Notes under the pieces: model-generated
The model's input: the letters and a program-made list of their open reading frames with translations, nothing else
What the model was told of the DNA's origin: nothing
The model's database searches: none
Source: Thermococcus sp. 4557
GTDB taxonomy: Archaea; Methanobacteriota_B; Thermococci; Thermococcales; Thermococcaceae
Assembly: GCF_000221185.1 (NCBI RefSeq)
Contig: NC_015865.1
Location: 868,001 to 932,000, forward strand
DNA length: 64,000 nt
Direction: 5' to 3'
Translations under genes and position numbers: made by a program
Shown: positions 1 to 64,000 of the stretch, one piece after another
Position numbering within the stretch: position 1 is the stretch's first letter
How the letters are laid out: each line of letters begins with the position of its first letter

Positions 1-452
1 ATGTTCACTGCAGGAGCGGTTTCAACGGTGAATTTGCTCAGTTTTAGTTTACCAGTAAATGTCTCCCCCCGACGCGTAAATAGCGTGAGCCTTATTTCTC
101 CCCCCTCCCTGGAGGGGCCGCCGACCTTCAGAGGGATTCTCAATGGAAAACGTCCCCTAACTACATCGACAAGGGAATCAGGAGAGCTGGTATCATACTC
201 CACCCGTCCCCTTTCAAGAGAGAGGTGCTCAAGATAGGAAGCCTCAACGGTCACGTTCCCCGAAGCGTTTCCGCAGATGTACACCGGCAACTCAAACGTG
301 GAGCCTGAAACGGTGTAAACGTAGCCCCTGTATTCTTCTGGCCTGAGGTTCAGCGGCCTGGAAGGTGAACTTGTATTGAGCGACGCTTTTCCCACACCCA
401 CTAAGAGGACAAGGAAAAGGAGAAGGATAAAAGCCACATACGGTTTCTTCAA
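1..452 (-). CDS. Exported hypothetical protein, partial (C-terminus beyond window)
   Basis: An open frame of 150 codons runs off the left edge. It starts at a TTG six bases after the stop of the upstream gene, with a GAGGGGTGA ribosome binding site overlapping that stop. The N-terminus is KK followed by about 17 hydrophobic residues, a signal peptide or membrane anchor. The rest looks like an extracytoplasmic beta-rich domain (alternating hydrophobic and polar residues, several N-x-S/T sites). I recognise no family. It is probably cotranscribed with the next exported protein, so the two may work together at the cell surface. The ATG-poor 5' end makes it easy to miss. Confidence 0.7.
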   Translation of the reverse strand, partial: MKKPYVAFILLLFLVLLVGVGKASLNTSSPSRPLNLRPEEYRGYVYTVSGSTFELPVYICGNASGNVTVEASYLEHLSLERGRVEYDTSSPDSLVDVVRGRFPLRIPLKVGGPSREGGEIRLTLFTRRGETFTGKLKLSKFTVETAPAVN

Positions 453-458
453 GGTTAA

Positions 459-1025
459 TCACCCCTCAAGAGGTGTTGTTGTAGGCCTGCATTCCAGGGA
501 TAGCTGATACTTAGTGTACGCTACCGCCGTGTTGCCGGTCCACACATAGTAGGTACCGCCCTTAGGATTCCAGTATACCTCGTACTCCTTCTGGATAACC
601 TTCTTGACGGGAATTGATTTCCTAACGTAAAAATACAGAGTCTTCCCCTGCTCCACGTTGGCGGTACAGGTGGTATGTCTGCACACTTCACTTCCAATGG
701 ACTCGCCTATCTCAGCCTCGAGTACAACGGCATCAACTTTTAATGAGCCAGAGACTGAGACACTTATACACCTGGTAGCCGTGTGAGATATGGAACACGA
801 AGACAGCCCCGGATCATCACATCGCATTACTGCGTCCAGTTCATAAGGAGTCACCTGCAGGTAGTAGAATGTTATTGAGTCTATTTTCCAGACCCTTTCC
901 CCAGTGGGGACAGATTGGGGAAGAGGCCCCCCATATTCCCACGAGGAGATAGCGCTAACGCTTCCTACTGTCACTCCAACCATCAGCAGTCCAAGCAGGA
1001 CTGCCATCAACGGCTTCCACTTCAA
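459..1025 (-). CDS. Exported cysteine-containing hypothetical protein
   Basis: 188 residues. The start chosen is a TTG at 1025, five bases after a GGAGGTGA site; a GTG at 1040 lies upstream of that site and is less likely. The N-terminus (LKWKPLMAVLLGLLMVG) followed by SVSA is a signal peptide with a plausible cleavage after Ala. The mature part has about seven cysteines (a CDD...C pair, TRC, CRHTTC, a late LEC), which suggests disulfides in an extracytoplasmic domain. There is no second membrane segment. No family is recognised. It lies six bases upstream of another exported protein in one transcript, with a TATA box about 50 bp before the start. Confidence 0.7.
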   Translation of the reverse strand: MKWKPLMAVLLGLLMVGVTVGSVSAISSWEYGGPLPQSVPTGERVWKIDSITFYYLQVTPYELDAVMRCDDPGLSSCSISHTATRCISVSVSGSLKVDAVVLEAEIGESIGSEVCRHTTCTANVEQGKTLYFYVRKSIPVKKVIQKEYEVYWNPKGGTYYVWTGNTAVAYTKYQLSLECRPTTTPLEG

Positions 1026-1073
1026 GCAGTTCACCTCCACAGGTTGCTTTCGCTATGTGAAGTGCAACTAACC

Positions 1074-1088
1074 CTTATAAATTTTTCC
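1074..1088 (-). promoter_or_regulatory. BRE/TATA promoter of the exported-protein pair
   Basis: On the minus strand the sequence reads GGAAAAATTTATAAG, a purine-rich BRE joined to a TTTATAA box, about 50 bp before the TTG start at 1025. This would give a short leader that includes the GGAGGTGA site. Confidence 0.6.
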
Positions 1089-1139
1089 TAGCACTATAAG
1101 TAAATATTATTATTTTTTCTTTCCAAGTATAATTTTTTC

Positions 1140-1285
1140 CAGAGCCGGGTCATACTCATAGAATGGTTGAAAAGAAGCCCGAGTAAAAGAGTTGCATGAC
1201 GATGCAACGGGTTAGAATGAGAACCCGGGAGAGGCTTCAACCGGACTTTAAACTACCGAGGTAGAATTAAAAGAACAGAAGGGCA
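1140..1285. other. Noncoding stretch with three short hairpins after L15e
   Basis: Between L15e and the exported genes no coding frame is convincing. Three inverted repeats lie close together: GTTGCAT/ATGCAAC with a 4-base loop (1191-1208), CGGGTT/AACCCG with an 8-base loop (1208-1227), and CTAC/GTAG (1253-1264). On the minus strand they follow the L15e stop and could form its 3' UTR; on the plus strand a GTATAATT box near 1125 could start a small RNA. I cannot decide between these. Confidence 0.35.
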
Positions 1286-1870
1286 TCACTTGCCCTTGCC
1301 CTTGTTGGCCCTTATGCTGGGCCTGACCTTCTCGGCGCCCTTGCCCTTGTTCCTCAGGCCGCGGCTCTTCCTGCCGGCGCTGGTGAGTCCGCGGAAGACC
1401 CTACCCTTGTGGGCCTTTCCGGCTATCCAGTTGATCTTGGGGTCAGCCTTGATGACCGGGTGGTGCGGGTCGACCATTATGACCTCAAACCACCTGTACA
1501 TTCCGTCCTCGCCGACCCAGTAGCTGTTGAGGACCTCGAGGTTCGGGAACTTGCGAGCGGCCTTCTCCTCGGCTATCCACTGGAGGCTCTTCTTCGGGCT
1601 GTACTTGACCATACCCATCTTGCTCGGCTTCCTTCCGCCCTTCCACCTGGGCCTCTTCCTTCCGCCCTTCCTGACGCGAACGCGGACGATAACGTAGCCC
1701 TGCTTGGCCTGGTAGCCGAGGCTCCTGGCCCTGTCGAGCCTGGTCGGCCTCTCGGCGCGGACGACGACCGGCTCACGGCGCCACTTTATCATCCTGACCT
1801 TGAGAAGGTCGCCAACGTAGCTCTTCTTCGGGCTCTTCCAGGCTTCCCTAATGTACTTGTACATGCTCAT
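1286..1870 (-). CDS. rpl15e: 50S ribosomal protein L15e
   Basis: 194 residues, the normal archaeal L15e length, with the diagnostic start [11 protein letters not shown] and the [19 protein letters not shown] core that contacts 23S rRNA. The ATG at 1870 is used because a GAGGTGA site sits just before it; an upstream in-frame start at 1888 lies ahead of that site. It is very basic, with a Lys/Arg-rich tail. It is transcribed alone, away from the main ribosomal operons, and divergently from prolidase. Its leader of about 70 bases contains two overlapping hairpins. Confidence 0.96.
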
Positions 1871-1906
1871 CTCGTTCACCTCTTCCATGTTTGTGGTTCT
1901 CCCTTA

Positions 1907-1933
1907 CGGGAACATCCCGCGGGTTTGCCCCGC
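1907..1933 (-). promoter_or_regulatory. Overlapping hairpins in the L15e leader
   Basis: The leader between the TATA box and the L15e start contains CGGGA/TCCCG (3-base loop, 1907-1919) and GCGGG/CCCGC (5-base loop, 1919-1933). The arms share bases at the junction, so the two compete at their edges. Ribosomal protein leaders are sometimes binding sites for the encoded protein; that role here is inference. Confidence 0.35.
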
Positions 1934-1956
1934 CTAGTCGGTCGAGGTTCGAGGTT

Positions 1957-1969
1957 GAGTTTTTAAGGG
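1957..1969. promoter_or_regulatory. Shared TATA region, L15e / prolidase
   Basis: GAGTTTTTAAGGG works as a TATA element in both directions: GTTTTTAAGG for prolidase (start 1998) and CCTTAAAAAC for L15e (start 1870). The prolidase leader would be very short, the L15e leader about 70 bases. Confidence 0.5.
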
Positions 1970-1997
1970 TTGCGGAATAATGGATAGAGGTGATGAA

Positions 1998-3068
1998 ATG
2001 CGGCTCAGCAACCTGGTTTCCCTCATGAAAGAAAGGAACTTCGACGGTGCCCTGATCAGTCCCGGGACCAATCTCTACTATCTCACGGGCCTCCACATCC
2101 ACGAGGCTGGTGAGAGGCTCACCGTTCTGGTTGTGAGCGCCGACGGTGACTACCGGCTCCTGGCCCCGAGCCTCTACGAGAACGTGGTCAGGAACTTCCC
2201 GGTGACGTTCTGGCGCGACGGGGAGAACCCCTACGACAAGCTCGCCTGGATCCTGGCGGAGTTCCACCTGTCGGGCGGGAGGCTTCTCATAGAGGACACG
2301 ATGCGCGCCGACTGGCTCATGAAAGTCATCCGCCTCGGCAGCTTCGAGTTCCACCCCCTGAGCTCGCTCATGAGGGAGCTCCGCATGAGAAAGGACAAGC
2401 ACGAGATAGAGATGATGGGACACGCCGCCAAGGCAGCGGACAGGGTCTTTAACGAGATTCTGAGCTGGGATTTGCTCGGCATGCGCGAGCGGGAGCTGGC
2501 TCTGAGGATAGAGCTGGCAATAAGGGAGTTCAGCGATGGGATTTCATTCGAGCCGATAGTGGCGGGCGGTGAGAACGCCGCCAACCCCCACCACGCGCCC
2601 GGAGACAGGAGGCTCAGGAAGGGCGACATGGTGATACTCGACTACGGGGCGAAGTGGAAGGGCTACTGCTCGGACATCACGAGGACAATCGCCATTGGGC
2701 GGCCGGACGAGAGGCTGGTGGAGATTTACGAAGTCGTCAAAGAGGCACAGGAGAGGGCATACCGGGCCGTCCGTGAAGGTGTTCTCGCGAGGGAGGTTGA
2801 CAAGGCCGCGAGGGAGACGATAGCGAAAGCAGGCTACGGTGAATACTTCACCCACAGGACGGGACACGGCCTTGGCTTGGACGTCCACGAAGAGCCCTAC
2901 ATCGGTCCGGACGGAAACGTGGCCCTGGAGAACGGCATGACCTTCACCATAGAACCCGGAATCTACGTTCCGGGTCTGGGCGGTGTTCGCATAGAGGACG
3001 ACGTCGTCGTTCACGATGGAAGAGGAAAGAGGCTGACGAGGGCGGAGAGGGAGCTAATAACTCTCTAA
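1998..3068 (+). CDS. pepQ: Xaa-Pro dipeptidase (prolidase), M24 family
   Basis: 356 residues. A creatinase-like N-terminal domain is followed by the pita-bread fold M24 catalytic domain. The five metal ligands are visible: D215 and D226 (ILDYGAKW...CSDITRT), H290 (THRTGHGLGLD), E319 (TIEPGIY) and E333 (VRIEDDV). Their spacing is that of the P. furiosus prolidase, so a dinuclear Co/Mn enzyme that splits Xaa-Pro dipeptides in the cytoplasm is expected. The ATG at 1998 follows GAGGTGATGAA; the in-frame ATG at 1980 lies upstream of that site. Divergent from L15e, convergent with the DUF835 gene. Confidence 0.95.
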   Translation: MRLSNLVSLMKERNFDGALISPGTNLYYLTGLHIHEAGERLTVLVVSADGDYRLLAPSLYENVVRNFPVTFWRDGENPYDKLAWILAEFHLSGGRLLIEDTMRADWLMKVIRLGSFEFHPLSSLMRELRMRKDKHEIEMMGHAAKAADRVFNEILSWDLLGMRERELALRIELAIREFSDGISFEPIVAGGENAANPHHAPGDRRLRKGDMVILDYGAKWKGYCSDITRTIAIGRPDERLVEIYEVVKEAQERAYRAVREGVLAREVDKAARETIAKAGYGEYFTHRTGHGLGLDVHEEPYIGPDGNVALENGMTFTIEPGIYVPGLGGVRIEDDVVVHDGRGKRLTRAERELITL

Positions 3069-3081
3069 TGCCTTCGTTCCT

Positions 3082-4098
3082 TTAAATCTTTTCATCGCTC
3101 AGCTTTTCAATGAGCCGTCTCGTCTGTTCATCTACTGACTCACCAACTACCACGAAGACAACGCCCCCATTAACTATGGCGTGGTCCCTAATGTCGCCAA
3201 GGAACTTTAAAACGGCGAGTCTGTCGTTGTAGAGGAACAGAAAGTCAAGGCAGTCCAGCACCACGAGTCCCCGGGACCCACTCTTTCTGGCCTCGACCAG
3301 ATACTGGACTATGATATGCCTAAGCCGTTCAAGGGCAGTTGGCGGTATCGAGTTCTCAAAGGGAACCGAGGATAATCTAAAAACTGACCAACTCTCGGGG
3401 AACTCCCCTTCCCCACGGGTGAGGAGCAGGATTGGAGAATTATGATATTTATTGAGGAGAGGCTTAAGCTTTCTCTCCTCAACGAGCACGAGCCCCGTCG
3501 TTTCGACTTCGGGAACGCTCCCGCCCTTGAAGAGCCTTAGCCCCATAACCCTAATCGTTGCGAGGGCAAACACAGTGATTCCAAAGGCCATCAAGGAGAA
3601 ACTAAAAGGGGTTCCCTGAATAACCTTGTATAACATCAGGACGACTCCTATTGGAATGATGGAGAGCGGTAGAATCGCCCTTTTGAAGGCAACATAGGCG
3701 ATGTAAGCAGTTATGAGAAGCATCACCCCGGAGTCTCCTGCAATTCCCCCCACACAGACCGGAGGATTAACCCCAGCGTAGTTGATAACGCGGTAGAGAA
3801 TGTGGGAGGTTGGTATGAGCATATACATCCACAGGAGCCTCGTGATTTGGGGGTTGAACTCAACGGCATTCAGAACAATATACAGAGAAATTGAGAGGGC
3901 GAAGGGATACGTCAGCACTTCACGCAAGGAAACAGGAACACCAGCAACCCTAAGAACCGCGTGAAGGGCCAGAAAAATCCAGCCCGCAGCTGCGAAGGGG
4001 TAGAACCTCCCCGAATCGCGACATTTCAGGATGAAAAGGGCTGAGATTGTGAGGCTCAGTGAGGCCATGACAATACCGAGCACTTCGCTTATGTTCAT
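3082..4098 (-). CDS. Multi-pass membrane protein with C-terminal DUF835 domain
   Basis: About 338 residues from the ATG at 4098, which follows a GGGGGG site; a TTG at 4158 would add 20 residues, and the start is not certain. The first 190 or so residues hold about seven hydrophobic helices. From about residue 200 the protein is soluble and matches the DUF835 pattern: a LL-[LV]-TRGE-like strand, then VVLDCLDFL and a late VVFVVVGESVD strand, resembling a degenerate P-loop fold. DUF835 proteins are common in Thermococcales and of unknown function. The gene shares a promoter region with leuS, which is transcribed the other way. Confidence 0.75.
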   Translation of the reverse strand: MNISEVLGIVMASLSLTISALFILKCRDSGRFYPFAAAGWIFLALHAVLRVAGVPVSLREVLTYPFALSISLYIVLNAVEFNPQITRLLWMYMLIPTSHILYRVINYAGVNPPVCVGGIAGDSGVMLLITAYIAYVAFKRAILPLSIIPIGVVLMLYKVIQGTPFSFSLMAFGITVFALATIRVMGLRLFKGGSVPEVETTGLVLVEERKLKPLLNKYHNSPILLLTRGEGEFPESWSVFRLSSVPFENSIPPTALERLRHIIVQYLVEARKSGSRGLVVLDCLDFLFLYNDRLAVLKFLGDIRDHAIVNGGVVFVVVGESVDEQTRRLIEKLSDEKI

Positions 4099-4173
4099 TG
4101 AATGCGCCCCCCATGTAGCGTCTTTCAAGGGGTACAAAACGTTTGCGATTCTACCCAATTCCTTCTATCAAAA

Positions 4174-4184
4174 ACCTTAAATAC
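4174..4184. promoter_or_regulatory. Shared TATA region, leuS / DUF835 gene
   Basis: ACCTTAAATAC reads as a CTTAAATA box after AAAAAC for leuS, and as TATTTAAGG for the minus-strand gene. On the plus strand it sits 24-30 bp before the ATG at 4206, which would put the transcription start at or next to that ATG. Confidence 0.5.
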
Positions 4185-4205
4185 CCAAAGCCGTTACTCG
4201 CTCTG

Positions 4206-4259
4206 ATGCCAATGAGGGGGGAGTGTCTTCTCCATCGCTGGAATCGCAACCGTGCCTGA
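4206..4259 (+). CDS. Possible leaderless 17-codon leader ORF before leuS
   Basis: ATG to TGA, encoding MPMRGECLLHRWNRNRA. The ATG falls about where transcription should begin from the leuS TATA box, so it would be read as a leaderless start. It contains adjacent leucine codons CTT and CTC and ends about 70 bases before leuS. No homologue is known to me. The ORF could be chance; what makes it worth recording is its position, the paired Leu codons and the competing stem-loops behind it. Confidence 0.3.
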   Translation: MPMRGECLLHRWNRNRA

Positions 4260-4282
4260 TTTCCCGAATAGCCCCCCTATTC
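4216..4282 (+). promoter_or_regulatory. Competing stems in the leuS leader
   Basis: AGGGGGG (4215-4221) can pair with CCCCCCT (4272-4278), and the same C tract is part of a local hairpin GAATAG/CTATTC with a C5 loop (4266-4282). The two structures exclude each other, the logic of an attenuator or a translational switch. Function is inference. Confidence 0.3.
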
Positions 4283-4330
4283 TGGAGTATCGCTCACGCT
4301 CTTTTGAAAAAATTCTGAGGAGGTATAGCC

Positions 4331-7231
4331 ATGGCTGAGCTTAACTTCAAGGCCATTGAGGAGAAGTGGCAGAAGCGCTGGCTGGAAGAGAAGGCCTTCG
4401 AACCAAAGGCAAATGAGAAACCAAAGGAGAAGAAGTTCTACATCACGGTCGCCTTCCCGTACCTCTCGGGACACCTCCACGTCGGCCACGCAAGAACCTA
4501 CACGATTCCCGACGTCATAGCGCGCTTCAAGCGCATGCAGGGCTACAACGTCCTCTTTCCGATGGCGTGGCACATCACCGGTGCGCCGATAGTCGGAATC
4601 GCCGAGAGGATAAAGCACCGCGACCCCAAGACGATACACATCTACCGCGACGTCTACAAGGTTCCGGAGGATATTCTCTGGAAGTTCGAGGATCCCAAGG
4701 AGATAGTCAACTACTTCATGAAGGCCGCGAAGGAAACCTTCATCAGGGCTGGCTTCTCCGTCGACTGGACGCGCGAATTCCACACGACGAGCCTCTTCCC
4801 GCCCTTCAGCAAGTTCATAGAGTGGCAGTTCTGGACGCTCAAGGACAAGGGACTGGTCGTTAAGGGTGCCCACAGGGTCAGGTGGGACCCGGTCGTCGGA
4901 ACGCCCCTCGGTGACCATGACATAATGGAAGGAGAGGACGTTCAAATACTGGACTACGTCATCATCAAGTTCATCCTCGAGGAGGACGGCGAGGAAATCT
5001 ACCTTCCAGCGGCGACGCTGAGGCCGGAGACGGTTTACGGCGTCACCAACATGTGGCTGAACCCCGAGGCAACCTACGTCAAGGCGAAGGTCAAGCGGGG
5101 CGATAAAGTTGAGACGTGGATAATCAGCAAGGAGGCCGCCTACAAGCTCTCCTTCCAGGACAGGGAGATTGAGGTTCTGGAGGAGTTCAAGGGCGAGAGG
5201 CTGATAGGCAAATACGTGAAGAACCCGGTCACCGGCGATGCGGTCATCATCCTGCCTGCGGAGTTCGTTGACCCGGACAACGCGACCGGAGTCGTCATGA
5301 GCGTCCCGGCCCACGCTCCCTTCGACCACGTTGCCCTCGAAGACCTCAAGAAGGAAACCGAAATTCTGCTCAAATACGACATAGACCCGAGAATCGTTGA
5401 GGAGATAAGCTACATCTCACTGATCAAGCTCGAGGGTTACGGCGACTTCCCGGCGGTTGAAGAGGCTGAGAAACTCGGCGTGCAGAGCCAGAAGGACGTT
5501 GAGACTCTCGAAGAGGCGACGAAGAACATCTACAAGGCCGAGTACCACAAGGGAGTCTTCAAGATAGAGCCCTACGCCGGCAAGTCCGTCCAGGAGGCCA
5601 AAGACCTCATAGCCAAGGAGCTCCAGGAGACGGGCATAGCCGAGATAATGTACGAGTTCGCCGAGAAGCCGGTGATAAGCCGCTTCGGCAACCAGGCGGT
5701 CATCAAGATAATCCACGACCAGTGGTTCATAGACTACGGAAACCCCGAGTGGAAGGAGAAGGCGAGGGAAGCGCTGGCGGAGATGACGATCTACCCCGAG
5801 AGCAGAAGGGCCCAGTTCGAGGCGGTGATAGACTGGCTTGACAAGAAGGCCTGCGCGAGGAAAGTCGGCCTTGGAACGCCGCTCCCGTGGGACCCCGACT
5901 GGGTCATCGAGAGCCTGAGCGACTCGACCATCTACATGGCCTACTACACGATAAGCAGGCACATGAACAGGCTCCGCGAAGAGGGCAGGCTCGACCCGGA
6001 GAAGCTCACGAGGGAGTTCTTCGACTACCTGTTCCTGGAGGAGTTCAGCGAGGAGCGCGAGAAGGAACTCGAAGAGAAGACCGGAATCCCGGCCGAGATG
6101 ATCCGCGAGATGAAGGAGGAGTTCGAGTACTGGTATCCGCTCGACTGGCGCTGTTCCGCCAAAGACCTCATCCCGAACCACCTGACGTTCTTCATCTTCA
6201 ACCACACGGCGATTTTCAGGAAGGAGCACTGGCCGAAGGGCATAGCCGTCAACGGCTTCGGAACGCTCGAGGGCACCAAGATGAGCAAGAGCAAGGGCAA
6301 CGTGCTGAACTTCATAGATGCAATCGAGGAGAACGGTGCCGATGTGGTGAGGCTCTACATAATGGGATTAGCGGAACACGACAGCGACTTCGACTGGCGC
6401 AGGAAGGAAGTCGGAAAGCTCCGCAGGCAGGTTGAGAGGTTCTACGAGCTGATAAGCGAGTTCGCAGGCTATGAAGCGGAGGAGACCGAGCTTAAGGACA
6501 TTGATAAGTGGATGCTGCACCGTCTGAATAAAGCCATCGAGGGGGCAACCCAGGCTCTCGAGGAGTTCAGGACGAGAACTGCCGTGCAGTGGGCGTTCTA
6601 CAGCGTACTCAACGACCTGCGCTGGTACATGAGGAGAACCGAGGGAAGAGATGATGCCGCCAAGCGCTTCGTCCTTAGAAAGCTCGCCGAGGTCTGGGTC
6701 AGGCTGATGGCGCCATTTACACCGCACATCAGCGAGGAGCTCTGGGAGAAGCTGGGCGGAGAGGGCTTCGTGAGCCTGGCGAAGTGGCCGGAGCCGGTCG
6801 AAGAGTGGTGGAACGAGACCATCGAGGCCGAGGAGGAGTTCGTCAAGTCCCTCATCGAGGACATCAAGGAGATCATCCGCGTGGCAAAGATAGAGGACGC
6901 CAAGAGGGCCTACGTCTACACCGCCCCGGAGTGGAAGTGGCGCGTTGTCGAGGTCGTCGCGGAGAAGAGGGACTTCAAGGCAGCTATGTCAGAGCTCATG
7001 AAGGATCCGGAGATGAGGAAGCGCGGCAAGGAGATAAGCAAGCTGATACAGAGGCTCATCAAGGAGAGGGCCTTCGACGTCAAGCGCATAGACGAGGAGA
7101 AAGCCCTGAGGGAAGCCAAGGACTTCATGGAGAAAGAGCTCGGTATCGAGATAATCATCAACCCGGAAGAGGACAGGGGTGGAAAGAAGAAGGCCGCGAT
7201 GCCGCTGAAGCCGGCGGTGTTTGTGGAGTGA
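4331..7231 (+). CDS. leuS: Leucyl-tRNA synthetase (archaeal/eukaryotic type)
   Basis: 966 residues, the usual length for archaeal LeuRS. Class I signatures are present: HVGH at residues 50-53 in the Rossmann domain and KMSKS near residue 650. The large editing insertion lies between them (threonine-rich TLRPETVYG region near residue 235), and the tRNA-binding helical and C-terminal domains follow. It charges tRNA-Leu; two tRNA-Leu genes (TAA and CAG) are also in this window. The ATG follows AGGAGGT. The leader of about 120 bases is unusually long for this genome and carries a possible leader ORF and alternative stems. A hairpin plus T-run follows the stop. Confidence 0.97.
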
Positions 7232-7250
7232 GCTCCTCACTTCTCTTTTT
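7223..7250 (+). terminator. Hairpin and T-run at the end of leuS
   Basis: GGAG/CTCC with a 4-base loop spans the leuS stop codon and is followed by CTTTTTATT. A T-run is the essential part of archaeal terminators. Confidence 0.45.
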
Positions 7251-7276
7251 ATTCTGTTCAAAGGATACAAAAGGAG

Positions 7277-7450
7277 TTAAGGCCGCCAATATTTGACCCA
7301 GAGACCAAAGAGGATCGCCCCAAAGAAGAGCGCTAAACTTGTCCACATCTGTTTTTTGGCGTCATCACTTCGCAAACCATTTATCCCGACTATCACAGAA
7401 TAAAGAAGAAAGGCGAGACCAACGAGGGCACCCGTTACGTCTGCCCCCAT
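7277..7450 (-). CDS. 57-residue two-helix membrane protein behind the MFS exporter
   Basis: ATG at 7450 preceded by GGGTGATGTGGT, ending TAA. The protein begins MGADVTGALVGLAFLLYSV and has two hydrophobic helices, residues 5-24 and about 35-55, joined by a short loop with SDDAKK, and ends KYWRP. It starts 28 bases after the stop of the MFS transporter on the same strand, so it is probably cotranslated from its mRNA. No family is recognised. Small membrane proteins next to transporters can be modulators or assembly partners; that is only a suggestion here. Confidence 0.7.
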   Translation of the reverse strand: MGADVTGALVGLAFLLYSVIVGINGLRSDDAKKQMWTSLALFFGAILFGLWVKYWRP

Positions 7451-7478
7451 ACCACATCACCCGTTAATGTTAGCTACT

Positions 7479-9041
7479 CTACTCCTTTCCCTCCGGTTCT
7501 TTCACCGCTTCTGGTTCCGGAACGGCCCCGGCCTTCTCCCCCCTCGGCAGGAGGAACGACAGCAACGCGCTGATGACCAGCACGCCCATCATGAAAATTA
7601 TCGCGACCTTCATCGTGTCTATGAAGGAGTTGTTCACGATTTGGAGCACCGCGTCGTGGTACTCGGGCGGAATGTTGAGTTCCCCTTGCTGCATCTTGAT
7701 TATCCACTGAATCACGGCCTCCTTTATCTGCTCCTTGCTTCCCTCGAAGAGGCCGGACTCGTAAATCTGCCGGGTTATGCTGTGGATAACACCGAGAACC
7801 AGGACCGCACCGATGAATGCCGTCCCAAGGGACAGGCCAAACTGCTTCTGGGCGTTGAATATTCCCGAGGCGTCCGCCTGCTGCTCCGGCTTTGCCCCCA
7901 TCATAGCGAGGTTGGTTATCTGGGAGAATATCAGGCCAAAGCCAGTGCCGTAGAGGGCGAGGCCGATGGCGAAGTCAGAACCTTCCACGCCGGGCTTCAG
8001 GACGCGCAGGACGAGGTAAAGACCGAGGAAGGTTAGAACTATGCCAAGCTGGATTATCTGCTTCGGAGTGAGGTACTTCGCGAACCTCTGCCCGCTCAGG
8101 GAGAAGATGAACATCATTATCGAGAGAGGGACTATAACGAAGCCCGTCTCGATGGCGTTGTAGTGGAGATACTGCTGGACGAAGACCGGAACGGTGAACA
8201 TTATGCCCGCGAGGGTTATCTGGAAGAAGATGCTGACAAGATTTGCAACGGTGAAGACCTTCGACTTGAAGATGTCCACGTCGATGAGGACGTCCTCTCC
8301 CCGCTCCTTGCGCTTCTTCTCGTACTTCCAGAAGGCCGCCAGAACGACCAAGCCGGCGACCATGAGGAGAAGAACCGGCGGGTTCGACAGCGGGTCCATT
8401 ATGAGGACCGAGAGAGTCAGCAGGAACAGACCAACGCCAACGAGTGCCGCTCCGATAACGTCAAGCGTTATCCGCTTCTCAGGTTTATAGTCGGAGAGTA
8501 TCTTCATGTAGGCGAATATCCCCGCGGCGATGAAGGCTTCCATGAAGAAGCCGAGACGCCAGGTGATGTAGGTCGTGAAGAAACCGCCAATAATCGGGCC
8601 GAAGGCTGCCGCCGCTCCGCCGACGCCTCCCCAGACGCCGAAGGCGAAGGCCCTGTCCTTGCCGGTGTAAGCCTTGGTGATGTACGTAACCGTTGCGGGC
8701 ATCATCATCGAGGCGCCGATGCCCTCGAGGATGGACCATCCGAGAAGAAGAACGGCAAGGTTTGGAGCGAAGGCGGCCATCAGCGTTCCAACGGTGTATA
8801 TGACCAGCCCTCTGAAGAAAACCTTCTTTGTTCCCCAAATGTCCGCGAGCTTCGCACCGGTTATCATGAACGCCGCCATCACGAGGGCGTAGAGCGTTAT
8901 CGCACCCTGGACGCCGGAGACGGTCGTGTTCAAATCCGCGACGAGGGCGCTTATAGAAACGTTCATCATCGTCGTGTCGATGAACATTATGAAGAGCGCC
9001 GCGCTCATTATGATGAGAACTCCCCACTTAGACTGTCCCAT
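7479..9041 (-). CDS. MFS multidrug exporter, DHA2 (EmrB/QacA) family
   Basis: 520 residues from the ATG at 9041, which follows GGTGAACAGT; an upstream TTG/ATG extension to 9116 lies ahead of the promoter and is rejected. About 14 transmembrane helices. Family motifs are visible: the TM1 acidic LFIMFIDTTMMNVS, motif A-like GAKLADIWGTKKVF after TM2, and motif C-like GVWGGVGGAAAAFGPIIGG in TM5. Proton-driven export of hydrophobic compounds is the family role; the substrate is not visible. A 40-residue acidic tail follows the last helix. A two-helix small protein is encoded just downstream. Confidence 0.9.
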   Translation of the reverse strand: MGQSKWGVLIIMSAALFIMFIDTTMMNVSISALVADLNTTVSGVQGAITLYALVMAAFMITGAKLADIWGTKKVFFRGLVIYTVGTLMAAFAPNLAVLLLGWSILEGIGASMMMPATVTYITKAYTGKDRAFAFGVWGGVGGAAAAFGPIIGGFFTTYITWRLGFFMEAFIAAGIFAYMKILSDYKPEKRITLDVIGAALVGVGLFLLTLSVLIMDPLSNPPVLLLMVAGLVVLAAFWKYEKKRKERGEDVLIDVDIFKSKVFTVANLVSIFFQITLAGIMFTVPVFVQQYLHYNAIETGFVIVPLSIMMFIFSLSGQRFAKYLTPKQIIQLGIVLTFLGLYLVLRVLKPGVEGSDFAIGLALYGTGFGLIFSQITNLAMMGAKPEQQADASGIFNAQKQFGLSLGTAFIGAVLVLGVIHSITRQIYESGLFEGSKEQIKEAVIQWIIKMQQGELNIPPEYHDAVLQIVNNSFIDTMKVAIIFMMGVLVISALLSFLLPRGEKAGAVPEPEAVKEPEGKE

Positions 9042-9074
9042 ACTGTTCACCAGAGAATAATTAGGGGGAGCGAT

Positions 9075-9089
9075 GTTAAAAGATTTTGT
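9075..9089 (-). promoter_or_regulatory. Promoter of the MFS exporter
   Basis: ACAAAATCTTTTAAC on the minus strand, a BRE-like A tract and a TTTTAA box about 35 bp before the ATG at 9041. It supports the shorter start. Confidence 0.5.
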
Positions 9090-9132
9090 ATGAGAACCCA
9101 TTGGTGAGGGAATCAAAGGAGAGGGGTCAGGA

Positions 9133-10164
9133 TCAGAACTCCCTCTCCACTAAGAACTCGGCGAGCAGCTCCAGGTCCTTCCTGGCCTCGCTCTCCGGAA
9201 GAACCTTTAGGGCCTCGTTTGCCTCCTTCACGAGATCCTTGGCGTACTGAGCGGCGTAGTCTATGCTCCCGTACTTCCTGAGGAGCTCGATGGCCCTCTC
9301 AACCTCCTCCTTGACCTTCTCATCGTGAATGAGCGCGTCGCCCTTTGCATCGCCCGCGTACTTGCCGAAGACCTTCAGGAACTCGGCCTTGTCCTCCTCG
9401 CTCGCGTGGTCGAAGAAGTGGCTGACTATCAGCGTCTTCTTGCCCTTCCTTATGTCGCTGCCGACGGGCTTTCCGAGCTTCTCCTCGTCGGCGATGAGGT
9501 CGAGCACGTCGTCCCATATCTGGAAGGCTATGCCCACGTTCATTCCCCACTTGGCGAGAGCTTTGATGTACTCCTCGTTGTCCGTCCCGACTATCGCGCC
9601 TATCTCCGCAGAGCCCTCGAAGAGCGCCCCGGTCTTGCCGCTTATCATCTTGAGGTACTCCTCGACGGTTACCTCATCCCTCGTTTCGAACTCTATGTCG
9701 AGGGCCTGTCCCTCGCAGAGCATGTTGGAGGTTCTAACGAGGACGTCGAGGATTCTCGCCTTCTTCTCGGGGCTGACCTCCGCTTTGGCTATCGCCTCGA
9801 AGGCCTTGCTGAAGAGCAGGTCACCTGCCAGAATTGCCATGTTGACGCCCCAGAGCTTGTGGACGGTCGGCCTTCCACGCCTGAGCTCGTCCATGTCCAT
9901 TATGTCATCGTGAACCAGCGAGTAGTTGTGGATGAACTCGACGGCGGCTGCCGGATAGAGGGCCTTTCTCGGATCGCCTCCCACCGCCTCGGCGGCACGG
10001 AGAACTACGAACGGCCTGACGCGCTTTCCACCGGCGAGCGGATAGTGTCTGGATGCGTCGTAGAGGTTCTTCGGCTCCTTCTCAGGGATGAGCTCGAATA
10101 TAGCCGCGTCAACGTCCTTCGCCATCTCTTTAACCCTTGCGAACAGCTCATCGTACTTCCCCAT
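9133..10164 (-). CDS. idsA: Short-chain isoprenyl diphosphate synthase (FPP/GGPP synthase)
   Basis: 343 residues, all-helical prenyltransferase fold. Both aspartate-rich motifs are present: FARM as VHDDIMDMDELRRG and SARM as WDDVLD, with K and R residues of GKRVRP and RRGRP binding diphosphate. A tyrosine sits five residues before the FARM, as in the bifunctional FPP/GGPP synthase known from T. kodakarensis. It condenses IPP with DMAPP, GPP and FPP to make the C20 precursor of archaeol lipids. GGGTGATATA precedes the ATG. It follows RNase J and fni on the same strand. Confidence 0.95.
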   Translation of the reverse strand: MGKYDELFARVKEMAKDVDAAIFELIPEKEPKNLYDASRHYPLAGGKRVRPFVVLRAAEAVGGDPRKALYPAAAVEFIHNYSLVHDDIMDMDELRRGRPTVHKLWGVNMAILAGDLLFSKAFEAIAKAEVSPEKKARILDVLVRTSNMLCEGQALDIEFETRDEVTVEEYLKMISGKTGALFEGSAEIGAIVGTDNEEYIKALAKWGMNVGIAFQIWDDVLDLIADEEKLGKPVGSDIRKGKKTLIVSHFFDHASEEDKAEFLKVFGKYAGDAKGDALIHDEKVKEEVERAIELLRKYGSIDYAAQYAKDLVKEANEALKVLPESEARKDLELLAEFLVEREF

Positions 10165-10231
10165 TATATCACCCCGTGAGCGATGAAAGCAATCTAAAGG
10201 AAAAATAGGGCAACTCTTTATCAGTTTTACC

Positions 10232-11566
10232 CTACCTTATCTCGACCAGGTAGCCGTTCCGCGACACGAAGACGTCCCTGCCTATCAGGTAGCCCTCCTC
10301 CTCGGCCAGCTCCGCGTAGTGGGTGAGCATCCTGAACTCACCGTGGGCGGGAACGATGTTCTCAGGGTTCAGCATTCTGATGAGGTAGCGGTGGTCCTCC
10401 CTGCTGGCGTGGCCAGAAACGTGGAGGTCCTTTATCATCCTGACGTTCTTCATCTTGAGCTTCGTCTCAAGGACGTAGCGCTGGGCCTTGTTGAGTGGAT
10501 TCGGTATCGTTCCAGCGGAGAAAACCACGGTGTCGCGCTTGCCGATGTCGTAGAGCTCGCCGTTTGCCATTCTGGTCAGGACCGCCCCGGGCTCGCCCTG
10601 ATGGCCGGTGACCACGAGGAGGTAGTTCTCCCTCGCGCCCGAGACCTCCGCGAGAACCTTCCTTATGGCGTTGGGGCTCCTGACGGCGCGGGCGCCCTTC
10701 ATTCGTATCAGCCCGAGCTGCTTGGCGATGCCGGTGTATTTGGCCAGAGAGCGGCCCACAAAGACAGCCTGCCTGCCCATCTTGTTGGCTATCCATATGA
10801 GTTCCTGGAGCCTTGGAATGTGGCTGGCGAAGGTAGTCGCTATCAGCCCGTCCGCCTCCATGCCCTCGTAGAGGAAGAAGTCCTCCAGGAGCATCTGGGC
10901 AACGGCCTCGCTCGGGGTTTTGGTCGGCTCGGAGACGCGCGTGGATTCAGGAATGAGAACCTTGACGCCCTCCTTACCGAGCTCCTTGAGGCGTTTGTAG
11001 TCCGGCCTCTCGCCGAGGGGATTGTTGTTGTCGAACTTGAAGTCGCCGGTGTGGACGACCGCGCCCTCGGGCGTGTGGACGACCACCATTGCCGCCTGCG
11101 GTATCGAATGGGTTATCTGGACGAACTCGATGGCCAGGTTCTCGCTGACCTGGACTATCTCGCCAAACCCGGTCTCGTACATGGGGTTCTTGACCTCGAA
11201 ATACTGCTCGCTCTTGACCTCGCTCTTGGCGAGCTTTATTGTGTACGGCGTTCCGTATATGGGCACGTCGGGATAGTGGGGCGCGAGCTTGCCGATGGCG
11301 CCTATGTGGTCGAGGTGCCCGTGGGTGAAGGTTATCGCAACGACCTTCTTGTTCCTGAGAATGGAATCGTCCGGGATGGCGCCGAGCTTCTGGAGCTCCT
11401 TGGCCGGAAACTGCTGGATGTTGACGTCCTCGTGGATGAGAACGCGGTCGAGCCTTATTCCCATGTCGATTATGACGACCTCTTCCCTGCCGCCGTTGGA
11501 GTAGCCGACGGCGGTCATGTTCTTGCCGACTTCCTCGTAACCGCTAATGGTGTAGATTTTTATCAT
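10232..11566 (-). CDS. rnj: Ribonuclease J (archaeal, beta-CASP metallo-beta-lactamase family)
   Basis: 444 residues. The metallo-beta-lactamase signature HGHLDH is at residues 82-87, followed by later histidine and aspartate ligands (HTGDF near 170) and the beta-CASP insertion; the C-terminal half has SGHASREDH and PAHGEF motifs. Archaeal RNase J of Thermococcales is a 5'-3' exoribonuclease for RNA turnover. The AAGGAGGAATAGAT site is strong. It sits between fni and idsA, the order I recall in other Thermococcales, so an RNA-decay enzyme is cotranscribed with lipid synthesis genes. Confidence 0.95.
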   Translation of the reverse strand: MIKIYTISGYEEVGKNMTAVGYSNGGREEVVIIDMGIRLDRVLIHEDVNIQQFPAKELQKLGAIPDDSILRNKKVVAITFTHGHLDHIGAIGKLAPHYPDVPIYGTPYTIKLAKSEVKSEQYFEVKNPMYETGFGEIVQVSENLAIEFVQITHSIPQAAMVVVHTPEGAVVHTGDFKFDNNNPLGERPDYKRLKELGKEGVKVLIPESTRVSEPTKTPSEAVAQMLLEDFFLYEGMEADGLIATTFASHIPRLQELIWIANKMGRQAVFVGRSLAKYTGIAKQLGLIRMKGARAVRSPNAIRKVLAEVSGARENYLLVVTGHQGEPGAVLTRMANGELYDIGKRDTVVFSAGTIPNPLNKAQRYVLETKLKMKNVRMIKDLHVSGHASREDHRYLIRMLNPENIVPAHGEFRMLTHYAELAEEEGYLIGRDVFVSRNGYLVEIR

Positions 11567-11683
11567 ATCTATTCCTCCTTACGCCCCCAGGCCTCTCCTG
11601 AGGCGTGGGGCTGCGTTGGTCTTAGTTGTGGGCAGGGGTTTAAAAAGGTGTGCATTCCCGAGAACCGAAGAAGGGGATAAAAA

Positions 11684-12802
11684 TCACCGGCTCCTCAGGT
11701 AAGCCGGCAGGTCGATCCTCTGCTCAAGCCACTCCCTCGTGAAGCCCGTAACCACGAGCGGAACCTTCCTGAGCTCCTCGACGTTCCTCGCCCCGACGAG
11801 GAACATGGCGTTCCTTATCTCCTCGATGTAGCGCTGGAGGACTTTGATTACTCCATCGACGTCGCCCTTCACGGCCGGCTTGAGGAGGGGCAGCGCAACG
11901 CCGGCGAACGTAGCACCCATCGCCAGAGCCTTCGCCATCGTTATCCCGTCGCGCATTCCGCCGGTGGCTATAATCGGCAGGTCGGTGGCGTAGCTAACCT
12001 CTGCGACGCTTATTGCAGTCTTAATTCCCCAGTCCCAGAACCTGAGGGCCATGTTTCTTCCTATCTCGTCTTTTGCTCTGTAGTACTCAACGCCGCTCCA
12101 GCTCGTCCCGCCAAGGCCGCCGACATCAATCGCGTCTATCCCGATGCTCTCAAGCCTCACCGCAACCTCCATAGAAACGCCGGCACCGGTTTCCTTCGCT
12201 ATTATCGGGTAGGGGAACTCGGCCTTGAGCCCAGCTAAAGCATTAAGAACGCCCCTGTACTGGGTATCGCCCTCCGGCTGGACGCTCTCCTGGAGCGGGT
12301 TCATGTGTATCGCCAGAGCGTCTGCCTGAATGGTCTCGACGGCCTTCAAAGCCTCCTCAATACCGTACCTGCCGGGCATCGTCTCGGCGAACTGCGGTGC
12401 TCCAAGGTTGCCGACGAGGAAAACATCGGGCGCGACATCGCGGACGTAGTAGCTCTCCCAGGTTTCGGGCTTTCTAATCATGGCGCGCTGACTGCCGACA
12501 CCCATTAGGATGTTCAGCTCCTGGGCGGCCTTCGCCAGGGTCTTGTTTATCTTGCCCGCCAGCTGGGAGCCCCTTGTCCCGCCGGTCATCCCGGCTATGA
12601 AAATGGGATAATCAAACTTCCTCCCGAGAAACTCGACGCTCAGGTCTATTTCCTCCTTGTCTATCTCGGGCAGGCTCATGTGGACGAAGTGGACGTCCTC
12701 AAAGCCGTTGGAAACGTGGGCCTGGACGTTTCTCTTCAAGCAGTGCTCGATGTGCTCAAACTTCCTGATGATCGTGAGTTCCTCCTTATCAAAAGCCTCC
12801 AT
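11684..12802 (-). CDS. fni: Isopentenyl-diphosphate delta-isomerase, type 2
   Basis: 372 residues from the ATG at 12802. FMN-dependent TIM-barrel enzyme that interconverts IPP and DMAPP in the cytoplasm. Visible signatures: [10 protein letters not shown] at the N-terminus, FIAGMTGG, the GVGSQRAM loop, HMNPLQE with its metal ligand region, AKETGAGVS, and the FMN phosphate sites [10 protein letters not shown] and ATGGMRDG. It is upstream of RNase J and idsA on the same strand and divergent from the tungsten oxidoreductase cluster. In relatives mvk and ipk are expected nearby; here they lie 5 kb away behind that cluster. Confidence 0.95.
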
Positions 12803-12882
12803 TTCAACCACCGAAGAGAGAATGGAGCAGAAGGTTAAGAGGTTTTTGGAGCACGGCAGAATTTCTCAACCACCCAGGCAAT

Positions 12883-12892
12883 GCTTATATAC
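12883..12892 (+). promoter_or_regulatory. Promoter of the tungsten oxidoreductase cluster
   Basis: GCTTATATAC, a near-ideal Thermococcales TATA box, 52 bp before the ATG at 12944. The predicted transcript start near 12915 leaves a leader of about 30 bases containing the GGAGGAATG site. Confidence 0.65.
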
Positions 12893-12943
12893 ATCAACGT
12901 AGGACTTGGTATATTACGAGCCATTTAACGGAGGAATGAAAAA

Positions 12944-14878
12944 ATGTCAACACCATCCGGGCCGAATGCGGGCAGTGTTCTAATCATCGACCTAACGAGG
13001 GAGAAGGTCGTCAAACGGGAAGTTTCGGCCGAGACCGTGAAGCGGTATCTCGGGGGAAGGGGGTTCAACTCAAAGGCCCTCTTCGACATGGTACCCGGGG
13101 GAATAGACCCGCTGAGCCCGGAGAACGTTCTCGCACTGGGCAACGGGACCTTCGCGGGAACGGCACTTCCGATGACGAGCAGGCTTCATATAAGCACCCT
13201 TTCGCCCCTCTCTGGCATCCTCGGAGACGGTAACGCCGGCGGCGAATTCTCGGCGATGCTGAAGTTCGCCGGCTACGAGCAGATAATCGTGACCGGGAGG
13301 GCCCAAAAACCGAAGTACGTGTTCATCGAGGACGACGAGGTGGAGATAAAGGACGCAGAGGAGCTCTGGGGCATGACCACCGGCGAGACCGTTGAGTGGC
13401 TGAGGGACAAGCACGGCGATGAGGTGAGCGTTGCGGGGATAGGGCCTGCCGGAGAGAACCTCGTGCGCTTCGCCACGACGATGGTGGACAAGTACCACTC
13501 CGGGGCGAGGGGAAGCGGCGCCGTGTGGGGCTCGAAGAACCTCAAGGCGATAGCGGTCATCGGGACGAAGGAGGTTGAGCCTGCTGACCCCGAGCGGTTC
13601 TACGAGATGGCCAAAGAAGATATCGACTACTTCAACCGCAACGAGTTCGTCAAGAGGATTTATTCAGTAATTGGAACCCACTACGGGCTGATACAGTGGT
13701 ACCCGAGCTGGAAGTACTTCCAGGTTCCTCTCAGCGCGGAGGAGCTGCCGATCGGGTTAAGGCCGCAGGATCTGGCCGAGTACGAGGTCGGGAGAACCCA
13801 GTGCTTCTCCTGTCCTCTCGCCTGCAAGGACGTTTACTACCTGCCGAGCACGGGCGAATACGGCACCTCAAGCGAGTTCGAGTCGATATACGCCCTCGGG
13901 AGCAACAACTGCGTAACCGATACTGAGGCGATCCTGCGGATGGAGCACATGGCGGACGAGTACGGTATGGACGTGATGACGCTCGGAGACACGATAGCCC
14001 TCGCGAGGCTCCTCCACGAGAAGGGAATCCTGAGAGGGGAGGATGTGAAGGGCCTTTCGCTTGAGTGGGGAGATGCCGAGGGACAGATCCAGCTCATCGA
14101 GATGACCGCCTATAGGAAGGGCTTCGGGGACAAACTCGCCGAGGGCTACCGCAATTTTGCAAAGCTCTACGGAGAGGAGGCTTTAGCCTACTGCTACGAC
14201 GTGAAGGGCGTGAACAGGGGCTGGTACGAGGTTGACTTCATCAACGGAATCTTCACCCTCTCCCACGCGACCTCGACGAGGGGGGCCGACCACCTGAGGG
14301 GACGCTCGTGGGCCTACTGGGAGAACGACAAGCTAATGGACATCGAGGCAGTTAAGGGGATGCTCAAAGCCGGCCTGCCCGACTACAGGAAGGACCCCGT
14401 CGGGGCGCTCATCTACGGCGAGAGGGCCTGTACCTTAGCCGATTCCCTCGGGAGATGCAAGGGCTCGATAAACAGCTGGCTCCAGGCGGTTCCGCTCGTC
14501 TGGAAGTATCCGGTCTTCAAGGGGACGGCGATGCTTCTGACGGCATTCACGGGTATAGAGTTCACAGAGAAGGACGTCATAGACGCGACCGACAGGATAT
14601 ACCTAACGGAGATGGCCTTCAACGTCAAGCAGGGGATCAAGAAGAAGCACTACGACGTCAAGTTCCCGCCCGAGTTCGCCGCGACGGAGAGGGCAAAGGC
14701 GCAGGTAAGGCGGCACTGGGGGCTCGTTGATGAGTACCTTGAAAGACGCGGGTGCGACGTGGAGACCGCCTATCCGAGGAGGGAAACGTTGGAAAGGCTC
14801 GGCATCGGCTACGTCGCAGATGAGATAGAGGGGAAGGAGTTTCCCGAGTGGGACGGCCCGGTAAGGGAGGTGGCCTGA
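12944..14878 (+). CDS. Tungsten aldehyde oxidoreductase family catalytic subunit (AOR/WOR family)
   Basis: 644 residues. The N-terminal domain has LGGRGFNSKALF and the tungstopterin-binding GSGAVWGSKNLKAI region (about 187-205). The [4Fe-4S] ligands are C287, C290 and C294 (CFSCPLAC) plus C505 (SLGRCKG), matching the C-x2-C-x3-C...C arrangement of P. furiosus AOR. The SHATSTRGADH motif is the second pterin site. The family oxidises aldehydes to acids with a tungsten-bispterin cofactor. It is longer than AOR (605) and close to GAPOR in length, but I cannot assign a substrate. It is the first gene of a four-gene cluster with two polyferredoxins and a FAD enzyme, so electrons probably do not leave only through free ferredoxin. 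Confidence 0.92.
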   Translation: MSTPSGPNAGSVLIIDLTREKVVKREVSAETVKRYLGGRGFNSKALFDMVPGGIDPLSPENVLALGNGTFAGTALPMTSRLHISTLSPLSGILGDGNAGGEFSAMLKFAGYEQIIVTGRAQKPKYVFIEDDEVEIKDAEELWGMTTGETVEWLRDKHGDEVSVAGIGPAGENLVRFATTMVDKYHSGARGSGAVWGSKNLKAIAVIGTKEVEPADPERFYEMAKEDIDYFNRNEFVKRIYSVIGTHYGLIQWYPSWKYFQVPLSAEELPIGLRPQDLAEYEVGRTQCFSCPLACKDVYYLPSTGEYGTSSEFESIYALGSNNCVTDTEAILRMEHMADEYGMDVMTLGDTIALARLLHEKGILRGEDVKGLSLEWGDAEGQIQLIEMTAYRKGFGDKLAEGYRNFAKLYGEEALAYCYDVKGVNRGWYEVDFINGIFTLSHATSTRGADHLRGRSWAYWENDKLMDIEAVKGMLKAGLPDYRKDPVGALIYGERACTLADSLGRCKGSINSWLQAVPLVWKYPVFKGTAMLLTAFTGIEFTEKDVIDATDRIYLTEMAFNVKQGIKKKHYDVKFPPEFAATERAKAQVRRHWGLVDEYLERRGCDVETAYPRRETLERLGIGYVADEIEGKEFPEWDGPVREVA

Positions 14879-15436
14879 ATGTTCGTGCTGGCGGTTATCT
14901 ACGAGAACTGCACCGGCTGCCACCTCTGCGAATTAGCATGCTCCTTCAAGCACCACAGCGTCTTCGACCTCTCGCTGTCGAGGATAACCATCCTCACCAA
15001 GCCCGAGGTACAGACATCGGTTCAGGTCTACTGCCTCCAGTGCCAGGATGCGGCCTGCGAGAGGGTCTGTCCAGTGGATGCGATAAGCAGGGACAAAAAC
15101 GGGGCCTACATCATAAACTACGACCGCTGCATAGGCTGCAGGGAATGCGCCTACGCCTGTCCCTTCGGGGCGATAAGCTTTGAGATGGAGGCGAGGCCGA
15201 TAAAGTGCGACCTCTGCGAGGGTGAGCCCGAGTGCGTGGCGGTTTGTCCACACGATGCCATAGTCTACATGGAGGAAAAGAAGGCCGTGAGGGAGCTGAA
15301 GAAGGCCAAAGCTGCCGGAGTTGCCTACGGACTCTACGGCGGGAAGGAGACGTCAGAACATCCAAGGAAAAAGGCGGAAGAGGCCGTTGAATACCTGCTG
15401 GAGCTCGTGGAGAAGAGCGGGGAGCTGGACGTCTGA
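14879..15436 (+). CDS. Polyferredoxin subunit 1, four [4Fe-4S] clusters
   Basis: 185 residues with 16 cysteines in four groups: C11/14/17/21, C52/55/60/64, C84/87/90/94 and C110/113/119/123, the DmsB/HycB-type four-cluster layout. A charged helical tail of about 50 residues follows. The start codon directly follows the stop of the tungsten subunit, with GGGAGGTGG ahead of it, so translation is coupled. Four-cluster subunits of this type accompany WOR5 in Pyrococcus and serve as AorA in bacterial NAD-linked AOR. Expected role: wire between the tungsten site and the FAD subunit. Confidence 0.9.
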   Translation: MFVLAVIYENCTGCHLCELACSFKHHSVFDLSLSRITILTKPEVQTSVQVYCLQCQDAACERVCPVDAISRDKNGAYIINYDRCIGCRECAYACPFGAISFEMEARPIKCDLCEGEPECVAVCPHDAIVYMEEKKAVRELKKAKAAGVAYGLYGGKETSEHPRKKAEEAVEYLLELVEKSGELDV

Positions 15437-15885
15437 TGGAGTACCTTCTCCACGTTCTGACGGAGAAGTGCACCGGCTGCATGGACTGCGTCGAGGCGTG
15501 CCCGGTCGAGGACGGGATCAGGGTGATTCCCCTTCCCACCCTTCCGGGGCGATGGGACATCATAGTCTGCCGTCACTGCAACCCAGCACCCTGCGTCGAG
15601 GTCTGCGAGTTCGGGGCGCTCAGCGTTTCGGAGAACGGAGCTGTGACCCTGAACCAGTCCCTCTGCACCTCCTGCAAGGCCTGCACTGCGGTGTGTCCAT
15701 TCGGCGCGGTCTTCCTAAGGCCCGACGGGACGATGGCGAAGTGCGACCTCTGCTCCGGAAGCCCAAGGTGCGTCGAGGCCTGTGAAGAGGGCGCCCTCCT
15801 CTACGAGAGGGTCGAGAGGAAGAGTGCCCTGATGAGGGAGAAACCTTCGGTGGTGGAGCTTCTCGAATTCAAGGGTCTGCGGTGA
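15436..15885 (+). CDS. Polyferredoxin subunit 2, four [4Fe-4S] clusters
   Basis: 149 residues, again 16 cysteines in four groups beginning C12/15/18/22 and ending with a CDLC...C...C group. It is a paralogue of the preceding subunit without its helical tail. The start overlaps the previous stop (TGATG), a coupled arrangement. Having two different four-cluster subunits in one cluster gives eight cubanes beside the one in the catalytic subunit, more than a single AOR needs; stacking or two separate exit routes are possible readings. Confidence 0.9.
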   Translation: MEYLLHVLTEKCTGCMDCVEACPVEDGIRVIPLPTLPGRWDIIVCRHCNPAPCVEVCEFGALSVSENGAVTLNQSLCTSCKACTAVCPFGAVFLRPDGTMAKCDLCSGSPRCVEACEEGALLYERVERKSALMREKPSVVELLEFKGLR

Positions 15886-15889
15886 GAGC

Positions 15890-17074
15890 ATGGAAGGGAA
15901 AATCGTGATAATCGGCGGCGGAATCGGGGGGCTCTACACGGCCTTCAACCTCATTGAAAACGGAATTGATGCGGGGGGAATAACCATCGTGGCCAAGGAA
16001 TGGCCGCACTACACGAGGAACCGCCTTGGGGAGATAGTCTCCAGGGGACTCTCCCCAAACGAGGCCGCACTCGGCCTTGCGGAGAACCTTCAAAGGGCAG
16101 GCATTGATGTTGTGGAGGGTGAGGCCGTCGAGCTCAGGGAGAAGGAAAAGCTCGTTGTAGTTAGAACCGGAAACGGAAAACGCCGGCTGAGATATGGCAA
16201 GTTGGTGGTGGCAACGGGAGGAAAGCCCTTCGTGCCCCCGATAAAAGGGATTGAGAGGAGGGGCGTTATCGGATTCCACGGCCGGAAAGACGTTGAGTTT
16301 CTCACCTCCCTACCCTCCGGAAGCAGGGTAGCGGTAATCGGGGCCGGGCTCGTCGGGCTGACGGCGGCGGTGGCGCTGAAGGAGAGGGGACACGCCGTCA
16401 CGGTGATCGAGGCGAGGGAGAGCATACTTCCCAGCATTTTAGCGGGAGAACTCTCGGAGTTCCTTGAGGAACATCTGAAATCTCTGGGGATACATGTTCT
16501 TACGGGTTCCCTCATGAAAGAGGTTGAGGGAAATGGAAGGGTAGAGGAGATAAAACTGGCGAACGGGAGGAGACTCGATGTAGATGCGATTGTTCTAGCC
16601 ACGGGTGTGAGGCCCAACTCCTCGCTTTTGAGGGACGATGGGAGGCCGATAGAGATTGACAGGATTGGGAGAACCGCGATTCCCGACGTGTACGCCCTTG
16701 GGGACTGCGCGATGAGCTGGGACTTCATCACCGGAAAGGCCGTTTACCGTCCCTTAGGCTTCGTCGCCGGACATTACGCGCGGTTGATAGCGGAGGAGGT
16801 CGCGGGGAAGGGTGCTCTCGACAGGGGAGTGATCCCTGCGGTCTACGAGAGGATTGGAAGGGCCGAAGTCTACTCCATTGGACTGACGCCCGGGGAAGCA
16901 GAGCGGCTCGGCTTTGAGGTGAAGGTGAAAATTTTGGATGGGCGGAACTGGAGGGAAGCCATCCTAACGGACGAGCGAGGGCGCGTGCTCGGATGGCAGA
17001 GGGTTCATCTCGGTCATTTCCATTCGATAGGCTCCGCGGAGGTGTACATAAAGATAAAGGAAGCCTGGGGATAA
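15890..17074 (+). CDS. FAD/NAD(P)-binding oxidoreductase subunit
   Basis: 394 residues, pyridine nucleotide-disulfide oxidoreductase fold without redox-active cysteines near the N-terminus. FAD site GGGIGG at residues 9-14, a second dinucleotide site AVIGAGLVG near residue 150 whose second strand ends in an acidic residue (VIEA), favouring NADH over NADPH, and the FAD ribityl motif YALGDCA near residue 265. It starts four bases after polyferredoxin 2. By position and fold it corresponds to AorC of bacterial AOR complexes, which passes electrons to NAD+. The convergent neighbour ends on the very next base. Confidence 0.9.
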   Translation: MEGKIVIIGGGIGGLYTAFNLIENGIDAGGITIVAKEWPHYTRNRLGEIVSRGLSPNEAALGLAENLQRAGIDVVEGEAVELREKEKLVVVRTGNGKRRLRYGKLVVATGGKPFVPPIKGIERRGVIGFHGRKDVEFLTSLPSGSRVAVIGAGLVGLTAAVALKERGHAVTVIEARESILPSILAGELSEFLEEHLKSLGIHVLTGSLMKEVEGNGRVEEIKLANGRRLDVDAIVLATGVRPNSSLLRDDGRPIEIDRIGRTAIPDVYALGDCAMSWDFITGKAVYRPLGFVAGHYARLIAEEVAGKGALDRGVIPAVYERIGRAEVYSIGLTPGEAERLGFEVKVKILDGRNWREAILTDERGRVLGWQRVHLGHFHSIGSAEVYIKIKEAWG

Positions 17075-17809
17075 TCAGCCGCTTTCGCAGGGAAGTGTGA
17101 CGTTGAAGACCCTAACCTCCATCCAGCCGCCGCGCTTCCCCCTATACAATTCGACCCAATGGGTCGTGTTGAAGTCAAAGAGCACCTCAAGCGTGCCGTT
17201 GCCAAAAACTGGGTAGTTCGGGCCGAGACCGATCCTCGGCCGGAGGTCGATGTGATCCGGATTTACCTGCTTTCCGCCGGTGTCGTGGAAGTAAGCGAAG
17301 ATTACGGGGACAGACGAACAGATGGACCAGTTTGTTGCCGCAAAGGGAACTTCTATCCTACCACCGCTCACGTTTGGGGGAACGGGATAGACCGCCCTCA
17401 CCATCTCAACCTTCGGAACGGCCCAGCCGGGGGTGTCGTAATACCAGACGATATAATCAATCTCGCTCCGGGTTACCTGCCTTCCCGTGGGGTAAACCGT
17501 GAGGTTCACCCAGGGAAAGCCTGCTATGAGCGAGTAGACATCTCCGGATACGTGAACACCCGAGGGATAGAACAGGAACACCGAGTCACGGCCGTTCAGG
17601 AGCCGCTCCAGGGGCTTCCTCTGGAGATGCCACTCGATGACGAGTACAGACCCGTTCGACGTCTCCGCAACGGAGCCAGTGACCCTGAGGTCCTCAGGGC
17701 CGGCCATGAAGTCGTTCAGGGCACCCATTCTGGCGGCCGTTTCAATGCCGAGGAACGCCCATCCAAAGACCACAATGATAAGCACAACGGCGAGGGCCTT
17801 TCTAGCCAT
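17075..17809 (-). CDS. Membrane-anchored extracytoplasmic hypothetical protein
   Basis: 244 residues. A single hydrophobic helix at residues 4-22 is preceded by RK, so the bulk faces outside. The exposed part is beta-rich with several N-x-S/T sequons (NGSV, NVSG, NTTHW, NVTL) that Thermococcales can glycosylate, and two or three cysteines. No family is recognised. Its stop abuts the stop of the FAD subunit. A GCTTTTTATTTTC box precedes it. It lies in the block that separates ipk from fni but need not be functionally linked to the oxidoreductase. Confidence 0.75.
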   Translation of the reverse strand: MARKALAVVLIIVVFGWAFLGIETAARMGALNDFMAGPEDLRVTGSVAETSNGSVLVIEWHLQRKPLERLLNGRDSVFLFYPSGVHVSGDVYSLIAGFPWVNLTVYPTGRQVTRSEIDYIVWYYDTPGWAVPKVEMVRAVYPVPPNVSGGRIEVPFAATNWSICSSVPVIFAYFHDTGGKQVNPDHIDLRPRIGLGPNYPVFGNGTLEVLFDFNTTHWVELYRGKRGGWMEVRVFNVTLPCESG

Positions 17810-17866
17810 CCTGAATCCCCGTGGTGAATAACCAGATGAAAATAAAAAGCTTACGATTTGCGGGCG

Positions 17867-18658
17867 TTACTTTTTGATTCTCGTTCCAAAGCCGTCGCCC
17901 CGTATCGCCCCGCTCAGCCTTCCAGAGACCTTTCCATTGACGAACCAGACCTCCGAGTGTTCGGCTATCTTCTTCGCCTCCTCCAGCTTGTTGCAGATTC
18001 CGCCGGTGACGTCGGTGCCAGCCGCCGTGCAGTGAAGCCTTTCGAGGAGGGAATCTATCTGCTCCCTGCTGAGGTTCTGAATCAGTCTCCCCTCGCCGGG
18101 CCTGCCGTCGTAGATTCCGTCAACGTCCATGAGGAAGATGACCTTCTCCGGCTCAAGCATCTTGGCGAGGTATGTGATGATCTGGTCGCCGGAGAGTATG
18201 TCGATGCCCTTCGCGAGGTCTATCGAGACGTCTCCGAAGAGAACGGGAATGAACCTGAGTTCCAGCAGCCTTTCCACGACTTCCATGTCCCCGTAGGCGA
18301 CCTCACCGTTCTCGGTTATGAAGACGGACGAGGTCGAGACGGAGAAGGCCGGCAGCCCCTCACGGACGAACGCTTTGATGAAGTTCGCGTTTGCCCGGAG
18401 CATGGCCTGATGGGTCTCTGTGAAGCCTATCCTCCTGAAGTTGGCGGTATCCCAGTCCTCTGGAAGGCCTTCCCGTATACCGTACTTTTTCGCCTCGGGG
18501 TGGCCGAAGCTCCCGCCACCGTGGACGATGATGAAGTCCTCGCGGGGATAGAACTTGGCTATTTCCTTCGCTATGTTTCTGACGGTTTCATGGTCGAAGT
18601 TCTCGGGCTCACCCTTCTTATCGCTGAAGACGCTGCCGCCGATTTTTACGATTATCAT
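17867..18658 (-). CDS. ipk: Isopentenyl phosphate kinase
   Basis: 263 residues, amino acid kinase fold: [10 protein letters not shown] phosphate loop at the N-terminus, VHGGGSFGH with the catalytic histidine, GDVSID and DVDGIYD nucleotide-site motifs, and TDVTGGI. It phosphorylates isopentenyl phosphate to IPP, the last step of the archaeal alternative mevalonate route. The start overlaps the mvk stop by four bases, so translation is coupled with mevalonate kinase. Confidence 0.95.
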
Positions 18659-19659
18659 AGCAGAACCTCCTCTATCCTCAGCCCTTCGCGGCTTATCCTC
18701 GTTATCATCGGCGTTCCACCGGCTATCGTTATGGCGGTTGCAACCTCGCTCTGGTTCTCCGGGGCCAGGGCGTACATACAGCCACCACCGCCGGCGCCGG
18801 TTATCTTCGCCCCTATCGCCCCCGCAACCCTAGCAGCATATACCAGCTCGCTTAGTTTTTTCGTTGAAACCCCGAGGGCATCTAGGAGGCCGTGGTTGAT
18901 GTTCATGAGACGTCCGAGCTGGGCGAAGCGGAGCTCCCCGTCGAGGTCGGAGGTTATAACGTCGCGGGCCTTCTCGACTATCTTGCCCATCGCAACGAGC
19001 ACCGGTTCTATGACCTCGGGCATTTCCTCGTAGGTTCTCCTCACCATGGCCACAAGTTCCTTCGTTGACCCGCTCGAACCCGTGTAGCCGACGACTATGG
19101 GCAACTCCATGAAGGGCAGGTGCTCAAAGTCCCCCTTCTCGTAGTGGATGAAGCCGCCTATGGCCGAAACCGTTGGGTCTATACCGCTCGATGCCCCCTG
19201 GACGAGGAGCTCGACCTTATGGCCCAGCTTTCCTATCTCCTCGTTGGTCAGTTCAAGGCCGAGGAGCTTTGAGACAGCCCCGATGGTCGCCACAGCCACG
19301 GCGGCTGAGGAACCCAAACCGGCCCCAACGGGAATCTGGGATGTTATCGAGACCGTGATTCCCTTTCCGTTTGCATCGGCTTCCTCTCTCACCAGCTCTA
19401 TTGCCTGACGGACGTAGCTGAGAACCTCGGCAGCTTTACCGTAGTCGCTCTCGAAGTAAATCTCGTCCTCGGAGAAGGACACGGTGAGTCCCGGAACGCG
19501 TATGTCCTTGGCCTCTATCTTTATCGCACCCCTATCGTTGAACTCCGCCCACACGTAGGTTCTGAGGTCTATGGCAGCAGCTATCGCGGGCTTGCCGTAA
19601 ACGACGCTGTGCTCGCCGAAGAGTATAATTTTAGCCGGGGCAGATGCCAGAACCCTCAT
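18655..19659 (-). CDS. mvk: Mevalonate kinase
   Basis: 334 residues, GHMP kinase. Motif 1 [16 protein letters not shown], motif 2 [14 protein letters not shown] (phosphate-binding loop) and motif 3 [14 protein letters not shown] are all intact. It converts mevalonate to mevalonate-5-phosphate in the cytoplasm. GGAGGGTCAAAG precedes the ATG. It is followed by overlapping ipk and preceded by an MNT nucleotidyltransferase and MEMO, probably one transcript. Confidence 0.96.
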
Positions 19660-19681
19660 CTTTGACCCTCCAGAAGGTTTC

Positions 19682-19990
19682 TCATACGTATTTCACCTCT
19701 TTAAGGATACGTTCTTTGAGGCGCTTCTTTAGGGCGCCCTTGGTTACAAGGTCAACCTTAACCCCAAGGAGTTCCTCCAGGTATTCCTGAAGACGAACGA
19801 ACGTCATTAACCCAACGGGCCGCTCGAACTCCACGAGAATGTCAACATCGCCCTCCATTCTCTGCTCGTTTCGTGAATAGGAACCAAATATACCAATGCG
19901 CCTAACACCGTATTTTTCACTCAGTTCCCTCCGGTGAGCACGCAGGATTTTTTGAACATCCTCAAGTGTCCTAACTCGTGTGGTCTGCAT
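19682..19990 (-). CDS. Orphan MNT-type nucleotidyltransferase
   Basis: 102 residues, minimal nucleotidyltransferase with [11 protein letters not shown] and the metal-binding DVDILVEF. Such proteins normally pair with a HEPN toxin and silence it by AMPylation or nucleotide addition. No HEPN gene (RX4-6H protein of 110-140 residues) is adjacent: mvk follows after 22 bases and MEMO precedes by 38 bases. It may be an orphan antitoxin, or act on another target. There is no strong ribosome binding site, so read-through from MEMO is likely. Confidence 0.85.
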
Positions 19991-20027
19991 GGTAGAAAAT
20001 AAGAAAAGCCCCTTATGGCCTTTTCGT

Positions 20028-20909
20028 TCACCGCCTGAAGACTATGCTCGCGTAGCCGACGATGGCATCCGTAGAGCGGCTGACCTCGAAGCTCGTCGTG
20101 TAGTGGAGCAGCTCGGCTTCAAGCGCTCCGGCGGAGCGGGAGTAAACCATCGCCGTTCCGACGGCGCCAGGCCCGCACATGGTGTGGTTCATCTCACGGA
20201 GCTCCCTGAACATGCCCTTAACGTCGAAGTCGAGGATTCTCCTTATCACGCGGAAGTCCCACTCCTTTATCCTGTGCGGAAGCTCGCTCGCCCTCGCCCT
20301 GAAGGGCACATAGCCGTACATCGGGCCGTAGTGCATGAAGTCGGTGCTTGCAATAACGACGACGTCCCTGCCGAGCTCCTGCGAGGCTTCAAATACTGCC
20401 CTTCCAAGGTCTTCGGAAACCTCCTCGTCCTGAATGCCGAGGGCTATCGGTACTATTCTAACTTCCTTTCCGGCGAGTTCACTAAGGTACTGGATGAAGG
20501 GGAGCTGGACCTCTATCGAGTGCTCGTATTTGTGGGCCAGCTCGTCGAGGTCGGCTATTCCCGAGAGCTTTGCTATGGCCTTGGTCATCCCGGAATCAAC
20601 ATCAACGTCACCGAGGGGTGTGCGCCACTTTCCGGAAGGATAGATCGCTATCGGAGAGCCGAGGCCGGTATGATTTGGCCCGAGGATTACGAAGGTCTCG
20701 GGGAGACCGTCTTCAAAGATGGCCTTGTACGTTCTCGAAGCCGTGTAGCCCGAGAAGACGTAGCCGGCATGGGGCGCAACGCCGGCAGTAATCCTCCTCT
20801 CGCTTCCCTCCTCGCCGAGGTCGCCCAAGAACTCCTCCAGCATCTCGATGAGCGCTTCGCCCGAGGGGTAGAAGCTGCCTGCAACGGCGGGGTATCTCAT
20901 CTCAGCCAT
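20028..20909 (-). CDS. MEMO1 family protein (AmmeMemoRadiSam system protein B)
   Basis: 293 residues. Family signature [11 protein letters not shown] at the N-terminus, [19 protein letters not shown], and [10 protein letters not shown] with histidine and cysteine residues of the putative metal site. The fold is that of class III extradiol dioxygenases. The biochemical role in archaea is not settled; association with mevalonate kinase genes has long been noted. GGAGGTGGGAGA precedes the ATG. It heads the MNT-mvk-ipk run. Confidence 0.92.
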
Positions 20910-20943
20910 TCTCCCACCTCCAGCGGTTCTTATGATTCAAACC

Positions 20944-22008
20944 TTAAATACCTTCGACCATCTTCAGCCCGGAGCCGGTGAGCGGAAGGAGAACCCCTGA
21001 GCCAGATGGGATGAAGCCGCTCTCCTGGAGCTTCCACAAGGCCGCGAGAACCGTTGCAGAGGTCGGCTCCACTATGAAACCCCTCCCCCAGAGCCATTCC
21101 AAAGCCCGCTCTATTTCAGAATCCTCGACGCTTACGCAGGTCCCTCCGGTTTCATCAAGAACTGCCTTCATCTCCTCCAGTCGTGGGGGTTCGGGTATCG
21201 CTATTCCCTCCGCAAGGCGGCTTTTAACCGACGAACGCTCGCAGAGGCTCTCGTAGCCCGAGGCCTGGACGGCGACAAAGGTAGGGAGCTCCTCTATCTC
21301 TCCCATACCTTTGAGTTCTGAGAATCCCTTCCAGAGACCGAGGAAGAGCGTTCCGCTTCCGGCCGGAGCGATAACGTAGTCGGGGACGCCGAGCTGCTCG
21401 TAAACCTCAAAGGCGGCCGTCTTTGTTCCCTCAAGGAAGTACGGGTTGAGCCAGTGGGAGACGTAGGTAATCCCGCTCTTCTCCGCGAACTCCACCGCCC
21501 TCCCGTGAACGGTCATCCTGTCGCCGTCAACGAAATGAATCACCGCCCCAAGGCGCTGGAGGAGCGAGAGCTTTCCGGGGAGCGTGTCGTATGAGACAAA
21601 TGTGTGAACCCTGATTCCCGAAGCGAGGCCGTAGAGGGCAAAGCTCAGGGCAGCGTTTCCGGAGCTGTCAAGGACTACCTCGGTGATGCCTTCCTCCCTC
21701 AGCTTCGCCACAGTCACCCAGGTGCCCCTGTCCTTGAAGGAACCGCTCGGCTGGAGGTACTCAAGCTTGAAGAACCCGCTGACTTGGCCGATTGGGAGGG
21801 TGCTCACGGGGGTTATGGCGGGCGTTGCTGGAGGGATGTAATCCTCATTCACCGGAAGGAGATTGAGGTAGCGCCGCATATCAATGTGGGGCCGAAGGCT
21901 GCCGAAGAAATCAGTGTGGTTCCTCTTCACGAGCAGGGTTCCGCCGCAGTCGCAGGTCAGGCGAAACGTTTCGGGGTACCCCTTTCCGCAGTGTGAACAG
22001 ACGAGCAT
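20944..22008 (-). CDS. thrC: Threonine synthase
   Basis: 354 residues from the ATG at 22008 (GGGTGGT ahead of it; the TTG at 22020 overlaps that site). An N-terminal zinc ribbon (CSHCGKGYP...CDCGG) is followed by the PLP fold type II domain with the cofactor lysine in SGSFKDRGT, the SSGNAALS phosphate-facing loop and APAGSGTL. It converts O-phosphohomoserine to threonine. Same strand as MEMO with a 34-base gap. Confidence 0.9.
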   Translation of the reverse strand: MLVCSHCGKGYPETFRLTCDCGGTLLVKRNHTDFFGSLRPHIDMRRYLNLLPVNEDYIPPATPAITPVSTLPIGQVSGFFKLEYLQPSGSFKDRGTWVTVAKLREEGITEVVLDSSGNAALSFALYGLASGIRVHTFVSYDTLPGKLSLLQRLGAVIHFVDGDRMTVHGRAVEFAEKSGITYVSHWLNPYFLEGTKTAAFEVYEQLGVPDYVIAPAGSGTLFLGLWKGFSELKGMGEIEELPTFVAVQASGYESLCERSSVKSRLAEGIAIPEPPRLEEMKAVLDETGGTCVSVEDSEIERALEWLWGRGFIVEPTSATVLAALWKLQESGFIPSGSGVLLPLTGSGLKMVEGI

Positions 22009-22077
22009 GGTACCACCCAAGGGTTTTTAGGTTCAGGTGGCAATACATAACGCGCAGGGAATAAAAAGGTGGTTGCC

Positions 22078-22914
22078 ATGGTTGAGAAGTTCGTTTCGGC
22101 AGAGAGACCTCAGACGGAAGAGGGTTACCAGTACCATATCGCGTGCAAACCGGGGGACGTTTCGAGGTACGTCCTGCTCCCCGGCGATCCCGAGAGGGTT
22201 CCGAAGATAAGCTCCCTCTGGGACGAGGCTAGGGAGATAGCCTTCCACAGGGAATACAGAACGCACACCGGCAGGTATAAGGGGGTTCCCATAAGCGTCA
22301 CCTCAACCGGAATAGGCGGCCCCTCGACGGCTATAGCGGTAGAGGAGCTCGCCGCGATAGGCGCGGACACCTTCATAAGGGTCGGCTCGACCGGTGCAAT
22401 CCAGCCGGGAATGGAGATAGGGGACCTGATCATAGCGAAGGCCGCTGTGAGGCTTGAGGGGACTTCAAAGCAGTACGTCCGCGTCGAATACCCCGCCGTT
22501 GCGGACCTTGAGGTTACCCTCGCGCTGATAGAGGCGGCTGAAACCCTCGGAGTCCGCTACCACATCGGCATCACCGCCTCGACCGACAGCTTCTACCTCG
22601 GCCAGGGGAGACCGGGACTCAGGGGCTACTTCCCGAGCTTCGCAAAGCACATAATGGACGACCTGAGGCAGGCCAACGTCACCAACTTCGAGATGGAGGC
22701 GGCGACGCTCTACACGCTTTCCAGCATCTACGGGCTGAGGGCCGGCTGCGTCTGCTCCGTCTTCGCCAACAGGGTGACCAACGAGTTCGGCAAGGCCGGG
22801 GAGAAGGAGGCCGCCCTCGTTGCCAGCGAAGCCGTGAAGATACTCGCCGAGTGGGATGAGGAAAAGGAGAAGGCAGGGAAGAAAGTCTGGTTCCCGGGGC
22901 TGAGAAGGGTTTGA
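22078..22914 (+). CDS. udp: Uridine phosphorylase
   Basis: 278 residues, NP-I nucleoside phosphorylase. Visible: LLPGDPERVPKI phosphate site, STGIGGPSTAIA, IRVGSTGAIQ, and the EMEAATLYTLSS ribose site with the catalytic region. It splits uridine with phosphate for pyrimidine salvage. The ATG at 22078 follows AAGGTGGTTGCC; the GTG at 22069 is inside that site. Divergent from thrC. A T-rich terminator follows, then the long noncoding tRNA region. Confidence 0.93.
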   Translation: MVEKFVSAERPQTEEGYQYHIACKPGDVSRYVLLPGDPERVPKISSLWDEAREIAFHREYRTHTGRYKGVPISVTSTGIGGPSTAIAVEELAAIGADTFIRVGSTGAIQPGMEIGDLIIAKAAVRLEGTSKQYVRVEYPAVADLEVTLALIEAAETLGVRYHIGITASTDSFYLGQGRPGLRGYFPSFAKHIMDDLRQANVTNFEMEAATLYTLSSIYGLRAGCVCSVFANRVTNEFGKAGEKEAALVASEAVKILAEWDEEKEKAGKKVWFPGLRRV

Positions 22915-22920
22915 CACCCA

Positions 22921-22940
22921 AGTTTTTGTTTTGTTGTTTC
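22921..22940 (+). terminator. T-rich terminator of udp
   Basis: GTTTTTGTTTTGTTGTTTCC begins a few bases after the udp stop; runs of five and four T separated by single G are typical intrinsic terminators in Thermococcales. Confidence 0.55.
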
Positions 22941-23040
22941 CTGAAACGCTCGCAAAGATTTCTTTTCTCTTATTGGCCCCCTCAAGGGGCCTTTAGATAA
23001 CGAAACAATCCAACAGGCGACAACAACTTGAAATCAAAAC

Positions 23041-23441
23041 CTGCCTGAGAACATTATAGAAAAGGCATTTGATCTTCCGCCAGCGCTCCTTGGGAAGCGA
23101 AGCTTCTCGAGGTGTTGAGGCAAAGCCTCAACATGCGAAGGAAGCTTTTGGAAAAGCTTCACCAAAAGTTGGTAGCTCTTCATCCAAGGGTTCGAATAGG
23201 AGAGATTTTACTCACAAGCCCCCACAGACTTTCAGAAGAGAACACATCAGATAAAGGCATCAACAGGGGTTTATTCCCTCTTGACGCCCTTTGGGCGTCG
23301 ATTTAAAGTTAAACCCGTACTCAAAGAGCAAATCGAAAAGTTCTCATACCCAAAACTGCCAGTAGGTAGGAAAATCATTAGAATTCAGCTTTCCAAAAAG
23401 AGCTACCAACTTTGATGAAACTTTTGCTTGGCAAAAGTTTC
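23041..23441 (-). repeat. Modular noncoding element, copy 1 (inverted relative to copy 2)
   Basis: Read on the minus strand from the tRNA-Arg end outward, it holds in order: an AAACTTTTGC/GCAAAAGTTT hairpin (23417-23441) that begins two bases after the encoded CCA; CTCTTTGAG plus a GGGTTTAAC box; a GACGCCC/GGGCGTC hairpin (near 23281-23302); a GATGAAGAGCTACC plus AACTTTTGGTGAAGC box with a CTTTTCCAAAAG stem (near 23140-23182); and GGCGGAAGATCAAATGCC (near 23063-23085). The same blocks occur in the same order in copy 2 on the other side of the tRNA pair. No coding frame is convincing. Confidence 0.65.
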
Positions 23442-23443
23442 TG

Positions 23444-23521
23444 TGGCGCCCCGGCGGGGATTCGAACCCCGGACCTCGAGGTCCGCAGCCTCGCGCCCTA
23501 TCCAGACTAGGCCACCGGGGC
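23444..23521 (-). tRNA. tRNA-Arg (anticodon GCG)
   Basis: Complete cloverleaf: acceptor GCCCCGG/CCGGGGC, anticodon stem CGAGG/CCTCG with loop CTGCGGA, T arm CGGGG-TTCGAAT-CCCCG, discriminator G and an encoded CCA. It reads CGC and CGU. A TTTATAAA box lies 30 bp before it. A strong hairpin begins two bases after the CCA. Confidence 0.95.
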
Positions 23522-23550
23522 ACTTGCCAGCTAAACCTTCCAGAGAACGC

Positions 23551-23558
23551 TTTATAAA
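23551..23558 (-). promoter_or_regulatory. TATA box of tRNA-Arg(GCG)
   Basis: TTTATAAA on the minus strand, 30 bp before the mature 5' end. Confidence 0.65.
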
Positions 23559-23584
23559 TTTAACCGTCCGGCGGGACCGAAAGA

Positions 23585-23593
23585 TTTATAAAT
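23585..23593 (+). promoter_or_regulatory. TATA box of tRNA-Gly(GCC)
   Basis: TTTATAAAT, about 35 bp before the tRNA-Gly. It stands back to back with the tRNA-Arg TATA box, 26 bp apart, forming a divergent promoter pair. Confidence 0.65.
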
Positions 23594-23627
23594 CAACCAC
23601 AGGTGAGTATGTAACGGGCCGCAAAGT

Positions 23628-23705
23628 GCGGTGGTAGTCTAGCCTGGTCTAGGACAGCGGCCTGCCACGCCGCTGGCCCGGGTTCAAATCCCGGCCACCG
23701 CACCA
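23628..23705 (+). tRNA. tRNA-Gly (anticodon GCC)
   Basis: Acceptor GCGGTGG/CCACCGC, anticodon stem GCGGC/GCCGC with loop CTGCCAC, T arm CCGGG-TTCAAAT-CCCGG, discriminator A and encoded CCA. It reads GGC and GGU. A hairpin of the modular element begins seven bases after the CCA. Confidence 0.95.
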
Positions 23706-23712
23706 TTCTAAC

Positions 23713-24105
23713 AAACTTCGCGCAGGCGAAGTTTGATCAAGGTTTGTAGTTCCTCGCAAAGTGTAAGTTCTTAGGTGGTTTCTATGTCAAATGGGTATTT
23801 AAAAGACGAGAACATATAAGGTTGCGTCTCTTTTTGAGTGGGTTTAACTTCAAATAGACGCCCAGAGGGCGTCAGAAGGGGGTAAACCCTTCTAAGGGTT
23901 TTTCAAAGTATTCTCGCTCAAAAAGAATTAATGACTGGAATTGAAAACCAGCTCACCCCGATATCCCCAGTGAAGAACTACTAACTTTTGGTGAAGCTTT
24001 TTCCAAAAGCTTCAGCTCCGTTCTCACTATCGTTCGAACGTCCTGGCAGATGGCGGAAGAAGAGTGCCATTCTAAGAATTGGCAAGTTCTGGAGTGAGTT
24101 TATCC
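23713..24105 (+). repeat. Modular noncoding element, copy 2
   Basis: Blocks in order on the plus strand: hairpin AAACTTCGC/GCGAAGTTT followed by GATCAA (23713-23740); CTCTTTTTGAGTGGGTTTAA box (near 23827); GACGCCC/GGGCGTC hairpin (near 23859-23875); GTGAAGAACTACTAACTTTT plus a GAAGC...CCAAAAGCTTC stem (near 23972-24013); GGCGGAAGAAGAGTGCC (near 24052-24068). It is homologous to the reverse complement of copy 1, and together they frame the divergent tRNA pair symmetrically. No gene is visible up to 24298. Confidence 0.65.
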
Positions 24106-24263
24106 TCAAGTTGCCCTTGTGATGCCAGAACATAGATGAAACCTATTGAAAAAAGTTTATTTCGAGGTTAAATCAAGTTTAAGTTGCAGTTAAACAGTGC
24201 CCGACTTATTTTTGCTTTTCGGAGAGAAAAATATTTTTGGCCAACCTTTTCCAAAAGGCCAAG

Positions 24264-24274
24264 ATAAAAAAAGA
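24264..24274 (-). terminator. Terminator of the Nox-type flavoprotein
   Basis: A run of seven T on the minus strand starts about 26 bases after the stop codon at 24299, followed by a CCTTTT/AAAAGG hairpin. Confidence 0.5.
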
Positions 24275-24298
24275 AGCGGTGAAATCGCACGAAACCCT

Positions 24299-25636
24299 TC
24301 AGGCCCTCAGCTTCGCGAGGGCATCCTCGGCGGCCTTGACGACGTGATAGCCTATTGGCGAAGCAGTCAAGAGCGGGTGGGTCGCTATCTGGAGGGTGTA
24401 GAGCTCGCTCGCGGTGAGTCTCTTCTGTATCGCGAGGGCGAGAATGTTTATCATCTCGCCGACGCTCTTTCCACCAGCTATCTGTGCCCCGAGTATCGCT
24501 CCCCTGTCGCGGGAGAAGATGAGCTTAACCGTCACCATCGAGGTGTCCGGGAACTTCGCCGGGTGCCTGTCGGGGCCTTTGGCGGTGCCAACTATGACTT
24601 CAAAGCCTTCCTTCCTGGCGGCCTCCTCGGTGAGGCCCGCGGCCGCAAGGGTGAGACCTGCAACGTTGGTGGAGTAAACGCCTATCGTCCTCCTGTTCTC
24701 ACGGACTATCTGGAGCTTGAAGAGGTTCGCACCGGCTATTCTCGCCTCGAAGGTTGCCGTTGAAGCGAGCATAAGGCCGTAGGGCTTGCCCGTGAAGAAG
24801 TCCCTGTGCTCCACGCAGTCGCCGACGGCAAAGATGTCCGGGTGAGAGGTTCTCATGTACTCGTCGGTCCAGATGCCGTAGCGCGTAACCCTGAGGCCAG
24901 CCTTAACGGCCAGCTCGACGTTCGGCCTGTAGCCGATGGAGAATATAACGAGGTCCGCGGGAAGCTCGCTTCCGTCGATGAGCCTCACACGCTCGACCCT
25001 TTCCTCACCAAGGATCCGCTCAACCTGTCCATAGACGACCTTTATGCCCCTCTCCTCAAGCCGTTCCGCGACCATCTCGCTGAACTCCCTATCGAAGGAG
25101 CTCCTCAGGAGCCTGCTCCTCACGAGAATCGTCACGTCCTTTCCGAGCTTTCTTATCTCATCGCCGACCTCGAGTGCTATGAAGCCGCCGCCGACGATGA
25201 CGACCTTCTCCGCCTCCCCGAGCCTCTCACGGAACTCCTTCAGGTAGTGGTAGTCTTTCGGGACGGTGTAAACTCCCTCCAGCTCAGAGCCAGGGAACTC
25301 CGGCTTGACGGGTTTTGAACCGGTCGCAAGGACGAGCTTCTCCCAGGCGATCTCCTTCCCGGAGGCAGTCCTCACGAGCTTTGCCCTCGGGTCGATCTCC
25401 GTAACCTCATCAGTCAATATGTCCACTCCAAGCGGCTCCAGGAACTTCTCGACTGGAAGAATGTCATCGTCAACACTTTCCAGTGTGCCAAAGATGTACG
25501 GGATGCCACAGGGGACCATGGCAACATCTTCCCTCTTGATGACCAGAACGCTTTTGTTGGGGTAGAACTTCCGGGCCGAAATCGCCGCGGTCAGGCCACC
25601 GGCGCTCGCGCCTATGATAACAACATCGTACTTCAT
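24299..25636 (-). CDS. NAD(P)H-dependent flavoprotein (NADH oxidase / CoA-disulfide reductase family)
   Basis: 445 residues from the ATG at 25636, which follows AGGGGGGTCTAAC. FAD site VIIGASAGGLTAA, the single redox cysteine in VPCGIPY near residue 43, an NAD site VIVGGGFIALEVG near 155, FAVGDC near 275, and the C-terminal dimerisation domain with THPLLTASP. The single-cysteine family reduces O2, CoA disulfide or polysulfide with NAD(P)H; Pyrococcus Nox2 is the closest type I recall, but the acceptor cannot be read from sequence. It stands alone, with a U-rich terminator before the repeat region. Confidence 0.88.
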   Translation of the reverse strand: MKYDVVIIGASAGGLTAAISARKFYPNKSVLVIKREDVAMVPCGIPYIFGTLESVDDDILPVEKFLEPLGVDILTDEVTEIDPRAKLVRTASGKEIAWEKLVLATGSKPVKPEFPGSELEGVYTVPKDYHYLKEFRERLGEAEKVVIVGGGFIALEVGDEIRKLGKDVTILVRSRLLRSSFDREFSEMVAERLEERGIKVVYGQVERILGEERVERVRLIDGSELPADLVIFSIGYRPNVELAVKAGLRVTRYGIWTDEYMRTSHPDIFAVGDCVEHRDFFTGKPYGLMLASTATFEARIAGANLFKLQIVRENRRTIGVYSTNVAGLTLAAAGLTEEAARKEGFEVIVGTAKGPDRHPAKFPDTSMVTVKLIFSRDRGAILGAQIAGGKSVGEMINILALAIQKRLTASELYTLQIATHPLLTASPIGYHVVKAAEDALAKLRA

Positions 25637-25759
25637 GTTAGACCCCCCTAAAGGTTTTCGGTTATAGTTACACACCAAAGGATTTTAACTTTTCGTTAAC
25701 CTCTGGTTCAAAACGCGGGTACTGAATGTTTCAACAATGAAGAAAAAATAGCAGGGGAG

Positions 25760-26563
25760 TCATTCCCCGGTCGCGCCCTTCAGGGCGTCCTTACATCCAC
25801 AGTGCCTCTCCTTCGGAATGTACTGGATGGACTTCATGAGGAGGTACTTTATCTCCTCGCTCTTCTGGGCCATCAGCTCGACAACCTCGGTGTGGGTGAG
25901 CTTCTCCCTGCTTATGCCGGCGGCGAAGTTCGTGACGATGGCGACGCTGGCATAGCACATCTCCAGCTCCCTCGCCAAGGCGGCCTCGGGGCACTGGGTC
26001 ATTCCGACGACGTCGGCGCCGAGTATCTTGAGCGCCCGTATCTCCGCCCTAGTCTCAAACCTCGGACCCTCCATGCAGGCGTAGGTGCCCGTTGGGTGGT
26101 AGTCGAAGCCAAGCTCCTTGGCGGCAGTTATCAGGGCCTTCCTGAGCTCGGGACAGTATGGGTCCGTGAAATCGACGTGGGCAACGAACTTCCTGTCGTG
26201 CGGGCTCTCGTCGCCGTCGTAGAATGTGTAGTGCCTCGTCTTGGTGAAGTCCAGAAGCTGGTCGAGAACGACGAAGTCGCCCGGCTTCATGGCCTCGTTG
26301 AGGGAGCCGACGGCCGACGTGGAAAGAATCCTCTCCACACCGAGCTCATAGAGCGCCCAGATGTTGGCGCGGTAGTTTATCTTGTGCGGCGGAACGCTGT
26401 GCCCCTCGCCGTGCCTCGCTAGGAAGGCTACCTCCTCCCCGTCGTACTCTCCAATCTTCACCCGGACCTTTCCATAGGGAGTGCTCACGAACTCCTCCCT
26501 GACGTTCTGAAGCAGCTTGGGGTCGTATACTCCGGAACCTCCAATAATTGCTATCCTCGGCAT
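25760..26563 (-). CDS. mtnP: 5'-methylthioadenosine phosphorylase
   Basis: 267 residues, trimeric purine phosphorylase type: IAIIGGSGVYD phosphate loop, FLARHGEGHS with HKINYRANI, STSAVGSL, and ACMEGPRFETRAE in the active site. It splits methylthioadenosine formed in polyamine and methionine metabolism. The C-terminal HCGCK pair is the CxC motif reported to stabilise the hyperthermophilic enzymes by disulfides. A CGTTTTAAGAC box and GGTGAT site precede it. Confidence 0.94.
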   Translation of the reverse strand: MPRIAIIGGSGVYDPKLLQNVREEFVSTPYGKVRVKIGEYDGEEVAFLARHGEGHSVPPHKINYRANIWALYELGVERILSTSAVGSLNEAMKPGDFVVLDQLLDFTKTRHYTFYDGDESPHDRKFVAHVDFTDPYCPELRKALITAAKELGFDYHPTGTYACMEGPRFETRAEIRALKILGADVVGMTQCPEAALARELEMCYASVAIVTNFAAGISREKLTHTEVVELMAQKSEEIKYLLMKSIQYIPKERHCGCKDALKGATGE

Positions 26564-26603
26564 GGCATCACCTGGAAGATGAAAGGGCGGCGGTCTTAAA
26601 ACG

Positions 26604-27905
26604 TTAGCCCTTTTCCCAGAGCCCCCTCTGGTACTCCGCCCGCTCCTCGATGTCCTCCCTGACCTCCCCCTCTGTCTGGAGTTCCAGTATCTTCGTCAGT
26701 ATCTCGCTGAGGAGCCAGGAGCCCCACTTGGCGTCCTTCACCTCAAGGGCGGCGTCAATGGCCCCGTCTATATCCCCGGCATTGAGCTTCGCCACGGCTA
26801 TGCTGCCAAATGCCAGCGAACGGAGGTAGTGGCCGCGAACACGGGAGGCGAATTCCCACGCACCGTCAAAGTCCCCGAGCTTGGAGAGGTACGTGGCGAC
26901 TTTGACGAGGACCGCATCCTCCCGAGTTCTCTCACCTATCGACTTAACGAGACCGGAGTATCTCTCGCTGATGGGCCTGGAGAGCAGCTGATCCACCACA
27001 AAACCAGCTATGTGTTCAAACTCCTCCCCCTCCAGGAGCTCCAGCAGCCTGGAGAGTATCTCCTCCCTGTCCGCAGATACCTTGACGATTCCCTCGAGCA
27101 CAGCGGTTCTCTGCTCGGGAGGCAACCGTTTCAGTATCCCCATGACGAACTCGAGCTCACCCTGGTTCCCAAGGCCGATTAGAAGGGAGTTGAGAACATC
27201 CGAACCAGTCTCACCGGAGAGGGACAGCGCTATATCCACAAACTTCTCGTAGGTTGCCTTGGGGACGTCGGATGTTTTCAGATATACCGCGACCTCCCTC
27301 ATGGCCTCGCCGAGCCAGTAGTCGCTCCTGAGTTCTGACAGGGCACGTATTGCACTGCCGAACTCCTCCCGTTTAAGGTGCTCCTTCACCGCTTCGATGG
27401 CCGCTATTGAGTGCCAGGGCTCCTCGTCAATCTGTTCGATGATCCTCGCAGCCCTGCGCATGTTGCCTATGTTCAGATACGCACGGAGTATCTTCAAAAG
27501 GAGGTCGTTGCGCTTTACTGTATCCTCGATGTCTGCAACGTAGAAGAGGGCATCATCGACCAGGTCAAGCTCCAGAAGCCGCACTACAAACTCACTGAGG
27601 AGGTCGTCGCGGAGAGGCTGGGGAAAGTCGAGCACTGCCTCATGGGCCTGTCCGAAGACTTTTCTGGACGTCTTCTTCCCCGCCAGCTGAAGGTAGGTGC
27701 CTATCTCCATGAGGGCCCTGACTGCCAGAACCGGGTTCTCGATGGAGGCTACCGCGTTGAAGGCGTACTTAAACGCAGTTCCGTACTCGGGATTCTTGGC
27801 TTTGTGCATGTAATAGCCAATTTTAGCGTAGGTGACTGCTCGCAGGTACTTGTCCCGTATATCAGAGGCCAGCCGAAGGGCCTCGCGGTAAACATCGGCG
27901 GCCAT
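26604..27905 (-). CDS. Helical-repeat (TPR/HEAT-like) protein of unknown function
   Basis: 433 residues from the ATG at 27905 (GGTGGAAATA ahead; the in-frame upstream TTG would start inside the promoter). Entirely alpha-helical: successive 33-40 residue units with A-A-x-x-Y-I or A-x-A/G patterns such as DIRDKYLRAVTYAKIGYYM and SRVRGHYLRSLAFGSIAVA, like the Thermococcales proteins with repeated helical hairpins. No catalytic motif, signal peptide or membrane segment. Probably a cytoplasmic scaffold. An ATTAAATACTT box is about 35 bp upstream. Confidence 0.75.
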   Translation of the reverse strand: MAADVYREALRLASDIRDKYLRAVTYAKIGYYMHKAKNPEYGTAFKYAFNAVASIENPVLAVRALMEIGTYLQLAGKKTSRKVFGQAHEAVLDFPQPLRDDLLSEFVVRLLELDLVDDALFYVADIEDTVKRNDLLLKILRAYLNIGNMRRAARIIEQIDEEPWHSIAAIEAVKEHLKREEFGSAIRALSELRSDYWLGEAMREVAVYLKTSDVPKATYEKFVDIALSLSGETGSDVLNSLLIGLGNQGELEFVMGILKRLPPEQRTAVLEGIVKVSADREEILSRLLELLEGEEFEHIAGFVVDQLLSRPISERYSGLVKSIGERTREDAVLVKVATYLSKLGDFDGAWEFASRVRGHYLRSLAFGSIAVAKLNAGDIDGAIDAALEVKDAKWGSWLLSEILTKILELQTEGEVREDIEERAEYQRGLWEKG

Positions 27906-27995
27906 TATTTCCACCGGAAAATTTACGATATGGAAGTATTTAATGGTTTCCAACGGCCAAAACAGAATAGACACAATTAGTCAAAAAGCGAAAGT

Positions 27996-28217
27996 TCAGC
28001 CAAGATCGTCGTAAACGACGCCGACAACTTCACCATCGTCAAGGGAAACGAAGCTTACTTTTGTCTTTTTGCCGCTCTTGGGGTCCACCACAACGAAATC
28101 TGGCTTGGACAGGTAGCTACTGCGCGGCATCCTCCAGGCATCGCCGTAATGAGCCTTTAACTCCCTCAAAAACCTTTCGGCATCTTTCCGAATTACCGTT
28201 GTCACAGATATCACCAT
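27996..28217 (-). CDS. 73-residue hypothetical protein
   Basis: The ATG at 28217 is preceded by no Shine-Dalgarno sequence but lies about 25 bp after a TTTTTATA box, so the message would be leaderless; a GTG four codons on, after GGTGAT, is an alternative. The sequence mixes helix and strand: a basic N-terminal half (RKDAERFLRELKAHYG) then DFVVVDPKSGKKTKVSF. It could bind nucleic acid, but no family is recognised. Confidence 0.6.
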   Translation of the reverse strand: MVISVTTVIRKDAERFLRELKAHYGDAWRMPRSSYLSKPDFVVVDPKSGKKTKVSFVSLDDGEVVGVVYDDLG

Positions 28218-28279
28218 TATTATATACCACTTGAAAATATAAAAAGGTTTCTAATAGACATTCGTCAAAGATAATATCG

Positions 28280-29143
28280 TCAATCGTCTATTTTTCCGCC
28301 CCTCACACAGAGCAGCGAGCCCCTCTCGACGCCAAGCTCGCGAGCGATTGGAGCGCACTTGGCCTTGAGAAGGAAGAACACCCTGCTGTCCCCCAGGTCG
28401 CTCAGGGTCTCAAAGTTGGCCTGTCCCTTGGCGATTATGACGTCGGCGGCGTTGAAGATTCTCCTGAACCCCTCGGAGGCGTATTCCAGGGGAGTGCCCG
28501 GAAGCCTGGAGCCCGTGGAGATGACCTCAGCAAACTCGTCGAACCCCGCCTCCAGCAGATCCCTGACCGTGGCGTCATTGATTATCGGGCCGTCCTTCGC
28601 GGCCACGTATATCCCAAGGTCGGGAAATCTCCCGCGTATGAACTCGAGCAGCAGCCTGTCAAAGTACACCTCCCCGCAGTTATCGGTGAGGTAGAGCAGC
28701 ACCCCGGCGTTCTCGAGCGCCCTGAGAAGCTCATCGCTGTGGTCTATCCTAAGCTCCTCCCGGGTCACCCCAACGATGTCCTCCTCTATCTTCGATGGGT
28801 CGTAGCCAACGGCGAAGTCTATGATGTTGCCCGCTATCGCCAGCTTGAGGGCGGTTTTGAAGTCCCCCGGAACCCCGAGATCCTCGGCAGCCCTCCTAGC
28901 CAGCCTCGTGGAGGTCTCCTTGTAGCCGCTGAACGGGTCATCGTCCCCAAGGAAGCGGTACAGTTCAAGGAAGAGCATGCCCCCGCTCACCGCGGGAATG
29001 GAATCCTCCCTGAAGAGCTCGCCAAGCTTCCCGGCCACGAAAAGCATGGCCTTCCTGCGCTTTTCAAGGTCCCCGGCACTCATCTCGGTTATCTTCTGGG
29101 CCTGGTTAACGGCACAAGCGATGCACTCATAGTGGATCCTCAT
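28280..29143 (-). CDS. DUF89 / damage-control phosphatase ARMT1-like protein
   Basis: 287 residues. N-terminal ECIACAVNQAQ cysteines, the conserved metal-site motifs LTDNCGE (near 150) with the catalytic Asp-Asn, KDGPIINDAT and KGQANFE (near 235), all typical of the archaeal DUF89 type with cysteine-rich N-terminus. Members are Mn/Ni/Co-dependent phosphatases thought to clear damaged or excess sugar phosphates. GGTGGTGTT precedes the ATG. Single gene. Confidence 0.88.
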   Translation of the reverse strand: MRIHYECIACAVNQAQKITEMSAGDLEKRRKAMLFVAGKLGELFREDSIPAVSGGMLFLELYRFLGDDDPFSGYKETSTRLARRAAEDLGVPGDFKTALKLAIAGNIIDFAVGYDPSKIEEDIVGVTREELRIDHSDELLRALENAGVLLYLTDNCGEVYFDRLLLEFIRGRFPDLGIYVAAKDGPIINDATVRDLLEAGFDEFAEVISTGSRLPGTPLEYASEGFRRIFNAADVIIAKGQANFETLSDLGDSRVFFLLKAKCAPIARELGVERGSLLCVRGGKIDD

Positions 29144-29200
29144 AACACCACCGGGTAAAAATAGAACCGCACCTTATTAAAGTGAGGGATGATTCAACCA

Positions 29201-29311
29201 TCAAGCCCTCAGCATCTCAACGTAAGCAAGCTCCTCGGGGATGGACTTGCGCTTCCTCCTCTCCATCTCCCTCTCGAGCATGTATCCGTACAGGTGGGCC
29301 ATCCACATCAT
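29201..29311 (-). CDS. 36-residue charged small protein
   Basis: ATG at 29311 preceded by GGAGGTGACACGG, stop TGA. It starts MMWMAHLYGYMLERE and continues with a basic RRKRK patch and PEELAYVEMLRA, predicting one amphipathic helix broken at a Pro. The perfect ribosome binding site and a CTTTTAAACC TATA box near 29362 argue that it is expressed. No family is recognised. Divergent from srp54. Confidence 0.65.
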   Translation of the reverse strand: MMWMAHLYGYMLEREMERRKRKSIPEELAYVEMLRA

Positions 29312-29456
29312 CCGTGTCACCTCCGTTCCGCCGTTTTCAATAGTATCTGGTTCTGCAGAGGTTTAAAAGCTTTGTCAGCCCCCAAATTTCCATAAATGCT
29401 ACTTGGAGTTCTTTATTCCTTCAAAAAAGCAATGTCGTCCGCCTTTGTAGTTGAAT

Positions 29457-29470
29457 GAACATATATGTTC
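29457..29470. promoter_or_regulatory. Perfect 14-bp palindrome upstream of srp54
   Basis: GAACATATATGTTC, a perfect inverted repeat centred 62 bp (about six helical turns) from a related palindrome nearer the srp54 promoter. Looks like an operator half of a pair. Confidence 0.45.
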
Positions 29471-29517
29471 GATGAAATCTGCTCAAACATTTCCGATTAT
29501 GAAAAAAGCGCACATTA

Positions 29518-29533
29518 GAACATTACATTGTTC
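29518..29533. promoter_or_regulatory. Second GAACA/TGTTC inverted repeat upstream of srp54
   Basis: GAACATTACATTGTTC has the same GAACA...TGTTC arms with a 6-base centre in place of four. It ends 17 bp before the srp54 TATA box, abutting the BRE, where an activator or repressor could act. Confidence 0.45.
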
Positions 29534-29550
29534 CGGGAGCCAACCCAACT

Positions 29551-29560
29551 GTTTATAAAC
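29551..29560 (+). promoter_or_regulatory. TATA box of srp54
   Basis: GTTTATAAAC, 31-40 bp before the ATG at 29592, itself palindromic. Confidence 0.6.
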
Positions 29561-29591
29561 TTTGGAGACGCCATCACTACGGTGAGAGAAA

Positions 29592-30938
29592 ATGGCCCTA
29601 GAGAAGCTTGGGAAGGCACTGAACAGCGCCCTGAAAAAGCTCGCCCGCTCGAAGACCGTGGACGAGGCGACGATAAAGGAGGTAGTGCGAGATATCCAGA
29701 GGGCACTCATCCAGGCAGACGTTAACGTAAGGCTCGTTCTTCAGCTGACCAAAACCATAGAAAAGAGGGCCCTTGAGGAGGAGCCCCCAGCAGGGGCTTC
29801 AAAGAAGGAGCACATAATTCAGATAGTCTACGAGGAGCTGACCAAATTTCTCGGAAAGGAGTCCAAACCCCTCGAGATAAAAGAGAAACCCACCGTGCTG
29901 CTCACCGTCGGCATTCAGGGTTCAGGTAAAACAACCAGCGTGGCGAAACTCGCTAGGCACCTTCAGAAGAGGGGCTACAAGGTGGGCGTCGTCTGCTCGG
30001 ACACCTGGCGTCCGGGAGCCTACTACCAGCTTAAGCAGCTCCTCGAACCGTACGGAATAGAGGTCTCCGGCGATCCCGAGGAGAAGGACGCGGTCAAGCT
30101 CGCATACGAGGGCGTCGAGTACTTCAAGGGGAAGGACGTGGATGTCATAATCGTGGACTCCGCAGGAAGGCACAAGGAGGAGTCCGGCCTTATAGAGGAG
30201 ATGAAGCAGATAAGCCAGGCCATAAAGCCCCACGAGGTCATACTCGTCATAGACGGAACCATCGGTCAGCAGGCGTATAACCAGGCCCTGGCGTTCAAGG
30301 AAGCAACGCCGATAGGCTCGATAATAGTCACCAAGCTCGACGGTTCGGCCAAGGGTGGTGGTGCACTCTCGGCCGTCGCCGCAACCGGCGCCCCGATAAA
30401 GTTCATCGGTGTTGGCGAGAGGATAGACGACCTCGAGGCCTTCGATCCGAAGCGCTTTGTTTCACGGCTCCTGGGAATGGGAGACATCGAGGGGCTCCTG
30501 GAGAAGCTCGAGGAGCTCCAGAAACAGCAGGCCGTCAGCGAGGAAGACCTCGAGAAGTTCCTCAAGGGCAAGTTCAACCTGAAGGACATGTACGCCCAGC
30601 TCGAGGCGATGCAGAAGATGGGGCCGCTGAAGCAGGTCCTCCAGATGATCCCGGGACTGGGCTACTCCCTGCCGGATGACGCCGTGAGGGTGGGCGAGGA
30701 GAAGCTCCGGAGGTACAGGGTAATAATGGACTCCATGACCGAGGAGGAGCTCGAGCACCCGGAGATAATCAACTACTCGAGGATCAAACGCATAGCCCGC
30801 GGCTCGGGAACCAGCACCGCCGAAGTAAGGGAGCTCCTCAACCAGTACAATCAGATGAAGAAGATGTTCAAGAGTATGGACAAGAGGAAGCTGGCCAAGA
30901 TGGCTAAGAGGTTTAACTTCGGGGGGTTCGGCCTATGA
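29592..30938 (+). CDS. srp54: Signal recognition particle 54 kDa protein (SRP54)
   Basis: 448 residues. N domain (1-90), G domain with the P-loop GIQGSGKTT near residue 108, DSAGR, and [10 protein letters not shown] near 250, then the methionine-rich M domain from about 300 with the helix-turn-helix [12 protein letters not shown] that binds 7S RNA. It targets ribosomes making membrane proteins to FtsY and SecY (secY is also in this window). GGTGAGAGAAA precedes the start. It overlaps the next gene by four bases, forming the head of a four- or five-gene run. Confidence 0.97.
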
Positions 30939-31174
30939 TGGAAGCGTTTGTCCTGGTTGTTGTTAAGCCCGGAACCGAGGAGAAGGTCTACGAGACCCTG
31001 CAGGGCAACGAGAAGATAAACGAGATATACCGGGTCTACGGTGAGTACGACCTGATCCTACGCGTGGAGGTCGGCAGCATAGAGGAGCTGGACAGGTTCC
31101 ACGACGAGGTTCTGAGGAGGATAAAGAACATCGAAATGACGGAGACGCTGATAGCCAGCTCCTACAGGGGGTGA
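30935..31174 (+). CDS. Stand-alone Lrp/AsnC ligand-binding (RAM) domain protein
   Basis: 79 residues, beta-alpha-beta-beta-alpha-beta RAM fold: [27 protein letters not shown] with the effector-loop GEYD, and a final MTETLIAS strand. There is no DNA-binding helix-turn-helix. Such stand-alone RAM proteins bind amino acids and can modulate full-length Lrp regulators; an Lrp family gene lies at 32768-33217. The start overlaps the srp54 stop (ATGATG, the second ATG is equally possible). Confidence 0.88.
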
Positions 31175-31178
31175 GGGG

Positions 31179-31679
31179 TTGGAGAGGCGGTGGGTTGCCA
31201 CCATCGACCTCGAGACCCTAGAGGTCGAGCACGACCCCACCTTTAAATTTAAGTGCCTCGAAAACTGCGGGAAGTGCTGCTACGAGCTGGAGATACCCAT
31301 CCGAGATGAGGATATAGCCAGGATAGAGGAACTGGGCTACAGTGCCTGGGAATTCGTGGACTACGATAAGATGTTCTACCGCGGGGACAAGTTCCTCAGC
31401 TACGCCCTCAAAAAGCGTCCCTTCGACGGGGGCTGCGTTTTCCTTGATCCCGAGACCATGCGCTGCAAAATCTACGACCACCGGCCCCTCGCGTGCAGGC
31501 TCTACCCCTTCATCTTCGTGAAACACGGAAAAAAGATTGAGATATACGCCAAAAAGGACTCCTTCTGCCCCGGCATCGACCACCCCGAGGGGGAGCCCGT
31601 GACAAAGGAGTTCCTCCTCAGGGAGTACGGCGACGTCATAGAGGAGTACCGCAGGAAAGTTGTGAAGAGCCGGGAGTGA
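31179..31679 (+). CDS. YkgJ family cysteine-cluster protein
   Basis: 166 residues from a TTG with GGTGAGGGG before it. The signature KCLENCGKCCYE at about 27-38, then GGCVFLDPETMRCKIYDHRPLACRLYPF gives the eight-cysteine pattern of the YkgJ/UPF0153 family, which is expected to hold zinc or an Fe-S cluster. The biochemical function is unknown. Four bases separate it from the RAM gene, so it is in the srp54 transcript. Confidence 0.9.
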   Translation: MERRWVATIDLETLEVEHDPTFKFKCLENCGKCCYELEIPIRDEDIARIEELGYSAWEFVDYDKMFYRGDKFLSYALKKRPFDGGCVFLDPETMRCKIYDHRPLACRLYPFIFVKHGKKIEIYAKKDSFCPGIDHPEGEPVTKEFLLREYGDVIEEYRRKVVKSRE

Positions 31680-31686
31680 CCGAAAC

Positions 31687-31696
31687 CTATTTATAC
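31687..31696 (+). promoter_or_regulatory. TATA box of the GfcR-type regulator
   Basis: CTATTTATAC, about 40 bp before the GTG start at 31734. Confidence 0.5.
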
Positions 31697-31733
31697 ATTT
31701 TCTTGTTAATTCAGGGGCACCGGAGGTGAGAGC

Positions 31734-32450
31734 GTGAGTCAGCTGAAGTCCGTGCAGGAGAAGCTGAGACTGGTCAGGGTGCTCAGACTGCTCAAGAAGA
31801 CCTACACCTACGAGGAGCTCTCCAAGATAACGGGCCTCCCCATCACAGTGCTGAACAGGTACGTGAGGGGAAAGGTCCTGCCGAGCGCCGAGAGAACGAA
31901 GGAGCTCCTCAACCTGCTCCTCCCGTACATCAACATAGAGGAGGAGGTCAGGAAGAGGATAAAATTCGACGAGTATGGGTTCTTTGACAACATGCCCGTT
32001 CTCAGCGACACGGCCCTGATGAGCCTCATAGCGGAAGACGTGGCGGGCAGGTACATGGACAAGAACGTCGATAGGGTCCTCACGGCCGCGACGGACGGAA
32101 TAGCCCTCGGCGTCCACGTGGCGAGGGAGCTGAACGTCGATGTTGTCTACGCCAAGAAGAAGAAGGAAGTCGGCGTTGAGAAGTTCTACGAGGTCAGCTA
32201 TGTTCCGAGCGCCTCGGGAAGCGTCACGACGCTGTACCTCCCGCAGTGGGCCCTCAAGAAGGGCGAAAACGTCCTCATAGTTGACGACGTCATAAGGAGC
32301 GGCGAGACCCAGAGGGCGCTCCTGGAGATGTGCCGGCAGGCTGGTGCGAAGCCCGTCGGGATGTTCTTCCTCATAAGCGTCGGGGACGTTATAGAGCGGC
32401 TGCGTGAGGAGTACAGCATCCCCGTGGAGAGCCTCATAAGGCTGGAGTGA
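31734..32450 (+). CDS. GfcR/PyrE-like transcriptional regulator (HTH plus phosphoribosyltransferase)
   Basis: 238 residues from a GTG after GGAGGTGAGAGC. N-terminal helix-turn-helix of about 60 residues (YEELSKITGLPITVLNRYVRG) fused to a phosphoribosyltransferase fold; the PRPP loop VLIVDDVIRSGETQ is at about 182-195. This architecture is that of archaeal GfcR, which controls sugar metabolism in haloarchaea, so the PRTase part probably senses a phosphorylated ligand and is not a metabolic enzyme. It overlaps or nearly overlaps the next gene. Confidence 0.85.
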   Translation: MSQLKSVQEKLRLVRVLRLLKKTYTYEELSKITGLPITVLNRYVRGKVLPSAERTKELLNLLLPYINIEEEVRKRIKFDEYGFFDNMPVLSDTALMSLIAEDVAGRYMDKNVDRVLTAATDGIALGVHVARELNVDVVYAKKKKEVGVEKFYEVSYVPSASGSVTTLYLPQWALKKGENVLIVDDVIRSGETQRALLEMCRQAGAKPVGMFFLISVGDVIERLREEYSIPVESLIRLE

Positions 32451-32455
32451 TTCCC

Positions 32456-32782
32456 ATGAAGGTGTTCATATACAACGCCGACGGCCTGACGATTCCGGTG
32501 GAGGTCGAACCCGGCCTCCCTTTTAAATTCATATGCACCGAGGAGGAGTGCGGGAAAGAGGTGGTCATAGAGGGCGTGGTGCGGCACGCGGAGGAGGCAG
32601 AGTTCACGAGGGTTCTCAGGGACACCATCGCGGAAAACCCCGACTTCAAAAAGATACTTGAGATAACGGCGAGAAACCTGATTTTTGAGGGCAGAGTCAA
32701 CGGAAAGGAAGTCATCCTTCCGGTTGAGAGCTTCGACGACTTTGCGAAGCGGTTCCTGGACGAGGTTCTAGTCCTCCGTTAG
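32456..32782 (+). CDS. 108-residue hypothetical protein coupled to the regulator
   Basis: ATG at 32456 after GGAGTGATTCCC, five bases after the regulator stop. N-terminal strands KVFIYNADGLTIPVEVE, then CTEEECGKEVVIEG with two cysteines, and a helical, acidic C-terminal half. No family is recognised. Translational coupling with the GfcR-type regulator suggests a shared role. Its last 15 bases overlap the end of the convergent Lrp gene. Confidence 0.75.
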   Translation: MKVFIYNADGLTIPVEVEPGLPFKFICTEEECGKEVVIEGVVRHAEEAEFTRVLRDTIAENPDFKKILEITARNLIFEGRVNGKEVILPVESFDDFAKRFLDEVLVLR

Positions 32783-33217
32783 CCTCAACCTTGTGTCCTC
32801 TTTAACCACCTGCATCGCAACGCTCGTGTTCGTTTTTTCCACTCCCTCAAGGGAGAGCAGCCACTTAACGAAGCGGTTCATGTCTGCCCTGTCCCTGAAC
32901 TTCGCCACCAGGACTATATCGAACTCACCGGTTATGTCGTAGACCAGCATTACCCTCTCGTTTTTGGCTATCTCGCGCTCTATATCCAAGATGCGTCTCC
33001 CCTTGGCCTTGACGCCTATGACCGCGGTCAGTCCAAAGCCAAGCTTCTCGTAGTCAAGGATCGGGGCAAACCCCCTGATTACACCCTCCTCTTCCATCCT
33101 TTTGATGCGGTTGTACACGGTTCCAACGGCCACTTTGAGCTCCCGCGCTATCTCACGGTACGACAGGCGGGCGTTTTCCTGAAGCAGCGAGAGTATCCTC
33201 AGGTCGAGTTCGTCCAC
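32768..33217 (-). CDS. Lrp/AsnC family transcriptional regulator
   Basis: 149 residues from a GTG after GGGTGGGATACT. Winged helix-turn-helix (SYREIARELKVAVGTVYNRIKRMEEEG, first 60 residues) and RAM effector domain with YDITGEFDIVLVAKF. A regulator, probably octameric, that responds to amino acids. Tail-to-tail overlap of 15 bp with the 108-residue gene; divergent from tRNA-Arg(CCT). Confidence 0.93.
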   Translation of the reverse strand: MDELDLRILSLLQENARLSYREIARELKVAVGTVYNRIKRMEEEGVIRGFAPILDYEKLGFGLTAVIGVKAKGRRILDIEREIAKNERVMLVYDITGEFDIVLVAKFRDRADMNRFVKWLLSLEGVEKTNTSVAMQVVKEDTRLRLTED

Positions 33218-33248
33218 AGTATCCCACCCCCATCCGAGTAGACCGTAA

Positions 33249-33259
33249 ACTTTAAATAC
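33249..33259 (+). promoter_or_regulatory. TATA box of tRNA-Arg(CCT)
   Basis: ACTTTAAATAC, about 30 bp before the tRNA. Confidence 0.6.
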
Positions 33260-33287
33260 CCTTCCCTTGGAGGGAATAGCGGGCAGT

Positions 33288-33365
33288 GGACCGGTAGCCT
33301 AGCTAGGATAGGGCGGCGGCCTCCTAAGCCGCAGGTCCGGGGTTCAAATCCCCGCCGGTCCGCCA
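33288..33365 (+). tRNA. tRNA-Arg (anticodon CCT)
   Basis: Acceptor GGACCGG/CCGGTCC, anticodon stem GCGGC/GCCGC with loop CTCCTAA, T arm CGGGG-TTCAAAT-CCCCG, discriminator G and encoded CCA. It reads AGG. Confidence 0.95.
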
Positions 33366-33526
33366 TCACACAATCTTCTGATGACGTCTGTTCTCCCAGG
33401 TTTGATCCGATGATGTTTTGTCCTGGCGTATTGTGCAATGATTCATTTCATTCAGGATATGCCCTAAGAAACCGACTGATGGCCCAAAAGAGGATTTCAA
33501 GAGAAACCTGGAAGAAAAAAGCAGAA

Positions 33527-33826
33527 TCACCCTTTGTGGAATCCCAGCGCAAACCCTCCAACGAAAGCGGCGGTGCCGGGCAGGAGGGCCATGAACTTCT
33601 GGCCCGCGGTCATGATTTCGTGCGTCCAGTCGCCAACGAGATTGAAGAGCCTGTCCTTATCGATTATGAGAACACCCTTCTGTTCAAGCCACAGCAAACT
33701 GGCAACGTAGGCACCGATGAGGGCAAGCGCCAGCTTCATCATCTTCTTGACGGCATAGCCGGTTACAAACCCAACCACGGCTCCAACTCCCATATCGCCC
33801 ATCATGGCGTTCAGGTCGAACTCCAT
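33527..33826 (-). CDS. FUN14 family membrane protein
   Basis: 99 residues. Glycine-rich hydrophobic segments at about 10-30 (GVGAVVGFVTGYAVKKMMK), 31-48 and 78-95 (GTAAFVGGFALGFHKG) match the FUN14 family. In eukaryotes FUNDC1 is a mitophagy receptor; the archaeal function is unknown. GGGTGGTAGA precedes the ATG. Divergent from a PadR regulator across a 107-bp gap that holds a palindrome, so PadR may control it. Confidence 0.85.
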   Translation of the reverse strand: MEFDLNAMMGDMGVGAVVGFVTGYAVKKMMKLALALIGAYVASLLWLEQKGVLIIDKDRLFNLVGDWTHEIMTAGQKFMALLPGTAAFVGGFALGFHKG

Positions 33827-33878
33827 TCTACCACCCTAAAATCCTTGCACTTCATCGGATAAAAACCTGTTGCCAAAA

Positions 33879-33893
33879 CGTTTAAATTAAACG
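33879..33893. promoter_or_regulatory. Palindrome between FUN14 and padR
   Basis: CGTTTAA-A-TTAAACG, perfect 7-bp arms around one base, midway in the divergent promoter region. A plausible operator for the adjacent PadR protein. Confidence 0.4.
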
Positions 33894-33933
33894 AAGCCAA
33901 AATATTTACAGACCATAAAAGTCGGGTGAGAGC

Positions 33934-34263
33934 ATGACAACCCCCATGGAAAGGCTCAAGAACAAGATAACCAAGGAGGTTCTCTGGCTGTACATACTCC
34001 GGCTACTTCGGGAGAGGCCCATGTACGCCTACGAACTGAAAGAGAGGATACGGGAGGCGTTCAACTTCGAGCCCGCGACCGTCAGCTCCTACGTTGTCCT
34101 CTACAAGCTCGAGAAGGAGGGGTACGTTACCGCGGAGTGGCAGGAGAGCCAGACGGGGAAGCCCTCAAGGAAGTACTACAAACTCACTCCCGAGGGAGAG
34201 AAGCTTCTGGAGGACGGAATAGCCTTTCTTGAGGACATGGTCGCGAAGCTGAAGGGCGCCTGA
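33934..34263 (+). CDS. PadR family transcriptional regulator
   Basis: 109 residues. Winged helix: LYILRLLRERPMYAYELKERI, SSYVVLYKLEKEGYV (recognition helix) and the wing RKYYKLTPEGEKLL, plus a short C-terminal dimerisation helix. PadR proteins repress neighbouring stress or transporter genes. GGGTGAGAGC precedes the ATG. A terminator follows. Confidence 0.92.
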   Translation: MTTPMERLKNKITKEVLWLYILRLLRERPMYAYELKERIREAFNFEPATVSSYVVLYKLEKEGYVTAEWQESQTGKPSRKYYKLTPEGEKLLEDGIAFLEDMVAKLKGA

Positions 34264-34264
34264 A

Positions 34265-34289
34265 GGGCGACTGCCCGCAAATAATTTTT
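34265..34289 (+). terminator. Terminator of padR
   Basis: GGGC/GCCC hairpin with 4-base loop one base after the stop codon, then ATAATTTTT. Confidence 0.5.
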
Positions 34290-34368
34290 GGGCTTCTGAA
34301 GGTTCCCAGGGTTTCCCAGAAAAGCATAGAATTGAGAAACGTAGAAATAGGAAGCAAAGATAGGGACT

Positions 34369-34527
34369 TCAGCGTCCCATTCCACCACGCGGCTCTCTCG
34401 CCTTCGGGCGGAGACCCTTGTAGCCGCACTTCCTGCACTTCTTGGCCTTCCACGGGTTAGTGGCACCGCAGCGCATGCACACGTACTTCCTAAAGATTCT
34501 GGCCTCAGCCTCGGGGAATCTCGCCAT
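34369..34527 (-). CDS. rpl40e: 50S ribosomal protein L40e
   Basis: 52 residues, zinc-ribbon protein with cysteines at 17, 20, 31 and 34 (CMRC...CRKC) flanked by [14 protein letters not shown] and [12 protein letters not shown], the standard archaeal L40e. GAGGTGATCACG precedes the ATG, and a GCTTTAAAAGCC box lies just before it at the 3' end of tRNA-Leu. Binds the large subunit near the factor-binding site. Confidence 0.95.
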
Positions 34528-34585
34528 CGTGATCACCTCATGATCTTAAACCGTCTTCACCTACACGACTCGGCTTTTAAAGCTT

Positions 34586-34673
34586 TGGTGCGGGGGACGG
34601 GATTCGAACCCGCGTAGCCCTTCGGCAGCGGATCTTAAGTCCGCCCCCTTTGGCCAGGCTCGGGCACCCCCGC
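34586..34673 (-). tRNA. tRNA-Leu (anticodon TAA)
   Basis: Class II tRNA with acceptor GCGGGGG/CCCCCGC, anticodon stem GCGGA/TCCGC with loop CTTAAGA, a long variable arm, T arm CGGGT-TCGAAT region, discriminator A and encoded CCA. It reads UUA. An ATTTTTAACG box lies upstream, next to the end of rps2. Confidence 0.95.
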
Positions 34674-34713
34674 GCGAGGGAGTGTAAAGCGAGGGGCGTT
34701 AAAAATCTTCCCC

Positions 34714-35319
34714 TCAGGTCCTGATAATCCTCATCTCGAAGTCCTCGACCGGAACCTTGAAGTCCTCCCTGCTCTCGATCTCCTTCCTGTTGTAGAGTAT
34801 CTCCCTCGCGAGGATCCAGTAGATGAGAGCAAGGGCCTTCCTACCCTTGTTGTTGGTCGGGATCGCAACGTCGACGTAGCTGAGGAAGTTCTCGGTGTCG
34901 ACGAGGGCCACTATCGGTATGCCGATCTCGATGGCCTCCTTCATGGCCTGGTGGTCGGCCCTCGGGTCGGTGACGATGAGGACGTCCGGCTCCATGAAGT
35001 TCTTGACCTGCGGGTTGGTCATGGTTCCCGGGAGGAAACGGCCGGGTATCGAGCGGACGCCGGTGACGTCGCCGAACTTCTTGACCGGCTTCTGTCCGTA
35101 GAGCCTGACGCTGACGGCGAGAATGTTCTCGGGGTCGAACTTGGCAAGGAACTTGCCGGCGACCCTGAGCCTCTCGTCGGTCTTCCTGACGTCAAGCACG
35201 TAGAGGCCGTCCTGCCTGACGCGGTAAATAAACTTCTTCATGTCCTGGGTCTTCTGCTGGGTTCCGATGTGGACACCGGCAGCAAGGTACTGGTCGAGTG
35301 GAACGAGGTATTCCTCCAT
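34714..35319 (-). CDS. rps2: 30S ribosomal protein S2
   Basis: 201 residues, archaeal S2 length. Starts [19 protein letters not shown] after GGAGGTGTGAAGA, with [21 protein letters not shown] and [13 protein letters not shown] in the Rossmann-like fold. Last gene of the S13-S4-S11-rpoD-L18e-L13-S9-rpoN-rpoK-enolase-like run; only 13 bases after the enolase-like gene. Confidence 0.97.
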
Positions 35320-35332
35320 TCTTCACACCTCC

Positions 35333-36358
35333 TCATCCTTCAAAGGTTATTATCCTACCCCTTTCACCCAAATCTTCGGCTATGCGAATCAGCTCGTTCA
35401 GCTTGGCGATGGAATCCTTGCGGAGCACCATCGCCGGACAGCGAAGGCCCACTGCAACGTGGGCCAGGGCCTCGTCGGAGGACTCGTAGCGAGCCTCCGC
35501 GAGGATGGGGGTTATCCTCTCCGACTTCGCGTCGTTCACGAGGTTGTATAAGTCGGTGAGCGTGCCTAGGTTTATCGGCTTTATCGACAGGGCGTTGTAG
35601 TAGCGCCTGTCCAGTATGTCCTTCTCGCGGAAGAGGTGCTCGCCGTCAACGAACACCTCGTGGGTGCCGGCTATCAGCTCGAGGAACAGCTCCTCGTCAC
35701 CGAGAGGCTTTATGTAGGCCACGTTGTTGTCCTCGACTATGGAGAGCACTTCCTCCATATCCATTGGAACCCTCTGCACGAGGCCGAGGGCAACCTCGAG
35801 GCCGAGTTCGTCGGTTGCTTTTTCGGTGGCCTTAGAGAAGGCCTCCACCGTACCGGCCTCGGCATGCTCAAGGACCTTGTTAACCGCATCGACGACGTCG
35901 GTTATCTCCATGAGGTCCCTGACCATGACGTAGTAGTCGAAGGCCTCACCGCTCGCAATCTCAAGGATCGGAACCGGAAGCTCGGTGGTGAAGGTTCCGC
36001 CGATGTAGTTGTAGAGGGGCATCCTCTTGACGCTTGCGGCAGCTTTGGCGACCGCTATTGAGACCGCCAGCGCGGTGTTGGCCCCTATGTGGCTGAAGTT
36101 CTCGGTGCCGTCTATCTCCCAGAGGTAGCTGTCTATGAGCTCCTGCTCGCTGGCATCGAAGCCTATCAGCTCGGGCCCAATTATCTCGTCGACCTCGCTG
36201 ACCGCCCTGTGGGCCTCGGCTATGTAGAGGCTCGGGTTCTCGTCCACGGGCGCGGCAAAGCGGCCGAAGCCGGAGCTCGTCACGACGTCTACTTCAACGG
36301 AGTATCTGCCACCCTTGAGCACCGCAACCCTGCCGATCACGTTCTCTATCACGGTCAT
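35333..36358 (-). CDS. Enolase-like protein lacking catalytic residues
   Basis: 341 residues against about 430 for true enolase. Fold similarity is clear: NVIGRVAVLKGGRYSVEVDV at the start, GTENFSHIGANTALAVSIAVAKAAA, PLYNYIGG and a TIM-barrel part with LSIKPINLGTLTD (keeping the lysine). However the catalytic loop that reads SHRSGETED in enolase is AEARYESSDE here, and the late CRSERLAKYN reads VLRKDSIAKLN. It is unlikely to make phosphoenolpyruvate. It sits between rpoK and rps2, as I recall for other Thermococcales, so a role tied to transcription or translation is possible. Confidence 0.8.
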   Translation of the reverse strand: MTVIENVIGRVAVLKGGRYSVEVDVVTSSGFGRFAAPVDENPSLYIAEAHRAVSEVDEIIGPELIGFDASEQELIDSYLWEIDGTENFSHIGANTALAVSIAVAKAAASVKRMPLYNYIGGTFTTELPVPILEIASGEAFDYYVMVRDLMEITDVVDAVNKVLEHAEAGTVEAFSKATEKATDELGLEVALGLVQRVPMDMEEVLSIVEDNNVAYIKPLGDEELFLELIAGTHEVFVDGEHLFREKDILDRRYYNALSIKPINLGTLTDLYNLVNDAKSERITPILAEARYESSDEALAHVAVGLRCPAMVLRKDSIAKLNELIRIAEDLGERGRIITFEG

Positions 36359-36364
36359 CTCTCA

Positions 36365-36538
36365 TCAGCTCGGCCTTATTACGGTGAGCGGGATTATCCC
36401 TTTCTCAAACTCGAGCATCGCGGCGTCGAGCGGCGTGATTCCTTCCGGGACGTCGATGAGTATGGGCGCACCCATCGCTATCTGGAGGGCCCTTGCTCCG
36501 ATGATACGGGCCTTCTCAAAGCGGGTATACTTAAACAT
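36365..36538 (-). CDS. rpoK: DNA-directed RNA polymerase subunit K
   Basis: 57 residues (the typical size) from the ATG at 36538 after GGTGGTAGTC; an upstream extension is rejected because it precedes that site. FKYTRFEKARIIGARALQIAMGAP is the omega/Rpb6 core that clamps the largest subunit. Six bases separate it from the enolase-like gene. Confidence 0.96.
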   Translation of the reverse strand: MFKYTRFEKARIIGARALQIAMGAPILIDVPEGITPLDAAMLEFEKGIIPLTVIRPS

Positions 36539-36590
36539 GACTACCACCCCTGCCTTCCACATTCCGCATCAAACATCCATTGCAAACATT

Positions 36591-36668
36591 TGGTGGGGCC
36601 GCCGGGATTTGAACCCGGGTCTCCGGCACCCCAAGCCGGGAGGATAGACCAAGCTACCCCACGGCCCC
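36591..36668 (-). tRNA. tRNA-Pro (anticodon GGG)
   Basis: Acceptor GGGGCCG/CGGCCCC, anticodon stem CCGGC/GCCGG with loop TTGGGGT, T arm CCGGG-TTCAAAT-CCCGG, discriminator A and encoded CCA. It lies between rpoN and rpoK on the same strand; a GTATTAAAAA box overlaps the end of rpoN. Confidence 0.95.
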
Positions 36669-36684
36669 CCAAGAAGTGCGGTTT

Positions 36685-36882
36685 TTAATACACCCTGTAC
36701 TTCATGGCGCTGTCCACGAGCTCGACGTGGCTGAGGAGGGTCCTCCTGCAGCAGTACCTTTCGATCCCGAGGTCGTCGAGCACCCTCTCGGGATCCTCGC
36801 CCTTCTCAACGCGGGCCTTAAACTCGTAGTATTTGTCTCCTATGACCTTTCCACACGTGAAGCACCTGACGGGGACTATCAC
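36685..36882 (-). CDS. rpoN: DNA-directed RNA polymerase subunit N
   Basis: 65 residues from a GTG at 36882 after AAGGTGATACGG, matching the usual RpoN length (a GTG nine bases earlier is inside that site). Zinc-binding RCFTCGK and [10 protein letters not shown] motifs give the CX2C...CC ligands of Rpb10. Downstream of rps9. Confidence 0.95.
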
Positions 36883-36920
36883 CCGTATCACCTTCTCGAA
36901 TGAATATTAAAGGAAAGCCA

Positions 36921-37328
36921 TCAGCGGTAGGACTTCTGCCTCTTGGCGCGCGGACCCTTGGTCGAGCGGTTGGGCTTGTGCATCTCGGTTCTCCTGCTGT
37001 CGCCGACGAGCATGGTCCTGTCGTACTTCATGAACTTGTCCTTGAGGTTCATGTCGTTGGTCCACTCAACGAGGGCCCTGGCTATGGCAACGCGGGCAGC
37101 CTCGGCCTGACCCATGAAGCCTCCGCCCTCGACCTTGACGTCGATGTCGACCTTGCCAACGATCTCCTCGCCGGCAATGACGAGCGGCTCCATGATGGTG
37201 AAGCGTGCTATCTCCGGCTCGATTATCTCAACCGGCTTGTGGTTGATCCTGACGCGACCCTTTCCTTCCCTGATGGTGGCCCTCGCGATGGCCGTCTTCC
37301 TCTTACCAGCAGTCTGGATGACCTTCAT
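36921..37328 (-). CDS. rps9: 30S ribosomal protein S9
   Basis: 135 residues with [31 protein letters not shown] and the basic C-terminal [11 protein letters not shown] tail that reaches the P-site tRNA. GAGGTGAGAGAAA precedes it. Follows L13 by 11 bases. Confidence 0.97.
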
Positions 37329-37339
37329 TTTCTCTCACC

Positions 37340-37768
37340 TCAGAACTTTCCACCGAGGAACTTGGCAACCTCTCCAACGGTAACGTACTTCGGGGTTGCG
37401 ATCCTCGAGCTGTGGGCCTCGCTTATGGTCTCAAGCTCCCTGCCCTCGAACTCCTTCGGAACACCGACGTAAACCTTGAGCCTCTTGAAGGCCTTCCTTC
37501 CGCGGTCGGTCTTCCAGGGGAGCATTCCCCTGACGGTTCTCCTGACTATCTCGTCGCTCCTCTTCGGGTAGAACGGACCCTTCCTCGGGTTGGTCCTGGT
37601 CCTCAGTCCGGTCCTCTGCTTGTACTTGGCGAAGATGTCCTCGCGGTTTCCGGTGATGATGGCCTTCTCGGCGTTGACAATGACGACCTCCTCGCCCTCG
37701 AGGAGCATCTTGGCGACCTTCGAGGCGAGCCTTCCGAGTATGAGTCCTTCAGCGTTAATTATCCTCAT
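37340..37768 (-). CDS. rpl13: 50S ribosomal protein L13
   Basis: 142 residues, archaeal L13: [51 protein letters not shown] site precedes the ATG. Placed between L18e and S9 in the alpha-type operon. Confidence 0.97.
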
Positions 37769-37774
37769 GGCCCA

Positions 37775-38140
37775 TCACTCCATTATGATTACTCCACTAC
37801 CCTTCGGGTTTCTCTCGATGAGCTCCTCAATGGTGAGGACCTCTCCACCGGCCTCGACTATCTTCTTCTTGGCCGTCTCGCTGAACTTCCAGGCGGCAAC
37901 GGTGACCTTGTGCTCGAGCTTTCCTGCACCGAGGACGCTTCCGGGAACGATGACGGTGTCGCCGTCCTTGGTGTAGCGGTTGATCCTGCTGACGTTCACT
38001 TCAGCCCTCTGCCTCCTGGGCCCCTCAAGGCGCCAGGCTATGTCCTTCCATATCTTAACCCCTTCCTCGTTAGACTTCTTTCTGAGGTAGCGGATGAGCC
38101 TCCTCAGGTTGATGTCAGTGGGTCCGGTTCTCTTGACCAT
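37775..38140 (-). CDS. rpl18e: 50S ribosomal protein L18e
   Basis: 121 residues from the second ATG (38140), six bases after GGAGGT; the ATG at 38146 abuts that site. [21 protein letters not shown] and [13 protein letters not shown] are typical of this L15-like family. First gene after tRNA-Leu(CAG). Confidence 0.95.
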
Positions 38141-38208
38141 GAACATACCTCCTTAACACTCTCTCGCAGGTGGGAAACCGACAGGTCCAACGGGGTGAGC
38201 GTAAATAC

Positions 38209-38296
38209 TGGTGCGGGGGCGGGGATTTGAACCCCGGAACCCCTACGGGACGGGACCCTGAATCCCGCGCCTTTGGCCAGGCTCGGCTACCCCCGC
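38209..38296 (-). tRNA. tRNA-Leu (anticodon CAG)
   Basis: Class II tRNA: acceptor GCGGGGG/CCCCCGC, anticodon stem CGGGA/TCCCG with loop TTCAGGG, long variable arm, T arm CGGGG-TTCAAAT-CCCCG, encoded CCA. It reads CUG. It lies directly behind rpoD in the operon, its 5' end two bases from the rpoD stop. Confidence 0.93.
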
Positions 38297-38297
38297 G

Positions 38298-39080
38298 TCA
38301 GTCCGCTAATTTATGGAGTTCGCTTATAAATCTATCGCTCTTCCTCATGAGGATTTTGAGGGCTATGGTCACGATTTCCTCAACCGGAAGTTCCCCATTG
38401 GTCTCGACGGTGAAGACAAAGGCGTTGGGTACGGTCTCCTCCCAGATTTTCTCCCCCACGTAGGCGTCAAACTTCCGTGGAAGGTAGAACGCCTTGATCG
38501 TGGTTATAACGAGCTCCCCGTCGGTCTCCTCCGCCGGAAGACCGCGCCTCTCGGCGAGCTCCTTGAGCTCCTTCCAGTCGGGAACTTCCTTGCTAACGTG
38601 AATCCTGGTGAGGTACTTGTAGTAGACGAAGCCGGGCTGCCACTTGGCGTGGTCCTTTCCGCGGCCGAGTTTTGCGTAGGCGTTAAACGTAAGCCTCTGA
38701 CCCTCGGCGAGCTTGACTATCGGGATGTTGGGGTTGGCGGGCTTCACGCCCTCATCGCTGCTCTTAAGGTCGCCGGAGTAAACCATTCCGGGGCCCTCTG
38801 CCTCGAGGGAGAGCGTAACCGTGTACTCGTCAAGCTCAAGTGAATCGAGGGAGAACCTCTCGTGGGGAGTGGTGAGCGGTATCATACCCACCCTGTGGGC
38901 GATTATCTCATCGAAGAGGGCGGAATCGTTCTCGAAGAACTCAACCTCATCCACCGCAAAGGTCGGGACGTCCGCGAGGATGGTCCTCCTCAGGGCGTTG
39001 GCGAAGGGCACATCAACTCCCTCAACGATGAACTTAATCGAGTCCTCCCTTTTCTCAAGAATCTGAAACTTTGGCTCCAT
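38298..39080 (-). CDS. rpoD: DNA-directed RNA polymerase subunit D
   Basis: 260 residues from the ATG at 39080 after GGTGATGCCG. Rpb3/alpha N-terminal fold: [24 protein letters not shown] and the C-terminal [18 protein letters not shown] dimerisation helix that pairs with RpoL. It contains no cysteine, so the Fe-S domain found in RpoD of some archaea is structurally present at most without its cluster. Confidence 0.96.
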
Positions 39081-39110
39081 CGGCATCACCAAAAAAGAAG
39101 TTGTTGGGGG

Positions 39111-39533
39111 TCAGACGCGCCTGCCCCTTCTTCCGCCCTTCGGCCTAGTGCCGTCGTGCGGAATCGGGGTGGCGTCCTCAACCCTTCCGATCCTGAGGCC
39201 GGCCCTGGAGAGGGCACGGATGGCGGCCTGGGCACCCGGTCCCGGGCTCTTGCTCCTGCTTCCACCGGGGGCGCGGACCTTGATGTGGACTCCGGTGAAG
39301 CCCTTCTCCATGGCCTCCTCGGCGGCCCTCCTGGCGGCTATCATAGCCGCGTACGGGGAGGGCTCGTCCCTGTCGGCCTTGACGACCATACCACCGCTCC
39401 ACCTGCTGACGGTCTCGGCCCCGGTGAGGTCGGTGATGTGGATGATGGTGTTGTTGTAGGAGGAGTAGATGTGGGCAACTCCCCACTTCTCCTTCTTCTT
39501 AAGGTTAACCTGCTGCTGAACTTCCTCGCTCAT
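39111..39533 (-). CDS. rps11: 30S ribosomal protein S11
   Basis: 140 residues: [43 protein letters not shown] and the C-terminal [16 protein letters not shown]. The start overlaps the S4 stop by four bases. Confidence 0.97.
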
Positions 39534-40072
39534 GAGGCCTCACCCTGCTTAGCCTGTTCAATAACCATCCTCTCGGGGTGGCTCTCCTTAGCGAAAGGAG
39601 AGGCCTTCGAGTAGGTTATGGTGTCTTCCTCCTCCCTGAGGACGAGGTAGCCAGGAGAGCGTATTATCTGGCCGTTTATCTCGATGTGGCCGTGAACTAT
39701 GAGCTGCCTGGCCTGTCCGATGGTCCTGGCGAGGCCCTTCTTGTAGACGAGAGTCTGAAGGCGCCTGTCGAGGACGTCCTCAACCGTCAGGGAGAGAACG
39801 TCATCGAGAGCGGCATCGGCCGGAAGGAGACCGAGCCTGTTGAGCCTCTGGAGGAGCTGGGCCCTCTCAACCTCGGCCTGCCTGCCGCGGGCGGCAAGGA
39901 GGCGCCTGGCCCTACGCCTGAACTCCTTGAGCTGGGTCTCGTGCCTCCAGAGCTCCTTCTTGTTCTTGAGGGCGTACTTCTTCATGAGGACTCTCTCACG
40001 GTCGAGCCTCTCCTTAATCCAGGGGTGAGAGGGAGTCTCGTACCTCTTCCTCTGCCTCTTAGGGTCTCCCAT
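39530..40072 (-). CDS. rps4: 30S ribosomal protein S4
   Basis: 180 residues: [18 protein letters not shown] start, S4 RNA-binding domain [42 protein letters not shown] precedes the ATG. Primary 16S rRNA binder. Between S13 and S11. Confidence 0.97.
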
Positions 40073-40082
40073 CTACATCACC

Positions 40083-40532
40083 TCACTTCTTCCTTCTGCT
40101 CACACCGAGGGTGCTGCCGTGCCTGAAGTTCGACCTGGTCCTCTGGCCGCGGAGCGGGAGGCCGAGCTCGTGCCTTATGCCGCGGTAAGCGCGTATTCTC
40201 CTGAGCCTGTTAACGTCCTCACGCCAGGCCATGACGAGCTTGGCGGTGATGAGGTGCATGTCCTTGCCGGTCTCGTAGTCCTTCTGCCTGTTAACGGCCC
40301 AGGCGGGTATACCGTGGGCGATCGGGTCCTCGAGCACCTTCTCAATCTTCTTGACCTGCTCGTCGGTCAGGTAACCGGTCTTCATGTACGGGTCGATTCC
40401 TGCAACCCTGAGCACCATCGTAGCGAAGTTTATGCCTATACCCCTGATGCCCGTGAGGGCCCATCTCAGCTGCTTATTTCCGTCCAAATCAACTCCCGCT
40501 ACACGGACGATGTGTCTGAAGTTGTCCGTCAT
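40083..40532 (-). CDS. rps13: 30S ribosomal protein S13
   Basis: 149 residues: [26 protein letters not shown] helix-two-turns-helix, and the basic [25 protein letters not shown] tail. GGAGGTGTATTCGTA site. First gene of the S13-S4-S11-rpoD block; tRNA-Ser is just upstream. Confidence 0.97.
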
Positions 40533-40571
40533 TACGAATACACCTCCATCTCAATCCTTCAGAGAGGATTT

Positions 40572-40658
40572 TGGCGCCGGGACGGGGATTTGAACCCCGG
40601 TGTCCAAGCGGACACGGGCTCTCAAGGCCCGCGCCATCCCAGGCTAGGCGATCCCGGC
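40572..40658 (-). tRNA. tRNA-Ser (anticodon TGA), overlapping the methyltransferase gene
   Basis: Class II tRNA: acceptor GCCGGGA/TCCCGGC, anticodon stem CGGGC/GCCCG with loop CTTGAGA, long variable arm, T arm CGGGG-TTCAAAT-CCCCG, discriminator G and encoded CCA. It reads UCA. Its first 15 bases are also the last five codons, including the stop TAG, of the upstream methyltransferase on the same strand. Confidence 0.94.
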
Positions 40659-41231
40659 ATACACGCGGTAGCCGCTCCCCTTAGCCAGCTCTCTCACTTC
40701 GGTGAAGTGGTCATCCATTAGAGCCTTAATATACTTTGCCCCCTGCTTCGTCTTAATCACCAGCTGCAGGAGGCCTCCATCGTTGAGATGCCGGGGAGCG
40801 TTTATAACTATTTCCCTCAGCACTTCCTTCCCCGCGTGTACCGGGGGATTAGTGATGATCGCGTTGAACCTTTCGCCCCTGACGGGCTCGTAGAGGCTTC
40901 CCCACCTCACCTCGGCGTTTCTAACGCCGTTGATTTTTAAGTTTTTCCTCGCTATGCTAACCGCGCGCCTGTTCACGTCGGTCATGACGACATGGCTCAC
41001 GAAGCGCGATGCAGCAATTCCTATCGCCCCGTAGCCGCAGCCCAGGTCGAGGACGCGCCAGCCCTCATCGAGTATCATGCTCTCTATGAGCAACTCCGTT
41101 CCCCTGTCGAGCTTCCCGAATGAAAAGACCCCACTGGCGGTTATGAACTTGAAACACTGCCCCCTGAGGCAGACCTCTATGGTCTTCGTCTTCAGTGGAA
41201 CGTTCGGCTCTTCTGAGTAGTAGTGGCTCAT
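40644..41231 (-). CDS. Class I SAM-dependent methyltransferase, RsmC-like
   Basis: 195 residues from the ATG at 41231. SAM motif I DLGCGYGAIG near 66-75, motif II acidic VVMTDVN, and the catalytic TNPPVHAG typical of guanine-N2 rRNA methyltransferases of the RsmC/small-methyltransferase type. The TATA box TTTATAAA (41253-41260) ends 22 bp before the ATG and no Shine-Dalgarno is present, so the message should be leaderless. The target nucleotide is unknown. The last 15 bases double as the 5' end of tRNA-Ser. Confidence 0.88.
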   Translation of the reverse strand: MSHYYSEEPNVPLKTKTIEVCLRGQCFKFITASGVFSFGKLDRGTELLIESMILDEGWRVLDLGCGYGAIGIAASRFVSHVVMTDVNRRAVSIARKNLKINGVRNAEVRWGSLYEPVRGERFNAIITNPPVHAGKEVLREIVINAPRHLNDGGLLQLVIKTKQGAKYIKALMDDHFTEVRELAKGSGYRVYAGIA

Positions 41232-41252
41232 GTGGGGTGCTTCGTTGAGGGG

Positions 41253-41260
41253 TTTATAAA
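41253..41260 (-). promoter_or_regulatory. TATA box of the methyltransferase, inside the end of the upstream gene
   Basis: TTTATAAA overlaps the stop region of the membrane protein gene (ends 41254), giving an internal promoter and a leaderless transcript that runs into tRNA-Ser. Confidence 0.5.
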
Positions 41261-41958
41261 GGTGAACCTCCAGCCAAACGCCAGAGGGTGTCCCCAACCA
41301 CAGCTCCAACGAGCATGAAGGCCGTTCCGAGGGACATAACGATTAGGACCTTCTTAACCCCCAGCGGTGCCGGCCTTTCAACCACCGGCGTGCGGGCGGA
41401 TAGTATCATGCCGTAGAGCCCCATGGCACCCCCGCCGAGCAGCACCAAGCCGCTCCAGGCACCGTTCAGGACCATTTCGATGAAGAATCCAAAGATTGCT
41501 CCAAAGAGGAAGAACTCACCGCGCGACATCGGCACTATACGATGAGCCAGGTAAAGCCCCGTCCCAATCCCCACGAAGACCGGAACGGATATCGTCAGAT
41601 CGTGCGCCAAGCTTGTCGCCCTGCCCCCGAGTCCACCCCCGTTCAGGGTTACCAGCGTTTCCTCAAACAGCGCCATCAGAAAAACGGCAAGAAGATACGC
41701 GAAACCTGGATGGTTCCCAGACCACTCCGATTTTCCAAAAACCCTGGGTAAAGCTACCGCCGTGAGCCACACGAGGAGGAGTATCACCGAACTGAGGACG
41801 TTTCTGGGGGAGCACTCAAGAAGGCCGAGGAGCAGAAAGAGCAGAACATCGAGCCAGAACCAGAGGAGGATGAACCTCACAAGGAGCCCTACCCCTCGGG
41901 TCTCAACCGGGGAAGAAAAGGTATCGAGAAAGTGAAAAAGCTGGGACAAGTCCCTCAC
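41254..41958 (-). CDS. Polytopic membrane protein of unknown function
   Basis: 234 residues from a GTG that overlaps the cbf5 stop (GTGA). About seven hydrophobic helices. In the middle, ALFEETLVTLNGGGLGGRATSLAHDL places two glutamates and a histidine at membrane edges, faintly like CPBP proteases but without their EExxxR and FxxxN/HxxxB set, so that assignment is not made. No strong ribosome binding site; translation is probably coupled to cbf5. Confidence 0.7.
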   Translation of the reverse strand: MRDLSQLFHFLDTFSSPVETRGVGLLVRFILLWFWLDVLLFLLLGLLECSPRNVLSSVILLLVWLTAVALPRVFGKSEWSGNHPGFAYLLAVFLMALFEETLVTLNGGGLGGRATSLAHDLTISVPVFVGIGTGLYLAHRIVPMSRGEFFLFGAIFGFFIEMVLNGAWSGLVLLGGGAMGLYGMILSARTPVVERPAPLGVKKVLIVMSLGTAFMLVGAVVGDTLWRLAGGSPL

Positions 41959-42959
41959 CAGAGTTTGGGATACCAGTCCCTTGGCATAAAGACCTTGTCC
42001 ACGTCAACCGCTATACCCTTGCTCCGCTGGAGCATCTCACCGCTTGTCATGGTGGCCTTGCCGAGTGCAACGAGTTCATCCTTGAGGGTCATGACCGCAA
42101 CGAGGTCGCCCCTCTTGATGCCCTTGTTGAGCTTCACTATTCCCGGAACGGCCAGGTCGGCACCGTAGGTTACAGCGGCAACGGCAGAGTCCCTAATCCA
42201 CACCTTGGGGAGATGCTCAACGGCTTTCTCCATCGGCTGGATGGCCTTCCTGAAGTACTCCTCGATGCCGTCGTCCTTCCAGAAGTGATAGTAGTCTATG
42301 AGGTCGTGGAGCGTCACGAGGGTTTCGTCCTCCTTGAAGGGACCACTTCTCGTCCTCCTCAGCTCGGCCATGTGCGCTCCAACTCCCAAGGCAAGGCCTA
42401 TGTGGTGGATGAGCGACCTGATGTAGGTTCCTGCTTCGACTCCAACGCGGAAGAGGACGTCCTTACCATCGATCTCGAGTATCTCAATGTAGTAGACCTT
42501 CCTCGTCCTCAGCCTTCTCTTGACCGCGCTCCTCAGGGGCGGCCTCTGGATTATCTCGCCCTCGAATTCCTTCATAACCGCGCGGATTTTATTCTCAGGA
42601 ACGTCACCGTGGAGGTGCATCAACGCGACATACTCCTTTCCAGCAGGCAGGAGGGCCTGGACGACCCTTGTGGCCCTCTCAAGCGCCACAGGCAGAACGC
42701 CGCTGACCTTCGGGTCGAGGGTTCCGCCGTGGCCGGCCTTGTTCAGGTCGAAGAGCCTCTTGATCCAGGCAACGACCTCATGGCTCGTCGGTCCGGGGGG
42801 CTTGTCGAGGTTTATTATCCCGAACTGCATGTGCATCTCCATGGGCCTCTTCTCCGGCGGAAAGCCCCACTTCGGATTCGTCTCGGCCTTCTCGTCCTTA
42901 ACCAGAACCTCTCGCTTTATGTCAGCGGGAAGGATCCTCCTCACTTCGTCCCTCGCCAT
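41955..42959 (-). CDS. cbf5: H/ACA RNA-protein pseudouridine synthase Cbf5
   Basis: 334 residues from the ATG at 42959 after GGGTGATGCTC. TruB-type catalytic domain with the catalytic Asp in HGGTLDPKVSGVLP near residue 80, and the C-terminal PUA domain (WIRDSAVAAVTYGADLAVPGI onward). It pseudouridylates rRNA guided by H/ACA RNAs and also acts on tRNA U55. It is preceded by a short Rossmann-like ORF whose stop overlaps the cbf5 ribosome binding site. Confidence 0.96.
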   Translation of the reverse strand: MARDEVRRILPADIKREVLVKDEKAETNPKWGFPPEKRPMEMHMQFGIINLDKPPGPTSHEVVAWIKRLFDLNKAGHGGTLDPKVSGVLPVALERATRVVQALLPAGKEYVALMHLHGDVPENKIRAVMKEFEGEIIQRPPLRSAVKRRLRTRKVYYIEILEIDGKDVLFRVGVEAGTYIRSLIHHIGLALGVGAHMAELRRTRSGPFKEDETLVTLHDLIDYYHFWKDDGIEEYFRKAIQPMEKAVEHLPKVWIRDSAVAAVTYGADLAVPGIVKLNKGIKRGDLVAVMTLKDELVALGKATMTSGEMLQRSKGIAVDVDKVFMPRDWYPKLW

Positions 42960-42964
42960 GAGCA

Positions 42965-43144
42965 TCACCCGATGAGCGTTATCGCCCTAAGTTCGGAATA
43001 GCGCCTTATAAACCTGAGCTTAGTATTTGAACCTGCAGGTGAATGCCGAGCAATCCCCATAACGTGGTATCCGTTCCCTACGAGTCCCTCGACGAGAAGT
43101 CTCTCAATATTGCCGGTGGCACAGGTAACGAGTGCCGTTCTCAT
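42965..43144 (-). CDS. 59-residue truncated Rossmann-fold (SDR/NAD epimerase-like) ORF before cbf5
   Basis: ATG at 43144 after GGTGGTTGC, with an ACTTAAAAGCG box at 43173-43183. The N-terminus MRTALVTCATGNIERLLVEG closely resembles the beta-alpha-beta dinucleotide site TGATGxIG of extended SDR proteins, but the last glycine is Glu, the first is Cys, and the protein stops after 59 residues where 250-300 are normal. The TGA lies in the GGGTGATG that serves cbf5, so it is coupled to cbf5. Either a decayed gene kept as a leader cistron or a true miniprotein. Confidence 0.6.
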   Translation of the reverse strand: MRTALVTCATGNIERLLVEGLVGNGYHVMGIARHSPAGSNTKLRFIRRYSELRAITLIG

Positions 43145-43219
43145 GCAACCACCGGAAGAACTTCGAAAAGCGACTTAAAAGCGTTGAGAAGTAAGAAGAG
43201 GCCAGAAGGCCTCAACAAT

Positions 43220-43471
43220 TCACTCGAGGCTGATTCCAGCCTGCTCAAGGGCGGCCTTGACGGCCTCGTCGTCGGCGCCGCGCTCGATGCTGACCTTCTC
43301 CGGAAGGGGCTCGAGGTGCTTGACGTTCATCCTCCTGCGCTTGACCTTGTTGAGGCCAGCGCCGGTAACGAGGACGAAGTTCCTGTCGATGACGTCAACG
43401 ACGACGACCTTCTCTCCGGCCCTCCTTCCGGCGATTATAACGGCAAGCCTTCCGACTTCCATAGCTGGCAT
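43220..43471 (-). CDS. rpl14e: 50S ribosomal protein L14e
   Basis: 83 residues, KOW-type fold: [26 protein letters not shown] and [29 protein letters not shown] precedes the ATG. Last gene of the secY-adkA-L34e-cmk-L14e stretch. Confidence 0.95.
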
Positions 43472-43484
43472 TCATCCCACCTCC

Positions 43485-44066
43485 TCATCTTTTGTTGCCC
43501 GGGTTTGCACCCGACCCCGCGTCACCGTCGGGGTATAGGTGGTCGATGGCGGCCTTCACAATCGCGAAGACGCCATCGGGATTCCAATGGGCGGTATTTA
43601 TGATCAAGTCATAAATCGACTTGTCGTCGATGTCAATTCCATAGAGGTTTAAATACCTTTTCCTGTTGCCCTTCTCACGCTCGGCAATTCCCACAAAGGC
43701 CTCCTCAACGGAGACTCCCTCACGGCGGGCAACGCGCCTTGCACGCTCCATCATGGGGGCGTCGAGCCATATCTTAAGGTCTGCCTCCTTGACCATCCAG
43801 CCTGCGAGGCGGCCCTCAATAACGACGTTGCACTCCTTGGCTGCCTCCACCTGCCTCCTGTCAACCTCGCGGTCGATCTCGGGGTGAAGCTCGGCGTACT
43901 CCTGGAACTCCTTCAGGGTCATGCCCATCTCCTTCGCCATCTGCCGGAAGATGAGCCCGGCGTAGATGTGTTTGAACCCGTAGTGCCTGGCGAGATTGCG
44001 GCAGAGAGTGGTCGTTCCCGAGCCTGCCAGGCCGCTGACGGTTATCACGAGGCAGCCCTTGGGCAT
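43485..44066 (-). CDS. cmk: Cytidylate kinase (archaeal)
   Basis: 193 residues. P-loop SGLAGSGTTTLCR at 11-23, RLAGWMVKEADLKIWLDAP and ARREGVSVEEA lid region. Archaeal type-2 CMP kinase, which phosphorylates CMP/dCMP. GAGGTGCTAAT precedes the ATG. Located between L34e and L14e, the common archaeal order. The C-terminal 15 residues (GDAGSGANPGNKR) look disordered. Confidence 0.94.
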   Translation of the reverse strand: MPKGCLVITVSGLAGSGTTTLCRNLARHYGFKHIYAGLIFRQMAKEMGMTLKEFQEYAELHPEIDREVDRRQVEAAKECNVVIEGRLAGWMVKEADLKIWLDAPMMERARRVARREGVSVEEAFVGIAEREKGNRKRYLNLYGIDIDDKSIYDLIINTAHWNPDGVFAIVKAAIDHLYPDGDAGSGANPGNKR

Positions 44067-44085
44067 ATTAGCACCTCATCCGAAA

Positions 44086-44358
44086 TCAGAGGGCAACGCC
44101 CGCCCTGACCTGGGCCTTCATGACCTTCCTCATGCAGCTCGGGCAGAGGTTAGCGTAGGGCCTCTCCGGCCTCTTGGCGGTCTTCGGGAGCTTTCTGAGT
44201 TCGCTGGGCCTGCCGCGCGGGAAACCGTTGAGCGGCCTGCCGCACATGGCGCAGTGGGCGACCTTGGGCTTCTTCCTCTCGAAGTGGACGACGGTCCTTC
44301 CGCCAGGGGTCCTGACGTACTTCCTTCTCCATGACCTTGACCTGTACATCGGCTTCAT
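44086..44358 (-). CDS. rpl34e: 50S ribosomal protein L34e
   Basis: 90 residues from the ATG at 44358 after [35 protein letters not shown] start; zinc ligands CAMC and CPSC. Sits between the YidC-like gene and cmk. Confidence 0.95.
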
Positions 44359-44400
44359 TCTTCTCACCTCGCCTTTCCTTTCAGGAAATCGTTTTTAAAT

Positions 44401-44928
44401 TTAACCCATATCGAGGAGCTTCCTGAGAACGTAGCCGGTTATCATGGACGTCATGATGTACCATCCAACGTAACCGAGCTCGCTGGCTGGAAGCCCCGAG
44501 TGATAGAGGCCGTGGAACCAGTCGAAGAGGAAAAAGTCGAAGGGTGACTTCACGATACCAACCTCGACGTACCACCTCCTGAGCCAGCCGAAGAATATCC
44601 AGAATATCGGCAGCGTCAGGAGGGTAACCTTGAACATCTGATCCTTCATGACCTCACTCTGAAGCTTCATGAGCTCCATCTGCTCCTGCTGGAGCTTCTT
44701 GAGCTTCTTCTCATCCTTCGCAGCCTGGGCTTCCTTGTACTTCTTCTGGAACTCCTTGCTCTTCTTCTGGAGCATTTTCATCTTGTTCTGGTCCACAAGG
44801 ACGTAGTTCAGTATCGTGAAGAACCCACCGAGGATTATTCCCGATACCGTGACCACCACTATTGGGTGGTATGACTGTATCATAGGTCCGAATATATTAT
44901 CAAGGAACGCGTATATCCCCTCAATCAT
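44401..44928 (-). CDS. Archaeal YidC-like insertase (DUF106/EMC3 family)
   Basis: 175 residues from the ATG at 44928 after GGTGGGAGAAT. Three membrane helices (about 20-42, 95-115 and 145-168) with a cytoplasmic coiled coil between the first two ([22 protein letters not shown]) and a hydrophilic groove, the Oxa1-superfamily plan of archaeal Ylp1. It inserts short membrane proteins at the ribosome. It overlaps adkA by eight bases and lies in the same run as secY. Confidence 0.9.
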
Positions 44929-45511
44929 ATTCTCCCACCGCCAGATCAAGTACTTCAACAAGCTCGTGAACGGCCTCTTGGAGGCCCTTATCCTCATGAT
45001 TCTCGATTATCTTTATGAGCGCGTTGGAGTGCATCGCGTAGCTGACCGCGGCGGCGCGGTTCAGGTCTTGGTGCCTCTGTATCTGCTCCTCGGTCTCCAC
45101 GTCACGGTCGCGCTTCAGGTCGCGCAGACGCCTTCCTAGTATCTCGCTCGGTGCCGCCTCGATTATGACGATGAAGTTGGGGTTTATGACCTCGATAACC
45201 TCCCTGGGGAAACCGAGGAGGTAGCCCACTGGCGTCCTTATCGTCGCATGGGTGTCGATCAGGACGGGCTCGCGCTGGGACATCTCGACTATCCTTCTCG
45301 CGGCCTTCATCTGAAGCTCTTTCTGGACGTTTGGGTCCAGCTTCCTCATCTCATCCCTGTGCCTCACCAGTCCCGCCCCGACGGCCTCGTCGAACATCAG
45401 GTCTCCGAAGTTGACGAGCCTGAACTTGGCCCGGGACTTCTTGAGTGCGAGCTTGGTTATGGTGCTCTTCCCCACCCCTGGAATTCCTGTTATCATGACC
45501 ACAAACGGCAT
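44921..45511 (-). CDS. adkA: Archaeal adenylate kinase
   Basis: 196 residues from the ATG at 45511 after GGGTGAGCGTG. Walker [10 protein letters not shown] at 8-16, [25 protein letters not shown] and [15 protein letters not shown] lid. Trimeric archaeal AdkA that interconverts ATP, AMP and ADP. It follows secY, as in many archaea. Confidence 0.96.
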
Positions 45512-45587
45512 CACGCTCACCCAGGAAGGTTTCTGGAGAAAGTAACAGGACCGAGTTTAAAAGGTTTTGTGAAAGAAAAGAAAGGGC

Positions 45588-47033
45588 TCACTTCGTAAAG
45601 AACTTCCTGAGTGCGGGGAACATCTCAGTGGCCTGCTCCCTCGCAATCTCCTCGTAGAGCCTGTAGAGGATACCGACCGTAAGGAGGATTCCCGTTCCGG
45701 TACCGAGGGCACCCAGGAAGTCCGCCAGCACTGCGACTATCGCCAGCGTGAACGAACCCCAGAAGGTAACGTAGGGAATGTACCTGTTGAGCACCCTCTC
45801 GAGTATCCTCGGGTCGCGCCTGAACCCTGGTATCTGCAGCCCTGCCCTCTGAAGCTGTCTGGCGATGCTCTTGGCGTCAAGGCCCGTCAGCTCGACCCAC
45901 AGGAATCCGAAGAGTATTGCCCAGAATATCGTCATCAGCGCGTAGACGAGGGCCCTTCCGGGGTCGGCTATGACGTGGTAGATGTCCCTCGGCGGGTAGA
46001 GGTAGGTGACGAATCCCGTAAGCGGGTATCCGTTCTCATCAAACGTTCCGAGGAAGGTGTAGCCGTAGTTGTTGAGGAGCCTGGCCCAGAGCTGGATGTT
46101 TGAGTAGAGGGCGAAGGTGAGGATGATCGGTATGTTGCTGACGTACATGAACCTTATCGGGTACCTTCCGCGGACGGTGACGCGGCCGTAGCTGAGCGGT
46201 ATCTCAACGCGCATGCTCTCGAGGTAAACGACCACGAGGAACACCACTATGGTGGCAAGGACGTCCATCATGTCCGGCAGGGTGCCCCTGTAGAGGGCTC
46301 CGGTTAAGTCACCGTGGAGCAGGTGCTGTATGAACGCTGGAATGGCACCGATTATGGCGGGGCCTCCGGTGACCGGGTCCATGTACTGGCTGGTGGTGAA
46401 CGGGTTGAGCGCCTTGGTGACGACGGTCTGGGAAACACCCGCGGCGATGAAGAGACTGATACCGCTTCCTATTCCCCACTTGCTAACAAGCTCGTCCAGG
46501 AGTATGAGCATGACAGATGCAAAGCCGAGCTGGAGTATTATGAGTATTCCAAGACCCAGGCCTATGTAAACCTGTCCGGCGGGTGTCGTTACTGTCTGGA
46601 ACGCTCCGAGTCCCATGTCAACCTTACCAAACGCACCTGCGAACACGTAGATGGCCGCCTCGAAGAAGCTCATAAACACTGCGAAGAGCTTCTGGCTGGC
46701 CTGGTAGAATCTCCTATCCTCATGATTCGAGAGATCGAGGTGAACTATCTCGGAACCGACGAGAAGCTGCATGATAATGCTCGCGGTGACGATCGGACCG
46801 ATACCAAGGGTCAGGAGGGAACCGCTCCTTCCCGCAAGCACGAATCTGAGCGTGGCAAAGTAGTCCTGGATCTGGGCGGGAATTCCGTAGAGCGGAATCT
46901 CCGCGAGAATGAAGTACAGCAGCAGAACGATCCCTGTCCACATGAACTTTTCCTTAAGCGGCACGTGCCTCTTGGGCCGCTCAACCTCTGGGAAGTACCT
47001 TTCAATCGCGAACACTACGTTTCTGAACCCCAT
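45588..47033 (-). CDS. secY: Preprotein translocase subunit SecY
   Basis: 481 residues from the ATG at 47033 after GGGTGTTAATC. Ten transmembrane helices; plug region after TM1 and the conserved [15 protein letters not shown] of TM2, the [11 protein letters not shown] loop and the cytoplasmic loop [16 protein letters not shown] that contacts the ribosome. Forms the export channel with SecE and SecG. Last gene of the spc block, before adkA. Confidence 0.97.
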
Positions 47034-47068
47034 GATTAACACCCGCCAAAAGTTAAATTAAAGGGGAA

Positions 47069-47515
47069 TCAGGCGAGGAGAACCTCGCCGCCAGCGGCCT
47101 TGATCTTCTCCTCGGCCTTTGGGGTAACGTAGTAGGCCTTAACAACGAGGGGCCTGCTGAGCCTGCCGGTTCCGAGAACCTTGTCGACGCCGAGCTGGGT
47201 GGTGTCAACTACGACCTTTCCCTCCTCCTCGTAGGCGACGCCCATGTCAAGGAAGAGGGTGAGGTTCTCGTCTATGTCGCTGAGGTTTATGGTATTCGGG
47301 GTGTACTGGACGGCCTTGGGCCTGTGGAAGCCGCGCTTGCCGAGGTGGTCCGGGGCGTACTTGATGACCCAGGTCCACTTGGTGTTCTTCCTCTTTCCGG
47401 TTCCGGCCATTCCCTTACCGCCCTTGCTACCGCCGCCGCGGTGCTTCTTCTTGCAGCCCCATCCGTGAGTGTGACTTCCGCGGAGCTTCCTAACCTTCTT
47501 CTTCCTCCTTATCAT
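47069..47515 (-). CDS. rpl15: 50S ribosomal protein L15
   Basis: 148 residues: [29 protein letters not shown] basic arm and the C-terminal [22 protein letters not shown]. Between L30 and secY. Confidence 0.97.
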
Positions 47516-47526
47516 CTCTCGCCACC

Positions 47527-47994
47527 TCAGAGCATTCTCTCAATGAGCTCGTTTATCTTCTCGCCGCGGTAGCCGAGCGCTCCGCCCTCTTTGAAGGTGC
47601 GCTTCTTGCCGCCCTTGAGGCCGCCCCTCGGCGGGTGGAGCCTGAAGACCGGCTTGATGCTCGGGAGGTCCGTGAGCTTCATCTCGCCATCGACAACCTT
47701 CTTGGCGAACTCCTCGATGGTCATGCCGAGCTTCTCCTGAACGTACTCGTCGGTAACCGGCTTGTTGCCGATGAGCCTGCCCCTCTTCCTGAGGAGGGCG
47801 GCGAGGGTCTCGGCGTCGATCTCTCCCCAGGTGATGTAGTCCTTGACCTTCTGAACCATTCCCTTGTAGCTCGGGTTGTCGTCGACGAGGACGAGGTGGT
47901 TTATCCTGTGGAGGCGGAGCATGGCGAGGGTGTCCCTGACCTCACCCTTCGCCCTTATCCCGCTCCTAAGCCTGATGAGTGCGAGCTTTGCCAT
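47527..47994 (-). CDS. rpl30: 50S ribosomal protein L30
   Basis: 155 residues, the long archaeal L30: [30 protein letters not shown], then the archaeal extension [31 protein letters not shown] precedes the ATG. Confidence 0.97.
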
Positions 47995-48005
47995 CTTTTC
48001 TCACC

Positions 48006-48713
48006 TCACTCAACCTGGAAGCTGGTGGACATCTCCCTTCCAACGATTATGCCGTAGCGCTCGATGTCCTCCGGCTTGACGGCGACGCTGTTGGTGTTGT
48101 AGAGCGCGTTGAAGACCGCCTTAGCGAAGTTAACGGTGGTCCTCGTCTCACCGAGGGTCTGGGACCAGACGTCCTGGACGCCGGCGAGGCTGAGTATCTT
48201 CTTGCCGACGTCACCGATAACGAGACCAAGTCCACGCGGTCCCGGCATGAGCTTGACGCGAACGCTTCCCTCCTTGCCCTCGACGGCGAACGGGATTGAG
48301 TGCGGCCTCCTGCACCTGCACTCCCATGAACCACAGCCGCGCTTGATCTCGATGATGTTCATCTTGGCGTAGTTGATGGCCTTCCTGATGGCTATTCCAA
48401 CCTCCTTCCCGTGGCCGATTCCGAGGCCGACGTAGCCGTCCCTGTTGCCCACAGCGGCGAGAACCCTGAAGCGGATCCTCCTGCCGCTGTCGGTCATCCT
48501 GACGGTGAGGGCTATGTCGAGGACCTCCTGGTTCTCCCTCATGTTGACCTCCGGGAGGAGGACGTCAACTATCTCCGGCTCCTTGATCTGGTAGCCCTTG
48601 CGGAATATCTCGTGAATGTCAGTTATCTGACCCTCCTTGACGAGCCTGCCGAGCTTGGTCCTCGGCTCCCACTCCTCAAGGACGCGCTGAGTAATCTCTC
48701 TCGGGTCGCTCAT
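48006..48713 (-). CDS. rps5: 30S ribosomal protein S5
   Basis: 235 residues with the archaeal N-terminal extension, the S5 double-stranded RNA-binding domain [23 protein letters not shown], and the archaeal cysteine-containing loop [12 protein letters not shown]. The start overlaps the L18 stop by four bases. Confidence 0.97.
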
Positions 48714-49315
48714 TCTCTCGCCCCCTCAAACTTCTCGATTATCTTAGCCTTAACATCCTCAAAGTGCTCGGGGAGCTTCTCGGGCTCGAGGCCCTTGACG
48801 AGGTAGCCGCTGAACTGCTTCCTGTAGAGGGCCTCGTCCTCCTCCTTGAGGGCCTTGGCGTAGTTCGCTATGTGCTCGCCGGTTATCCTGTAGTCCTCAG
48901 GGTAAATCTCCTCGCTGTGCGGAACGTCCAGGCCCGCATCAACGGCTCCCTTGAGGACGGCGAAGATGCTTGAACCCCTGGTCGGTGGGTGGAGACCTAT
49001 GTCAAGGATGGCCTCCTCGATGCCGGCCTTCTTGGCCTTGTAGCCTATCAGGAGACCGAGCAGGTAGGCGCTCGGGGTGTTGCCGCCGTGGCCCTTCCAG
49101 CCGAAGTCCCTCATGAGCTCCCTGGTGTGAGCCGAAACGACAGTCCTGTCGCCCTTCGGGTCGTAGACGACGATCTGGGCGACGTGGTGGTTGAGGGTCT
49201 TCCTCACGACAAGCCTGGGCTTTCCAGACTTGAGGAGGGCGAGCCTCTTGTGATAGTTAGTCTTACCCTCTCTCCTTCTCCTGAACGGAACCCTATACCT
49301 CGGTCCGTGTGCCAT
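48710..49315 (-). CDS. rpl18: 50S ribosomal protein L18
   Basis: 201 residues from the ATG at 49315 after [37 protein letters not shown] start and the 5S rRNA-binding [14 protein letters not shown] core; archaeal length. Confidence 0.96.
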
Positions 49316-49325
49316 CTCTCTCACC

Positions 49326-49772
49326 TCACTCCTTCAGTATGTCGTGCTCCTGCATGAACATGTAGAGCTGCCTCTTGTTCTTGAACTGACCGCCCTTGGC
49401 GCGGATGTAGAGCCTCCTGTAGGTGTGCTCGTCGAGCTTGCCCTCGGCCTTGAGCTTCCTGAGCTCCTTCCTGAGGGCCCTTATGGTCATCATCCAGCGC
49501 TCCTTCTTGCCCATCCTGGCGGTCTTCTTACCCTTCTTGCTTCCGGGGCCCCTGTGGCGGCCCTTCTTCCTGGCCTCCTGGTAGACCCTGGCACGGGCCC
49601 TGCTCTGGCCCTTAACGGGCTTCTTCTTGATGACGCCGTCGTTGATGAGCCTCCTCACGTCCTCCCTGGTTATGGCGGCGGCGACGTCGTCAATCCTCTC
49701 CGGGTCAATCCAGACCCTGTTCTCACCGCACTTCAACAAATCAGCGGCAATCCTTCTCTGCATCTTGAGCAT
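49326..49772 (-). CDS. rpl19e: 50S ribosomal protein L19e
   Basis: 148 residues from the ATG at 49772 after [36 protein letters not shown] start and the [24 protein letters not shown] basic helix. Archaeal/eukaryotic addition to the spc block. Confidence 0.96.
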
Positions 49773-49782
49773 GAGCCTCACC

Positions 49783-50163
49783 TCACGGGTTGAGTACCTT
49801 CACGCCGAGCTCCCTGGCCCTGGCGAGTATGGCCTCTCTCTTCCTGGCACCAACGGTTCTCGCTATCCTTGCGGCCTGCCTGGTCGGGTCGATGGCCTCT
49901 ATCTCCTTGACGTTGTGGACGAGGACTTCCTCGTACCCGCTCGGGTGGAGACCGCGAACGGCCTTCGGGGAGCTCCAGCCGATGCTGGGTGAGCGGGGCT
50001 TGCCCTTCTTCTTGAGCCTCATCTTGCTGTCGATTCCCTTGGGCCTGCGCCACTTCGGGTCGTTCTTGAACTTGGGGAACCTCCACCACTCCTGGCGGAG
50101 GAAGCGGGGCTTCTTCCTCTTGATCCTGGCCCTTATCCTAAGGAGTCTCGCCTTCTCGTTCAT
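49783..50163 (-). CDS. rpl32e: 50S ribosomal protein L32e
   Basis: 126 residues: [35 protein letters not shown] and [26 protein letters not shown]. Sits between L6 and L19e. Confidence 0.96.
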
Positions 50164-50173
50164 TTCTCACACC

Positions 50174-50728
50174 TCAGAACTTTATCGGCTTACCAGCCTT
50201 CTCAACGATGTAGATACCATCCTGGAAGACACGCCTGTCCCACTTGGTTATCTTGGTGGCCTGCTCGATGTTGGCCGCGGTCTGGCCAACCGCTTCCCTG
50301 TCTATGCCCTCAACGATGACCTCCTGGCCGGAGACCCTGACGGTGACTCCCGGAAGGATCTTCGCCCTCCTCGGGTTCTTCTCACCGAGGAAGTTCTCGA
50401 TGACGACCTCGTTGCCCTGGACCTTGACGGTCATCGGGAAGTGGCTGTAAACGACCTTGAGCTTGTAGGTGAAGCCCTCGGTGACTCCCCTGAGCATGTT
50501 CGCTATGTGGGCCTTGAAGGTCCTGGCTATGGCTATGTCCCTCTTCCTCGGGAACTCCTTGAAGACGACGACCTTGCCGTCCTCGGTGAATATCTGAACG
50601 CCCGGATACTTGAGCTCCCTCTTGAGCTCGCCCTTGGGACCCTTGACCTTGACGGTGTTCCCCTCAACGGTGACCTCGACTCCCTCTGGAATCTCAACCT
50701 CTTCCCTTACCCACGCGTCTATCGGCAT
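50174..50728 (-). CDS. rpl6: 50S ribosomal protein L6
   Basis: 184 residues from the ATG at 50728. Two L6 repeats; [22 protein letters not shown] and the C-terminal [22 protein letters not shown]. Binds near the sarcin-ricin loop. Confidence 0.96.
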
Positions 50729-50738
50729 CTCTCTCACC

Positions 50739-51131
50739 TCAGTAGACGTAGGCTATCAGCCTTCCGCCGATTCCCTTCTCGATGGCCTCTTTGTGGGTCA
50801 TGACGCCCTGGGAGGTCGAGACGATGAGGATACCGAACTCGAAGGCCGGAAGGAACCTCTTCTCCCAGGCCTCGTACTCCCTGGCCTTGACCGGGAACCT
50901 CGGCTTTATCGCTCCAGCCTTGTTGATCTTACCTATGAGCTGCACCCTGTAGATGCCGGCCCTTCCGTCGTCTATGAACTCAAACTCGCCGATGTAGCCG
51001 TTCTCCTGCATAACCCTGAGGACCTCTCCCATGAGTTTGGAAGCCGGCTTGAGGTAAACCTCCTCCTTACCGACCCTCTCGCTGTTGGTTATGTGGGAGA
51101 GAGCGTTCGCCAGCGGATCAAGCAACGTCAT
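50739..51131 (-). CDS. rps8: 30S ribosomal protein S8
   Basis: 130 residues: [21 protein letters not shown] start and [24 protein letters not shown]-terminal motif. GAGGTGAGAGGAG precedes the ATG. Binds the central domain of 16S rRNA. Confidence 0.97.
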
Positions 51132-51142
51132 CTCCTCTCACC

Positions 51143-51313
51143 TCACTCGTACTTCTTAAAGCCCAGCTTGGGGGCTATCTCTCTAAAGCAGTGCCTGCAG
51201 AGCATAAGGCCGTGTATCCTGATTATCGGGCCGTACTGGCCGCAGCGCATGCACCTTCTCGCGCCCTTTCCAAACTTCCTGGGCTTCCTCTTGTTGTAGT
51301 CAGCCTTCGCCAT
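51143..51313 (-). CDS. rps14: 30S ribosomal protein S14 (zinc type)
   Basis: 56 residues from the ATG at 51313 after GGAGGGATTGTGAG; longer in-frame starts lie inside the L5 gene and ahead of the site. Zinc ligands CMRCG and CRHC. Confidence 0.95.
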
Positions 51314-51314
51314 C

Positions 51315-51866
51315 TCACAATCCCTCCACGGTAACCTTAAACTCCTCAATAGCGAAGACGATACCCTCCTCCTTGGTCAGCTTGTGCTTGGTCGGGAGCT
51401 TCTTCCTCTGCCTCTTCCTCTTGGCGACCCTGTATCCTGGCCTGTCGAGGGTAACGCAGACGTCCATACCGAAGATGCCTATCTCCGGGTCGTACTCAAC
51501 GCCCGGTATGTTGATGTGCTCCTGAATTCCGAAGCAGAAGTTGCCGTGCTCGTCGAAGTTGCTCGCCTTGAGCTTCCTATCAACGGCCTCGAGGAGCCTG
51601 TTCAGCATCTCCTCGGCCTTCTTGCCGCGGAGGGTGACCTTAACCGCTATCGGCTCTCCGCGCCTGATTCCGAAGTCCTTGTTGGTCTGCTTGGCCCTTC
51701 TCCTTATGGGCTTCTGGCCGACGAGCTGCTCCAGCATCGTCTCGGCCTTGGTGAGCCTCTCACCGCTCTCGCCAACTCCAATGTTGATGGTAAGCTTAGC
51801 GATCCTGGGCTTCCTCATCGGGTGAGCTTCCCAGTCCGCTAGGATAGCCTCTCTGTTGATCTGCAT
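51315..51866 (-). CDS. rpl5: 50S ribosomal protein L5
   Basis: 183 residues: [48 protein letters not shown], and [20 protein letters not shown]. Contacts 5S rRNA. The next gene (S14) starts on the base before the L5 stop ends. Confidence 0.97.
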
Positions 51867-51877
51867 CTTATCTCACC

Positions 51878-52609
51878 TCACGGAAGGGAAATCTCCGGCT
51901 TCTCCTTACCAACGACGAAGGCGTACTCCTTCAGGGTGTCGAAGAGCTCTCCGTTCTCGTCCTCGATGGTGACGACGTCCGGCCATCCCATCGGGAACTG
52001 CCTGACCTCGACGACCTTACCCTTCCTGGCGACGTTCTTACCCTGGGTAACGAAGACGTAGGCACCGACCTCGAACGGGAGAACCTCGATGACCTCCCTC
52101 TCGGGAACCTTCATGAGGACGGTGCTGGCGGTCATGTACCTGTCCTTCTCGTCCATGGTGACGAGGTGGTTGCTTCCGTCGTGGAGGTTGAGCTGAACCT
52201 TCGCTCCCTTGACCATGCGCTTGTTGCTTATCCTGAGCGGCTTGATGTTGGCCTCCTTCTCGCTTATCGGGTGGAGTATGAGCTTGCCGATCCTGTTCGG
52301 AAGAACCCTGTAGTGCTCGCCGGTCTCGGGGATGGAAACGACGTCCATGATTCCGACCGGGAACTTGTAGTCCTTCCTAACGCGGCCGTCAACGAGGATC
52401 TTGCCCTCGTTGAGTATCTTCCTCGCCTCGCGGGCGGTCTTGGCGTAGCCGAGGTAGTCCCTGACTATGTAGAGCAGCGGGATCGAGGTCCTCATGCTGT
52501 GCGGACCCGGCCTCGGCCTGACCGCCCACTTGTAGGTCTTCCTTGAGATGTACCACTGATTGGGAGCGGCAAGCCTCTTAAGGTGCCTCTTAGCGCCTTT
52601 CCTCGCCAT
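51878..52609 (-). CDS. rps4e: 30S ribosomal protein S4e
   Basis: 243 residues from the ATG at 52609, in a TGATG overlap with the L24 stop. [16 protein letters not shown] start, S4 domain ([19 protein letters not shown]), central S4e domain and KOW motif [14 protein letters not shown]. Confidence 0.96.
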
Positions 52610-52974
52610 CAACCAGCCCTCCTCTTAATTATCTTCTCTCTCCTCTCATCGTCGAGGTTGAGTTCGATTATCATAACGTTCGACGGGTGGAGCGGGTAGT
52701 AAACCTCGGTTCCGTCGGTCTTCTTGTGGGTAACGCCCTCAACGTGCACCCTGTACCTCTTGAGGTCAACCTCAACGACCTTGCCTTCCTTGCCCTTGAA
52801 GTCTCCGCGCATCACGCGGACCTTGTCGCCCTCCCTGATCGGAAGGCTCCTCACGCCGTACTTGTTCCTGAGATCCTCGCTCAGGGTGGCGGCCATTACC
52901 TTGCTCCTAAGGTGAAGGGGAGCGTTGTAGAGGAACTTCCTCTGCTTCCTCGGCTGCCTGGTCTTCAACTTCAT
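52609..52974 (-). CDS. rpl24: 50S ribosomal protein L24
   Basis: 121 residues from the ATG at 52974 after [26 protein letters not shown] start and KOW motif [21 protein letters not shown]. Early assembly protein. Confidence 0.96.
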
Positions 52975-52984
52975 CTTTCTCACC

Positions 52985-53410
52985 TCACAACACTATGCTC
53001 GCTATGCTGCCGAGCCTTACCCAGCGCTCGGCGGCCTCCCTGGCTATGGCACCCCTGATCTCGGTTCCCCTCGGGACACCCTCGGGGGTAACTATAGCTG
53101 CAGCGTTGTCCTCGAACTTGACGCGCATTCCGTCAAGGCGCCTGTACTCCTTCCTCTGCCTGACGACGACGGCCCTGACAACCTGGTGCCTGATGTCAGG
53201 CCTTCCCTTCTTGACGGTGGCAACGACCATGTCGCCGACGCCGGCAGAGGCGAGCCTCCTCCTGGTGCCCTTGTAGCCAACGACGCCTATGATCTGGACG
53301 ACCTTGGCGCCGCTGTTGTCGGCGACCTTGAGGTAAGCGCCTATCGTAAGAGCGCGAGTCGGCCTGACCGGGCTAATTCCTCTCGTAGCACCTGCCCCCT
53401 TCTTCGCCAT
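52985..53410 (-). CDS. rpl14: 50S ribosomal protein L14
   Basis: 141 residues: [23 protein letters not shown] and [33 protein letters not shown]. Forms an intersubunit bridge. Between S17 and L24. Confidence 0.97.
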
Positions 53411-53415
53411 TCATA

Positions 53416-53751
53416 TCACCTCTCGCCAGCTCTCTTGGTGACGGCAACGACAACCCAGCTCTTGGTCTTGCTTATCGGCCTGGTCTCGGCGATGAGAACC
53501 CTGTCACCGACCTTGGCGTCTATGCACTCCGGGTTGTGAGCGTGAACCTTGCTCCTCCTGAGCTCATACCTCTCGTACTTCTTGAGGTAGTGGTAGTGCT
53601 GCCTCTCGACGACGACGGTCTTCTTGCCCTTGTCGCTGACGACGACACCCTCGAAGTACCTGCCGTGTATCCTGAGGTGTCCGTGCCAGGGGCAGTGGGG
53701 ATCGTCACACTTCTCAGCGGGAGGCTGAACCTTCAATCCAATCTCTCTCAT
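53416..53751 (-). CDS. rps17: 30S ribosomal protein S17
   Basis: 111 residues from the ATG at 53751 after [22 protein letters not shown] is the archaeal cysteine pair, followed by the OB-fold [29 protein letters not shown]. The start overlaps the end of the RNase P gene. Confidence 0.96.
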
Positions 53752-54014
53752 TTTCGCCACCTCTTCTTCAATCTCATCTCGGGTCTTCCAATCAGTTCCT
53801 TTCCGTTGATCCGGATTCTTTTATCGCCAACTTCAAACTCGAGCTCCGCCACGTCCTTCGGGATAACCCAGACCCTCTCACCGCCGATGGTGAGGGTGTT
53901 CCTCGTCTCGTCAAGGACGTAGCCCTCGATGCCAACCAGCTCTGGATGAGATGCCCTTATAATTTTTGCTTTCAGCCCTATGAGCTCGCCCCAGATGATG
54001 TTTTTCTGATTCAC
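53748..54014 (-). CDS. rnp1: Ribonuclease P protein component 1 (Rpp29)
   Basis: 88 residues from a GTG at 54014 that overlaps the aIF1 stop (GTGA). The Sm-like Rpp29 fold is clear: [36 protein letters not shown] and [12 protein letters not shown]. It assists the RNase P RNA in tRNA 5' maturation. The frame stays open upstream to 54125, which would add 37 basic residues overlapping aIF1 in another frame, as I recall in some Pyrococcus annotations; no clear ribosome binding site decides the start. Confidence 0.88.
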
Positions 54015-54307
54015 TCGATTTCTATCAAGTCCTCGGAAAATCCAAGGTCTCCGAGCAACTTCTTGACCCTTTCTCTGTGGTCTCCCTGGAGCTCTATCCT
54101 TCCCTTCTTGACAGTTCCGCCGCATGCCAGCTTCGCCTTCAGCTTCTTTGCTATATCATCCAGGTCGAACTCCTTCTCGTCTATGCCCTCGATTATGGTT
54201 TTAAGCTTTCCGTAGCGGGCCTTCTCTATGTACACTCTAATTCTCTGCTGCTCCTTCAGGACCTCCTTAAAGAGCATCTCATCCAGAGGGTTAACAATCC
54301 TTGGCAC
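54011..54307 (-). CDS. Translation initiation factor aIF1 (SUI1)
   Basis: 98 residues: [52 protein letters not shown], the SUI1 fold. It checks start-codon choice on the 30S subunit. Lies between L29 and Rpp29, the usual archaeal order. Confidence 0.96.
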
Positions 54308-54313
54308 CGAACC

Positions 54314-54514
54314 TCACCTTTTCTCCCTAAGCTTCTCCTTCTTTATGGTAAGCAGGCGCGCTATGTCGCGCCTGAGGTTGCGGATGACCATGGGGTTCTC
54401 TATGGAGGCCCCCATGGTGAGCACACCCCTCTCCTTGGCGAGCTCGAGGCGGAGCTCCCTGAGCTTCTTGTCGATCTCCTCGATGCTCATCTCCCTAATC
54501 TCACTCGGCTTCAT
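54314..54514 (-). CDS. rpl29: 50S ribosomal protein L29
   Basis: 66 residues, two-helix coiled protein: [22 protein letters not shown] and [22 protein letters not shown]. The start overlaps the S3 end by 14 bases. Close to the tunnel exit where SRP binds. Confidence 0.96.
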
Positions 54515-55133
54515 TGGTGCTCACCTCTTCCTCAACGAGCTTCTCTATGACCTCAATCTCGTCCGGGAGCTTGGCGTCGGGCGGCATGATGGAAACCTTA
54601 ACACCGATGACACCGAGCTTGAGCCTGGCCTGGGCGTAGCCCTTGCTGACAAGGGTCTCGGCCGGGTTTCCAACCTTGGCGAGGTAGCCCTGGTAGAACC
54701 TGACGCTCTTGGCCCTCTCGCCGGTGAGCTTTCCGCTGAGGCGGATCTCGACACCCCTCGCCCCGTTCCTCATTATGGCCCTGATGGCCGAGTAGGCGGC
54801 CCTCCTGAAGTGGACGCCCCTCTCAAGGGCCTGGGCGAGCCTTACTGCCTGGACCTTGGCGTTGAGGTAGGGGTTCTTGATCTCCTCGACCTCGATCTGC
54901 GGGTTCTCGAGGTTGAACTTCCTCTCGAGTATCCTGGTGAGCTCCCTTATGCGCCTGCCGCCCCTGCCTATGACGTAGCCGGGGTTGGCGGCGAAGATGG
55001 TGACCTTGGTTCCGAGCGGGGTCTTCTTGATGTCGATTCCACCGTAGCCCGCTCTGCGGAGCTCCTTCTCGAGGTACTCGTCGATGAGCATATCCCTAAC
55101 GTTCTCCTTGATGAAGTATCTCTCGATCGCCAA
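54501..55133 (-). CDS. rps3: 30S ribosomal protein S3
   Basis: 210 residues from a TTG at 55133, seven bases after GGAGGTGA; the GTG at 55142 is part of that site. N-terminal KH domain with [17 protein letters not shown] and the S3 C-terminal domain [24 protein letters not shown]. Confidence 0.95.
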
Positions 55134-55138
55134 AAGTC

Positions 55139-55609
55139 TCACCTCCTAATCTCCTCAACGACTATCTCGATGTGGGTGGTCTGCTCGTTGAACGGTGTGG
55201 CCCTTCCGAAGGCCCTCGGGATGTAACCCCTGAGGACCGGGCCCCTGTGCGCTGCCGCGTGGATTATCTTGAGCCTGTCGGGGTCGAGGCCCTTCTGCTC
55301 GGCGTTGTTCTTGGCGTTGAGGAGGACCTTCTTGACGGCCTTGGCGACCTTGACCGGGTACCTACCCGGACCGAAGCCCCTGCCCGGCTTGTGGCCCTGG
55401 CTGTCGTTGTGGCGCTTCATCGGAACCGGCCTCTTGAGAGCTATGACGTCGTCGAGGTACCTGAGTGCGTCGTTGACCATCATTCCCCTGATCTCCCTGA
55501 GGAGCTCGACGCTGTGCTTCGGGGATATCCTGAGGTCCCTTCCGCTGGCACGAGCCATCTTCTCGGGGTCAAAATTTTGGAATGAGTAGGAAAACCTGCC
55601 CCTGCTCAT
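55139..55609 (-). CDS. rpl22: 50S ribosomal protein L22
   Basis: 156 residues: [59 protein letters not shown] and the tunnel-lining loop. Archaeal/eukaryotic L17-type length. Confidence 0.97.
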
Positions 55610-55619
55610 CTATACCACC

Positions 55620-56021
55620 TCACTTGACCGCCACGAACATCGATGACCTGGTCGCACCGACACCAGGTGAACCGTGCTGGACGACCTTCCTGGAGAGGGC
55701 GAACTCGCCGAGGTAGTGGCCGATCATCTCCTCCTTGATCTCTATCGGGATGAACTCCTTTCCGTTGTAGACGTGGATGGTCATGCCGACCATCTCGGGG
55801 AGTATAACCATGTCCCTGCTGTGGGTCCTTATCGGCTTGTTGTACTTGCCCTTCTTGGCAAGCCTTATCTTCCTGAGGAGCTTCTTCTGCTCCGGGCTGA
55901 GGCCCCTCTTGAGGCTCCTCCTCTGCCTGGCCGGGAGGAGCTTGGCAAAGTCCTCGAGTGACATGTTGAGCAGTTCCTCGAAGCTGTAACCCCTGTACTT
56001 AAACTCCTTCTTTCTCGCCAT
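55620..56021 (-). CDS. rps19: 30S ribosomal protein S19
   Basis: 133 residues from the ATG at 56021. Archaeal N-terminal extension [23 protein letters not shown] and the [26 protein letters not shown] core. Confidence 0.96.
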
Positions 56022-56026
56022 CTTCA

Positions 56027-56746
56027 TCACTTCCTCCTACCAGTTCTTCTCGCGGCTATGTGACCGACCTTCCTTCCGGGCGGGGCACGCCTCGAAACGG
56101 TGCTCGGCCTGCCGATGTGGTGCTCCTTACCACCGTGCGGGTGGTTGACGGCGTTCATCTTGACACCCCTCGGCTTCGGCCAGAACCTGTTGCGAGCCTT
56201 GGCTATGTAGTAGGCCTTACCGGCCTTGACGATTGGCTTCTCGAGCCTACCGCCACCGGCAACGACACCGATGGTGGCCCTGCAGGTCGGCTTGAACTGC
56301 TTGAGCTCACCGCTCGGAAGCTGGACTATGACCTTATCTTTCTCCCTGCTGACGACGAGCGCGTAGGCACCGCCGGCCCTGACGTACTTGCCGCCGTCGC
56401 CCGGAACTCCCTCGATGTCGTAGACGTAGCTTCCCTCCGGTATCATGGCAAGCGGGAGGGTGTTGCCGATCTTGATTGGAGCGTTCGGCCCGATGGCTAT
56501 CTCTTCGCCGACGAGGACTCCTTCCGGAGCTATGATGAGCTTCTCCATGCCGTTCTCGAACTTGACCCTGGCGACCGGGGCGGTCCTTCCCGGGTCGTGG
56601 AGTATCTCGACGACCTTGCCGACGAGGGTCTTCTCCTTGGTAAGGTTGAGCGGAACGTACCTGACGGCACCCCTGTACCTGTGGGAGGGGGCCCTAAAGG
56701 TCGTGGTTCCCTTACCTCTCCTCTGCTGAATCAGACTCTTTCCCAT
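56027..56746 (-). CDS. rpl2: 50S ribosomal protein L2
   Basis: 239 residues from the ATG at 56746 after [27 protein letters not shown] contains the conserved histidine loop near the peptidyl transferase centre. Between L23 and S19. Confidence 0.97.
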
Positions 56747-56759
56747 CTCACTCACCCCG

Positions 56760-57020
56760 TCAGAACAATCCTATCCTGGCAGCAACCTCACTTGCGCTGT
56801 ACTCAGGCTTGAGCTTCACATAGGCCTTCTTCTCGCCCTTCATGGTCACGAGGGTGGTGACCTTCTCGACCTTGACATCGAACATCGCTTCCACGGCCTT
56901 CTTGATGTCCTGCTTGGTGGCGCGCTTGTCGACTATGAAGGTGAGCTTGTTCTCGTTCTCGATCATGGCCACGGCCTTCTCCGTGACGACCGGCTTGACG
57001 ATAACCTTGTACGGATCCAT
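56760..57020 (-). CDS. rpl23: 50S ribosomal protein L23
   Basis: 86 residues: [40 protein letters not shown]. Docking site for SRP at the tunnel exit. Confidence 0.97.
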
Positions 57021-57026
57021 CTCTCA

Positions 57027-57794
57027 TCACCCGTAAATCTCCCTAAGCCTCTCTATGGCGCCCTTGGTCCAGACCGTGAGCCTTCCCGGGTGGGTACCCG
57101 GAGCGAGAAGCTCAACGCCGAGGTTCTCAACGGTGACGACGTCAACGCCCGGGTGGTTCCTGGCACCCTGGACGATTCCCTCGTTCTTGGCAACGACGAC
57201 GAGCGGACCCTTGGCCTTCTTGTAGCGCCTTCCGCGCATCTTACCCTTACCGGCCCTTATCTTGGTGTTCTTCTTGGCCCTCTCGATGTCGTCCCAGACG
57301 CCGAGCTTCTTGAATATCTCCCTGGTCTGGGCGGTCTTGAAGACCTTCTCGAGGTCGTCGGTGACGACTATCGGAACCTGCGGAACGTTGTCAACGATGT
57401 GGCCCCTGGCCCTGACGAGGTCGTAGTTGGCGGTTGCGGCGATGGCGCTCATTATGGCCAGCCTGCGCTCCTTCTTGTTGATGTCCTCCCAGATGACCTT
57501 CTCGACCTTGGGCGGGTGGGTTCTCCTTCCACCCCTCGCGAAGGGGACGAAGGCGGCAAACCTCGGGGAGGTCTTTATCCTCTCAACCCTGGCCATTCCG
57601 TGGCCCTTTCCGATGTTCTCGGTGACCCTTCTCTTGCCGGCCTGCGGGTCCCTGCCCTGCGGCTGTATCCTGTGGGTCCATGAGGCGATGACAGCCCTCC
57701 TGATGAGGTCGGGCCTGAACGGAGTGGCAAAGACCTTCGGAAGCTCTATCTCCTCCACAGGCTCGCCTTCGAGATTGAAAACCTTAACCTTCAT
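57027..57794 (-). CDS. rpl4: 50S ribosomal protein L4
   Basis: 255 residues with the long basic tunnel loop [23 protein letters not shown]; typical archaeal length. GAGGTGAGATAA precedes it. Confidence 0.97.
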
Positions 57795-57804
57795 TTATCT
57801 CACC

Positions 57805-58848
57805 TCACTGCTTGGATTCCCTACTGACGTAGGTTATCTGCGGCCTCTCAACCGGCGGCCTCTTCTTCGGCGCCCTTATAGCCGGCCTGACCCTGATGAT
57901 CCTCTTGAAGGCTCCCGGAACGGTGCCCTGTATCATGAGGAAGTCGCTCCTTATGACACCGTAGTGCGGGAAGCCGCCCTTCGGGGTGATCTCTATTTCC
58001 TTCTTGTCACCGAGCTTGAGAACGCCGTTCTCACCTATGGCGATGAGCCTCTTGTTGAACTCGGTCCTGTGGTGGAAGCCCATCTGACCCGCGAGGGGGA
58101 CGGTCCACATGACCCTGGTCGGGTGCCACGGACCGAGGTTACCGATGTGCCTGGCCTTGCCAGCCCTCTGGGCCTTGTGGAACTGTATCTTGACACCCCA
58201 GCGCTTGACCGGGCCCTGGGTTCCCTTACCCTTGGTGACGGCTATGATGTCGAGGAGCTCACCCTCGTGGAGAACCTCGCTCGCGCGGAGCTCCTTGCCT
58301 ATCTTCTCCTTGGCGTAGTCGAACTTGGCCTTGACGTCGTCGCCACCGATGGCGTACTCCATGACCTCGGGCTTCTTCTTGAGCTTGATGAGCCACGGCT
58401 GGGTGTGGACGAGAAGCCTGACATCAACTATCTCGCCGCTCTCGATAAGCTCCTCAAGCTGGGCAAGCTTGGCCTTGAAGGCTTCCTCGTCGTAGTTCTT
58501 CGGCAGGGTCTTTATGCGCCTCTTGACGTGGTCGTTGAGCTCGTGGAACCAGACCTCAGTGGCGGTCTCGAGACCGAGGTAGCCCTGCCTGTAGGCCCTG
58601 ATGCCGTAGACGAAGAGCGGCGGGACCTCGACTATCGTGACCGGCATGAAGATCTCCTTGCCCTTGGTGAGCCCTGGCCTGTCGTCGATCATGAGGACGT
58701 GGGTCATGCCAGCCTTGTAGCCGGCGAAACCGAGCATCCTGACCTCACTGTCCTTCGGCCACTTCTTGATTCTCGGGACTATGCTCCTAGCCCTCTTTCT
58801 CGGGGAGTAAGCCAGTGAACCTCTCCTTGGCCTGTGTATTTTTCCCAT
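57805..58848 (-). CDS. rpl3: 50S ribosomal protein L3
   Basis: 347 residues: [26 protein letters not shown] start, [15 protein letters not shown] loop, and [16 protein letters not shown]-like hydrophobic core. First ribosomal gene of the S10-type block, one base after the SPOUT gene stop. Confidence 0.97.
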
Positions 58849-58849
58849 C

Positions 58850-59620
58850 TCAATCCCTCCTTATGAGATTAAACACAGCGAGTGTGGCCAACACGGCCTC
58901 CTCGGTGCGGACGGTGGCCGTCCGCTGATTTGGGATGGTGTTGAGGATTAGATCAAAGTCATATTCCTCCTCGCCGAGGAGCTCCATCACGCCTTTCCTC
59001 GGTGAGCCAAACACGAATCCGACCTCCCCCTCAAGCGGGGGAAGCTTCACCTCTCGAATGTCACGCCCCTTCCTGGAGGTGGCAATCGCCAAATCCAGCC
59101 TGGCCTTTTTAAGTGTTTTTGCCAGTGACTTCCTAGTTAGATGCACCCTGTACCCCCAGTATTCCTCCGGCTTCGCTGGTATCACTCTGAGCGGCCTTAC
59201 CGAGACGATTCTGAACGTTGCGCGTCCCTCAACGTCCCCCTCCACCGCGGCGAGGTCGTCGAGGCCGATGTCCGCGTAGGTTCTCCTTCCCTTCCGGAAG
59301 GCAAAGCCCTCGCGGATCTCTCCGACCCTCGGTTTCCCCTTGAGCTTGTGGTGGGGAGTCCTCAGCGGCGGGATGACGCCGACGTACCTGAGCTCAGGCA
59401 TGAGGGGGAACAGCCTCTTTCTGAGGTACTGGGGCGTTTCCGCGTACTCAAGGATCGTTTTGATGAACCTTCCGTCCCTGCCGCCGGCCCTGTAAACCCA
59501 CACGTGCTCAACGCCGAAGATTGCAGCGGCCCTGGCTATCTGCCCAACCTTGTACGTCCTGATTTTGGGGTCGTCGGTCTCTTCAAGGAGCGAATCTGGA
59601 ATGAAGATGTGCCAGGCCAT
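58850..59620 (-). CDS. SPOUT-class RNA methyltransferase-like protein (DUF171/C9orf114 family)
   Basis: 256 residues from the ATG at 59620; longer in-frame starts would lie across the promoter. N-terminal [42 protein letters not shown] is the split alpha/beta-knot half, an OB-like insertion follows ([28 protein letters not shown]), and the knot closes with [13 protein letters not shown] and [26 protein letters not shown], where SAM binds. The RNA target is unknown. It heads the ribosomal operon, a plausible place for an rRNA modification enzyme. Confidence 0.88.
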
Positions 59621-59675
59621 TTTTCCGTCATCCTTTGCTGTGGGTACTTTAACGCTGAAGTGGGGTCTATGGAGA

Positions 59676-59688
59676 CTATTTAAAAGGC
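59676..59688 (-). promoter_or_regulatory. Promoter of the S10-type ribosomal run
   Basis: GCCTTTTAAATAG on the minus strand, 56-68 bp before the SPOUT start. It may drive the whole downstream run of ribosomal genes. Confidence 0.5.
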
Positions 59689-59744
59689 TTTCGAACCGTT
59701 CCACCCTTTTTTGGGTTGGGAGGTATACAAATTTTTTGCAAAGC

Positions 59745-60050
59745 AAACTTCGCCTTCGCGAAGTTTGATCAAAGCTGGCATGCCTTTTAAATGAGCCAGT
59801 TTTTACGCAGGTTTATTCTTACTTTCGCCGGGTTTTTACTAGTGTTCTCCATTTTTAGCGCCCTTCGGGCGCCGATATTGAGGCTGAAACAGTTTTATTG
59901 AATTTTATTTGATGCCAAACCCATCATGAGCTTTCACTTCAGTGATGCACTACTAATTTTTTGCCCCTTAAAGAGAAGGACTCTTTCGCCAGCCTTTCCT
60001 AAAGGCGGGGTGCAAAGTTTCACCAAAATGTTCTAAAACCGACATCACAG
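59745..60050 (+). repeat. Modular noncoding element, copy 3 (degenerate)
   Basis: Same block order as copy 2: AAACTTCGC/GCGAAGTTT hairpin followed by GATCAAAG (59745-59773, stem identical to copy 2, loop different), GCGCCC/GGGCGC hairpin (59858-59873), CAGTGATGCACTACTAATTTTT box (near 59940), then short GC hairpins and CAAAGTTTCACC. It fills most of the 486-base gap between the SPOUT gene and the small ORF after RNA ligase. No coding frame is supported. Confidence 0.55.
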
Positions 60051-60069
60051 AACAAAAACGTGTAAAATC

Positions 60070-60108
60070 AACTTGCACCCCCGCAAGTTACTTGTAGGGG
60101 TGCAAGTT
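60070..60108. terminator. Perfect 12-bp inverted repeat after the small ORF
   Basis: AACTTGCACCCC (60070-60081) and GGGGTGCAAGTT (60097-60108) with a 15-base loop that itself contains a GCAAGTTACTTG near-palindrome. One arm covers the stop codon of the 41-residue ORF. It could end that transcript or mark the edge of repeat copy 3. Confidence 0.45.
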
Positions 60109-60232
60109 AAAGCCCCTCTATCTCCCTCAGCCTCTCGAAGTCTCCGCGCTTTATCATCTCGATTGCAAAGGCGTAGAGGCCGAGACGCTGGAGGTTCTCC
60201 AGCGTTAGCCACTTCTCCGAAAGAGCCCACAA
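60107..60232 (-). CDS. 41-residue ORF in frame behind RNA ligase
   Basis: After the RNA ligase TGA the same frame continues: a TTG seven bases on opens LWALSEKWLTLENLQRLGLY, then AFAIEMIKRGDFERLREIEGL, a leucine-rich amphipathic helical peptide with codon use like real genes. No good ribosome binding site is seen; ACTGAGATTGG is the closest. It may be a coupled miniprotein, a read-through tail or a remnant of a larger gene. Confidence 0.45.
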   Translation of the reverse strand: MWALSEKWLTLENLQRLGLYAFAIEMIKRGDFERLREIEGL

Positions 60233-60238
60233 CCAATC

Positions 60239-61381
60239 TCAGTCCACGAAAGCCCTGCCGTTCCAAAGCTCCCTCATCTCGCGCGTGGCGTCCGGATAGA
60301 CCCGCTTGAAGGTTATCCTCCAGTAGCCGTTCCTGAGGTCCTCTATGTCCTCGATGTGAATCTTCACGCCGAGCCTCTCGAAGTGGGTCACCATCCTGTG
60401 GGCGGTGCTTATGTTCTTCACCCTCACCGTGAAGACCTCCTCGACCTCGCCGCCGTTGGCAACTTCGTGGATGCTCTCAACGAACGGCCGGAGGAGGGCC
60501 TTGCCGAGGGCTTTCGCGTACTCGTCGAACTCTTCCCCTTTAACGTGCTTTTCGGCCAGGTAGAACGCGAGGCGTTTAATCCTCCCCATGAAGTAGCCGT
60601 GCGGCAGGTCGAAGAATATGTGCGAGCCTATCCGGATGTCGTTGACGTTGGCGTACGGCGTTACGTATTTCGCGATTCTCTTCATGTCTGGCGTTTTCAT
60701 GACGATGCCCTCTCTCCTCTCCCGGCTGAGCCTTTCGATCAGCTCATGCAGCTCTTCAATCTTTGAACGGTCATAGAGGCCGAAAGTTTCAACGTGACGA
60801 ATGCCGTACTCATCCGCCAGCCGGTACCTCTCCTCCACGGGAAGGCTCCTCCCCGTTCCCTTCTCTTGGATGTCAAAGAGGAAGAACTGGATGTCCTCCT
60901 TCACGTAGGGCGGTCCCTCAACGATGTACGGGCTTTCGGGCCCGGCCATCTCTCCCGCCAGAACTAGGTTGGGGTAGTCCCTGAAGAACTCCTCGTTTAT
61001 GAAGTCCAGTATCCTCTCCGTCGTGAAGGGACATATGAAGCCACCCCTCGTGAGGGCCAAGACCCTGCCCCTCACCTTCACGACACGGACGTTGTAGCCG
61101 TCCACCTTCTCCTCGACGTAGAACGGTTTGTTCTTGAATACCCTCTTTATCCCCGTCTCCAGCTGGACGACGCGCTTTATGTGGGGGAACCCCAGAACAA
61201 CGTCTCCGTTATCAAAGACAACCGTTCCGCGCCGAAAGCCCTTGGCGGAATCCCGGAAGCGGACGTATCTGATGCCTTCGAATTCGCCCTCCACAACTCC
61301 ACCTTTGCCCTCAAGAACCGCCAGCCTGTCCTCGGGAACGCCGAGTTTGAGAAGCATAGCATTGAAGCCTGAGCTTACCAT
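60239..61381 (-). CDS. rnl: ATP-dependent RNA ligase, Rnl3 (Pab1020) family
   Basis: 380 residues from the second of two adjacent ATGs, matching the T. kodakarensis enzyme length. Nucleotidyltransferase motif I EEKVDGYN near residue 95, LTRGGFICPFTTER (motif III area), LAGEMAGPESPY, and EGIVMKTPDMKRIAKY motifs IV-V; the C-terminal domain is dimer-forming. It joins RNA ends and circularises RNA in vitro. GGTGGGATG precedes the start. A short in-frame ORF follows the stop. Confidence 0.93.
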   Translation of the reverse strand: MVSSGFNAMLLKLGVPEDRLAVLEGKGGVVEGEFEGIRYVRFRDSAKGFRRGTVVFDNGDVVLGFPHIKRVVQLETGIKRVFKNKPFYVEEKVDGYNVRVVKVRGRVLALTRGGFICPFTTERILDFINEEFFRDYPNLVLAGEMAGPESPYIVEGPPYVKEDIQFFLFDIQEKGTGRSLPVEERYRLADEYGIRHVETFGLYDRSKIEELHELIERLSRERREGIVMKTPDMKRIAKYVTPYANVNDIRIGSHIFFDLPHGYFMGRIKRLAFYLAEKHVKGEEFDEYAKALGKALLRPFVESIHEVANGGEVEEVFTVRVKNISTAHRMVTHFERLGVKIHIEDIEDLRNGYWRITFKRVYPDATREMRELWNGRAFVD

Positions 61382-61441
61382 CATCCCACCAGTCTAAGTT
61401 GGACGGCATCGTTAATAATCATTATGAATATATGGGAAAGG

Positions 61442-61894
61442 CTACCATACCAGACGCGAGAGCAGGTAATGTCCCAAAGCCCCGAGCAGATAGGGAAGCA
61501 CGAAGAGCAGGTAAGCGGCAAAGAACCCGAACTCGTATTCGCAACCGCCACCAAAAACAACGCCAACACTAAGTGCAGTCAGAATAACAAGGAGTGGAAC
61601 GACCAAGCTCGATATCATAAAAGAATCCTCCGGAAGCCCCGTCTTTTTCAGAAAGATCGTGGTGAGCAGTGCCACGACGATGACTGGATAAAACAACCTT
61701 CCCCATGATTCAATGAATATGTATCCACCAGACGTAGGGTCAAACCCCAAAGTGATGCCCGGGAGCGTATCGATGAGCCCAGGATAACGCTGGGCCAGAT
61801 AGTCAAAACCGCCAACCATGAGAACCAACAGAGGCATCGTGGCAAGGATGAAAACGGGAACGAGAACATACCTCCGTCCAGGTTCCTTAAACAT
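61442..61894 (-). CDS. Four-helix membrane protein of unknown function
   Basis: 150 residues after GGGGAGTGGG. Hydrophobic helices at about 10-30, 62-82, 92-113 and 120-145; a conserved-looking GGGCEYEFG segment between the last two. No family is recognised. Probably a single-gene unit: it has its own TATA box and is 57 bases from RNA ligase. Confidence 0.7.
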   Translation of the reverse strand: MFKEPGRRYVLVPVFILATMPLLVLMVGGFDYLAQRYPGLIDTLPGITLGFDPTSGGYIFIESWGRLFYPVIVVALLTTIFLKKTGLPEDSFMISSLVVPLLVILTALSVGVVFGGGCEYEFGFFAAYLLFVLPYLLGALGHYLLSRLVW

Positions 61895-61923
61895 CCCACT
61901 CCCCAGATGTAACTTCCAACAAT

Positions 61924-61940
61924 AGTATTTAAAAGTTTTC
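61924..61940 (-). promoter_or_regulatory. Promoter of the four-helix membrane protein
   Basis: GAAAACTTTTAAATACT on the minus strand, a full BRE plus TATA, 30-46 bp before the ATG at 61894. Confidence 0.6.
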
Positions 61941-62015
61941 TCCGTGCGGTAACATACGGAAGCACTAACGCGTGAAAATAGAACAAAGAAGGGATGGTGC
62001 GCTTCAGCGCGCGCT

Positions 62016-62564
62016 TCAGCGCTTCATGGTCGAGAGAACCTTGCTGGTGATGTCGTTGCCTTCCTTGTCGTAGATCCTGTAGTAGGCGCTGTAGGGCAGC
62101 TTCATCTTGGCCCTGTGCATGGCGCCGAGGGCAAACTTGAGGTGGTTCTCGTTCACCCAGACGGTGATGATCTTCTGGTCCTTCTTGACGCGAGCGGCGA
62201 GGCCTATCGGCTTTCCGAAGGGCCTGCGCATACCGTTTCCGTAACGGTCGGCCTTCCTTCCGGTAGCCATCGGGTTCTCACGGAGCACCTGGAAGGGGTA
62301 GACCCTTATCTTGAAGTGGAAGTTGCTCCTACCGACGTTCTTCTGGAGGTACCTGTTCACCTGGATACGGATGGCCTCGAGGGCGTTCTGCCTTATCTGC
62401 ATGGCCTGCTCCGCGTGAAGGCTGACCTCGTACTCGAACTCGGCTGAGAGGTTGCCCATATCGAAGATCGTTATTCTCGGACCGGGCGCACCGCGGATGT
62501 ACTTCCTCCTCGTGTAAGCGGGCTTATCAACGTCCCTATCAATCTTGGCTGGTCTCAGTCCCAT
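62016..62564 (-). CDS. rpl10e: 50S ribosomal protein L10e (uL16)
   Basis: 182 residues: [36 protein letters not shown] and [20 protein letters not shown]. Near the A-site. Transcribed alone with its own promoter; a palindrome lies at the predicted transcript start. Directly after the stop a CGCTGAAGCGC motif is repeated twice in tandem (62001-62018 region). Confidence 0.96.
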
Positions 62565-62593
62565 ACTCTCACCTCCAAATGAGCGTAAGCTAA

Positions 62594-62607
62594 GCCTAAA
62601 CTTAGGC
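62594..62607 (-). promoter_or_regulatory. Palindrome at the L10e transcript start
   Basis: GCCTAA-AC-TTAGGC, a 14-bp inverted repeat about 25 bp downstream of the L10e TATA box, so it would span the start point or the first leader bases. Either a repressor operator or a small leader hairpin. Confidence 0.4.
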
Positions 62608-62616
62608 GAGTGCTCT

Positions 62617-62630
62617 CTTTTATAAAAGTT
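62617..62630 (-). promoter_or_regulatory. TATA box of L10e
   Basis: AACTTTTATAAAAG on the minus strand, 53-66 bp before the ATG at 62564. Confidence 0.6.
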
Positions 62631-62653
62631 TTGGAGCCTTTGTCAAAGGGAAC

Positions 62654-63820
62654 TTACTCCCCACCGCCTTTAAGCTTAACGCCTTGCCAGAGCAGGGCTA
62701 TCGAAACGGGTGTGAAGGCCAGCAGGGCGAGGTTGAGCGTTACAACCCCGTGAAACTCTCCCAGAGAGTACGCAAAGCCGAACAGCATTCCGCCCAGGAA
62801 AGTGGAGAGGTTCTGGACGCCGTTGACGCCCCCGATGGCAAGGGAAGAGCGGTGGTAGCTCGCCAGAACCTTTCTGGAAATCGGTCTGAAGCTCTGGAAG
62901 GCGAAGAGGGCAAGGAATATCCCCAGGAAAACCGTCGGGGCGGTCTTCACCGCCGCAAGGAGCGGCGAAAGTGCCGCCATTATGGACGTGAACAGAACCA
63001 TCCGCCTCTCGCTCCTCACGTCGGCGAGCCAGGAGACGCCGTAGCTGAGCATCGCCGCCAGAAAGCCGGCCCAGCCGATGAGCGTTGCGGTCGTTGCCTT
63101 CTCCATCCCCAGGGCCTCGGAGACGTAGACGTAGGTTATCTCGCCGGACGTGAAGGCCACTATCACCGCCATCAGCGAGGCGATTATTAGAACCCTCTTG
63201 GGTTCGAGGCTCGGCCTTTCACCGTCGGGGGTTTTCTTCCTCTTGGGCGTTATTCTCTCGTAGAGGAGAACGTAGCTGGCCACCATTATCAGGCCAGTCA
63301 GGATAAAGAACGCGGAGGAAATCCACATCTGCCCGCCCAGCCCGAGGTCTATCGTGTATGCGTAGACGTAGTTGCCAAGGAGGGATGCTATACTGCCGAA
63401 GAAGAAGTATATCGCCGTAACCCTCGCCCTTATCTCCTTCGGGGTGGCCACTGCTATGACGAACTGGGCCATCGGCCAGCTCAGACCGTTGAGAAAACCG
63501 TTGAGGAGCTTTATTCCCGCAACCTGAACCCAAGTTGAGGTCAGGGGGTAGAGCTGAACCGCCAGGGCGTTTCCCATCATCGCCAGGGCACCGATGTAGA
63601 CGAGCTTTTTACCTCTCTCGAGCATCAGGCCACCCAGAACCGAGGAAAAGGCTCTCGCGAGGACAAAAGACATGGAGACGATTGAAACGGACAGCATCGA
63701 GGCCCGAAGTATATCACGGGTGTAGAACGCTATGGCTGGAGTGGCGAGGCGGAAGGCTATCGTTCCGGTGAAGGCGGATAGTATGAGGAGGAGTATTCCA
63801 GCGAGGCGTCTTCGTTCCAT
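62654..63820 (-). CDS. MFS transporter, 12-helix type
   Basis: 388 residues after AAGGTGGTCTG. Twelve hydrophobic helices; after TM2 the loop LMLERGKKLVYIG corresponds to MFS motif A in weakened form, and a cytoplasmic loop KRKKTPDGERPSLEPKR separates the halves. The substrate cannot be told; sugar or drug efflux are both possible. Single gene with its own promoter, separated from L10e by 89 bases. Confidence 0.87.
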   Translation of the reverse strand: MERRRLAGILLLILSAFTGTIAFRLATPAIAFYTRDILRASMLSVSIVSMSFVLARAFSSVLGGLMLERGKKLVYIGALAMMGNALAVQLYPLTSTWVQVAGIKLLNGFLNGLSWPMAQFVIAVATPKEIRARVTAIYFFFGSIASLLGNYVYAYTIDLGLGGQMWISSAFFILTGLIMVASYVLLYERITPKRKKTPDGERPSLEPKRVLIIASLMAVIVAFTSGEITYVYVSEALGMEKATTATLIGWAGFLAAMLSYGVSWLADVRSERRMVLFTSIMAALSPLLAAVKTAPTVFLGIFLALFAFQSFRPISRKVLASYHRSSLAIGGVNGVQNLSTFLGGMLFGFAYSLGEFHGVVTLNLALLAFTPVSIALLWQGVKLKGGGE

Positions 63821-63849
63821 CAGACCACCTTCTAAGCGTTAGTGTGAAG

Positions 63850-63860
63850 CTTTTAAAAGT
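63850..63860 (-). promoter_or_regulatory. TATA box of the 12-helix MFS gene
   Basis: ACTTTTAAAAG on the minus strand, about 35 bp before the ATG at 63820. Confidence 0.55.
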
Positions 63861-63943
63861 ATTGGCGGTGTCGAAGATTTTTCAGTTATCTGTGGAATAA
63901 ATGAGTGAAGCTTCAACTAATCGGTGCACAATGCCAGCGAACC

Positions 63944-63955
63944 CTTTTTATATTT
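63944..63955 (+). promoter_or_regulatory. Promoter of the gene cut by the right edge
   Basis: CTTTTTATATTT, 30-41 bp before the ATG at 63985. Confidence 0.55.
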
Positions 63956-63984
63956 CCCCTCCAACTCCCGCCGAGGTGATGCTG

Positions 63985-64000
63985 ATGGAGCTTAGGTTCG
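63985..64000 (+). CDS. Start of an unidentified gene (partial)
   Basis: GAGGTGATGCTG followed by ATG GAG CTT AGG TTC gives MELRF before the window ends. The good TATA box and ribosome binding site indicate a real gene; nothing can be said of its function. The ATG six bases upstream is inside the ribosome binding site. Confidence 0.5.

Follow-up and report, generated by a model that had tools for sequence, protein, structure and literature searches.

A family of roughly palindromic, 300-bp noncoding elements located behind tRNA genes in Thermococcaceae

The window analyzed here, a stretch of 64,000 nucleotides from Thermococcus sp. 4557, carries a genuine, divergent pair of tRNA genes according to both ARAGORN and Rfam. 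These are tRNA-Arg(GCG) at 23444..23521 on the (-) strand (RF00005) and tRNA-Gly(GCC) at 23628..23705 on the (+) strand, and each is followed by a noncoding element. Copy 1 (23141..23441, (-) strand, 301 bp) begins 2 bp behind tRNA-Arg and is a type I element with a GTAGCTC box and a GACGCCC centre. Its (-) strand features are a tRNA-proximal outer hairpin, GAAACTTTTGC..GCAAAAGTTTC (23417..23441), a proximal box, ATCAAAGTTGGTAGCTCTT (23398..23416), a central hairpin, GACGCCC..GGGCGTC (23283..23299), and a distal inverted repeat of the D type composed of the box GAAGAGCTACCAACTTTTGGT and the hairpin GAAGCTTTTCCAAAAGCTTC (23141..23181). Copy 2 (23712..24013, (+) strand, 302 bp) begins 6 bp behind tRNA-Gly and is a type I variant with GTAGTTC at both ends. 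On the (+) strand it has a proximal outer hairpin, CAAACTTCGC GCAG GCGAAGTTTG (23712..23735), a proximal box, ATCAAGGTTTGTAGTTC (23736..23752), and a second box, GAGAAC (23808..23813), whose mirror ATTCTC lies at 23910-23915. A third box, GGGTTTAAC, and its mirror GTAAACCC (together 23840..23889) flank the central hairpin GACGCCC AGA GGGCGTC (23857-23873), and a D-type distal inverted repeat made of GAACTACTAACTTTTGGT and the hairpin GAAGCTTTTTCCAAAAGCTTC closes the element (23975..24013).

The two copies match each other with E = 3.4e-12 in a DNA search of their own genome. A sequence-only reading of this DNA had described five blocks in the same order in copy 2 and in the reverse complement of copy 1, and the alignment agrees with that order. 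Blocks 1 to 4 indeed belong to one element of about 300 bp, whereas block 5 is part of another element type. Block 4 is in part an inverted copy of block 1, and the two therefore represent the terminal inverted repeats of a single element. Block 5 corresponds to a double-hairpin module (TGTTGAGGC..GCCTCAACA and GAAGC..GCTTC) plus a GCGCTGGCGGAAGAT box, and is the start of a truncated type IV element that follows copy 1 (23064..23140, (-) strand). Elements of type IV start with GGCGGAAGA..TGCC and often follow an element of the first type, or occur alone behind tRNAs. A second, degenerate type IV element with this start follows copy 2 (24014..24263, (+) strand), its right end being placed provisionally by comparison with loci L018 and L070.

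The third copy mentioned in the same reading was also located, at about 59744..60030 on the (+) strand. It has a GGCATGCC box and a GCGCCC centre, and it follows a promoter-like sequence rather than a tRNA. Elsewhere in the window, at 33288-40658, there are five more tRNA genes (Arg, Leu, Pro, Leu, Ser) with no element behind any of them; four of the five are on the (-) strand, spaced about 1.5-2.4 kb apart.

The same architecture recurs throughout a family whose members are roughly palindromic, dyad-symmetric, noncoding, about 300 bp long, and located directly behind tRNA or other small-RNA genes. Reading away from the tRNA, the first half consists of an outer hairpin, the box SATCAAAGTTYGTRRYTC, a spacer, GAGAAC, GGGTTTAAC and the central GACGCCC/GGGCGTC hairpin, and the mirrored second half consists of GTAAACCC, GTTCTC, GARYTAC.AACTTTTGGT and a second outer hairpin. 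The hairpin and SATCAAAGTTYGTRRYTC box thus form terminal inverted repeats that face each other, and the distance from end to end is 270-309 bp in nearly all of about 150 loci. End boxes are matched within an element (GTGATTC/GTGATTC in 36, GTAGCTC/GTAGCTC in 26 and GTGGTTC/GTGGTTC in 7), with no cross-type pairs of these three boxes among the elements typed, and each end-box type accompanies a single type of centre hairpin. After APC correction, the top-ranking covariation is that of a mirrored box pair, and most of the other signals are accounted for by this subfamily structure.

In 19 of 22 variants, the outer hairpins retain 10-11 perfect pairs despite the occurrence of several different arm sequences. 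Among 12 distinct variants, 99.2% of cells are paired, both sides have changed in 10 cells, and there are no one-sided changes and no G.U pairs. The covariation score of these hairpins was reached by none of 500 shuffles. The compensating changes noted earlier between the two copies (AAACTTTTGC against AAACTTCGC) are real, and they are seen again across the family. The loop occurs either as CCTGCGC or in the opposite orientation as GCGCAGG, a pattern expected from hairpin inversion or template switching. Some copies carry double-hairpin (T-shaped) inserts within their outer hairpins (L013, L014, L015, L066 and window positions 23092-23134), and inserts such as CGTCGAGCTTTGCTCGACG plus GGGACGATAGTCCC are common to copies from different genomes. 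A separate repeated module, GTACTCTCAAACCCCCGGAGTGGGGC..GCCCCACAACCCC..CTCCGGGGGGCTAACGCCCCCACACCCCCA, is present between consecutive elements at L126, L015, L016, L161 and L165.

Copies are numerous outside the window as well. When copy 2 is used as a DNA query, it yields 31 matches in its own genome (2.01 Mb), and R1, a covariance model built on the 47-nt element end, finds about 48 ends there at a cut-off of E <= 0.001. Across genomes this search recovers tens of copies per genome, contrary to the empty search that the sequence-only reading had named as a result that would refute it. R1 matches are present in at least 58 of 61 same-genus genomes and in at least 18 of the 33 other genomes of the family, including at least 3 of 3 in genus g8, at least 7 of 13 in g10, at least 7 of 7 in g11 and at least 1 of 1 in g12. 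Of the six genera of Thermococcaceae, five thus carry elements. Among the best candidates scored, R1 had no match in any of the nine genomes of genus g9, and none in the same-genus genomes G003, G018 and G058. Whatever role the element has is not essential, since it is absent from these three genomes and from all nine of g9. In genera of the class that are more distantly related, the DNA query found no match, a pattern scan of named genome contigs produced matches solely in Thermococcaceae, Thermococcales or Thermococci metagenome-assembled genomes (MAGs), and searches of the plasmid, phage and IMG/VR collections returned no match.

The position of the elements relative to tRNA genes follows a strict rule. 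In the genome of Thermococcus sp. 4557, 13 of 44 tRNAs have a correctly oriented element end 5-11 bp past the Rfam 3' boundary, compared with 0.017 expected from random placement, and no end is located upstream of a tRNA. This count covers types I-III; about 6 more tRNAs are followed by a type IV element as read from the sequence. The association persists in a set of MAG elements picked by pattern and not by tRNA, where a tRNA immediately precedes 39 of 66 full elements and several more are one or two element lengths away, being the second in a row. Across the loci as a whole, elements follow 26 different tRNA species and begin 2-12 bp past the tRNA end, in a fixed orientation relative to the tRNA. 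For example, the D-type end, GGTGAAGCTTTTTCC, is tRNA-proximal in 0 of 65 elements and distal in 32 of 65. Genes downstream of the elements are co-directional and convergent about equally often (31 versus 30), which leaves a simple tail-to-tail insulator unsupported.

Elements without a tRNA are instructive exceptions to this rule. One row of such elements begins directly behind the C/D RNA sR36. At L160 and L091, the element begins behind a two-hairpin RNA-like sequence that ends in TTACA and has a TATA-like box upstream. This sequence, at about 935-1015 of L160 (C1:562235-562315 of the same genome as the window) with an ortholog in L091, has no Rfam match, and by eye it resembles an H/ACA guide RNA. 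A conserved promoter-like sequence, TTTAAAAG, together with a small hairpin and a T-run, precedes the third copy in the window as well as related copies in L143, L123 and L157. In the window, these features span 59677-59742, where the hairpin is CCACCC TTTTTT GGGTTGG, and they possibly mark an undescribed small-RNA gene. If the L160/L091 and third-copy sites are small-RNA units, as we infer, then the common denominator of all sites appears to be the 3' end of a small-RNA transcription unit.

Such a position could mean that the hairpin serves as a maturation or termination signal in forming the 3' ends of tRNA transcripts, with the remainder of the element a passenger sequence. Between about one third and one half of tRNAs are followed by a hairpin at 2-12 bp, and a T-rich stretch follows the box on the proximal side. 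There is also a parallel in another hyperthermophilic archaeon, Methanopyrus kandleri, in which around half of all tRNA genes have, about 10 bp downstream, a palindrome of unknown function that has been proposed as a tRNA 3'-maturation signal (BMC Genomics 2017, 18:27; PMC5217627). Both systems place a short hairpin a few bp behind many tRNAs and at comparable frequency, given the 13 of 44 tRNAs with types I-III plus about 6 with type IV here. However, the M. kandleri palindrome is a lone motif of about 20 bp (CGTTA N9 TAACG) reported only from that organism, and it is unrelated to the AAACTTTGC..GCAAAGTTT sequence found here. Moreover, the Thermococcaceae hairpin belongs to a 300-bp element, of which it forms one end and which also has an opposite end, boxes in its interior and phased tracts. 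A processing signal would leave this conserved layout and the phased spacers unexplained, T-runs of four or more occur at just 21 of 60 proximal ends, and more than half of all tRNAs, along with the empty sites in close relatives, manage without an element. A 3'-end signal is thus an improbable account of the family.

Archaeal tRNA 3' ends are common integration sites, so elements in this position might instead be scars of plasmids or viruses that were once integrated there. Yet the elements start past the tRNA end and hold no tRNA fragment, 26 tRNA species are used, and the phage, plasmid and viral collections hold no homologue. We regard this origin as very improbable.

The sequence-only reading had also suggested that the hairpins reflect a conserved structure, possibly that of an RNA. 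An RNA of about 300 nt, either a tRNA 3' trailer co-transcribed with the tRNA and freed by RNase Z or a stand-alone structured species, would fit the location 2-12 nt behind tRNAs and also behind a C/D RNA. Single copies do fold far better than shuffled sequences (z = -5.73), with up to about 103 pairs between left and right halves, and RNAalifold favors the tRNA-sense strand (-13.1 versus -2.8). However, the other strand folds almost equally well (z = -5.56), because any inverted repeat will give strong folding of both strands. The sense-strand excess traces to a small number of invariant G.U positions in the D-type end, and rare variants show no excess of G.U over A.C (9 versus 18). The decisive comparison concerns the arms of each copy, which in an RNA stem should be the best partners for each other. 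Within a subfamily, cognate and non-cognate arms pair with -19.05 and -18.08 kcal/mol in the spacer (p = 0.12), and with -12.66 and -12.48 in box 1 (p = 0.7). An RNA stem is therefore unsupported, since a copy's own arms pair no better than those of other copies, and the long-stem RNA model is set aside on this ground and on the few fixed positions that underlie the strand asymmetry.

The covariation claim thus divides into two parts: the local hairpins do covary, but covariation in support of a shared RNA fold is not found. There is no copy-specific compensation in the long-range arms, and the outer hairpins are purely Watson-Crick, without the G.U intermediates. Rfam identifies nothing in the window besides the tRNAs and an eL15-Euryarchaeota ribosomal protein leader, which lies at 1890-1933 on the (-) strand (38.7 bits) and is unrelated to the elements. 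Passages of the T. kodakarensis primary-transcriptome paper (PMC4247193) on this subject describe no such RNA class. Overall, a structured RNA has only a slim chance of being the correct explanation.

The spacers, which are otherwise unconserved, do have one constrained feature, and it is a property of the DNA. Their AA/TT steps show a periodicity of 10.0-10.5 bp, with amplitudes of 0.0369+-0.0060 in subfamily 1, 0.0467+-0.0056 in subfamily 2 and 0.0601+-0.0135 in the copies of the window's own genome, compared with 0.0018+-0.0007 for all controls and 0.0000+-0.0018 for controls of similar GC content. Flanks downstream of tRNAs that lack an element gave an amplitude of -0.0075, versus 0.0196. 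Type IV-like stretches are phased in seven of eight cases (0.023-0.058), and the eighth gave -0.013. This helical A/T phasing is a result for the family and not for any single copy, as single copies are modest and not outstanding (z of about 2-4) in a periodicity scan of the whole window. Phased A/T tracts characterize curved DNA as well as DNA that is easily wrapped around histones. The element resembles intrinsically curved DNA in having its A/T tracts in helical phase (about 10-10.5 bp), and on this likeness its DNA should be curved.

The history of individual sites provides additional clues. The divergent tRNA pair is kept in nearly all 61 genomes of the genus, with the element optional on each side, and the occupancy of a given orthologous tRNA site differs between close species. 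The idea that copies might mark synteny breakpoints does not hold here, as the neighborhood is conserved with or without the element and the flanks beyond it can still be aligned. Some empty sites keep element remnants (L059), so losses are common. Orthologous copies are 80-93% identical, comparable with their flanks, and thus the elements are not evolving like free intergenic DNA. The copies are dispersed, and they are mosaics that have exchanged parts. In genome G023, the copies behind tRNA-Arg(TCG) and tRNA-Val (L024 and L046) share a right half of about 175 bp with one indel. The breakpoint falls at the central hairpin, beyond which the left halves and flanks differ, pointing to gene conversion of half an element. 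On these points the data bear out the sequence-only reading, in that the family is modular, old, found across the genus and linked to tRNA 3' ends, and shows no recent duplication.

Dispersal of this kind makes a MITE-like, non-autonomous transposon the main rival explanation. The element would depend on a lost or unseen enzyme, insert by the 3' ends of tRNA and small-RNA genes, and confer no benefit on the host. The elements are short, noncoding and multi-copy, with terminal inverted repeats, a fixed length, a narrow insertion window and several subfamilies that each have matched ends. Their distribution is patchy, orthologous sites differ in presence and absence, and one MAG carries full-length copies that are 82-89% identical and share no flanks. 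Nevertheless, a target-site duplication of 3-8 bp accompanies none of 82 elements. Dispersed copies never exceed about 92% identity, the best full-length pairs without shared flanks being about 82-92% identical. No coding version or autonomous element with the same ends was found in about 150 loci, nor was there a match in the plasmid, phage or IMG/VR collections. The phased tracts maintained in the spacers also count against a transposon. The Y1 transposase (PF01797) is absent from the window's own genome, occurs in 25 of the 94 genomes of the family and does not track the element, which excludes a Y1/RAYT enzyme as the general partner. The earlier proposal of a non-autonomous mobile element that uses tRNA sites thus keeps some plausibility, but target duplication, near-identical copies and the Y1 link all fail to appear, and we consider it rather unlikely.

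Known repeat families offer partial parallels. Enterobacterial REP units are about 35-40 bp long and are tied to a Y1-type RAYT transposase. Like REP/BIME sequences, the elements described here are mosaic, intergenic palindromic units that occur in tens of copies, often as inverted pairs at transcript 3' ends, but they are about 300 bp long, coexist with no Y1 gene in the window's own genome and are strictly linked to tRNA or small-RNA genes. ERIC and other MITE-type bacterial repeats are likewise noncoding and form long, imperfect palindromes bounded by terminal inverted repeats, from which the present family differs in its lack of target duplication and near-identical copies, its fixed tRNA-3' orientation and its A/T phasing. 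The yeast Ty1/Ty3 and Dictyostelium TRE retrotransposons similarly prefer the flanks of tRNA and comparable small-RNA genes. They are autonomous and take their guidance from the Pol III machinery, whereas the element here is 300 bp of noncoding archaeal DNA. By kind, the elements are interspersed palindromic repeats, yet they lack defining features of both REP/BIME and MITE families. No earlier description of the family was found in the open-access literature, where the M. kandleri palindrome comes closest.

From its anatomy, its phasing and the failed RNA test, we infer that the element acts as DNA. The explanation we prefer, tentatively and with somewhat less than even confidence, is that this Thermococcaceae element is a bent nucleoprotein site of about 300 bp, located behind the 3' ends of small-RNA genes and spread by recombination. 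A bent complex would form on the phased tracts and symmetric boxes, immediately behind a strongly transcribed small-RNA unit, with an archaeal histone, a TrmBL2-type protein or another nucleoid protein as the candidate binder. Such a complex might mark or seal the end of the unit, acting as a boundary or as a roadblock to transcription or SMC, and copies would spread through ectopic recombination or gene conversion with no classical transposase. The identity of the binding protein and the benefit to the host are guesses.

A more specific version, which we judge to be unlikely, would make the element an archaeal chromosome-boundary site. Here, a histone array or TrmBL2 bound to curved sites would stall SMC or transcription, and the sites would be copied by recombination. 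In T. kodakarensis, TrmBL2 reportedly stalls SMC at tens of loci in a manner that depends on DNA structure.

Regardless of which mechanism applies, what had looked like scattered leftovers behind archaeal tRNAs becomes one defined and searchable family that obeys a strict position rule and has a DNA property that can be measured. If nucleoid proteins bind the bent nucleoprotein site that we prefer, its copies would be candidate cis-acting sites for work on Thermococcus chromatin. If the element proves to be mobile, it would provide an archaeal case of tRNA-targeted insertion.
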